Positions 1-39,814 of a DNA stretch of 39,814 bases are shown here, one piece after another. Where the stretch lies: NCBI GenBank assembly GCA_903894475.1, contig CAITQH010000099.1, positions 1 through 39,814 of the forward strand, given 5' to 3'. The notes beneath the pieces are model-generated. The model saw only the letters and a list, made by a program, of their open reading frames with translations, was not told the origin of the DNA and made no database searches. This DNA comes from an uncultured beta proteobacterium. Lineage in GTDB: Bacteria > Pseudomonadota > Gammaproteobacteria > Burkholderiales > Burkholderiaceae_C. Numbering within the stretch: position 1 is the first letter of the stretch; every line of letters starts with the position of its first letter. Position numbers and translations under genes: made by a program.

Positions 1-2564
1 GCATCGGTGTAATCCTTGACCTTGTCGAAATTCAGGTACTGATAGACCTTGTCACTGGCAGCAGTCAGGACACCCATGTCAGCCATGTACTCCGCTTTGC
101 TCGGAATGCGCCCGAGTTTGGAGCAGATCGCAGCCAACTCGGCGCTGCCAAGATAGACATAGCTGTTCTTTCCCAATCGATTCGGGAAGTTGCGCGTGGA
201 AGTGGAGAACACGGTCGCACCTTCGCGCACCTGTGCCTGATTACCCATGCACAAACTGCAGCCCGGCATTTCCATGCGCGCACCGGCAGACCCAAGGACG
301 CCGTAATGTCCCTCCTCTGTAAGTTGCTTGGCATCCATTTTTGTCGGTGGGGCCATCCATAGTTTTACCGGAATATCACGCTTATTCTCCAGCAGTTTGC
401 TGGCTGCCCTGAAATGACCAATGTTGGTCATGCAGGAACCGATAAAGACCTCGTCGATCTTGGCGCCCGCCACTTCGGACAAGGTCTTGACATCATCCGG
501 GTCGTTTGGACAGGCCACGATGGGCTCATGAATATCAGCGAGGTCAATTTCAATGACGGCAGCATACTCGGCGTCAGCATCACCCTTGAGCAACAGTGGA
601 TCCTGCAGCCAAGCTTGCATCGCCTTGATACGGCGGTTGAGAGTACGCACATCCGAATAACCTGAGGCGATCATCCACTTCAGCATCGTGATATTGCTTG
701 TGATGTACTCGATGATGGGTTCTTTGTTCAGATGCACGGTGCAGCCACCGGCACTGCGCTCGGCCGAAGCATCACTGAGTTCAAATGCCTGCTCTACCTT
801 CAGATTGGGCAAGCCTTCAATCTCAAGAATACGTCCCGAAAAAATGTTCTTCTTCCCTTGTTTGGAAACGGTCAACAAGCCAGCCTTGATGGCGTACAGC
901 GGTATCGCATTGACCAGATCACGCAGTGTGATGCCAGTTTGCATCTTTCCTTTGAAACGCACCAGTACACTCTCGGGCATGTCAAGCGGCATCACGCCGG
1001 TAGCAGCACCGAAGGCCACCAAACCGGACCCTGCCGGGAAACTGATGCCGATCGGAAAGCGGGTGTGGCTATCGCCGCCGGTTCCTACCGTATCAGGCAG
1101 CAGCATGCGGTTCAGCCAGCTGTGGATGATGCCGTCACCCGGGCGCAAGGGAACACCACCGCGCGTACTCATGAATTCGGGCAGTTCGTGATGCATCTTC
1201 ACATCCACCGGCTTCGGGTAAGCAGCAGTATGGCAAAACGATTGCATGACCAGATCCGCGCTGAAACCCAGACAAGCCAGGTCCTTCAGTTCGTCGCGGG
1301 TCATGGGGCCGGTTGTGTCTTGCGAGCCAACGCTGGTCATCCTGGGCTCACAATAAGTGCCAGGACGCACGCCCCTCCCTTCTGGCAGGCCGCAGGCACG
1401 ACCGACCATTTTTTGTGCCAGTGTGAACCCCTTGCCAGTGTCTGCCGGGTTCTGCGGCAGTCGGAACAGCGTGCTTGCGGGCAAGCCCAGAGCCTCGCGC
1501 GCCTTGGCCGTAAGACCCCGACCAACGATCAGAGGGATGCGGCCGCCCGCGCGCACCTCATCAAACAACACATCGCTCTTGACCTTGAATTCAGCGATCA
1601 CCTTGCCGTCTTTGAACGCCTTGCCCTCGTAAGGCCTAAGCTCGACCACATCACCCATATTCATCCGACTGACGTCGAGTTCAATCGGCAACGCACCAGA
1701 ATCTTCCATCGTGTTATAAAAAATCGGCGCAATTTTTGAGCCGAGACAGACGCCGCCAAAACGCTTGTTCGGAACGAACGGAATGTCCTCGCCAGTGAAC
1801 CACAGCACGGAGTTGGTAGCAGACTTGCGGGAGGAGCCGGTACCGACAACATCGCCGACGTACGCCACTAAATTGCCTTTGGCTTTGAGATCGGCGATGA
1901 AGTTGACCGGACCACGTTTGCCGTCTTCTTCCGGCACGATACCTGGCCGCGCATTCTTGTGCATCGCCAAAGCGTGCAAGGGAATGTCAGGACGACTGAA
2001 TGCGTCTGGTGCTGGTGACAAATCATCCGTGTTGATCTCACCCTCGACTTTGAAAACGGTCAAGGCGATCGACTGTGCAACTTCTGGACGAGAGGTAAAC
2101 CACTCAGCGTCAGCCCAACTCTGCAGGACGGCTTTGGCATTTTCATTGCCCTTTTCGGCTTTTTCCTGCACGTCATGGAATTGATCGAACATCAGCAGTG
2201 TCTTCTTCAAGCCGTCGGCTGCAACGGTTCCGACTGTCGGATCATCAAGCAAACCAACCAATGGGCTGACGTTGTACCCACCTAGCATGGTCCCGAGCAA
2301 CTGTGTCGCCTTCTCGCGTGAGATCAGAGGACACTTTTCAGAGCCATATGCAACAGCGGCAAGATAGCTTGCCTTCACTTTGGCTGCATCATCGACACCA
2401 GCGGGCACGCGATGCGTCATCAAATCCAGCAAGGTGGCTTCTTCACCCGGACTTGGATTTTTCAATAGTTCGATCAGTTCGCCGGTCTGCTTGGAAGACA
2501 GGGGCAACGGTGGTATGCCCAGGGCCGCGCGTTCAGCGACGTGGACGCGATAGTTCTGCAACAT
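1..2564 (-). CDS. acnB: Aconitate hydratase B (AcnB), 3' end off the window
   Basis: Bifunctional aconitase B / 2-methylisocitrate dehydratase of the TCA and methylcitrate cycles; cytoplasmic. Reading the minus strand from the ATG at 2564 gives one open frame to the window edge (about 854 codons; the family is about 860-865), so only the last 6-10 residues are missing. The N-terminus ([20 protein letters not shown]) is the AcnB HEAT-like domain start. Around the middle comes the swivel domain ([12 protein letters not shown]), then the iron-sulfur catalytic domain with [27 protein letters not shown] and [13 protein letters not shown], which supply the three cluster cysteines. A good ribosome site (AAGGAG) lies 6 nt upstream. 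The ORF track omits it because no stop occurs inside the window, which also argues against an internal frameshift. Confidence 0.97.
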
Positions 2565-2626
2565 GATTACTCCTTATCAAAATCAATAAAGCGGTATGGC
2601 ACCCATGAGTCGGGCCAATTTTCCAA

Positions 2627-3181
2627 CTATTTGGTGGGGGTTGCCCGGGTCGCATCAAGAATACTTGGCACTGGATTCTTCTTCAAATTTTCAACCACCA
2701 CAGCCTGACTCGGACTGATACATTCGTCGGCCAGCCTCTGACCCAGTTTTTGGCTCATCAGCATTGACTTATTACCCAACTGCAACCACATCGCCCCTGC
2801 TTTGGGATCTTCGAGACGGATGGCGCCCGTGCGGCTGCTTACCGGATGCATACGAAAAGTCATGTTCTTGGTCCGAACCAAAAACATTCCTGGTTTCTTT
2901 TCGCTTGGTGTGATCGTGACGGACGTCCCCAATTCACAGGGGATCACGCCGACCTCGACCAATTTCGCCAGGTCAAGTTCTTCCGCAGTCAAATTCAACT
3001 GAACATCATCGTCAATCGGCGTCACCTCCTCCACTACCTTGAGCGCGGAGCGACGCACACCAGGTGTCAGTTTGGGCGTCGAGGCCGCAGCCTTGGCCGG
3101 GGCTGGCCCTGACGGAACGACCTGAGGCAATGACACTGCGGGCACTGCCATAGCGACGGACAGCAACAAAAAAGACTTCAT
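2627..3181 (-). CDS. Exported protein of unknown function
   Basis: I do not recognise a named family. The 184-residue product starts MKSFLLLSVAMAVPAVSLPQ, a short signal peptide (Lys, then a hydrophobic stretch), so it is probably periplasmic. Residues about 20-45 are Pro/Ala-rich and linker-like; the rest is a soluble mixed domain with two cysteines (in VIPCELG and DECISPS) that could form a disulfide. The ORF track starts 88 codons further upstream, but that extension overlaps the mdh terminator, is not signal-like, and has Arg/Cys-rich shadow composition. The start at 3181 has GGGGAGG just upstream. It lies between acnB (62 bp downstream) and mdh, all on the minus strand, but a terminator separates it from mdh, so it probably has its own promoter or is read with acnB. 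Confidence 0.75.
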   Translation of the reverse strand: MKSFLLLSVAMAVPAVSLPQVVPSGPAPAKAAASTPKLTPGVRRSALKVVEEVTPIDDDVQLNLTAEELDLAKLVEVGVIPCELGTSVTITPSEKKPGMFLVRTKNMTFRMHPVSSRTGAIRLEDPKAGAMWLQLGNKSMLMSQKLGQRLADECISPSQAVVVENLKKNPVPSILDATRATPTK

Positions 3182-3261
3182 GGCACCTCCCCGAACCGAT
3201 TGAGTTGATGGTCGATGCGCCGGGGACAGGAATTCAGGTCCAATCAACAGCGCGCCACGCC

Positions 3262-3300
3262 AAAAAAATCGCACAGCCGGCATCAAAACCGGCTGCGCGA
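3262..3300 (-). terminator. Intrinsic terminator of mdh
   Basis: On the minus strand a 12-bp stem (TCGCGCAGCCGG / CCGGCTGTGCGA, one G-U pair) with an 8-nt loop is followed by seven T. It begins 23 bp after the mdh stop codon, and so ends mdh transcription ahead of the exported-protein gene. Confidence 0.9.
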
Positions 3301-3323
3301 CCACGCAGCACTTGCAACTCGTC

Positions 3324-4313
3324 TTAGCCCACCAAATGGGCAACACCCGCTTGCTCGTCTTGCAGTTCCTTGAGTGTCTTGTTGATGCATTCCTGGCTGA
3401 ACGCATCAATCGGCAAGCCCTCGACCACTTTGTACTCACCGTCTGCACATGTCACGGCAAAACCAAACATGGTGTCCTTGGGAATACCATACTGGCCATC
3501 CGACGGAATACCCATGGTCACCCACTTACCGTTGCTGCCCAATGCCCAGTCACGCATATGGTCGATAGCAGCATTCGCAGCAGAAGCGGCTGACGAGACG
3601 CCGCGCGCCGCAATGATGGCGGCGCCGCGCTTGCCAACGGTCGGCAGGAAGGTATTAACGTTCCAGTCATGGTCATTGATCATTTCCTTGACGCTGGCAC
3701 CATTGATGGTGGCAAAGCGGTAGTCAGCGTACATGGTCGGCGAATGGTTGCCCCAAACTGCCATCTTCTCGATGTCCGCCACTGCCTTGCCGGTTTTGGA
3801 GGCCAACTGACTCAGGGCACGGTTGTGGTCCAGGCGAATCATGGCGGTGAAGTTTTTGCGTGGCAGATCAGGCGCACTCTTCATCGCGATATAGGCATTC
3901 GTATTGGCGGGGTTGCCAACCACCAGAACCTTGACGTCGCGACTGGCGACCGCATTCAGTGCCTTGCCCTGCTCCGTGAAAATGGCACCATTGACAGCCA
4001 GCAACTCGGCGCGCTCCATACCCGGTCCCCGGGGCCGCGATCCGATCAGGAGGGCGTAATCGGCGTCTTTGAACGCCGTCATTGGATCCGAATGCGCCTG
4101 CATCCCAACCAGCAAAGGAAACGCACAGTCTTGCAGTTCCATCATGACTCCCTGCAAAGCCGCCTGGGGCTTTTCCAAAGGAACCTCCAGCATTTGAAGA
4201 ATGACGGGTTGATCCTGGCCCAACATCTCGCCAGAGGCGATGCGGAACAGAATTGCGTAACCAATTTGACCTGCTGCGCCGGTAACGGCGACACGGACGG
4301 GCTTTTTGCTCAT
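3324..4313 (-). CDS. mdh: Malate dehydrogenase
   Basis: NAD-dependent malate dehydrogenase (malate to oxaloacetate), TCA cycle, cytoplasm. The product is 329 residues, the usual length for the cytosolic-type Mdh of Burkholderiales. It opens with the Rossmann motif [12 protein letters not shown]; the mobile substrate loop is [10 protein letters not shown] with the substrate-binding arginines; [12 protein letters not shown] and RLDHNRA follow; the catalytic His lies in [12 protein letters not shown]. The ORF track begins 57 codons upstream in the promoter region; [15 protein letters not shown] is the family start, with GGAG about 7 nt before it. It is transcribed away from the GntR gene and ends at a strong terminator. 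The palindrome at 4427-4451 overlaps its likely promoter. Confidence 0.97.
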
Positions 4314-4426
4314 GGTGAGACTCCAGAGTTGTTGTGAAACCGGGTTCCGGGGTAGCTCAATCTGGATGCTGAACCCCACAGAATGCGTCGCTAGTTTACT
4401 CTGGAAAACCCTGAGTTGGAAATTCG

Positions 4427-4451
4427 TCTTATGTCTTATATAAGATAAGAT
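4427..4451. promoter_or_regulatory. Nested palindrome, candidate operator between mdh and gntR
   Basis: TCTTATATAAGA (4434-4445) is a perfect 12-bp palindrome. It is flanked by another TCTTAT half-site on the left (4427-4432) and an overlapping ATAAGA on the right (4445-4450), giving an extended two-fold symmetric A/T-rich site in a GC-rich background. On the minus strand it overlaps a possible mdh promoter (TTGATG, 16-nt spacer, TATCTT). It lies about 40 bp before the GntR start, so it is a natural candidate for autoregulation and mdh control by that regulator. The role is inferred; only the symmetry is seen. Confidence 0.6.
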
Positions 4452-4490
4452 GTGGCTCATACGCATCAAGCCGTATGAGGTCACACACCT

Positions 4491-5282
4491 ATGGTCACAT
4501 CACCACTGCCAACAAGCCAGTCGAGCCCCGCTGCAAACGACAACGGGTCCGCCATGACGCCTTCTTTCAGTCCGCTCTACCAGCAAATCAAAGGCATGAT
4601 TCTCAATAGCCTGCGGCTTGGTGAATGGAAGCCGGGCGAGGCCATTCCCAGTGAAATGGACCTGGCAACACGTTTTCGCGTCAGTCAGGGAACGGTGCGA
4701 AAGGCTATCGACGATTTAGCTGCAGAACATTTGCTGGTGCGCCGGCAGGGTAAAGGGACGTTTGTCGCCACCCATGCAGAGCAGCAAGTGCAGTTTCGTT
4801 TTTTGAAACTGGTACCCAACAACGGCAACCCAGGCAGTGAAGGTCCGGCCCATCGCGATATCGTGCAATGTCGTCGCAGCAGCGCCAGCGCAGATATTGC
4901 CCGTGCACTGGCATTGCGCACAGGTGACGCCGTGCTGCAGACACGCCGTGTCCTCAGTTTCCTTGGCACGCCCGCGATTCTTGAAGACATCTGGCTACCA
5001 GCGGCCCCGTTCAAGGGCCTGACCGCCGAGCGACTGACGAACCACCAGGGTCCAATGTACGCCTTGTTTGAGACTGAATTTAGCGTGCGGATGGTTCGTG
5101 CTGAAGAAAAGATACGCGCTGAACCGGCCACGCCAGGGCACGCCGAACTGCTGAAAATCGCTCAGGGCACGCCCTTGCTCAGTGTCGAGCGCATTGCCTA
5201 CACCTACAAGGATGTGCCAATGGAACTGCGACGCGGCTACTATCGCACCGACACTCACTACTATCACAACCGATTAAGCTGA
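4491..5282 (+). CDS. GntR-family regulator, HutC/FarR (UTRA) subfamily
   Basis: DNA-binding transcriptional regulator of 263 residues. After a low-complexity N-tail (about 1-24), a winged helix-turn-helix of GntR type spans about residues 25-95 ([38 protein letters not shown]). A UTRA effector domain follows from about 110 to 260, ending in the characteristic [15 protein letters not shown] pattern. UTRA domains bind small molecules, so it probably senses a metabolite. The start at 4491 has GAGG about 10 nt upstream; the internal ATG at 4554 would also keep the whole DNA-binding domain. It lies between mdh and the sdh operon, which suggests that it controls TCA genes; this is inference from context. 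The ligand cannot be told from the sequence. Confidence 0.9.
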
Positions 5283-5375
5283 GTGTGCCAAGGGCTTGCG
5301 TGCCTGCCATAGAATTTCCGAGCAGCCAATGGGTGATTGCATCGCATTGCTCACCCGCAAAAAGGAAAACAAAAC

Positions 5376-5822
5376 ATGTCTGAATTCTCAACAAGCACAT
5401 CAACAAGCCGACCCGAATTTCGCAATATACACGCCTTCAGAGACCTGCCAGGCTATCGATGGCCACCGGCTGCCGTCGTGTCCGGCATGCACCGGGCCAG
5501 CGGACTGATGATGTTCTTGCTGCTTCCCTTCATCATCTGGATGTTCGATAACTCGATATCGTCAGAAATTTCGTTTGCGAAATTCAGTTCAGCCTTCAAT
5601 GTCGGCATGCTGGGCTTGCCAGGTCTGATCTGGAAATTGGTGGCACTGGCGCTGATATGGGCCTATCTGCATCACTTCCTCGCGGGTCTGCGCCACCTCT
5701 GGATGGACGCCAGCCATGCTGCCGTCAGCAAAGAATTTGGCAAGTCGTCGGCACTTATTGTCATGTCACTCAGTGTTGGCCTGACACTTGTGCTGGGCGC
5801 AAAGTTGTTTGGCATCTATTAA
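5376..5822 (+). CDS. sdhC: Succinate dehydrogenase cytochrome b556 subunit
   Basis: Membrane anchor subunit of complex II. The 148-residue protein has three predicted membrane helices (about 34-56, 82-108 and 122-146). SGMHRASGLM near residue 37 matches the conserved Ser/Arg ubiquinone-site segment, and HHFLAGLRHLWMD near 99-111 carries the heme b ligand His (probably H100). I chose the ATG at 5376, preceded by AAAGGAA, rather than the track start 13 codons upstream, whose extension is unlike the family. It is the first gene of the sdhCDAB-sdhE-gltA run and begins 93 bp after the GntR gene. Confidence 0.95.
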   Translation: MSEFSTSTSTSRPEFRNIHAFRDLPGYRWPPAAVVSGMHRASGLMMFLLLPFIIWMFDNSISSEISFAKFSSAFNVGMLGLPGLIWKLVALALIWAYLHHFLAGLRHLWMDASHAAVSKEFGKSSALIVMSLSVGLTLVLGAKLFGIY

Positions 5823-5832
5823 GGAAAGCTTC

Positions 5833-6198
5833 ATGTCGGTCAATTTCGGCTCCAAGCGTCTTGTTGTGGGCGCACATTACGGTCTGCGCGACTGGCTGGC
5901 CCAGCGTTTGACTGCAGCCTTGATGGCCCTGTTTACGCTGCTGGTTCTGGCCCGGATCATCTTCAGTACCGGTCCGATCGGCTATGACCAATGGTCAGGC
6001 ATCTTTTCCCCTCAATGGATGAAGGCATTGACCTTCAGCGTCATCGTCGCCCTGGCCTTTCACGCCTGGGTCGGCATGCGCGAAATCTGGATGGATTACA
6101 TCAAGCCCGTGGGTCTGCGTCTTTTCCTGCAGGCATTTTCCCTCCTTTGGCTTGTTTCCTGTAGCGGATGGGCCATCCAGGTTCTGTGGCGCCAGTGA
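5833..6198 (+). CDS. sdhD: Succinate dehydrogenase membrane anchor subunit
   Basis: Second membrane anchor of complex II; with SdhC it binds heme b and ubiquinone. The protein is 121 residues with three predicted membrane helices (about 27-47, 64-84 and 98-117). AHYGLRDWLAQRLTA is the N-terminal family signature. HAWVGMREIWMDYIKP carries the heme ligand His77 and the quinone-site Asp88-Tyr89 pair (DY). The start at 5833 lies 10 bp after the sdhC stop, with AAGGAAAG overlapping that stop; the longer track ORF would extend into sdhC without family similarity. Confidence 0.95.
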   Translation: MSVNFGSKRLVVGAHYGLRDWLAQRLTAALMALFTLLVLARIIFSTGPIGYDQWSGIFSPQWMKALTFSVIVALAFHAWVGMREIWMDYIKPVGLRLFLQAFSLLWLVSCSGWAIQVLWRQ

Positions 6199-6260
6199 GT
6201 CCGCGCCAGGCACCACCGTCCCGGCAGCGTAGCCCCCTTGACATTACTTCCGAACCCATC

Positions 6261-8057
6261 ATGACCGTTACATCCAAACTCCCGAGACGCCAATTTGACG
6301 TCGTCATCGTCGGCGCCGGCGGCTCAGGCATGCGCGCCTCACTACAACTGGCTCGAGCCGGTCTGAAAGTCGCAGTGTTATCAAAAGTCTTCCCAACGCG
6401 ATCCCACACGGTCGCAGCGCAAGGTGGCATCGGTGCATCTCTGGGCAATATGTCGGAAGACAATTGGCACTACCACTTCTACGACACCGTCAAAGGATCA
6501 GACTGGCTCGGAGATCAGGATGCCATCGAATACATGTGCCGCGAGGCACCTAAAGTCGTGTACGACCTGGAGCACATGGGCATGCCGTTTGATCGCAACC
6601 CCGACGGTACGATCTATCAGCGCCCCTTCGGCGGCCACACTGCCAACTACGGCGAAAAGCCGGTTCAACGCGCCTGCGCCGCCGCTGACCGCACCGGCCA
6701 CGCCATGCTGCACACGCTGTACCAGCAAAACGTCAAGGAAAAGACCAGCTTTTTTGTCGAATGGCTGGCCCTCGACCTGATTCGTGACGCTGCGGGCGAC
6801 GTCGTCGGGGTAACGGCGCTGGAGATGGAAACCGGCGATGTGCACATCTTTGAATCCAAGACGACGCTGCTGGCAACCGGTGGCGCTGGCCGCATCTTTG
6901 CCGCCTCCACCAACGCTTTCATCAACACCGGGGACGGACTGGGCATGGCCGCGCGCGCCGGCATTCCCCTTGAAGACATGGAGTTTTGGCAATTCCATCC
7001 GACCGGCGTGTACGGAGCCGGGGTGCTGCTCACCGAAGGCTGCCGGGGCGAAGGCGCGATTCTGCGCAACGGCAGTGGCGAAAGATTCATGGAACGCTAT
7101 GCGCCAGCCTATAAAGACCTGGCGCCACGGGACTACGTATCGCGCTGCATGGATCAGGAGATCAAGGAAGGTCGCGGCTGCGGCCCGAACAAGGACTACA
7201 TCAATCTTGACATGACGCACCTGGGCGTCCAGACCATCATGAAGCGGCTGCCTTCCGTGTTCGAAATCGGTCACAACTTTGCCAATGTTGACATTACCAG
7301 GGAGCCGATTCCGGTCGTACCCACCATCCATTACCAGATGGGGGGCATTCCCACCAATATTCACGGTCAGGTGGTAAATCAAAACGCCGCGAACCAGAGC
7401 GAGGTTGTCAACGGCCTTTACGCGGTCGGAGAATGCGCTTGCGTCAGCGTCCACGGTGCCAACCGACTGGGCACGAATTCCCTGCTTGATCTGCTGGTGT
7501 TTGGTCGGGCGGCGGGCAATCACATCGTTGAGTTCAACAAGGAAACCAGGACTCACAAGCCCTTGCCGCAGGACGCTGCAGATGCCACGCTGACGCGCAT
7601 CGCGCGTCTGGACGCCACAAGCAGTGGTGAGTATTCACAGGACGTAGCCAACGATATCCGCAGCACCATGCAACAGCACGCTGGCGTGTTCCGCACACAA
7701 GCGAGCATGGACGAAGGCGTGGCGAAGATCGCCGCCTTGCGCGAGCGCGTCCAGAGCATCACTTTGAAAGACAAATCCAGGATCTTTAATACCGCCCGGA
7801 TCGAGGCGCTTGAGGTCGAGAACCTGATTGAAGCAGCGCAGGCCACCATCGTCTCCGCCGCCGCACGGCACGAAAGTCGCGGCGCCCATTCAGTCAATGA
7901 TTACGCTGACAGCCCGGAGCATCCTAACGGTCGCAACGACACCGACTGGCACAAGCACACACTGTGGTATCGCGAAGGCAACCGCCTGTCCTACAAACCG
8001 GTCCAGATGAAGCCGCTGACGGCGCTGTCAGTGCCGCTCACCGTGCGCAGCTTTTAA
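6261..8057 (+). CDS. sdhA: Succinate dehydrogenase flavoprotein subunit
   Basis: Catalytic FAD subunit of complex II: oxidises succinate to fumarate on the cytoplasmic face. It has 598 residues (family about 588-600). The FAD-binding GAGGSGMRA is near residue 18. The covalent FAD attachment site is His49 in TRSHTVAAQGG. Further family motifs are TEGCRGEGAI, ERFMERYAP, HYQMGGIPTN and HGANRLGTNSLLDL. The ORF track adds 31 codons upstream that overlap sdhD and look non-native; the ATG at 6261 matches the family. There is no convincing Shine-Dalgarno before it (TACTTCCGAACCCATC), in contrast to sdhC, sdhD and leuD, so translation may depend on coupling to sdhD. Confidence 0.97.
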   Translation: MTVTSKLPRRQFDVVIVGAGGSGMRASLQLARAGLKVAVLSKVFPTRSHTVAAQGGIGASLGNMSEDNWHYHFYDTVKGSDWLGDQDAIEYMCREAPKVVYDLEHMGMPFDRNPDGTIYQRPFGGHTANYGEKPVQRACAAADRTGHAMLHTLYQQNVKEKTSFFVEWLALDLIRDAAGDVVGVTALEMETGDVHIFESKTTLLATGGAGRIFAASTNAFINTGDGLGMAARAGIPLEDMEFWQFHPTGVYGAGVLLTEGCRGEGAILRNGSGERFMERYAPAYKDLAPRDYVSRCMDQEIKEGRGCGPNKDYINLDMTHLGVQTIMKRLPSVFEIGHNFANVDITREPIPVVPTIHYQMGGIPTNIHGQVVNQNAANQSEVVNGLYAVGECACVSVHGANRLGTNSLLDLLVFGRAAGNHIVEFNKETRTHKPLPQDAADATLTRIARLDATSSGEYSQDVANDIRSTMQQHAGVFRTQASMDEGVAKIAALRERVQSITLKDKSRIFNTARIEALEVENLIEAAQATIVSAAARHESRGAHSVNDYADSPEHPNGRNDTDWHKHTLWYREGNRLSYKPVQMKPLTALSVPLTVRSF

Positions 8058-8068
8058 AGAGAACAACC

Positions 8069-8773
8069 ATGTCAAAACGGATATTTCAGATCTACCGCTA
8101 CAACCCCGATGCAGATGCAAAACCCTATATGCAGACCATTGAGGTGGAACTGGACGGCACTGAGCGCATGCTGTTGGACGCGTTAGTGAAGCTCAAGGCG
8201 CAGGACCCCGGCATCAGTTTTCGCAAGTCGTGCCGTGAAGGTGTCTGCGGCTCCGATGCCATGAACATCAATGGCAAGAACGGGCTCGCCTGTCTGACCA
8301 ATATGCGCACGCTGCCCGGCACCATTGTTCTCAAACCGCTACCCGGGCTGCCAGTGGTGCGGGACCTGATCGTCGATATGACGCAGTTCTTCAAGCAGTA
8401 CAACTCGATCAAACCCTACTTGATCAGCGACAGCGTGGCGCCAGAGAAAGAGCGTTTGCAGAGTCCCCAGGAACGCGAAGAACTCAACGGTTTGTACGAG
8501 TGCATCCTGTGTGCCAGTTGCTCCACTTCCTGTCCCAGTTTCTGGTGGAATCCGGACAAATTTGTAGGTCCCGCTGGCCTCCTGCAGGCCTACCGCTTTC
8601 TTGCTGACAGCCGCGATGACGCGACGGCCGAACGTCTGGACAACCTCGAAGACCCCTACCGTCTGTTTCGCTGCCACACCATCATGAATTGTGTGGAAGT
8701 CTGTCCGAAGGGACTCAATCCAACCCGGGCAATTGGAAAAATCAAGGAAATGATGGTGATGCGTACGGTTTGA
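8069..8773 (+). CDS. sdhB: Succinate dehydrogenase iron-sulfur subunit
   Basis: Electron-transfer subunit of complex II carrying three clusters. The product is 234 residues. The N-terminal ferredoxin domain holds the [2Fe-2S] motif SCREGVCGSDAMNINGKNGL with the last Cys just after it. The C-terminal domain holds CILCASCSTSCP ([4Fe-4S]) and CHTIMNCVEVCPKG ([3Fe-4S] and the remaining [4Fe-4S] Cys). The start at 8069 follows the sdhA stop by 11 bp with AAAGAGAA as ribosome site; the track's longer version overlaps sdhA. Confidence 0.97.
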   Translation: MSKRIFQIYRYNPDADAKPYMQTIEVELDGTERMLLDALVKLKAQDPGISFRKSCREGVCGSDAMNINGKNGLACLTNMRTLPGTIVLKPLPGLPVVRDLIVDMTQFFKQYNSIKPYLISDSVAPEKERLQSPQEREELNGLYECILCASCSTSCPSFWWNPDKFVGPAGLLQAYRFLADSRDDATAERLDNLEDPYRLFRCHTIMNCVEVCPKGLNPTRAIGKIKEMMVMRTV

Positions 8774-8801
8774 TTTCGATCAACATCTGGGCCAATCAGC
8801 C

Positions 8802-9110
8802 ATGGTACAAAGCAGCAACCTGATCGATGCGAGAAGTCTGAGCAAACTGAAATGGCGCTGCCGTCGCGGTTTGCTTGAGAACGATATTTTCATCGAACGA
8901 TTTTTCAGACGCTTTGAGTCCGGCCTGACCGTCAGTCAGTCACAAGGGCTCATGGCTTTGATGGATCTGGGTGACAACGATCTGCTGGACCTGCACTTGG
9001 AACGCAAAACCCTGGCGCAAGTCGACGTTGATTTGGATCGCGGTGATGTGCGTGAAGTTTTGTGTATGTTGAGAAAACCCCTTGAAAGGCAAGAATATGA
9101 AATTAGCTGA
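8802..9110 (+). CDS. sdhE: FAD assembly factor SdhE
   Basis: Small cytoplasmic protein (102 residues) that promotes covalent flavinylation of SdhA. The diagnostic RGxxE motif is present as [14 protein letters not shown], near residues 21-34, inside the expected five-helix bundle. It lies directly after sdhB (28-bp gap) and its last 14 bp overlap the start of gltA in another frame. The ribosome site is weak. Confidence 0.93.
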
Positions 9111-10407
9111 CAACAAAGCAACCCTGTCGTTTAGTAACGGCAGTCCCAGCATCGAATTGCCTGTATACCAGGGCAGCGTTGGACCGGATGTGGTGGATAT
9201 CCGCAAACTGTATGGCCAAACCGGCATGTTCACTTACGACCCCGGGTTCCTGTCCACTGCGTCCTGTCAGTCGACCATCACGTACATCGACGGCGACAAG
9301 GGTGAGTTGTTGTATCGCGGCTATCCGATTGAGCAACTTGCCACCAACTGCGATTTCCTGGAAACCTGCCATTTGCTGCTGTACGGAAACCTGCCCAATG
9401 CGACGGAGAAGGCGGATTTCACCAAACGGGTGACGCGTCACACGATGGTCAATGAACAGATGCAATTCTTCCTGCGTGGTTTCCGGCGCGATGCCCATCC
9501 GATGGCCATCATGACCGGTCTGGTCGGCGCCCTGTCAGCGTTTTATCATGACAGCACCGACATCAACAATCCCGAGCATCGTGAGATTGCTGCGCTTCGC
9601 CTGATTGCAAAGATGCCGACTCTGGTCGCGATGGCCTACAAGTACAGCATGGGTCAGCCCTATATGTACCCAAAGAACGAGTTGAGTTATGCAGGCAATT
9701 TTCTGCACATGATGTTTGCGACCCCATGCGAAGACTATGTAGTGGACCCGGTCATTGAACGCGCCCTGGACCGCATCTTCATACTGCACGCCGACCACGA
9801 GCAAAACGCCTCCACCTCGACCGTTCGCCTGTGCGGCAGTTCCGGCACCAATCCGTTCGCGGCCATCGCTTCGGGCGTGGCTTGTCTGTGGGGTCCGGCG
9901 CATGGCGGCGCCAACGAAGCCTGCCTGAACATGCTCGGAGAGATTCAGGCCAGCGGCGGCATCGCCAAAGTCGGTCACTTCATGGAACAGGTCAAGGACA
10001 AGAATTCCGGCGTCAAACTGATGGGGTTCGGACACCGGGTCTACAAGAATTACGATCCGCGTGCGAAGCTGATGCAGGAAACCTGCAGGGAAGTTCTTGG
10101 CGCACTCGGTCTCGAAAGCGATCCCCTGTTCAAACTGGCCATGGCACTTGAAAAGATCGCCCTGGAAGACGACTATTTCGTGTCACGCAAGCTTTATCCG
10201 AACGTCGATTTCTACTCTGGCATCGTGCAACGCGCCATCGGTATTCCGGTCAATATGTTCACCGGTGTTTTCGCGCTGGCCCGCACGGTCGGTTGGATCG
10301 CGCAGTTGAACGAAATGATCAGCGACCCTGAGTACAAGATCGGCCGTCCGCGCCAGTTGTTCTCTGGTTCGGTCAGCCGCAACGTTCCTCCGATGGCACA
10401 ACGCTGA
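9097..10407 (+). CDS. gltA: Citrate synthase (type II, hexameric)
   Basis: Condenses acetyl-CoA and oxaloacetate to citrate, the first step of the TCA cycle. It has 436 residues, the length of the proteobacterial allosteric hexameric form. Catalytic residues: His269 ([10 protein letters not shown]), His313 ([14 protein letters not shown]) and Asp371 (NVDFYSGI). [14 protein letters not shown] is also conserved. I use the ATG at 9097 ([12 protein letters not shown]), with GAAAGGC upstream inside sdhE, rather than the TTG five codons earlier. The overlap with sdhE suggests translational coupling. A strong terminator follows, so this ends the sdh transcript. Confidence 0.97.
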
Positions 10408-10423
10408 AGCGACCTCACTGACA

Positions 10424-10457
10424 CGCCCGCCGGCTGGCGACACCGGCGGGCGTTTTT
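10424..10457 (+). terminator. Intrinsic terminator of the sdh-gltA operon
   Basis: A perfect 10-bp GC stem (CGCCCGCCGG / CCGGCGGGCG) with a 9-nt loop is followed directly by TTTTT, 16 bp after the gltA stop. It separates the TCA cluster from leuC. Confidence 0.93.
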
Positions 10458-10519
10458 GTTTGCAGCGCAACATCGGTCGTGCCGGCCGTTTAAAATCGCG
10501 TCATTCCAAGGAAAACCAT

Positions 10520-11992
10520 ATGGGTCGCATCGATACGCAGACACACGCACGCACGCTCTACGACAAGCTCTGGGACGAACACGTGGTTCACACTGAAGAA
10601 GACGGAACCGCCCTGCTCTACATAGATCGTCATCTGGTCCATGAAGTGACCAGCCCGCAAGCCTTTGAAGGTTTACGCCAGGCTGGGCGCAAGCTCTGGC
10701 GCGTCAGCTCGATTGTTGCCACCGCTGACCACAACACCCCAACCACCGGCTGGCATTTGGGATACGAAGGCATCACCGACCCAACCAGCAAGGAACAGGT
10801 CCTGGCGCTGGACGCCAATATGAGGGAAATTGGATTGGCCACGTACTTCCCTTTTCTTTCCAAAAGGCAAGGCATCGTGCATGTCATAGGCCCTGAAAAT
10901 GGCGCAACCCTGCCGGGCATGACCGTCGTTTGCGGCGATTCTCATACCTCCACGCACGGTGCTTTCGGCGCACTGGCCCATGGTATTGGCACCAGCGAAG
11001 TCGAACATGTGATGGCGACCCAAACTCTGCTGGCAAGAAAAGCAAAGAACATGCTGGTGCGCATTGATGGTGTCCTGCCCCGAGGTTGCGGCGGCAAAGA
11101 TATTGTGCTGGCCGTCATCGGCAAGATTGGAACGGCCGGAGGAACCGGCTATACGATTGAATTTGGTGGCTCTGCCATTGCGGCACTGAGCATGGAAGGT
11201 CGAATGACCGTCTGCAATATGGCTATCGAGGCCGGTGCGCGCGCCGGCCTGATAGCTGTCGATGAAAAAACCATCGCCTACGTGAAAGGTCGTCCTCTGG
11301 CACCTGGCCAGGGCGCCGACACGGACACCGCAGCGGCCATGGAATGGGACATGGCGGTCGCGTACTGGAAAACCTTGCACAGCGATGCCAACGCGGTGTT
11401 TGACGCCGTCGTGGTACTCGATGCGAACCAGATCGTGCCCCAGGTAAGCTGGGGGACCTCTCCCGAAATGGTGCTTGGCATTGACGACCTGATCCCTGAC
11501 CCGGACAAGGAAAAGGACCCCGGCAAACGCAGCGCGATAGAACGTGCACTGGTCTACATGGGGCTGCAGCCAGGCAAGGCGCTGAACGATCTGTTTGTCG
11601 ACAAGGTGTTTATCGGTTCTTGCACGAACAGCCGGATTGAAGATATGCGCGAAGCTGCAAGTTTGGTCAAGAAACTCGGACGCAAGCTAGCCAGCAATAT
11701 CAAGCTAGCGCTGGTCGTACCGGGCTCTGGCTTGGTCAAGGAGCAGGCTGAACGCGAAGGTTTGCATGAAATTTTCAAAGCTGCCGGGTTTGAGTGGCGT
11801 GAGCCAGGTTGCTCCATGTGTCTGGCGATGAATGCTGACCGCCTGGAGCCAGGTGAACGCTGCGCCTCCACCAGCAATCGAAATTTTGAGGGACGCCAGG
11901 GAGCAGGTGGGCGTACCCATCTGGTGAGTCCCGCCATGGCCGCTGCGGCTGCCATTCATGGTCACTTTGTTGACGTCAGAAAATTTGCTTGA
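10520..11992 (+). CDS. leuC: 3-isopropylmalate dehydratase large subunit
   Basis: With LeuD it isomerises 2-isopropylmalate to 3-isopropylmalate in leucine synthesis; carries a [4Fe-4S] cluster. It has 490 residues, somewhat longer than E. coli LeuC (466). Cluster and active-site motifs: [37 protein letters not shown] and [20 protein letters not shown]. The start at 10520 ([21 protein letters not shown]) has AAGGAAAA upstream; the track's extra 20 codons lie in the leader. A TTAAAAT -10-like element lies about 25 bp before the start, just after the gltA terminator. leuD follows after only 23 bp. Confidence 0.96.
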
Positions 11993-12015
11993 ACAGGTCT
12001 GCCAAGGAAAGCGCT

Positions 12016-12666
12016 ATGCAAAAATTCAACTTGCACCAGGGACTGGTCGCTCCGATTGACCGAGAGAACGTCGACACCGACGCCATCATCCCCAAGCAGT
12101 TCCTGAAGTCCATCCGCAAGACTGGCTTTGGACAGAATCTGTTTGACGAGTGGCGTTACCTCGACGCTGGCTTTCCGGGTCAGGACCCAAGCAGCCGCCG
12201 GCCCAACCCTGACTTCGTGCTGAATCTGCCGCGCTACAAGAGCGCATCCATCCTGCTGGCACGCAAGAACTTTGGCTGCGGTTCCTCGCGAGAGCACGCA
12301 CCCTGGGCGCTTGACCAGTATGGTTTTCGCGCCATCATCGCCCCCAGCTACGCCGACATATTCTTCAACAACAGCTTCAAGAATGGCTTGTTGCCGATTG
12401 TTCTAAGCGAGGCTCAAGTGAACCAATTGTTTGCGGAAGCAGCAGCCTTCCCTGGTTACAGTTTGACCGTCGACCTGGAGCGTCAAATGGTGATCAAACC
12501 GGATGGCACCGAGTTGGCGTTTGAGGTCCAGGCCTTTCGCAAGTACTGCCTTCTCAACGGTTTTGACGATATTGGCCTGACCTTGCGCCACGCCGACAAG
12601 ATCAGGACTTTTGAAGCGCAGCGTCTGGCGCAAAAACCGTGGCTGACCCGTACCATGCTGGCCTAG
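12016..12666 (+). CDS. leuD: 3-isopropylmalate dehydratase small subunit
   Basis: Swivel-domain partner of LeuC. The product is 216 residues, typical of the family. It starts [32 protein letters not shown] and [15 protein letters not shown] are the LeuD signatures, with the substrate-contacting GCGSSREH loop. AAGGAAA precedes the ATG at 12016; the track start 9 codons earlier is a shadow of the leuC tail. It is read with leuC and leuB. Confidence 0.96.
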
Positions 12667-12726
12667 CCACAGACCACGATACTTTTCAAGTACTGTCCTT
12701 AACCGTTCGAGAGATTGAGCCTGACC

Positions 12727-13794
12727 ATGAAAATTGCAGTATTGCCGGGTGATGGTATCGGCACCGAGATTGTGGCCGAAGCGGTCAAGGTGCTCGGCGC
12801 CCTCGACCTGAAGTTCGAGACGGAAACCGCCTTGGTAGGTGGCGCCGCGTACGAAGCCTACGGCCATCCGCTGCCTGAGGCCACCCTGAAGTTGGCCAGG
12901 GAGGCCGACGCTGTTCTGTTTGGCGCTGTGGGCGACTGGAAATACGACAAGCTCGAACGCAGCCTGCGTCCTGAACAGGCCATCCTTGGGCTGCGAAAAA
13001 ATCTCGGCTTGTTTGCCAACTTTCGACCGGCAATTTGCTACGAACAACTGGTCGATGCTTCCAGCCTCAAGCCCGAGCTTGTGGCAGGTCTGGATATTCT
13101 GATCATTCGGGAACTGACCGGCGACATCTATTTTGGCCAGCCAAGAGGGCGGCGCATCGCGACCGACGGGCACTTCCCGGGGAGTGAGGAAGCATTTGAC
13201 ACGATGCGCTACTCGCGCCCGGAAATCGAACGCATTGCCCACGTTGCATTCCAGGCGGCCCGCAAGCGTTCCAAACGCGTGACCAGCGTGGACAAAGCCA
13301 ATGTGCTGGAAACTTTCCAGTTCTGGAAGGACGTGGTCACTGAGGTCGGCGAGCAATATCCGGATGTACAACTCGATCACATGTACGTGGACAATGCCGC
13401 CATGCAACTGGTACGGGCACCCAAGAAGTTTGACGTCGTGGTGACCGGCAACATCTTCGGCGACATACTCAGCGATGAAGCGGCGATGCTGACCGGCTCC
13501 ATTGGCATGCTGCCATCGGCAAGTCTGAATTCCAGCAGTCAGGGCCTGTACGAACCCAGCCACGGCAGTGCTCCTGACATCGCTGGCAAAGGCATAGCCA
13601 ACCCTTTGGCGACCATTTTGAGTGCTGCGATGATGCTGCGATTCAGTCTGAAACAACCGGCCGCAGCCGATCGAATTGAAGCCGCCGTGCAATCGGTGCT
13701 GACGCAGGGGCTGCGTACGGCCGACATCTTCAGCCCTGGCACGACGAGGGTGAACACCCAGGAAATGGGCCGCGCCGTGGTCAAGGCCCTGTGA
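12727..13794 (+). CDS. leuB: 3-isopropylmalate dehydrogenase
   Basis: NAD-dependent oxidative decarboxylation of 3-isopropylmalate, the third leucine-specific step. It has 355 residues, usual for LeuB. The N-terminus [46 protein letters not shown] and [16 protein letters not shown] are conserved, as is [34 protein letters not shown] is the cofactor loop. I chose the ATG at 12727; the track uses a TTG four codons earlier. It is 60 bp after leuD and 38 bp before asd. Confidence 0.96.
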
Positions 13795-13832
13795 ATTTTG
13801 ATTTCGTAATTCCAACCATTTGAAAGAGCAAT

Positions 13833-14972
13833 ATGAATAAAATTGGTAATCTGGTCGGTCTCGTAGGCTGGCGCGGCATGGTCGGTTCGGTATTGATGGA
13901 TCGCATGCAATCAGAGGGCGATTTTGACTTGATCGAACCCGTCTTTTTTTCCAGTTCCGACGCCGGCGGCAAGGCACCGGCGCAGGCCAGGAATGAAGCC
14001 GTACTGAAGGACGCCTTTGACATTGAGACTCTGAAGAAGTGCGACATCATCATCAGCGCCCAGGGCGGCGACTACACCACCGAAATCTTCCCCAAGCTGC
14101 GCGCCACCGGTTGGAACGGACACTGGATTGACGCCGCCTCAACCTTGCGCATGAAGGAAGACGCTGTCATCATTCTGGACCCGGTCAACATGCCTGTCAT
14201 CCAGAACGCCCTGTCCAAAGGCGGCAAGAACTGGATTGGCGGCAATTGCACCGTCAGTTGCATGTTGATGGGTGTCGGTGCACTCTACAAGGCGGGTCTG
14301 GTCGAATGGATGACGAGCATGACTTACCAGGCCGCGTCGGGTGGTGGCGCCCAACACATGCGTGAATTGCTGACCCAATTCGGAACACTCAATGCAGAGG
14401 TCAAAGCGCTGCTCGACGATCCGAAGTCGGCAATTCTTGAAATAGATCGCAAGGTGCTGGCCAAGCAACAATCTCTCAGCAGTGCAGAGACAGCCAATTT
14501 CGGCGTGCCCCTGGGTGGCAACCTGATACCATGGATCGACAAGGACCTGGGCAACGGCATCAGCCGCGAAGAGTGGAAGGCTGGCGCCGAAGCCAACAAG
14601 ATTTTGGGACAAGGCCCGGGCTTCGGTACCGCCGCAGTCCCGGTGGACGGCTTCTGCGTTCGGGTCGGCGCGATGCGCTGCCACAGTCAGGCTCTGACCT
14701 TCAAACTCAAGAAGGATGTGCCGGCAGCTGACATCGAAGCCATGATCGCTGCCGACAACGCCTGGGTCAAGGTCGTGCCCAACACACGCGAGGGCAGTCT
14801 GCGCGATCTGACTCCGGTAGCGGTAACGGGAACACTGGGAATCCCGGTGGGACGGATCCGCAAACTTGCCATGGGACCTGAGTACGTCGGTGCCTTTACG
14901 ATTGGCGACCAGCTCCTGTGGGGTGCGGCAGAGCCCCTGCGTCGCATGCTGCGCGTACTGCTCGCGGCCTGA
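13833..14972 (+). CDS. asd: Aspartate-semialdehyde dehydrogenase
   Basis: Converts aspartyl phosphate to aspartate semialdehyde with NADPH: the branch point to lysine, diaminopimelate, threonine and methionine. It has 379 residues, matching the Gram-negative Asd type. The nucleotide-binding [11 protein letters not shown] is at the N-terminus, [12 protein letters not shown] follows, and the catalytic Cys139 lies in [16 protein letters not shown] precedes the ATG. It follows leuB by 38 bp, an arrangement common in Burkholderiales and Pseudomonas. Confidence 0.96.
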
Positions 14973-14979
14973 GCCGGGG

Positions 14980-15007
14980 TTGACGCAGATGCCAGATATG
15001 TTATGGT
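14980..15007 (+). promoter_or_regulatory. Candidate sigma-70 promoter of fimV
   Basis: TTGACG, a 16-bp spacer and TATGGT lie in the 117-bp gap between asd and fimV, about 83 bp before the fimV start. The boxes are near consensus; no transcript evidence is available. Confidence 0.45.
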
Positions 15008-15089
15008 CTGCTTCCAATTTTGAGTATCGAGGCCTTGTTTCGGAAAATGCAGTTGCTATTCCAGCAGTCTGAACTACGGAGTCCACTAA

Positions 15090-17435
15090 TTGATTGCTAA
15101 ATCACATCGCTGGCATCAAGTCGCTGTCGCGGCAGCTGCCTTGTGCGGACTGTGGGGATCCAGTGCCATGGCCTTGTCGCTTGGTCGTATTACGGTCCAA
15201 TCGGCGTTGGGTGAGCCGCTGCGTGCAGAAGTTGATTTACTCGACATCAATGCCGAGGAAGCGGCTTCTTTGCAACCCTCGGTTGCGTCGCCGGAAGGCT
15301 TCAAAGCTGCAGGACTCGACTACAACCTGGCCCTGGCAGGTTTGCAAGCCAGCCTGCAGAGACGCTCCGACGGACGAGCCTATATTCGCCTGATCGGCGA
15401 GCGCGTCATCAACGATCCCTTTGTCGACCTGATCCTCGAGACAAGGTGGTCCAGTGGTCGCATTGTGAGGGACTACACGCTCCTGTTTGACCCGCCCAAC
15501 CTGCGTACCACGGCGGCGGCCACGCCAACACCAGCGCAGATCAGCCCGCAGCCAGTTGCCAGCCCACCCCGTCCCGCTGTCGCCCCGACTTCGACTCCGA
15601 CTGCGGCTGCGGCGCCGATCGCCAAAGCAGCTTCTGAAGCCGCCAGGGCAGCTACGCCCGTGGCGCCAAGAGCGCCAGTCGCACTCATGCCATCAGCCAG
15701 CGCTGCCAAGGTCAGCGTCAAGCCAGGTGACACCGCGAGCAGGATAGCTGCTGCCACCCGACCGGACAATGTTTCCCTTGATCAGATGCTGGTCGCGCTG
15801 CTGCGCACCAATCCCGCATCATTCATCGACGACAACGTCAACCGTGTCAAGGCTGGATCCATCCTCAACATTCCAACTGCAGAGCAGGCAGCAAGCACGC
15901 CAGCAGCCCAGGCCGCGCAGTTGATTGTTGCGCAAAGCAGGGACTTCAATGAATTTCGTCGAAAACTTGCACTCGCTGCGCCTGACACACCCTTGATCGC
16001 GAGAGACCGCCTCGCCGCCGGCGCCATCGAGGCCAGGGTCGAAGAGAAGAGGTCCATCGCAACGGCGCCTGACAAGTTGACTTTGTCCAAAGCGGCCATC
16101 GAAAAGGTTACTGCTGAGGATAGGCTGGCCAAGGAACGCAGCGCCAAGGACAGCGCTGACCGCGCGGCAGAGATGGCCAAGAACATCCGTGATCTTGGAA
16201 AGCTCGGCACGACATCGAGCGCGGCGCCCACCCCGACACCGGCAGCATCTTCAGCGACTACGGCAAGTGCAGCCGCTGCTCAGAAAGCGGGCACTGGCGC
16301 GTCTTCACCGATCAGCGTGGCCGCAAGCAGCGTCAAGACGGTGCCACTTGTGGTGGCAAAGCCGCAGCTGGGCTTATTCGACAGTTTGTTTGAAAGTCCA
16401 TGGCTCCCCGCAGGCGCTGCCGGTCTGGTCGGATTGCTGGCATTTGGCATCTACCGATCTCGCCAACGCAAGAATGAACATCCCGTTGATAAGGTCTTGA
16501 TCGAGGAGCAGGTCCGGCCGGACACCTACTTTGCAGTCAGCGGTGGGCAAAATGTCGACACCAATCACGGACCAGCAACCGGCTCCTCCATCGTGTCCGC
16601 CCCCAGTCAGCTTGAGGGCGTTGGCGTGGACGACGTCGACCCGGTGGCCGAAGCCGATGTTTACCTGGCCTACGGACGCGACTTGCAGGCCGAAGAAATT
16701 CTGAAGGATGCTCTGCGTGCGGCGCCAGAGCGAATTGCCATTCACCAAAAATTGCTTGAACTTTTTGCCAAGCGACGTGACATCAAGTCATTCCAGCATG
16801 TCGCGGCGAAGGCTTTCAGGTTGACCGACAGCGACAGCCTGGAATGGCAGCGCATACGCGAGCTCGGTCTGAGCATTGACCCGGGCAATCCGCGCTACTT
16901 GCCGGGCTGGCAGCCAGCCGAAGCCGAAGGCAAACCTTCCATGCCTGTCCCGTTGGAAGCCGTTGCCACGCAACCAGCCAGCGACGCTGGTGCCGATCCT
17001 CAAGGCACGGCACTTCCGGCCAGTACGGCGGTCGATCTCGATCTTGATCTGGATTTTTCTCTCGATGACGAACCAAGCCATACCGAGGGTGAAACGAGTG
17101 CCAGCGTCGCTGAAACCACCCCTGCTACTCTTTCGACACCACCGAGCCTTCCCGAGCCTGCTACAAAAGCAACGCCAGCGCAGGATTTCGGCATGCTGGA
17201 ATTTGACCTTGGCTCGCTCTCGCTTGATTTGGGAGAAGAGGCCGAGTCTGGTTCCAGCAGTGAACCGGCCAAAGCGGAAGATCCCTTGGCAACCAAGCTG
17301 GAACTGTCTGAAGAATTCGTCGCGATCGGTGACATCGACGGTGCGCGCACGCTGATAGAAGAAGTCATCGCAGAAGCCTCGGGTGATATGAAGCGCAAGG
17401 CAAAAAAAGCCTTGAGCGACCTTCCGTCGCTGTGA
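15090..17435 (+). CDS. fimV: FimV/HubP-family polar and pilus assembly protein
   Basis: Inner-membrane scaffold of 781 residues for type IV pilus function and pole organisation in this family. Order: signal peptide (1-28, ending AMA), the FimV N-terminal domain (LGRITVQSALGEPLRAEVDL, about 29-135), a Pro/Ala-rich linker, a LysM-like peptidoglycan-binding segment (about 206-260, VSVKPGDTASRIA), a charged helical segment, one membrane helix near 435-455 (LPAGAAGLVGLLAFGIY), then cytoplasmic TPR-like repeat (about 520-580, DVYLAYGRDLQAEEIL) and the acidic C-terminal FimV domain (about 733-780, DIDGARTLIEEVI). The start is TTG: an in-frame TAA sits immediately before it, GGAG lies 8 nt upstream, and the first later ATG would remove the signal peptide. 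truA follows after 7 bp. Confidence 0.92.
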   Translation: MIAKSHRWHQVAVAAAALCGLWGSSAMALSLGRITVQSALGEPLRAEVDLLDINAEEAASLQPSVASPEGFKAAGLDYNLALAGLQASLQRRSDGRAYIRLIGERVINDPFVDLILETRWSSGRIVRDYTLLFDPPNLRTTAAATPTPAQISPQPVASPPRPAVAPTSTPTAAAAPIAKAASEAARAATPVAPRAPVALMPSASAAKVSVKPGDTASRIAAATRPDNVSLDQMLVALLRTNPASFIDDNVNRVKAGSILNIPTAEQAASTPAAQAAQLIVAQSRDFNEFRRKLALAAPDTPLIARDRLAAGAIEARVEEKRSIATAPDKLTLSKAAIEKVTAEDRLAKERSAKDSADRAAEMAKNIRDLGKLGTTSSAAPTPTPAASSATTASAAAAQKAGTGASSPISVAASSVKTVPLVVAKPQLGLFDSLFESPWLPAGAAGLVGLLAFGIYRSRQRKNEHPVDKVLIEEQVRPDTYFAVSGGQNVDTNHGPATGSSIVSAPSQLEGVGVDDVDPVAEADVYLAYGRDLQAEEILKDALRAAPERIAIHQKLLELFAKRRDIKSFQHVAAKAFRLTDSDSLEWQRIRELGLSIDPGNPRYLPGWQPAEAEGKPSMPVPLEAVATQPASDAGADPQGTALPASTAVDLDLDLDFSLDDEPSHTEGETSASVAETTPATLSTPPSLPEPATKATPAQDFGMLEFDLGSLSLDLGEEAESGSSSEPAKAEDPLATKLELSEEFVAIGDIDGARTLIEEVIAEASGDMKRKAKKALSDLPSL

Positions 17436-17442
17436 TCGAACC

Positions 17443-18225
17443 GTGCGCCTGGCACTTGGCATCAGCTACAACGGCCAGGCCTATCAGGGATGGCAGAGCC
17501 AGTTGTCAGGTCAAACCATCCAGGACCAGCTTGAACTGGCGCTGAGCAAGTTCAGTTCGCACAAGGTGTCAACCCTTTGCGCCGGTCGAACAGACGCTGG
17601 AGTACACGGCTTGATGCAGGTCGTCCATTTCGACACCCGACTCGACCGCGCAAGTTCCTCATGGGTGCGCGGCACCAACTCGTTCTTGCCACGCGACATC
17701 GCCGTCCAATGGACGCATCCGGTACCTGATGAGTTTCACTGTCGCGCCAGTGCCCTGTCCCGCCGCTATGCCTATGTGTTGCTGGAGTCGCCAGTGCGAC
17801 CCAGCATCGACAGTGGCCGAGTCGGCTGGGTTTTTACTCCACTGGATCTCAGCGCAATGCAGCAAGCTGCCGGATACCTGGTGGGCGAACATGACTTCAC
17901 ATCCTTTCGTGCCTCTGCCTGTCAAGCCTTGTCGCCAGTGAAAATCTTGCAGTCGATTGATATCACCCGGCGCGGCGCCTACTGGCGCTTTGACTTCGAA
18001 GCCAACGCCTTCCTGCATCATATGATTCGCAACATCCTGGGTTGTCTGCTGCTTGTTGGCCAGGGCAAACAGCCGCCGCAGTGGCTGCAAGAAGTCCTGC
18101 AGAAGCGGGACCGGAATGCTGCAGCACCCACGTTTTCTCCGGATGGTCTCTATTTTCTAGGCCCTCGCTACGCCGAACACTGGGGTCTGCCCGAACGAAC
18201 CGCGGCTTTTGACGGATTGCCATGA
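17443..18225 (+). CDS. truA: tRNA pseudouridine(38-40) synthase TruA
   Basis: Makes pseudouridine at positions 38-40 of the tRNA anticodon stem-loop. It has 260 residues. The catalytic Asp51 lies in CAGRTDAGVHG; SRRYAYVLL and the C-terminal FLHHMIRNILGCLLLVGQG are family-conserved. The start codon is GTG, 7 bp after the fimV stop; MRLALGISYNGQAYQGWQ is the usual beginning. The stop overlaps the trpF start (ATGA, 4 bp), so translation of the two is probably coupled. Confidence 0.95.
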   Translation: MRLALGISYNGQAYQGWQSQLSGQTIQDQLELALSKFSSHKVSTLCAGRTDAGVHGLMQVVHFDTRLDRASSSWVRGTNSFLPRDIAVQWTHPVPDEFHCRASALSRRYAYVLLESPVRPSIDSGRVGWVFTPLDLSAMQQAAGYLVGEHDFTSFRASACQALSPVKILQSIDITRRGAYWRFDFEANAFLHHMIRNILGCLLLVGQGKQPPQWLQEVLQKRDRNAAAPTFSPDGLYFLGPRYAEHWGLPERTAAFDGLP

Positions 18226-18902
18226 ACGCGAGAACCAGAATCAAAATCTGCGGACTGACACGCGAGGGTGATGTGGATGCTGCTGTGGCGGCCGGCGTCG
18301 ATGCACTGGGCTTTGTGCTGTATGAGAATAGTCCGCGCCATGTGTCAATCGAGCGTGCCACTGAACTGGCCGCCCGTTTGCCACCCTTTGTGACACCGGT
18401 CCTGCTTTTTGTCAATGAGACAGCGCACAGAATTGCTGAGGCCTGCGCTGCGATTCCTGGCGCCACCCTGCAATTGCATGGCGACGAATCACCCGGCCAG
18501 TGTCTGGCGGCAAGCCAGCGCGGAAAATACCCCTATCTGCGCGTCGCCCGCATACCGATGGGTCAAGCCGCCAAGCAGTTTGATCTCGTAAAATACGCGC
18601 TCGAATACTCAGGAGCCCGGGCTATCCTGCTCGACGCACAGGTCGACGGGTATGGTGGTTCGGGACAAACATTCAATTGGTCACTGCTGCCTCCAAACGT
18701 CAACGCTCACCTCGTCTTGAGTGGTGGGCTCAGCGCTGCAAACGTGGGCGACGGCATCTTGCAGCTGCGCCCTCGCTGTCTTAGCCTGGCCGTCGATGTG
18801 AGCTCGGGTGTCGAATACTCAGGCCCCGGCAACAAGGGTCTGAAGGACCCCGAAAAGATCCACCAATTTGTGGCCGCGGTGCGCGCGGCCGATCAAGCAT
18901 GA
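18222..18902 (+). CDS. trpF: Phosphoribosylanthranilate isomerase
   Basis: Amadori rearrangement of N-phosphoribosylanthranilate in tryptophan synthesis. It is a 226-residue TIM barrel with the catalytic base Cys10 in KICGLT and the general acid Asp138 in [10 protein letters not shown]. The phosphate-binding segments SGGLSAANV and VDVSSGVE are present. It overlaps truA at its start and trpB at its end, both by the 4-bp ATGA arrangement. Confidence 0.96.
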
Positions 18903-20182
18903 ACCCCTACCAACAGCCTGACCTGCGCGGTCATTTCGGAATTTATGGTGGCAGTTTCGTCTCGGAGACGCTGAGCTTCGCGATCAGCGAACTGAAGGAC
19001 GCCTACGCCCGCTACCAGTGTGATCCTGCCTTTGTTGCAGAGTTCAACAACGAGTTGGCCCACTTCGTCGGCCGACCCTCGCCGGTCTATCACGCCGCCC
19101 GCATGAGCCGTGAACAGGGTGGCGCCCAGATCTTCCTGAAGCGCGAAGACCTGAACCATACCGGCGCCCACAAGATCAACAACACGATCGGTCAGGCCAT
19201 GCTGGCCAAGCGAATGGGAAAGCCGCGTGTGATCGCCGAAACCGGTGCCGGTCAGCACGGCGTGGCAACGGCCACCATCTGTGCCCGCTACGGGCTGCAG
19301 TGTGTGGTTTATATGGGCAGTGAAGACGTCAAGCGCCAAAGCCCCAATGTCTACCGCATGAAACTGCTGGGCGCCAGCGTGGTTCCGGTGGAGAGCGGCA
19401 GCCGCACGCTCAAGGACGCACTGAACGAGGCGATGCGCGACTGGGTGGCCAATGTGGATAGCACCTTCTACATCATCGGCACCGTAGCCGGTCCCCATCC
19501 CTACCCCATGATGGTGCGCGACTTCCAGAGTGTCATCGGCAGCGAATGCCTGGTGCAAATGCCCGAGATGTTGCGCTCGCAAGGCTGCTCAAGTTCGCAG
19601 CCTGATGCAGTGGTGGCCTGCGTTGGCGGGGGCAGCAATGCCATGGGAATTTTTTACCCCTACATCGACCACGCCGATACGCGCCTGATCGGTGTTGAAG
19701 CGGCGGGTGAAGGCATCGATTCAGGTCGCCACTCCGCCTCTCTGCAACGTGGCAGCCCAGGCGTTCTGCACGGCAACCGCACCTACATACTGCAGGACGA
19801 CAACGGACAGGTCACCGAAACGCACAGCATCAGCGCCGGCCTGGACTACCCCGGCGTCGGACCGGAACACGCCTACCTCAAGGACATCGGTCGCGCGGAG
19901 TACGTGGGCATCACAGACCAGGAAGCCTTGCAGGCCTTTCACTACTTGTGCCGTACCGAGGGCATCATTCCAGCGCTGGAATCGAGCCACGCCGTGGCCT
20001 ATGCCATGAAGCTGGCCAAGACCATGCGTGCCGATCAGTCCATCCTGGTCAATCTGTCCGGGCGCGGCGACAAGGACATAGGCACTGTGGCCGACCTCTC
20101 CAGCGCCGACTTTTATTGTCGCCCAAGCTGTACCGGGCAGGCGGTCAAGGGTGGTCAGACCATCGTGAAGGTGCCCAAATGA
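18899..20182 (+). CDS. trpB: Tryptophan synthase beta subunit
   Basis: PLP enzyme joining indole and serine to make tryptophan; works as an alpha2-beta2 complex with TrpA. It has 427 residues (E. coli 397; betaproteobacterial forms are often longer). The PLP lysine is Lys92 in [10 protein letters not shown]; the catalytic-region segment [12 protein letters not shown] and phosphate loop [10 protein letters not shown] are intact. Start and end overlap trpF and trpA by 4 bp each. Confidence 0.97.
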
Positions 20183-21000
20183 GCCGCATCGCCGCCACCT
20201 TTGTCCAACTCCAGGCCCGCGGCCGCAAGGCGCTCATTCCTTATGTGACTGCTGGCTTCCCTTTTTCCGATATCACTCCGGATTTGATGCACGCGATGGT
20301 TGCGGGCGGCGCCGACATGATCGAACTGGGTGTACCTTTTTCCGACCCCAGCGCCGATGGGCCGGTGATTCAAAAGGCAGGTGACAAGGCGCTGGCCGAG
20401 GGCGTAGGCATGGTTCAGGTGCTGGCCATGGTGCACGCTTTTCGCCAACGCGACGAGGCCACGCCGGTGATCCTGATGGGTTACGCCAACCCGGTGGAAC
20501 GCTACAACCGGAAATATGATCGCCATGATGGCAAAAGCGCCTTTGCTGCGGACGCGGCGCAGGCCGGCGTCGACGGTGTCCTGATCGTTGACTACCCACC
20601 CGAAGAGTGCCAAGGATTTGCCGCCGAACTCAAGGCGCAGGGTCTGGACCTGATCTTCCTGCTGGCGCCCACCAGCACCGACGAGCGCATGCGCCAGGTC
20701 GCAGCAGTGGCCAGCGGCTATGTTTACTATGTTTCCCTCAAGGGTGTAACGGGTGCGGGCACGCTCGACACTGCTGCCGTTGCGGCCATGCTGCCGCGTA
20801 TCCGCCAGCATGTCAGCATCCCGGTGGGTGTCGGTTTTGGCATACGTGACGCCGCCACAGCGTGTGCCATTGGCAAAGTTGCCGATGCAGTAGTGATCGG
20901 CAGCAAAATCATCCAACTGATTGAGCAGCAGCCCAGGCAGCAGGTAGGCCCCGTTGCACAGCGCTTCCTGCGTGAAATCCGTTCGGCGCTGGATTCATAA
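20179..21000 (+). CDS. trpA: Tryptophan synthase alpha subunit
   Basis: Cleaves indole-3-glycerol phosphate to indole and passes it to TrpB. It has 273 residues, with catalytic Glu49 and Asp60 in [14 protein letters not shown]. The loop after the conserved NPVERY segment is a little long ([13 protein letters not shown]). The start at 20179 overlaps the trpB stop (ATGA); the track version starting at 19948 is an upstream shadow inside trpB. Confidence 0.96.
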
Positions 21001-21012
21001 TCTAAACTGACA

Positions 21013-21029
21013 GTCTGCACCAGGCAGAC
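21013..21029 (+). other. Small hairpin between trpA and accD
   Basis: A 6-bp stem (GTCTGC / GCAGAC) with a 5-nt loop lies 12 bp after trpA. It has no T-tract, so it is a weak terminator at best and may simply be an RNA structure in the trpA-accD leader. Confidence 0.35.
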
Positions 21030-21053
21030 ATTACTACGCGTTAAGGAAACTCC

Positions 21054-21926
21054 ATGAGTTGGCTCGAAAAACTGCTACCACCCAAGATCCAGCACACCGA
21101 CCCGGCCGGTCGACGCAGCGTGCCAGAAGGGCTATGGATCAAATGCCCGAGCTGTGAAGCCGTGCTTTACAAGACCGATCTGGAGCAGAACCAGAACGTC
21201 TGCCCGAGTTGCAGTCACCACCATCGGATTGGGGCACGCGAGCGGCTCAATGTGTTTCTGGACAACGAGGGCCGTTTCGAGATAGGCCAGGAAGTATTGC
21301 CGGTCGACTCACTCAAGTTCAAGGACAGCCGCAAATACCCGGAACGCCTGAAGGAAGCCATGGAAAACACCGGCGAAACGGATGCGCTGGTCGTCATGGG
21401 CGGTGCCGTGCATGGCATCGCTCTGGTGGCAGCCTGCTTTGAATTCGAATTCATGGGCGGCAGCATGGGTTCGGTCGTGGGCGAGCGCTTTGTGCGCGGT
21501 GTGCACGCTGCCATCGAGCAAAAAGTTCCCTTTGTCTGCTTCACGTCAACTGGCGGCGCGCGCATGCAAGAGGGCCTGCTGAGCCTGATGCAAATGGCCA
21601 AGACCAACGCCTCGCTGACCCGGCTGGCCAAGAAGGGTTTCCCTTTCATCAGTGTACTAACCGACCCGACCATGGGCGGCGTCAGCGCCGGCTTCGCCTT
21701 CCTGGGCGACGTGGTGATTGCCGAGCCCAAGGCATTGATCGGATTTGCCGGCCCGCGCGTCATTGAGTCCACCATGCGGGTGGCACTTCCGGAAGGCTTT
21801 CAGCGCGCTGAATTCCTGCAAGCCAAGGGAGCAATCGATCTGATTTGCGACCGCCGCGAGTTACGTAAGACCATTGCCAGCGCCCTGGCGATTCTGCAGC
21901 GCCAGCCGGCCGACGCGGTGAATTAG
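21054..21926 (+). CDS. accD: Acetyl-CoA carboxylase carboxyltransferase beta subunit
   Basis: Beta half of the carboxyltransferase that transfers carboxyl from biotin to acetyl-CoA, the first step of fatty acid synthesis. It has 290 residues. The N-terminal zinc ribbon has Cys31, Cys34, Cys50 and Cys53 (CPSC...CPSC). The crotonase-fold part has [24 protein letters not shown] and [18 protein letters not shown] precedes the ATG. In many relatives folC follows; here the next gene is a convergent YggT-family gene 7 bp away. Confidence 0.96.
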
Positions 21927-21933
21927 CTTCGAC

Positions 21934-22500
21934 TCAGACGACCTGTAGCGCGAGAGTCTGCAGGCTGCCCAGCACGATACCGGCAATCTGAAGCAGCACC
22001 AGCAACACCAACGGCGACAGGTCGACGCCCCCAACCAGCGGAAGCAAACGCCGGATGGGTTTCAGTGGTGGCGCGCAAAGGCGCTCGATCACGTCCGAAA
22101 TCGGCGACGCGGTCGGCACCCACGACAGCACGGCGTAAACAATCACCAGCCCGGTGAGTGCTGAAATCACCAGTCGCAGCAAACCAAAGGCGGCCAGAAT
22201 CGGAATCACGATCAGACCACCCCGCGCGCCGGCGAGCAGCCAGAGCATCAGAAACTGCGTCAACTCCAGCAGGAATGCAGCCAGCAGGCTGGCCGTATCC
22301 CAGCGCCCCAGCGCTGGCACGATGCGTCGCAGCGGCAACACCAGCCAGTCCGTCAAGGCAAAGACAAAACGCCCCAGCGGATTGCCCGACCGTACCGACA
22401 TCGGAATACGTTGGTGCTGCATATACAGGCGCAGCAGGCAGGCGCCGGCGAGTACGCTGGTGGCAACTTCAAGCAGCAAAGAAAGGATCTGGTAGAGCAT
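21934..22500 (-). CDS. YggT-family integral membrane protein
   Basis: A 188-residue inner-membrane protein with two copies of the YggT repeat: an N-terminal hydrophobic helix, NPLGRFVFALTDWLVLPLRRIVP, then after more helices a second copy with PLKPIRRLLPLVGGVDLSPLVLL. YggT proteins are implicated in membrane and osmotic physiology or cell division, but the function is not settled. I chose MLYQILSLLLEV at 22500 because family members begin this way; the track extends 21 codons further toward lysS. No clear Shine-Dalgarno is seen. It is divergent from lysS (74 bp apart) and convergent with accD. Confidence 0.88.
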   Translation of the reverse strand: MLYQILSLLLEVATSVLAGACLLRLYMQHQRIPMSVRSGNPLGRFVFALTDWLVLPLRRIVPALGRWDTASLLAAFLLELTQFLMLWLLAGARGGLIVIPILAAFGLLRLVISALTGLVIVYAVLSWVPTASPISDVIERLCAPPLKPIRRLLPLVGGVDLSPLVLLVLLQIAGIVLGSLQTLALQVV

Positions 22501-22574
22501 GAATAGGCGTGTTGGTCTGGTCGCATCATAGCGAGACTTAAAATCGGATTCTGCCATCACCATTTGCGCCTCTC

Positions 22575-24128
22575 ATGTCTGACCACAACATTGCCCCAGC
22601 CCCCCAGGACGAAAACCAGCTTATTCTTGAACGTCAGGAAAAACTCAAGGCGATCCGCCAGAGCGAGGCCGAGGGCAAAGGCCCGGCCTTCCCGAACGAT
22701 TTCAAACCATCCGACCATGCCGCCGACCTGTTCTCCGCGCATGCCGGCCAAACGCCCGAAGCCCTGATCGAACAAGGATCGGTTGCCAAGGTAGCCGGGC
22801 GCATGATGCTCAAGCGCCTGATGGGCAAGGCGAGCTTTGCCACGCTGCAGGACAGCAGCGGCCGGATCCAGATCTACATCAAGGCCGATGACATTGGTGC
22901 CGACCTGTACGCCAGCTTCAAGCACTGGGATCTGGGCGACATCGTCGCTGCCGAAGGCAAAGTATTCAAGACCCGCACCGGTGAGCTCTCGATTCACGCC
23001 AGCAGCCTGCGCCTCCTGACCAAGAGCCTGCGTCCCATGCCCGACAAGTTCCATGGCATGGCCGACCAGGAACAGAAGTACCGTCAGCGCTACGTCGACC
23101 TGATGACAGACGAGACGACACGGGCCCGCTTTGTGGCGCGCAGCCGTGCCCTGAGCGGCGTGCGCGAGTTCATGGTGTCGCACGATTTCCTGGAAGTGGA
23201 AACCCCCATGCTGCACCCCATCCCCGGGGGTGCCAACGCCAAGCCTTTCACGACGCACCACAATGCGCTGGACCAGCAGATGTTTCTGCGCATTGCGCCA
23301 GAGCTCTATCTCAAGCGTCTGATCGTCGGCGGTTTTGAACGGGTCTTCGAGATCAATCGGAGCTTTCGCAACGAAGGCATCTCGGTACGCCACAACCCCG
23401 AGTTCACCATGATGGAGTTTTACGCTGCCTATTGGGACTACCAGGACCTGATGACCTTCACAGAAGCATTGGTTCGTGACACCGCGCAGCGCTCCAGGGG
23501 CACCTTGCAATTGAGCTATGGCGGCAGGGATGTTGACCTGAGCCAGCCCTTTGAGCGCCTGACGATTGTCGAGGCGATCTGCAAGCACACCGAAGCCGGC
23601 CAAAGTCTGGAAGGCAGCAGCCAGCGCAAGGTGGACGATCCGGCCTGGCTCATCAACGCGCTGCGCAAGCTCGGCCTGACCGAGGAAAAGAACAAACTGT
23701 CGATTCGCTCCCTGCCCAGCCTGCAGGTGATGTACTTCGAAGAAACCGTGGAAGAAATGCTCTGGCAGCCCACCTTCATCTGCGAGCACCCGGTCGAAAT
23801 CTCACCCCTGGCGCGCGCCAGTGATCACAAACCCGGCGTCACCGAACGCTTTGAGCTCTACATCACGGGCCGGGAATTTGGCAACGGCTTTTCCGAACTC
23901 AACGACGCCCAGGAGCAGGCCAGGCGCTTCCAGGAGCAGGTGGCAGCCAAAGACGAAGGTGACGACGAGGCCATGTACTACGACCACGACTTCATTCGCG
24001 CCCTTGAATACGGCATGCCGCCTACCGGCGGCTGCGGTGTTGGCCTGGATCGCCTGATGATGCTGCTGACCGACAGCGCCAGCATTCGTGATGTCATCCT
24101 GTTCCCCGCACTGCGTCGCGAGGCCTGA
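22575..24128 (+). CDS. lysS: Lysyl-tRNA synthetase, class II
   Basis: Charges tRNA-Lys. It has 517 residues. The N-terminal OB-fold anticodon-binding domain covers about 65-180 ([21 protein letters not shown]). The class II catalytic domain has motif 2 ([20 protein letters not shown]) and motif 3 ([15 protein letters not shown]). A TTAAAAT -10-like element lies about 35 bp upstream in the short divergent region shared with the YggT gene. The ribosome site is weak. Confidence 0.96.
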
Positions 24129-24287
24129 GGGCAGCGCCGGTCACGCAAGCGACATAGGCGCCACTGCCTGCTAGCAGAATCCGGACGCTTTTGGGGCGAC
24201 AATCGATCAGGATTTGCGACAGATCAAAATCTGACGACTTCGCCAACCCTCACCCACTCAACGCTGCTTTTCCATCAAGCCACAAAA

Positions 24288-25142
24288 ATGAAATTCAAAG
24301 GTACACAAAACTACGTCGCTACCGAGGACCTCATGCTGTCGGTCAACGCCGCCATCACCCTCAAGCGCCCCTTGCTGGTCAAGGGCGAGCCCGGCACCGG
24401 CAAGACCATGCTGGCCGAAGAGGTAGCTGGCGCGCTGAACATGCCGCTGATGCAGTGGCACATCAAATCCACCACCAAGGCACAGCAGGGACTTTACGAA
24501 TACGACGCCGTGAGCCGTTTGCGCGACTCCCAGCTCTCCGACATTGACGGTGGCGAGCGCGTCAAGAACATCCACAACTACATCCTCAAGGGCGTCTTGT
24601 GGCAGGCCTTCACTGCAGAGCACCAAGTGGCGCTTCTGATCGACGAAATCGACAAGGCCGACATCGAGTTCCCGAACGACCTGCTGCGTGAAATTGACCG
24701 CATGGAGTTCTACTGCTACGAAACGCGGGAACTGATCCAGGCGAAACACCGCCCGCTGGTCTTCATCACATCAAACAACGAGAAGGAACTGCCTGACGCC
24801 TTCCTGCGCCGCTGCTTCTTCCATTACATCAAGTTCCCCGACGCTGATACTATGAAGAGCATCGTGGACGTGCACTTCCCGGGCCTGAAGAAGGAACTGC
24901 TGAGCGCCGCCATGAAGACGTTTTACGACGTGCGTAACCTGCCAGGTCTGAAGAAGAAGCCTTCCACCAGCGAACTGCTGGATTGGCTCAAGCTCCTGCT
25001 GGCTGAAGACATCCCGCTGTCAGTGCTACAAACCAAGGATGACAAGGTTGCAGTACCCCCGTTGGTGGGCGCACTGCTCAAGAACGAACAGGACGTGACC
25101 CTGTTCGAAAAGCTCGTGTTCATGCAACGTCACAACCGCTGA
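24288..25142 (+). CDS. MoxR-family AAA+ ATPase
   Basis: Chaperone-like ATPase of 284 residues. Walker A GEPGTGKT is at 33-40, Walker B LLIDEIDKAD at 116-125, sensor 1 near ITSNNEKELPDAF, with the arginine finger segment LRRCFFHYI. MoxR ATPases act together with VWA-domain partners to mature or insert cofactors into protein complexes; the substrate here is unknown. It is followed after 16 bp by a GNAT gene and then by a CoxE-like VWA gene, its probable partner. The 159-bp upstream gap after lysS holds no other gene that I can see. Confidence 0.9.
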   Translation: MKFKGTQNYVATEDLMLSVNAAITLKRPLLVKGEPGTGKTMLAEEVAGALNMPLMQWHIKSTTKAQQGLYEYDAVSRLRDSQLSDIDGGERVKNIHNYILKGVLWQAFTAEHQVALLIDEIDKADIEFPNDLLREIDRMEFYCYETRELIQAKHRPLVFITSNNEKELPDAFLRRCFFHYIKFPDADTMKSIVDVHFPGLKKELLSAAMKTFYDVRNLPGLKKKPSTSELLDWLKLLLAEDIPLSVLQTKDDKVAVPPLVGALLKNEQDVTLFEKLVFMQRHNR

Positions 25143-25158
25143 ACCGGAGAGCAGATCC

Positions 25159-25752
25159 ATGGCCTACATTGAACCGGTCACCCTGAGCGGGCGCGGCATC
25201 AAGCTTGAGCCGCTCGCCCTGACCCACGAAGCGGGTCTGCGCGCTGCTGCGGCCGATGGCGAGTTATGGAAGCTGCGCGTCACTTCCGTCCCGGAGCCCG
25301 AGCAAACCCGCAAATACATCGAGGACGCGCTGGCGATGCGCGAGGCCGGCAACCGCTTTGCCTTCGCCGTTCTTGACGAGGCGACAGGCACGGCGCTGGG
25401 CTGCAGCAGCTACCACGACATCATTGCGGCGGTCAGGCGCGTCGAGATCGGCTGGACCTGGTATGCAAAGCGCTGCCAGCGCACGCACGTCAACTCGGTT
25501 GCCAAACTGCTCCTGATGACCCATGCCTTCGAAACCCTGGGTTGCCAGGTCGTGGGATGGCGCACCGACAACTTCAATTTTGCGTCGCAGACTGCCATCG
25601 AACGACTTGGTGCCAAAAAGGACGGCGTCATCCGCGGACACGCCCTGCGTCGCGACGGCACCGTGCGTGACACGGTGATGTACAGCATGCGCAGCGGTGA
25701 ATGGCCCGAAGCCAGGGCGCAACTGCTGTACCTGCTGGACAAGCCACGTTGA
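25159..25752 (+). CDS. GNAT-family N-acetyltransferase (RimJ/RimL-like)
   Basis: A 197-residue acetyl-CoA-dependent acyltransferase of the Acetyltransf_3 / RimJ-RimL type: GRGIKLEPLALTHEAGL at the N-terminus, FAVLDEATGTALGCSSYHDI (beta strands 2-4), EIGWTWYAKRCQRTHVNSVAKLLLM (acetyl-CoA-binding region) and TDNFNFASQTAIERLGAKKDGV near 135-160. The natural substrate cannot be told. GGAGAGC precedes the start. It lies between the MoxR and VWA genes with gaps of 16 and 13 bp, so co-transcription is very likely. Confidence 0.88.
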   Translation: MAYIEPVTLSGRGIKLEPLALTHEAGLRAAAADGELWKLRVTSVPEPEQTRKYIEDALAMREAGNRFAFAVLDEATGTALGCSSYHDIIAAVRRVEIGWTWYAKRCQRTHVNSVAKLLLMTHAFETLGCQVVGWRTDNFNFASQTAIERLGAKKDGVIRGHALRRDGTVRDTVMYSMRSGEWPEARAQLLYLLDKPR

Positions 25753-25765
25753 CCGGAGCGCGCGC

Positions 25766-26980
25766 ATGTTGATCGACTTTTTCTACACCCTGCGTTCGGC
25801 CAAATTGCCGGTATCGGTGAAGGAATACCTGACGCTGCTCGAAGCGCTGAAGGAAGGTGTGGTTGGACCAAATGCAACCGAGCGTGGCGATGAATCCACG
25901 ATCAGCGGCTACAGAATCGACGACTTCTACTACCTCAGCCGCACGACACTGGTGAAGGACGAAAAGCACTACGACAAGTTCGACCGTGCCTTTGCGTCTT
26001 ACTTCAAGGGCGTCGAGATGGTGGCCGACTTCAGCAAAGAGATACCGCTGGAGTGGCTGCGCAAGAACCTGGAACTTAATCTCAGCCCGGAAGAACTCGC
26101 CCAGATTCAGAAGATGGGCTGGGACGAACTGATGGAGACGATCAAGAAGCGACTGGAAGAGCAGAAGGAACGCCACGAAGGCGGCAGCAAGTGGATAGGT
26201 ACGGGCGGTACCAGTCCGTTCGGCGCTTACGGTCAGAACCCGCAGGGCATTCGCATCGGGCAGGACAAGGGTCGCAACAAGAGCGCCGTCAAGGTCTGGG
26301 ACCAGCGTGCCTACAAGGACTACGACGACACCCAGGAACTGGGCACTCGCAACATCAAGGTGGCGCTACGCCGGCTACGCAAGTTCGCCCGTGAAGGTCA
26401 CGACGAAGAACTGGACCTCGACGACACGATCAAGTGCACTGCGGCCAACGCCGGCTACCTTGACATCAAGATGATCCCAGAGCGCCACAACAACGTCAAG
26501 GTGCTGTTGTTGATGGATGTCGGCGGCACCATGGACGAGCACATTGCCCGGGTCGAGGAGCTTTTTTCTGCGACCAAGACCGAGTTCAAGCATCTGGAGT
26601 TCTATTACTTCCACAACTGTGTCTATGACTTCATGTGGAAGAACAACCGGCGCCGCTTCGCAGAAAAATTCGCGACCTGGGACATCATCCGAAAGTACAA
26701 CAAGGACTACAAACTGATCTTCGTCGGTGACGCCACCATGAGTCCTTATGAAATTCTGCAGCCCGGCGGCAGCGTGGAATACAACAACGAAGAGGCTGGT
26801 GTCGAGTGGCTGCAGCGCCTGACCAAGGCCTTCCCCAAGTTCGCCTGGATCAATCCGGAACCGCAAGGCGTCTGGCAGTACCGTCAAAGCATCAGCGTGA
26901 TTCAGCAGATCGTGAGTCAGCGCATGTATCCTCTGACCATCAAGGGTCTGGAAGACGCGATGCGCCTACTGACCAAATAG
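25766..26980 (+). CDS. CoxE-like VWA-domain protein
   Basis: A 404-residue cytoplasmic protein of the CoxE-like VWA family, the usual partner of MoxR ATPases. Residues about 1-130 are helical; 135-175 is a Gly-rich, positively charged linker (GGTSPFGAYGQNPQG); the VWA-like part begins near 243. The metal-site (MIDAS) loop reads DVGGTM at 251-256, not DxSxS, so metal binding may be altered. The start at 25766 is the family N-terminus (MLIDFFYTLRSAKLPVSVKEY); the longer track ORF overlaps the GNAT gene. It ends 12 bp before the tRNA-Arg gene. Confidence 0.88.
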   Translation: MLIDFFYTLRSAKLPVSVKEYLTLLEALKEGVVGPNATERGDESTISGYRIDDFYYLSRTTLVKDEKHYDKFDRAFASYFKGVEMVADFSKEIPLEWLRKNLELNLSPEELAQIQKMGWDELMETIKKRLEEQKERHEGGSKWIGTGGTSPFGAYGQNPQGIRIGQDKGRNKSAVKVWDQRAYKDYDDTQELGTRNIKVALRRLRKFAREGHDEELDLDDTIKCTAANAGYLDIKMIPERHNNVKVLLLMDVGGTMDEHIARVEELFSATKTEFKHLEFYYFHNCVYDFMWKNNRRRFAEKFATWDIIRKYNKDYKLIFVGDATMSPYEILQPGGSVEYNNEEAGVEWLQRLTKAFPKFAWINPEPQGVWQYRQSISVIQQIVSQRMYPLTIKGLEDAMRLLTK

Positions 26981-26992
26981 AATACGGCACCC

Positions 26993-27067
26993 GCCGCCGT
27001 AGTTCAATGGATAGAACGAGCGCCTCCTAAGCGCTAGATACAGGTTCGATTCCTGTCGGTGGTACCA
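26993..27067 (+). tRNA. tRNA-Arg(CCU)
   Basis: A complete cloverleaf can be drawn by eye. Acceptor GCCGCCG pairs with CGGTGGT (two G-U pairs), D arm GTTC/GAAC, anticodon arm AGCGC-CTCCTAA-GCGCT with anticodon CCT at 27026-27028, T arm ACAGG-TTCGATT-CCTGT, discriminator A and encoded CCA. It reads AGG codons. The 3' half overlaps the end of the convergent pyrX gene by 41 bp. Confidence 0.96.
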
Positions 27068-28364
27068 GGTAGGTGACACGTCCATCGACAATCGTGCAGC
27101 GCACCCGGCCCGGCAACTCGTAGCCTGAAAACGGCGTGTGCTTGCCCTGACTGCGCAGCGCAGCGCTGGCCACCGTCCAACTGGACTGTGGGTCAAACAC
27201 ACATACATCAGCCACACCGCCCGCCAGCAGACGGCCAACGCGGTTCTGCCGCTTGCCAAGTGATGCACCCAGCACCGACGCCGGGCCGTGGCTGACAACA
27301 TCCAGCGCGCGCAGCAATTCAACCCCGCAGTCGGCGCTCCACTTGAGCGCCAGGCTCAAGAGCAGTTCAACACCAGTGGCACCCGGCTCGCTCTCGGCAA
27401 AGGGGAGGTCCTTGGCGTCTTCATCCACCGGTGTGTGGTCAGACACCAGGGCGTCGATCGTGCCATCGAGCAGACCGGCACGCAGCGCGTCGCGGTCGCG
27501 TTGCTGACGCAGGGGCGGGTTCAGGCGCGCGCGGCTGTCGAAGTAACCCATGTCGGCGTCGGTCAGATGCAGTGAGTTGATGCTGACATCGCAGCTCACG
27601 CTCAAGCCGTCGCGCTTGGCCTGTCGCACCAGTTCCACACCGGCGGCACTGCTGAGACGACAGATGTGAACGCGCGCGTTGGTCAAGCGCATCAACTCAA
27701 AGATGGTGTGCAGAGCAATCGTCTCGGCCGCCACCGGCACACCGCTCAAGCCCATGCGCGTGGCCAATGCGCCGCTGGCCGCCACGCCCTGCCCCAGGTG
27801 AAAGTCCTGAGGCCGCAACCAGATCGCATAGCCGAAGGTGCTGGCGTATTGAAAGGCGCGCTGCAGCACCTGGGTGTTGGCCAGCGCCACGTCGGCCTGG
27901 CTGAAGGCGACGCAACCGGCCTCGGTCAGTTGCAGCATCTCGGTCAGGGTTTCACCGGCCAGGCCGCGGGTCAGCGCGCCCAGCGGGTAGACGCGCGCCT
28001 GCTGCAGTTTCTCGGCGCGGTAGCGCAGCATCTCAACCAGACCCGGCTCATCGAGCACTGGATCGGTATCGGGCGGGCAGACCAGGCTGGTGACACCACC
28101 CGCAACGGCGGCGGCCATTTCAGACTCGAGCATGCGTTCGTGCTCATGACCGGGCTCACGCAAATGCACCGCCAGATCCACCAGACCGGGCGCCACAATA
28201 CAGCCGGTGGCGTCGATAGTCTGCGTCGGTGAGAAATCCGGCGCAATCTTCCCGATGGCCAGCACAACGCCGTCGGCCAGTGCCACATCGGAAATTTGAT
28301 CGAAACCGCTGGCCGGGTCGATAACGCGACCACCCTTGATCAGTATCTTTGTCTGTGTCTTCAT
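27027..28364 (-). CDS. pyrX: Dihydroorotase-like PyrX (non-catalytic PyrC'), ATCase partner
   Basis: An amidohydrolase-fold protein of 445 residues similar to dihydroorotase, but the metal site is broken. Where active enzymes have DxHxH, this has DLAVHLREPG (63-72, first His lost); HICHxS is HICRLS; TPHH is SINS; DHAPH is DHTPV. This is the pattern of the PyrC' subunits known from Pseudomonas, which are needed to assemble an active aspartate transcarbamoylase with PyrB but do not hydrolyse dihydroorotate. The start at 28364 has GAGG 6 nt upstream and lies 1 bp after the pyrB stop; the ATG at 28376 would overlap pyrB. The last 13 residues (LVPPTGIEPVSSA) come from antisense of the tRNA-Arg gene. 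Confidence 0.9.
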   Translation of the reverse strand: MKTQTKILIKGGRVIDPASGFDQISDVALADGVVLAIGKIAPDFSPTQTIDATGCIVAPGLVDLAVHLREPGHEHERMLESEMAAAVAGGVTSLVCPPDTDPVLDEPGLVEMLRYRAEKLQQARVYPLGALTRGLAGETLTEMLQLTEAGCVAFSQADVALANTQVLQRAFQYASTFGYAIWLRPQDFHLGQGVAASGALATRMGLSGVPVAAETIALHTIFELMRLTNARVHICRLSSAAGVELVRQAKRDGLSVSCDVSINSLHLTDADMGYFDSRARLNPPLRQQRDRDALRAGLLDGTIDALVSDHTPVDEDAKDLPFAESEPGATGVELLLSLALKWSADCGVELLRALDVVSHGPASVLGASLGKRQNRVGRLLAGGVADVCVFDPQSSWTVASAALRSQGKHTPFSGYELPGRVRCTIVDGRVTYLVPPTGIEPVSSA

Positions 28365-28365
28365 A

Positions 28366-29328
28366 TCAGGCCTCATTCCCTGCCACGATGCTCATTGCCG
28401 CCATGCGAACGGCGATGCCGAACGTCACCTGCGGCAGGATCACGCTCTGGCCGCCATCGACCACCGCCGAATCGATTTCAACGCCGCGGTTGATGGGTCC
28501 CGGGTGCATCACGATGGCGTCGGGCTTGGCAAGCTGCAGTTTCTCTGGCGTGAGGCCAAAGCTCTTGAAAAACTCCTGCGTCGAGGGCAGCAGCGCGCCA
28601 CTCATACGCTCGTTCTGCAGGCGCAGCATGATGATGACGTCGGCACCGCGAATGCCCTCTTCGAGCGTGTGGCAAACCCGCACGCCCATGGGAGCCATGT
28701 CAGACGGCACCAGAGTCTTGGGGCCTACCACGCGCACCTCGGCGCACCCGAGTGTGGTCAGCGCATGGATGTCGGAGCGTGCCACGCGCGAGTGCAGCAC
28801 ATCGCCAACGATGGCCACCGTCAGATTCGAAAAATCCTTTTTGTAGTGGCGGATCGTGTACATGTCGAGCAACCCCTGCGTCGGGTGCGCGTGGCGCCCG
28901 TCGCCGGCATTGATGACGTGTACATGCGGCGCCACATGCTGGGCGATCAGGTACGGCGCGCCGGACTCACTGTGGCGCACCACAAACAGGTCGGCTGCCA
29001 TGGCGCTCAGGTTGGCGATGGTGTCGAGCAGCGTCTCGCCCTTGGCGGCGGAGGAGCGCGCAATGTCGAGGTTGATGACGTCGGCGCTCAGGCGCTTGGC
29101 GGCGATCTCGAAGGTGGTGCGGGTGCGCGTCGAGTTCTCGAAGAACAGGTTGAAGACGCTCTTGCCGCGCAGCAGCGGAACCTTCTTGACCTCGCGGTCG
29201 TTGACGCTGACGAAATTGGTCGCGGTGTCGAGCACCTGCGTCAGGATGCTCTTGGGCAGGCCCTCGATCGAGAGCAGGTGAATCAACTCGCCGTTTTTGT
29301 TGAGCTGGGGATTTCGCTTGTACAGCAT
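28366..29328 (-). CDS. pyrB: Aspartate carbamoyltransferase catalytic subunit
   Basis: Second step of pyrimidine synthesis: carbamoyl phosphate plus aspartate to carbamoyl aspartate. It has 320 residues. The carbamoyl phosphate loop [13 protein letters not shown], the 80s-loop-like [25 protein letters not shown] and [12 protein letters not shown] are intact. It lies 3 bp after pyrR and directly before pyrX. No pyrI regulatory gene is present in the cluster, which fits the PyrB-PyrX class of enzyme. Confidence 0.96.
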
Positions 29329-29331
29329 GGC

Positions 29332-29829
29332 TTAGCGGCCCTCCACGTTAAAACTGAAAGCACCGGTCTCACTGCGCGCCAGCGCCAGCGATTGCGTGGC
29401 CGGCAGGCTGACGCGCGCGGCGCAGCAGTCGGCCTGGATCGGCAGTTCACGCCCGCCGCGGTCCACCAGCACCGCCAGCTTGACGCTGGCCGGGCGGCCA
29501 AAGTCAAACAACTCGTTGATCACGGCGCGTATCGTGCGCCCGGTGTAGAGCACGTCGTCAAGGAGCAGGATCTGCGCCTCGTTGATGTCGAAATCGATTT
29601 GCGTCTGCGCGCCGGCCGTCATGCCCCGGCGGGCGTAGTCGTCGCGGTGCAGGCTGGACGAAATCACGCCAGAGCGCCCGCTCAGGCCGAGGTCGCGCTG
29701 CAGGCGTTCAGCGAGCCAGACACCACCTGAGGTGACGCCGACCAGGCGCGTCTCGGGCCGCAGCAGGGCGCGCACGCTGATCAGCAATTCAACGTAGAGC
29801 GCCTCGGCATCGAGCGTCAATGTGCTCAT
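29332..29829 (-). CDS. pyrR: PyrR, pyrimidine operon regulator / uracil phosphoribosyltransferase
   Basis: A 165-residue type I phosphoribosyltransferase. The PRPP-binding motif is ILLLDDVLYTGRTIRAV near residues 88-104; GVTSGGVWLAERL and SSSLHRDDYARRG match PyrR. PyrR binds pyr RNA in Bacillus; in Pseudomonas-type operons its regulatory mode differs, and here I see no obvious anti-antiterminator upstream of pyrB. The start overlaps the ruvX stop by 4 bp (ATGA). Confidence 0.93.
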   Translation of the reverse strand: MSTLTLDAEALYVELLISVRALLRPETRLVGVTSGGVWLAERLQRDLGLSGRSGVISSSLHRDDYARRGMTAGAQTQIDFDINEAQILLLDDVLYTGRTIRAVINELFDFGRPASVKLAVLVDRGGRELPIQADCCAARVSLPATQSLALARSETGAFSFNVEGR

Positions 29830-30239
29830 TCAATACTCCTCAGAAATTGTTCCAGAATGATGCAGGCCGCCGCTGCATCGGCATCCTTGGCACCCATTTG
29901 CAGCGCCTCGGTCGTGCTGTAGCGCTCGTCGACTTCGAACACCGGCAGCTTGAAGCGGCCCTGCAACTGGCGTGAGAAACGGCGCGCGCGAACAGTGTTT
30001 TCGTGCTCTGCACCGTCCGGGTGAAACGGCACACCGATCACCAAGGCATCGGGCTGCCACTCCTTGATACGCTGTGCAATCTGGTCGAAGCGGGCATCAC
30101 CCTCGGCCTGGATAGTGCCCTGCGGTTGAGCCGTGCACAGCAGCCGGTTGCCAACCGCAAAGCCGGTGCGTTTGATACCAAAATCAAGGGCCAGAAAAGT
30201 CTGCAGGGTCGGCGCTACAGACACTGGCCCAAGATTCAT
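29826..30239 (-). CDS. ruvX: RuvX/YqgF-type Holliday junction resolvase-like protein
   Basis: RNase H-fold protein of 137 residues with the family's N-terminal LALDFGIKRTGFAVG (first catalytic Asp), ALVIGVPFHPDG and FEVDERYSTTEA (second acidic site), plus the final DADAAAACIILEQFL. Members act in pre-16S rRNA processing or as putative resolvases. It overlaps yqgE and pyrR by 4 bp on each side. Confidence 0.94.
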   Translation of the reverse strand: MNLGPVSVAPTLQTFLALDFGIKRTGFAVGNRLLCTAQPQGTIQAEGDARFDQIAQRIKEWQPDALVIGVPFHPDGAEHENTVRARRFSRQLQGRFKLPVFEVDERYSTTEALQMGAKDADAAAACIILEQFLRSIE

Positions 30240-30835
30240 GCGTGCCCCGCGTCAGGTGAAAGCATCCAGGATTCGAAGCCGAGCAGGCGCAAGGCCTTGT
30301 CGTAACGCTGCGCTACCGGCGTATCAAAAATGATGCTGTTGCTGGCTGCCACGGTGAGCCAGCTGTTGTCCGACAGTTCTGACTCCAACTGCCCTTCACC
30401 CCAGGCGGCGTAGCCGAGCGAGACCAGCACCTTGCGCGGTCCGGCACCCCTGGCCAGCGCTTCCAGCACGTCCTTGGAGGTGGTCATCTCCAGTCCGCCG
30501 GGTATCGTCAGGGTTGAGGCGTAGAGGTGTTCGTTCGGCTTGTCAGAGCCGCCAGCGGAGTGTTCATGCAACACAAATCCACGCTCTGTCTGCACGGGTC
30601 CACCTTGAAATACCGGCGCATTTGAAAGATCGTCGCGGTGCAGCGGCAAATCGACCTTCTGGAACAGACGCTTCATGTCAATCTCGCAGGGTTTGTTGAT
30701 CACCAGTCCGAGCGCGCCGCGCTCATTGTGTTCACAAACATACACCACGCTGCGGCAGAAGACCTCGTCCTGCAATCCTGGCATTGCAATCAAAAAATGA
30801 TTCGTCAGGTTGGTTGGCGCAAAATCTCCGGGCAT
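30236..30835 (-). CDS. yqgE: YqgE/AlgH family protein (UPF0301)
   Basis: A 199-residue protein with the family signature LTNHFLIAMPGLQDEVFCRS, followed by ERGALGLVINKP and QGGPVQTERGFVLH, then LGYAAWGEGQLESEL. The function is unknown; AlgH was linked to alginate regulation in Pseudomonas. It is the first gene of the yqgE-ruvX-pyrR-pyrB-pyrX run, with no clear Shine-Dalgarno. Only 21 bp separate its start from that of the divergent phrB, so the promoters must overlap the coding regions. Confidence 0.94.
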   Translation of the reverse strand: MPGDFAPTNLTNHFLIAMPGLQDEVFCRSVVYVCEHNERGALGLVINKPCEIDMKRLFQKVDLPLHRDDLSNAPVFQGGPVQTERGFVLHEHSAGGSDKPNEHLYASTLTIPGGLEMTTSKDVLEALARGAGPRKVLVSLGYAAWGEGQLESELSDNSWLTVAASNSIIFDTPVAQRYDKALRLLGFESWMLSPDAGHA

Positions 30836-30856
30836 GCTTTGATTTTACCGGTGATC

Positions 30857-32320
30857 ATGAACAAGCAATTTGACGCAGGTCTGATTTGGTTTCGACGCGA
30901 TTTGCGCGTCAGCGACAACGCCGCACTGTGCCTGGCGCTGCAGGCCTGCAAAAAGCTTTATTGTGCTTTTGTCTTTGACACCGAAATTCTCGACGCCCTG
31001 CCCCGTTACGACCGCCGAGTCGAGTTCATTCGAGAGTCCTTGTGTGAGCTTGACGCATCGTTGCGCACACTGTGCACCAAGGAAGGCAGCATGCTGACGG
31101 TGCGGCACGGCGCCGCGGACATGGAAATCGTGGCTCTGGCCCACAGGCTTCGCGTGCAAGCCGTTTTTGCCGCCCATGACTACGAACCCCAGGCGCTGGG
31201 GCGCGACGCCAGGGTGCGCGGCAAGCTGGCTGATGCCGGCATCGCCTTTCACACCTGCAAAGATCACGTGATCTTTGAGGGTCGGGAACTCCTGACCCAG
31301 GCCGGCACGGCCTACGGTGTCTTCACACCCTACAAAAACAAGTGGCTCGCCAGCGTCACGGCGCAACATGTGCGCGAGCATGACGCCCTGCCTTTTGCCA
31401 ACGCCCTGACGCCAGCGCCGGCTGATTTCGCTGCGGTCGTACCAACGCTGGCGACCTTGGGGTTTGAGAAAACCAATCTGGGTGAGCTCGGAATTGGGAC
31501 CGGTGCATCGGGTGGACACCGACTCATTAAAGACTTCAACGAACGCATGGACCGCTACCACGAAACGCGCGATTTCCCGGCCATCCGAGGCCCCAGCTAC
31601 CTCGGCGTGCACCTGCGCTTTGGCACGGTATCGATCCGTCAACTGGCAGCCAGTGCGCTGCAGCGGCAGAGTCAGGGCAGCCGGGGCGCCAGCGTCTGGC
31701 TCAGCGAATTGATCTGGAGAGACTTCTATTTTTCGATTCTGGCCAACTTTCCGCACGTTGCCCAGGGTGCCTACAGGCGCGAGTACGACGCGATCCCATG
31801 GGAACATGGCAGAGTGGCCGAAGCGCTGTTTTCTGCCTGGTGCCAGGGCCGGACTGGCTACCCGCTGGTGGACGCCGCCATGATGCAGATCAACCGGACC
31901 GGCTACATGCACAACCGCCTGCGCATGGTGGCTGGCAGTTTTCTGGTGAAAGACCTGGGAATCGACTGGCGCTGCGGCGAGGCCTACTTTGCCCAGCACC
32001 TCAATGATTTTGACCTGGCAGCCAATAATGGTGGCTGGCAGTGGGTCAGTTCGAGCGGTTGCGACGCGCAGCCCTGGTTCAGAGTTTTCAACCCGATCAA
32101 TCAGAGTGAAAAGTTCGACAGCGAGGGCAAGTTCATCCGGCGCTACTTGCCACAACTGTCGCGCTTGCCCAATGCGCTGCTGCACGCGCCCTGGAGCGCC
32201 AGCGCTGCCCGGTTGCAGGAGGCTGGCGTGGTGCTGGGCCAGAACTACCCGCTGCCAATCGTGGACCACGCCGAAGCGCGCGCACGCACGCTGCAACGCT
32301 ACGCCGTGGTCAAGAAATAG
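30857..32320 (+). CDS. phrB: Deoxyribodipyrimidine photolyase (class I CPD type)
   Basis: Light-driven repair of UV cyclobutane pyrimidine dimers. It has 487 residues (E. coli 472). The N-terminal antenna domain starts GLIWFRRDLRVSDNAAL; the FAD domain has SELIWRDFY, GRTGYPLVDAAM, the TGYMHNRLRMV segment, and WQWVSSSGCDAQPWFRVFNP containing part of the tryptophan electron path. The ATG at 30857 is the family start; the 73-codon extension in the track is antisense to yqgE. The terminator-like hairpin starts 17 bp after the stop. Confidence 0.95.
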   Translation: MNKQFDAGLIWFRRDLRVSDNAALCLALQACKKLYCAFVFDTEILDALPRYDRRVEFIRESLCELDASLRTLCTKEGSMLTVRHGAADMEIVALAHRLRVQAVFAAHDYEPQALGRDARVRGKLADAGIAFHTCKDHVIFEGRELLTQAGTAYGVFTPYKNKWLASVTAQHVREHDALPFANALTPAPADFAAVVPTLATLGFEKTNLGELGIGTGASGGHRLIKDFNERMDRYHETRDFPAIRGPSYLGVHLRFGTVSIRQLAASALQRQSQGSRGASVWLSELIWRDFYFSILANFPHVAQGAYRREYDAIPWEHGRVAEALFSAWCQGRTGYPLVDAAMMQINRTGYMHNRLRMVAGSFLVKDLGIDWRCGEAYFAQHLNDFDLAANNGGWQWVSSSGCDAQPWFRVFNPINQSEKFDSEGKFIRRYLPQLSRLPNALLHAPWSASAARLQEAGVVLGQNYPLPIVDHAEARARTLQRYAVVKK

Positions 32321-32337
32321 TTCCGATAGAATCAAGC

Positions 32338-32371
32338 ACCGGGCCCAAGCAATTGTGGTCCGGTTTTTTTT
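32338..32371 (+). terminator. Intrinsic terminator after phrB, before guaC
   Basis: An 8-bp stem (ACCGGGCC / GGTCCGGT, one G-U pair) with an 11-nt loop runs into eight T. It ends 30 bp before the guaC start. A -10-like TAGAAT at 32327-32332 lies just before it, so it may instead act as an attenuator in a guaC leader. Confidence 0.85.
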
Positions 32372-32401
32372 GCCGGATCCAATCCATCAGGAGTACGGAC
32401 C

Positions 32402-33379
32402 ATGGAAATCTTTGACTACGAGAACATTCTTCTGCTGCCGCGCAAATGCCGCGTCGAGAGCCGATCCGAATGCGACGCCAGTGTGGAGCTCGGCGGTCGG
32501 CGTTTTCGCATCCCGGTGGTGCCGGCCAACATGAAGACCGTGGTCAATGAAGAAATCTGCATCTGGCTGGCACAGAACGGCTATTTCTACGTGATGCACC
32601 GCTTTGACCTGGACAACGTGCAGTTCGTGAGGAACATGAAGGCGCTCGGACTGTATGCCTCGATCTCGCTGGGAGTGAAGCAACCCGACTACGACGCCGT
32701 TGAACAGTTGCTGACGCTGGGACTGGTGCCTGAATACGTGACCATCGACATCGCCCATGGCCACTCGGACAGCGTGAAGAACATGATTGGCTACCTGAAA
32801 GAGAAGATGCCTTCAGCCTTCATTATTGCCGGCAACGTAGCAACACCCGAAGCGGTGATCGACCTGGAGAACTGGGGCGCTGACGCCACCAAAGTTGGCA
32901 TCGGCCCAGGCAAGGTCTGCATCACCAAGCTGAAGACCGGTTTTGGCACCGGCGGCTGGCAACTGAGCGCCGTCAAGTGGTGCGCCCGTGTCGCAACCAA
33001 GCCGATCATTGCCGACGGCGGCATTCGCGAGCACGGCGACATCGCCAAGTCAATCCGCTTTGGCGCCACCATGGTGATGATTGGTTCTATGCTGGCGGGC
33101 CACGAGACCAGCCCCGGCCAGACGGTGGAGGTGGACGGCAAACTGTTCAAGGAATACTACGGCTCGGCCAGCGACTTCAACAAGGGCGAATACAAACACG
33201 TTGAAGGCAAACGGATTCTGGAGCCCATCAAGGGCAGCCTGGCCAACACCCTGATCGAAATGGAACAGGACGTGCAGAGTTCCATCAGCTATTCGGGCGG
33301 CAAGAAGTTGATGGACATCCGCAAGGTCAACTACGTCACACTGGGCGGTGACAACGCGGGCGAACACCTGTTGATGTAA
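32402..33379 (+). CDS. guaC: GMP reductase (Bacillus-type GuaC)
   Basis: NADPH-dependent reductive deamination of GMP to IMP, purine interconversion. The 325-residue TIM barrel lacks the CBS domains of IMP dehydrogenase. The catalytic Cys173 lies in [49 protein letters not shown] and [11 protein letters not shown] match the shorter GMP reductase class I know from Bacillus/Staphylococcus rather than the E. coli GuaC. Whether this form is common in the lineage or transferred cannot be told here. AGGAG precedes the ATG. A terminator hairpin 30 bp upstream may limit readthrough from phrB. Confidence 0.92.
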
Positions 33380-33590
33380 CGGGGCCCGGCTGGCATGATT
33401 CGGCACGTCATGATGCCCAATCATGGCGGGCGACTTGGGGTTCGCATTTTCATTCAGTGGTGGTAGACTGATTTCCGAAGTCAATGCTTGCTGGAGGGCG
33501 AGTCATTGCCTTTAGTCTGAGCTTGATCAGATTGTGTCAGGCCGAAGTACTTGATAAAGGAAAGGAACTGCCCTTAGGGTTGAGACAATC

Positions 33591-33896
33591 ATGAAAAAGC
33601 CTCAAGAAAATGTGCCTGAAAAGCAGATGCGCCGCGCGAGAATAAGTTCCAGGCTTCCAACTACGGTCAATGGAGTCAAGGGCGTCACGCGTGACATCAG
33701 TCGCAGCGGTCTGTATATCGTTCAGAGCAGCAGGCTCGAAATTGGTTCACATATCGATTTTTGGATCAACCTGGATACGCCAGGTGGCAAGTTGAAACTG
33801 TCTTGCGAAGGCAACGTGGTTCGCGTGGAAGAAGTTGATGGAAAATTTGGAATCGGAGTCAAGATCCTCAGCCAAGTTATTGAGGGCAACGAATAG
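33591..33896 (+). CDS. Small PilZ-domain protein (probable c-di-GMP receptor)
   Basis: A 101-residue protein that is almost entirely a PilZ domain. The two c-di-GMP-binding motifs are present: RISSR (RxxxR, near residue 16) and DISRSGLYI (D/NxSxxG, near 37). A later GIGVKIL strand completes the barrel. It has no membrane segment. The 211-bp leader after guaC contains no gene that I recognise; the Shine-Dalgarno is weak. The c-di-GMP target cannot be inferred from context. Confidence 0.82.
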   Translation: MKKPQENVPEKQMRRARISSRLPTTVNGVKGVTRDISRSGLYIVQSSRLEIGSHIDFWINLDTPGGKLKLSCEGNVVRVEEVDGKFGIGVKILSQVIEGNE

Positions 33897-33991
33897 CTGT
33901 GTGGGCTGAAATCATGTGTGCGAGCACCTGCACCAGATGCACTCAGGCACAAAAGCAGATCAAATTTGCCGAACTGCGCAGCACCGGACAA

Positions 33992-34228
33992 CTACCTTTG
34001 TGGAACCCGATAATGCGCTTCCTCTGTGACCCTGGCGGCATCAGACGCGGCAATTGCCGCTGATTCCGCTGCTATTTGCATCAGCGGCTTGGCGGCTTCC
34101 TTGGCGGCGCGCTGTTGTTGCTCATTCATTAGTCCGTCGCTCGCCTCATATTGTCGTACCAAGTACAACAATGCGGCAATAGACAAAGCCGCGCCCACAG
34201 CCCACGCCAACACCCTGCGCTTTGTCAT
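33992..34228 (-). CDS. Small single-pass membrane protein, unknown function
   Basis: A 78-residue protein beginning MTKRRVLAWAVGAALSIAALLYLVRQYE: a positively charged start and one hydrophobic helix (about 8-25), followed by an Ala/Glu-rich soluble helix. No family is recognised. The start at 34228 has a GGGGG run 7 nt upstream; the track's start 29 codons earlier gives a Cys-rich shadow extension that overlaps hslR. Divergent from hslR (56 bp). Confidence 0.6.
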   Translation of the reverse strand: MTKRRVLAWAVGAALSIAALLYLVRQYEASDGLMNEQQQRAAKEAAKPLMQIAAESAAIAASDAARVTEEAHYRVPQR

Positions 34229-34284
34229 GTTATCCCCCGCTTTGTTGATCCGTTTCCAGTTTACCCCGCATAATCCTCCGCAGT

Positions 34285-34650
34285 ATGCGCATCGACAAAT
34301 GGCTATGGGCCGCACGTTTCTTTAAGACACGTTCATTGGCAACCGATGAGATCAACCGTGGGCGCGTGCAAATGGAGCGGCATGACGTCAAGCCGTCCCG
34401 GGAAATCCGGGTTGGGGATGTGATCACCCTGATGCAGGCCAGGACGGCGCATACCGTTATCGTGAAAGGCCTTAACCAACAGCGTGGACCAGCCTCCGCG
34501 GCACAACATCTCTACGAGGAGACAGCAGAAAGTTTTCAAGCAAGAGCCAACGCTATCGAACTCCATCACTTGAGCCCGGAGCCTGCACTGACCATTGCGC
34601 ATGGCCGACCTACAAAACGGGATCGCCGGAATTTACAACAATTTGGATAA
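34285..34650 (+). CDS. hslR: Hsp15 (HslR), S4-domain RNA-binding heat shock protein
   Basis: Ribosome-associated protein that recycles stalled 50S subunits carrying nascent peptidyl-tRNA. It has 121 residues: the N-terminal S4 domain MRIDKWLWAARFFKTRSLAT..INRGRVQ, then a basic C-terminal tail ending RPTKRDRRNLQQF, as in E. coli Hsp15. It is 9 bp before the EipA-like gene on the same strand. Confidence 0.92.
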   Translation: MRIDKWLWAARFFKTRSLATDEINRGRVQMERHDVKPSREIRVGDVITLMQARTAHTVIVKGLNQQRGPASAAQHLYEETAESFQARANAIELHHLSPEPALTIAHGRPTKRDRRNLQQFG

Positions 34651-34659
34651 ACCAGACCC

Positions 34660-35271
34660 ATGACCACCTCGAATCGACGATCGAATTTTCACACGTGCTT
34701 TGCCAGGATTGCGCAAGCAGTGCTTTTCGCTGGAGTGATGGCTGCGACGCCCGGTCATGCCGCTGACGGTTCAACGGATTCCGACAAAGGCACTTACGAC
34801 CAGGAGTCAGTCCTCAAGGACGCCGAGCAATTTTTTGGTGCCAGCACCGAGGGACTTGCCAAGATTGTCGAGAAGGCCTTCAAAGAGCATGGTCGACCCA
34901 GCGGCTATATCAAAGGCGAAGAGGCCAGTGGTGCGGTCACTGTAGGCCTGCGCTACGGAAACGGAATGCTCAGCATGAAGACCGGCAAATCCAGAAAAGT
35001 CTATTGGCAAGGCCCTTCCATCGGATTCGACTTTGGTGCCAATGTATCCAAAGTTTTTGTGTTGGTCTACCACCTCCCTTCCAGCGACAAGATATACCAA
35101 CGCTTCCCGGCAGTGGACGGCAGTTTTTATTACGTTGGCGGAGCCGGCATCAACTATCAGCAACGCGATGGCGTCATACTCGCGCCCATTCGGCTTGGCG
35201 TCGGGATGCGGGCCGGTGCGAGCATTGGCTACATGCACTACACCCGAGAGAAGACTTATCTTCCGTTCTAA
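34660..35271 (+). CDS. EipA-like envelope protein (DUF1134)
   Basis: A 203-residue exported protein. The signal peptide covers about 1-34 (AQAVLFAGVMAATPGHAA). The mature part matches the DUF1134/EipA family: TYDQESVLKDAEQFFG, YIKGEEASGAVTVGLRYG, VYWQGPSIGFDFGAN and FYYVGGAGINYQQRDG. EipA of Brucella and Caulobacter is a periplasmic protein needed for envelope integrity; the role here is inferred. It starts 9 bp after hslR and probably shares its transcript. Confidence 0.85.
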   Translation: MTTSNRRSNFHTCFARIAQAVLFAGVMAATPGHAADGSTDSDKGTYDQESVLKDAEQFFGASTEGLAKIVEKAFKEHGRPSGYIKGEEASGAVTVGLRYGNGMLSMKTGKSRKVYWQGPSIGFDFGANVSKVFVLVYHLPSSDKIYQRFPAVDGSFYYVGGAGINYQQRDGVILAPIRLGVGMRAGASIGYMHYTREKTYLPF

Positions 35272-35304
35272 GGTGCTTGGCATGGTGGAGCGGGCAGGCC
35301 ATTT

Positions 35305-35599
35305 TCATTCGCCTGCGGAATTTGCGCTCACGAATGACGCGCCCCCAAGTAGCAGATTCTTTTTCAATGTAAGCCTGGGACGTGGAAGACGTGGAGTAAT
35401 AGGCCGCAACGCGACCACCCAACAAGTCTTGCAGCGCTGGCGCACCGCCTTTATAAGGAATATGCACCGTGTCAATCTTGGCCATGTCAATCACCGGGTC
35501 GTAAGGTAGCTTCATCAGGTGTGGTGCAATGGCCAAGGGGCCGACCGAGCCAAATAAGATGAGGCGTGCGCCCGTGTCAGCGGCCCCACCAGCAGCAGC
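35305..35599 (-). pseudogene. TctC/Bug tricarboxylate-receptor remnant with internal deletions
   Basis: Minus-strand reading gives pieces of a Bug-family (TctC) periplasmic solute receptor joined with parts missing: an N-terminal-type piece (RLILFGSVGPLAIAPHLMKL), PYDPVIDMA, then directly a middle piece (VHIPYKGGAPALQDLLGGRV), then the C-terminal piece (YIEKESATWGRVIRE). A full receptor has about 320 residues; fewer than 100 recognisable ones remain, with no signal peptide. The frame is open from just after the TAG of the DUF2145 gene. The remnant looks like a decayed gene with at least two internal deletions. Confidence 0.72.
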
Positions 35600-36418
35600 C
35601 TAATGGATCGTTTGCAACGGATGAGTAGTCAATCCCGCCCGTTGTAGCCAAGCAAATACCGAGTCTGCTGTAACTGTTTCAATTCGGTCGCCAAAGCGCT
35701 TCTCATTAGGGTGGTCGTCAAACGCCACGTTTGCAGCTGTCATGCGTGCGCCTAGCCGAACTAGAACTCCAAGTTTCAAAACGCCAGCTTGGTAATCGTG
35801 GTTCATGAGCCAAGTCTGAGCTTGGCCCCGGCTGGCCCCTGCACCTGCCATTTCTGGATCCAACGCCATGGCAACCGTTTCAATAGCCCACTGGTTTGAC
35901 TGTTGGTATTTCAAGCCCCAAACGTAGCTAACCATGCTGTAAGGTTTGACGTGCATTTGCACCGCGCGACGATCATCCAAGAGGACTGACTGTAACTTGC
36001 GCTGTACATCGGGTGTGGGCATCATCCAGGCCGCTTCAAATCGCCATAGATCATCCATGAAGAATTCACCTAGCCCTTGACGGTAGATCGCCGCATCGGC
36101 GCTTCCACATTGATTGAGCTTATGCAAGATGCGCCAGGCATGGCCACCCTGTCCATCGGGTTGTTGGTATGCAAATCCCAAGTGAGAATAGTGCAAACCG
36201 TATTTCCTCAAATCTTGCCCAGCCCGGGCCAAAACCACCACCTGTGCGCCACTTGCCTCCAGGACGTTGACAGCATGCTGTGCCAACTCAAGCGCACGCA
36301 ATACGGTCTCGGTCTTGGGTGGTTGTGGTTCGGCGCAAGTTCGTCCGGCATGCGCCACTTGGGCAAGCAGCATGTAGCCGCAAACCGATGCAGCGAACTG
36401 GCGAGAGATCATATTCAC
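35600..36418 (-). CDS. DUF2145-family exported protein
   Basis: A 272-residue protein with a signal peptide (about 1-24, ending AHAG) and a mature domain I recognise as DUF2145: VVVLARAGQDLRKYGLHYSHLGF, AWRILHKLNQCGS, GLGEFFMDDLWRFEAAWM and SNQWAIETVAMAL. The domain resembles periplasmic papain-like or NlpC-like folds only loosely, so I assign no enzyme activity. The start is GTG at 36418, overlapping the stop of the preceding gene by 4 bp (GTGA), which indicates coupled translation; the ATG two codons later is an alternative. Confidence 0.8.
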   Translation of the reverse strand: MNMISRQFAASVCGYMLLAQVAHAGRTCAEPQPPKTETVLRALELAQHAVNVLEASGAQVVVLARAGQDLRKYGLHYSHLGFAYQQPDGQGGHAWRILHKLNQCGSADAAIYRQGLGEFFMDDLWRFEAAWMMPTPDVQRKLQSVLLDDRRAVQMHVKPYSMVSYVWGLKYQQSNQWAIETVAMALDPEMAGAGASRGQAQTWLMNHDYQAGVLKLGVLVRLGARMTAANVAFDDHPNEKRFGDRIETVTADSVFAWLQRAGLTTHPLQTIH

Positions 36419-36903
36419 TGCGTGACGCGTTCGCTATGTAGTAGCGATTGTCCAACAGCATTGGGAATGAAGGCAATCACTTCCCCTGCCACCGACAAAA
36501 CCGTGCCCGCGCCGACAATGCTTACTGTCACCACCGCGCCTGTTACCACGGAAGCGGCTGCGGATGCCTTGCCGACAAGCTGCACGCTGACACGCGCGCC
36601 ATCCGAGGCACGCTCCAACAAATAGACAGCCCCCTTGGCAGACAATTCCACCGCCTTGACCGTTAAGACCGAGCCCGCTGTCGACAGGATGGCCGGTGTA
36701 GCAACCATGGCGCCAGCCACTGCACTGGTCCCCACCACGACGGATGCAAGAGGCATTGTCGATACGGCACTTGAAGTCGTGGAGGCATCATTGGCAGCTT
36801 GAACATGAAGAGATGCAGTACCCCCCAGCGACAACACACCAACAACAATCAGCGCAGCAGCAAACCCAGATTTCATCAAATTAATCCTGTTCAGATTGGA
36901 CAT
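36415..36903 (-). CDS. Exported Ala/Val-rich partner of the DUF2145 protein
   Basis: A 162-residue product: signal peptide (about 1-39, ending VQA), then a mature part rich in Ala, Val, Ser and Gly with several hydrophobic stretches (PLASVVVGTSAVAGAMVATP, SVVTGAVVTVSIVGAG) and a C-terminal FIPNAVGQSLLHSERV. No named domain is recognised. Its stop overlaps the GTG start of the DUF2145 gene, so the two form a coupled pair, probably acting together in the envelope. The ATG at 36903 is used; the track's TTG lies three codons upstream. Confidence 0.72.
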   Translation of the reverse strand: MSNLNRINLMKSGFAAALIVVGVLSLGGTASLHVQAANDASTTSSAVSTMPLASVVVGTSAVAGAMVATPAILSTAGSVLTVKAVELSAKGAVYLLERASDGARVSVQLVGKASAAASVVTGAVVTVSIVGAGTVLSVAGEVIAFIPNAVGQSLLHSERVTQ

Positions 36904-36979
36904 TCGGGCCAAACGCAGAGCTGTGCGCTCTCATCGCCGCCTCCCCGCTGGGCTCATCCTGCAAAGACTTGACAGCTTA

Positions 36980-37306
36980 CTACTTCTTCTTTTTCTCCGC
37001 CGGCTTAACCTCAGCAGCAGCGCGCGGTTTGGCCGCTTTCTTTGCCTTGGGGGCTTCCTCTTTTGGTTTTGTCAGGCGCTCCGCCTTCATTACGGCGAGT
37101 TCCGCTGTCAGTTTCTCCGCAGCATCAATAGCCTGTAGGCGGACCTGTGATTCCTTAACCTTTGACTTCAACTCCCTGACGCCGATATCATGAGCGATTC
37201 TTGTTGCGTCAAGCCCTTTGTCTCCAAGAAGCGTCTGGCGTTTCTGCAACTTCGCCTCCCATTCGACCAACTGCTTCTGCCGTGTTTCTCTGCTGAGGGA
37301 CGTCAT
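36980..37306 (-). CDS. Small coiled-coil protein with Lys/Ala-rich tail
   Basis: A 108-residue cytoplasmic protein: residues 1-75 are a charged helix or coiled coil (RQKQLVEWEAKLQKRQTLL), and the tail is KPKEEAPKAKKAAKPRAAAE ending in KKKK, reminiscent of nucleic-acid-binding tails. It is not a named family that I can identify. AAAGGAG lies 6 nt before the ATG, which supports it as a real gene. Confidence 0.65.
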   Translation of the reverse strand: MTSLSRETRQKQLVEWEAKLQKRQTLLGDKGLDATRIAHDIGVRELKSKVKESQVRLQAIDAAEKLTAELAVMKAERLTKPKEEAPKAKKAAKPRAAAEVKPAEKKKK

Positions 37307-37324
37307 AGATTTCTCCTTTGTTTT

Positions 37325-37482
37325 TCATTGTATAACCCGCTTGATCCCAGCGCTTGTCTCCAGTTGATGGTTACTTCCATCGCACGAAGGCTTTCCAGCC
37401 TTCAGTCTATAGCTCACCGCCTCCATCTCTTGAATTTCAACGTGTATTTGCTACGTGCCTGTCCGTCTTTCCTCTTGCTCAT
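37325..37482 (-). pseudogene. IS3-family transposase OrfA remnant (frameshifted)
   Basis: After GGAGG the ATG at 37482 begins MSKRKDGQARSKYTLKFK, the usual start of IS3/IS911-type OrfA, but an extra AG shifts the frame and gives a stop five codons on. The sequence resumes as MEAV in the other frame (from 37426), then loses similarity and stops at 37325. No OrfB or matching inverted repeats are found nearby. Only the N-terminal match supports the family call. Confidence 0.5.
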
Positions 37483-37907
37483 TTCGTAACCTCCAGTGTC
37501 TGAAATTTTCCATCAGCTATGCAGTACGTTTTCCGGGGGCAAGCTCAATCCGTCCCATTCGATCAGCAACTGTCCCATCAGAGTGGTCGACTACTACGTG
37601 ATGCCCGCGCTTGATCTTGCGGGGCCGGCACTGAGCATCTTCAGCCGGCGTGAAAGCAGTCTGGATTGCTTTCGCTTTGACTCTCTGGACTTCCTTTATG
37701 GAATGACCGAGCGCATGCCGGTGATGCGCCGGGGTCATGGATTACCGCCCCTCTTTTTGCGGCCAAACCTAAAGCCCCTTGCGCTCAATTGAACAGCCCT
37801 TACCAAGGAAACCGCTCCGCATTGGAACCCCCTTTGATTTCAAATTGACCCACGCGCGAGGCCCCTGGTCAAAGCTTCTTTGCTTATCGCGTGGCCACTT
37901 AACAGCC

Positions 37908-37935
37908 CGGCGGGCGCTTCGCTTTGTGCCCGCCG
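37908..37935. repeat. Inverted repeat
   Basis: Perfect 8-bp arms CGGCGGGC (37908-37915) and GCCCGCCG (37928-37935) with a 12-bp loop. There is no T-tract after it, so it is not a standard terminator. A related phrase with GGGCGCTCGCTTTGT occurs just downstream. Confidence 0.6.
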
Positions 37936-37985
37936 AATACCGCTCGCGGGGCGCTCGCTTTGTTAACAAGTTTGTGTGCCCGTGC

Positions 37986-38044
37986 TCCGGGTTTTGCCGC
38001 GGTAAAGGCGCGAGCCCCGTGCGATGCCACGCTGCCCGCGCGTT
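37986..38044. repeat. Direct repeat A, copy 1
   Basis: About 59 bp starting TCCGGGTTTT and containing GATGCCACGCTGCCCGC. It matches copy 2 at 38333-38396 with roughly 80% identity and small gaps, 347 bp apart. Confidence 0.65.
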
Positions 38045-38060
38045 CAGAACTTGTTTTGAG
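38043..38060. repeat. Direct repeat B, copy 1
   Basis: TTCAGAACTTGTTTTGAG, one mismatch from the copy exactly 100 bp downstream (38143-38160). The core is near-palindromic. Confidence 0.65.
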
Positions 38061-38142
38061 AGCACGCTCAGGCTTGGCCCTTGGCTAGGGCTGGACCCCT
38101 TTTGTTTTCAAAGAGGGCTGCCGGCGTCTGGTGCTGGCGGGC

Positions 38143-38160
38143 TTCAGAACTTGTTCTGAG
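38143..38160. repeat. Direct repeat B, copy 2
   Basis: TTCAGAACTTGTTCTGAG. In this copy CAGAAC and GTTCTG form perfect 6-bp inverted arms around a TT spacer. Confidence 0.65.
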
Positions 38161-38332
38161 GGTACGTGCTGGGCTGCTGCCAAAATGGCGCGCAAATGCG
38201 CCCCGGCGCGCGTCTACCAAGGGTGCCGGGGTCAGGGGCCAGGCTCGCTGCCGCTCGCCACTGCGTCCGGGCTGCGCTTGTCCGGACGCAGGGTACCGCG
38301 GGCTTGCGCCCGCCAATTTTGGGGGCCACGAG

Positions 38333-38396
38333 TCCGGGTTTTACCCCCGTGAAACGCCGTGCCCCGTGGCGATGCCACGCTGCCCGCCTACCGTTC
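38333..38396. repeat. Direct repeat A, copy 2
   Basis: Starts TCCGGGTTTT and contains GATGCCACGCTGCCCGC; partner of the copy at 37986-38044. It ends right at the stop codon of the integrase/BPSL0761 reading frame. Confidence 0.65.
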
Positions 38397-38612
38397 TCAT
38401 GCCGGCTGTTTGGGCTGTGGAAACCCTGTTGCTATACAACGTATCACAGGACAAATTGACGAGGACTTAAGGGGGTAGTGCCGTAGTAGCTGACGTGCTG
38501 TCTTGCGCACGTCGTCAGCGATGCCTGGCGTGTCGCCTGGCATCGTTAGCGTCTCAAGGAAACGTCTTGTTTTCAGTAAAGCCCGGGTGCGCTGGTGTGG
38601 TTCTGTCATCAT
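38397..38612 (-). CDS. BPSL0761-like small protein
   Basis: A 71-residue ORF with its own start MMTEPHQRTRALLKTRRFLETL and RKTARQLLRHYP. The TRALLxTRxFLExL...PGIxxxVRxxARxLLRHYP pattern is that of the BPSL0761 family, small proteins of unknown function common in Burkholderiales. AAAGGAG lies 5 nt before the ATG pair at 38612, a strong independent translation start. The frame is continuous with the integrase ORF above it, but the similarity and ribosome site argue that this is a separate gene. The last 20 residues do not look conserved. Confidence 0.68.
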   Translation of the reverse strand: MMTEPHQRTRALLKTRRFLETLTMPGDTPGIADDVRKTARQLLRHYPLKSSSICPVIRCIATGFPQPKQPA

Positions 38613-39587
38613 TTGTTCTCCTTTTGCCTGAACGCTTACCCGGCGCTCGCAAACCTCGACTGCAATGCCTTGTAAGCCGACTTCATCCAAATAGACGGAC
38701 TGCTCAATTCCAGGGGTATCCCAGGCGTCTCGGTAGTTGTACGGCCCCCATCCTTCCTCAAACCTCTTCTTTGTAGCGAAGATGTACTTACATGTCGCAG
38801 GCGATGCGTCCACAATCGCACGAATGCACCGGTGTACCGGTATCGGCAGCACTATCGTGCGCGCGTCTTCGTTCTTTGTCCGCGGTAGTGTTATTTGCGG
38901 CGGTTGGTCACGCAGCCACGATTTCTCTGCGTGAGATATCTCACCCGGCCGGCACCCGGCACTAAAAAGTGTCATGAAAAAAGTGTAGGCTTTCAGGTCG
39001 CTGTCGATTGCCGGGCATGAGAAAAATTTGCCGATGACCTGGTCAGACATGCGCTGTGTGCGCCGGTCAGAGACTGGCTTCTTGACAGTCAACGTGACGT
39101 TGTCGATTATTTTCTTTGTCTCGATAGCCCAAGCCAGCATGGCTGATAGCGCGGCGACCTCGAGCCGTATCTGGGCCCCGCTCAGCTTTGCCTTTGGGTC
39201 TTTGCTGCGCACAGGCTTCACGTCTCGGCGCTTCGATATGTAGGCCCGCACATCATCTGCAGTGAGCTCTGTGAGCAGCTTGTCACCGAGCTCTGCGAGC
39301 ACAGGGATGTGCTTCGGTATCTCTGACCTCCTGGTCGAGTCAGCCTTGGCCAGCCATTCCTCTGATTTCAAATATTGCGGCCAAACGTCGGCAATCGTCA
39401 GCCCCTTGGGTGCATCTTCCAGCGCGGTTCTGTCTTGCTTTACCCATGTGCCCTTTCGCATGCGCCCCATGGTCTTATCTGCCCACGTCTGCGCGTCTTT
39501 TTGGTGGTCAAAGGTCTGGGCATCTTTCATGTCGCGGACCCGCGCAAAGCCACGAAAACGACCGCTGGGAAGCATCACGACTGACAT
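38397..39587 (-). CDS. Tyrosine-type integrase, catalytic C-terminus lost (probably inactive)
   Basis: A phage/island integrase ORF of 396 codons. Residues about 1-60 are an N-terminal arm-binding type domain, 63-170 the core-binding (SAM-like) domain (TIADVWPQYLKSEEWLAKAD), and from about 180 the catalytic domain. Box I Arg213 (SAGCRPGEISH) and Lys238 (RTKNEDARTIVLP) are present. After GPYNYRDAWD (about 290) similarity stops: no HxxR box and no nucleophilic Tyr follow, and the frame runs into the BPSL0761-like ORF at residue 326. A genuine integrase would continue about 80-100 residues. AAGGAG precedes the ATG. It sits next to the tRNA-Lys fragment, as expected of a tRNA-targeting integrase. 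Confidence 0.8.
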   Translation of the reverse strand: MSVVMLPSGRFRGFARVRDMKDAQTFDHQKDAQTWADKTMGRMRKGTWVKQDRTALEDAPKGLTIADVWPQYLKSEEWLAKADSTRRSEIPKHIPVLAELGDKLLTELTADDVRAYISKRRDVKPVRSKDPKAKLSGAQIRLEVAALSAMLAWAIETKKIIDNVTLTVKKPVSDRRTQRMSDQVIGKFFSCPAIDSDLKAYTFFMTLFSAGCRPGEISHAEKSWLRDQPPQITLPRTKNEDARTIVLPIPVHRCIRAIVDASPATCKYIFATKKRFEEGWGPYNYRDAWDTPGIEQSVYLDEVGLQGIAVEVCERRVSVQAKGEQMMTEPHQRTRALLKTRRFLETLTMPGDTPGIADDVRKTARQLLRHYPLKSSSICPVIRCIATGFPQPKQPA

Positions 39588-39702
39588 GCTTTTCTCCTTG
39601 TTTGCTCACAAAGCCTGCTCACGGGGCATTTTGTGAGAAAAGTGCAGTTTACGGGAGAAAGGGTATTAATCCGTAACCCTATGATTTAATAAGGGTTTTG
39701 AA
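39588..39702 (-). promoter_or_regulatory. Upstream region of integrase, with inverted core copy
   Basis: This stretch between the integrase start and the tRNA fragment is A/T-rich. It holds TTAATCCGTA (39667-39676), the same 10 bp as in the tRNA fragment but in inverted orientation, and AACCCT/AGGGTT arms close by. These could be recombinase-binding or promoter elements; no consensus promoter is certain. Confidence 0.4.
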
Positions 39703-39747
39703 TGGTGGGAACTGAGAGATTCGAACTCTCGACCTACGGATTAAGAG
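39703..39747 (-). other. 3' fragment of tRNA-Lys(CUU), probable integration (att) site
   Basis: On the minus strand the sequence from the anticodon loop CTCTTAA (anticodon CTT) through the 3' anticodon-stem strand TCCGT, variable loop, T arm GAGAG-TTCGAAT-CTCTC, acceptor AGTTCCC, A and CCA is a complete tRNA 3' half. The 5' half is absent: the bases upstream (GAATTTT) do not pair with TCCGT and no GGGAACT acceptor strand is found. Similarity starts exactly at the anticodon loop, a usual crossover site for tyrosine integrases. The remaining 67 bp to the window end show no gene. Confidence 0.8.
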
Positions 39748-39814
39748 AAAATTCAGGGCCCTTTTTGCAACTTCGTGGCGACGGCGTGGTCAATGAAATC
39801 AAGGACTTACGAGC

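Follow-up and report, generated by a model that had tools for sequence, protein, structure and literature searches.

Mobile elements can be stacked in a single tRNA gene. In Streptococcus agalactiae, where the sites used include the 3' end of tRNA-Lys(CTT), such stacking has been described in terms of CIMEs, composite islands and tandem accretion, and the most decayed element of a streptococcal array lies farthest from the tRNA gene (PMC7563491). Tandem accretion at tRNA-Lys(CUU) is already known, and the Rhodoferax seam described here adds one more case; the part of the finding that could be new is a family of elements termed type A. As with the S. agalactiae CIMEs and composite islands, several elements occupy one tRNA-Lys(CUU) and are split by copies of its 3' end. 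The CIME trait of retained attachment sites with lost or broken recombination genes is also present (the integrase in the window is truncated, and the type A element on contig C483 has no integrase match), and the inferred order puts the broken element at the greater distance from the tRNA, as in the streptococcal rule. In contrast to the S. agalactiae case, the host is Rhodoferax, type A brings defence cargo together with an excisionase-like gene, and the readable Rhodoferax parts yielded no recognisable conjugation gene, in an inspection not aimed specifically at such genes. P4/CP4-57-like islands, which have Arm-DNA-bind_3 integrases, are a further point of comparison. Element D on C483 resembles them in its integrase (PF13356 and PF00589), its tRNA 3'-half core and its arm motifs; unlike these, the integrase remnant in the window belongs to another lineage.

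The window (the whole stretch of DNA analysed, 39,814 bp) is a complete contig, C99, and the assembly contains no sequence beyond its last base. The source is a Rhodoferax metagenome-assembled genome (MAG; G000) of 5.2 Mb in 536 contigs, with 7% contamination. By Pfam, the gene content of C99 is mostly ordinary chromosome (aspartate carbamoyltransferase, RuvX, AlgH, an IMP dehydrogenase/GMP reductase family protein and EipA), and synteny with relatives runs from about 24.8 kb up to guaC. The right end of the window is very probably a recombination seam between two mobile elements which integrated successively in the 3' end of tRNA-Lys(CUU) by tandem accretion. The features concerned are:

32402-33379, plus strand: guaC-like IMP dehydrogenase/GMP reductase gene (PF00478; synteny with relatives)
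38397-38717, minus strand: BPSL0761-family small protein, a frame continuation of the broken integrase (NF041728 at residues 327-374)
38718-39587, minus strand: remnant of a tyrosine recombinase, about 290 residues long and lacking the C-terminal catalytic part (phrog_1 match up to residue 289)
39672-39687, plus strand: integrase-side arm-type motif CGTAACCCTATGATTT, inverted (differs from the fuller motif at 3 positions; p=0.009 by shuffling)
39703-39747, minus strand: tRNA-Lys(CUU) 3' half, the attachment-site core, 45 bp (exact match to intact genes of relatives)
39748-39814, no strand assigned: distal end of the second element (type A), cut by the contig end (similarity to C28, G023:C157 and G486:C89)
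39796-39811, minus strand: arm-type motif CGTAAGTCCTTGATTT on the second-element side (same sequence at the same place in C28 and G023)

The core runs from the anticodon loop to CCA and equals the 3' half of the intact tRNA-Lys(CUU) of many relatives, GGGAACTTAGCTCAGCTGGTAGAGCAGCGGACTCTTAATCCGTAGGTCGAGAGTTCGAATCTCTCAGTTCCCACCA. No match to it arose in 100 dinucleotide shuffles, even with 3 mismatches allowed. ARAGORN finds no tRNA-Lys in the window, and the sole Rfam match on the core is a chance match. The first-pass annotation, made from the sequence of the window, had described an exact tRNA-Lys(CUU) 3' half without a 5' half; the match to relatives and the shuffles bear this out. Its proposal that the fragment marks a seam depended on there being no tRNA 5' half to the right of 39747 and on the 45 bp occurring again in the genome. 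In the 67 bp available (39748-39814) there is no resemblance to the tRNA-Lys(CUU) 5' half, and two further exact copies of the core are found, on contigs C28 and C483, giving three in total; the copy on C483 is a second seam.

The tRNA-Lys(CUU) 5' half is absent from the whole assembly, where the closest matches are tRNA-Lys(UUU) and another tRNA. The gene is consequently either unassembled or lost; it is intact in most relatives, and a contig break at repeated sequence is the likelier cause. Neither the intact gene nor the adjoining integrase that the first-pass annotation expected is present in the assembly, and the complete order of the array is therefore not visible. Direct copies of the tRNA 3' end separate elements both in this genome (three cores) and in five relatives (G015, G034, G035, G061 and G068), where second cores adjoin an intact tRNA-Lys(CUU); these show that the same site accepts elements elsewhere. 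In Rhodoferax, tRNA-Lys(CUU) is thus an integration hotspot that collects elements in series. Inserts of 1.1-1.7 kb lie between tRNA-Lys(CUU) and the second core in G015 (L040, 1192-2856) and G068 (L087, 9379-10463). Neither small insert has an integrase match; by eye, that of G015 holds a gene pair resembling BrnT/BrnA.

Different element ends flank the one core in the window: the integrase remnant and an arm motif on the left (CCA) side, and a type A end and an arm motif on the right (anticodon) side. The pattern CGTAA-N5-TGATTT has only two sites in the 39,814 bases (0.00 expected); these are inverted relative to each other and flank the core, 15 bp before it and 48 bp after it. The two inverted arms recreate an attP-like site at the seam. 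On the type A side, the sequence AAATCAAGGACTTACG is common to the ends in the window, C28, G023 and G486, at +49 in the three that were scored. About 40 core sites were scored for the fuller motif CGTAAGTNNTTGATTT, with single-site p-values from mononucleotide shuffles; the motif was picked after inspection of some of the scored sites.

Among these sites, a close left arm (0-3 mismatches, at -28 to -31) occurs only where the flank is read as the inner end of an element. The right arm is seen at the majority of tRNA fragments that lack a 5' half, and L101 is the one intact tRNA that has it. Most intact tRNA sites have neither arm, and the native flanks of tRNA-Lys(CUU) contain a terminator-like hairpin and, in most cases, lack an arm motif. 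Two intact tRNAs, L087 and L093, have the left arm at -28/-29; L087 has a second core 1.1 kb downstream, i.e. an inserted element. On C28 only the right arm is present, and its CCA side is 80-87% like the native terminator flank that other species have at this tRNA. Most simply, the left arm is read as an element's inner end and the right arm as its outer end, in which case both arms around one core indicate an element-element junction. Both arms are found in the window, on C483 and on G023:C157; the last is the most ambiguous, as ordinary chromosomal genes begin a short way into its left side. The presence of left, right or both arms around a tRNA core offers a sequence rule for reading arrays from broken assemblies.

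The arm 19-mer AAATCAAGGACTTACGAGC has 26 exact matches in viral contigs (L139-L164), in about nine unrelated contexts, and an arm 17-mer has 18 matches in 401 genomes of the family. Reading such matches as integrase arms in general was rejected: several of the family matches are arms of the tRNA-side terminator-like hairpin, so the short arm motif alone is not diagnostic. Several of the viral-contig matches lie near genes resembling terminases.

On the left, a 396-residue open reading frame (38397-39587, minus strand) starts 115 bp from the core. Its integrase homology (PHROG) ends at residue ~290 (base 38718), ahead of the last catalytic residues. In G019 and G004, intact relatives of 442-444 aa have a C-terminal part with active-site motifs which is absent from the window frame; the remnant is 31-37% identical to Rhodoferax relatives of that length and has no Pfam match. 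The integrase is thus a relic, here assigned to an element F, of which nothing else remains. Of the earlier description, the integrase gene beside the fragment and its shared orientation hold, with the correction that the gene is not intact. No C-terminal remainder of the integrase was recognised in the genome; a BPSL0761-like module similar to the one that continues the frame is found at the end of contig C481 of this genome and in G063. The intact relatives in G019 and G004 (L123/L124) adjoin, on the anticodon side, a 3' fragment that resembles a different tRNA and ends GGTTCGATTCCGCCCCAGGCCACCA.

The sequence to the right of the core (39748-39814) is neither tRNA nor native flank. Including the core, the right-hand 112 bp are 99% identical to C28 (one mismatch); the type A end is 83% identical to G023:C157, and a related copy occurs in G486:C89, from a different genus. 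It is conserved in two other species beside the same tRNA fragment, and in all four copies it directly follows the same core. Conservation extends over about 200 bp in the three longer copies and takes in two TTGGACA repeats 10 bp apart. On C28 and in G023 it leads into a gene for an excisionase-like HTH protein of 116 aa; C483 begins with the third copy of this gene. The cargo behind the HTH gene is GmrSD, an LPO_1073-family protein and HsdS on C28, and a HAD protein and HipAB on C483; AbiEii is the cargo in G486. In G023 (L037, 8297-18300), by eye, the type A end and HTH gene adjoin genes resembling a nitric-oxide reductase cluster. A core bounds the other end of the C483 element; with the spacing seen in C28, the distal core has to lie about 200 bp ahead of the contig start. 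Queries with the HTH protein and with the end sequence gave no type A match in plasmids, phage records or viral contigs. A gene termed 'MWIF' was considered as a marker of type A inner ends and not adopted, since on C28 it sits behind a native-type terminator.

The one unusual feature of the seam is that the neighbouring element family, type A, appears to bring defence genes yet lack an integrase. A tentative proposal, somewhat doubtful at present, is that these are small integrase-less elements with a conserved ~200-bp end, an excisionase-like HTH gene in the three known copies (C28, C483 and G023) and exchangeable defence genes (HipAB, GmrSD with HsdS, AbiEii), moved in trans by neighbours' integrases which recognise the same arms and tRNA core. 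If true, these defence elements would be a tractable case of small elements that borrow a neighbour's integrase.

That a second element begins beyond 39747, as the first-pass annotation suggested, is supported by the type A end, the inverted arms on both sides and the two further cores. The following order of events would account for the seam. A tyrosine recombinase would exchange strands within the tRNA 3' half. Element F would have integrated first and then decayed. A later type A element would have entered between the tRNA gene and F, and the core in the window would be its right junction; the HTH/HipAB/'MWIF' element with which C483 begins is the probable newcomer. Element D, with its Arm-DNA-bind_3 integrase, would then lie on the tRNA side of the type A element, and the intact tRNA-Lys(CUU) would fall in an assembly gap. 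As proposed, the tRNA remains functional because a copy of the 3' half travels with each element: on integration this copy completes the tRNA again, and the previous one ends up behind the new element.

C483, whose HTH gene has no assembled distal end, is by elimination a possible continuation of the type A end in the window, across a gap of about 140 bp. Against C483 as a sure continuation, identity to C28 reaches 99% for the window end and no more than 82% for the HTH region of C483. Contig C434 was rejected as a continuation of the native downstream side; the match is inside a long contig, near cellulose synthase-like genes.

Some points count against the seam reading. The intact tRNA-Lys(CUU) is missing from the assembly, the window holds no more than 67 bp of the second element, the contamination (7%) and fragmentation (536 contigs) of the MAG mean that contigs of two strains could be mixed, and the orientation relative to guaC is unusual. 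Where a relative's retrieved locus covers both genes, they share a strand and tRNA-Lys(CUU) comes after guaC, with a spacing that ranges from direct adjacency to about 5 kb; here the fragment is 6.3 kb past guaC on the opposite strand. Because the scar is inverted relative to guaC, an extra rearrangement is needed, suggesting inversion or relocation of the array. If the array had been inverted with one breakpoint within the integrase gene, this hypothetical event would account for the truncation as well as for the orientation.

An assembly chimera, in which integrase-side reads were joined to C28 reads via the shared 45-bp repeat, is unlikely. The join does sit at a repeat present three times in a fragmented MAG, and the right-hand 112 bp match C28 almost perfectly. 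However, the one mismatch suggests a copy separate from C28, the second type A excisionase gene, on C483, would otherwise have no distal end assigned to it, and the left arm in itself marks the integrase side as the inner end of an element. This last point also bears on whether the core is the ordinary right attachment site of a single element with plain chromosome on the integrase side. The ordinary chromosomal genes further left and the broken state of the integrase speak for this, but the remnant and the inverted arm beside the core mark a second element, and the native flanks of this tRNA have the hairpin and mostly no arm; such a site is very improbable. The attP-like arrangement would also fit the junction of an excised circular element captured by the assembly. 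This has almost no likelihood: the left side is 38 kb of mostly ordinary chromosomal genes, syntenic from ~24.8 kb to guaC, and such a flank leaves no single circle with the type A element unless the flank is itself misjoined.

Between guaC and the integrase remnant, a stretch of about 135 bp (37412-37547) is 76-84% conserved at about a dozen other Rhodoferax loci and occurs again on C506 of this genome; by appearance, it is possibly the leading end of an insertion sequence.
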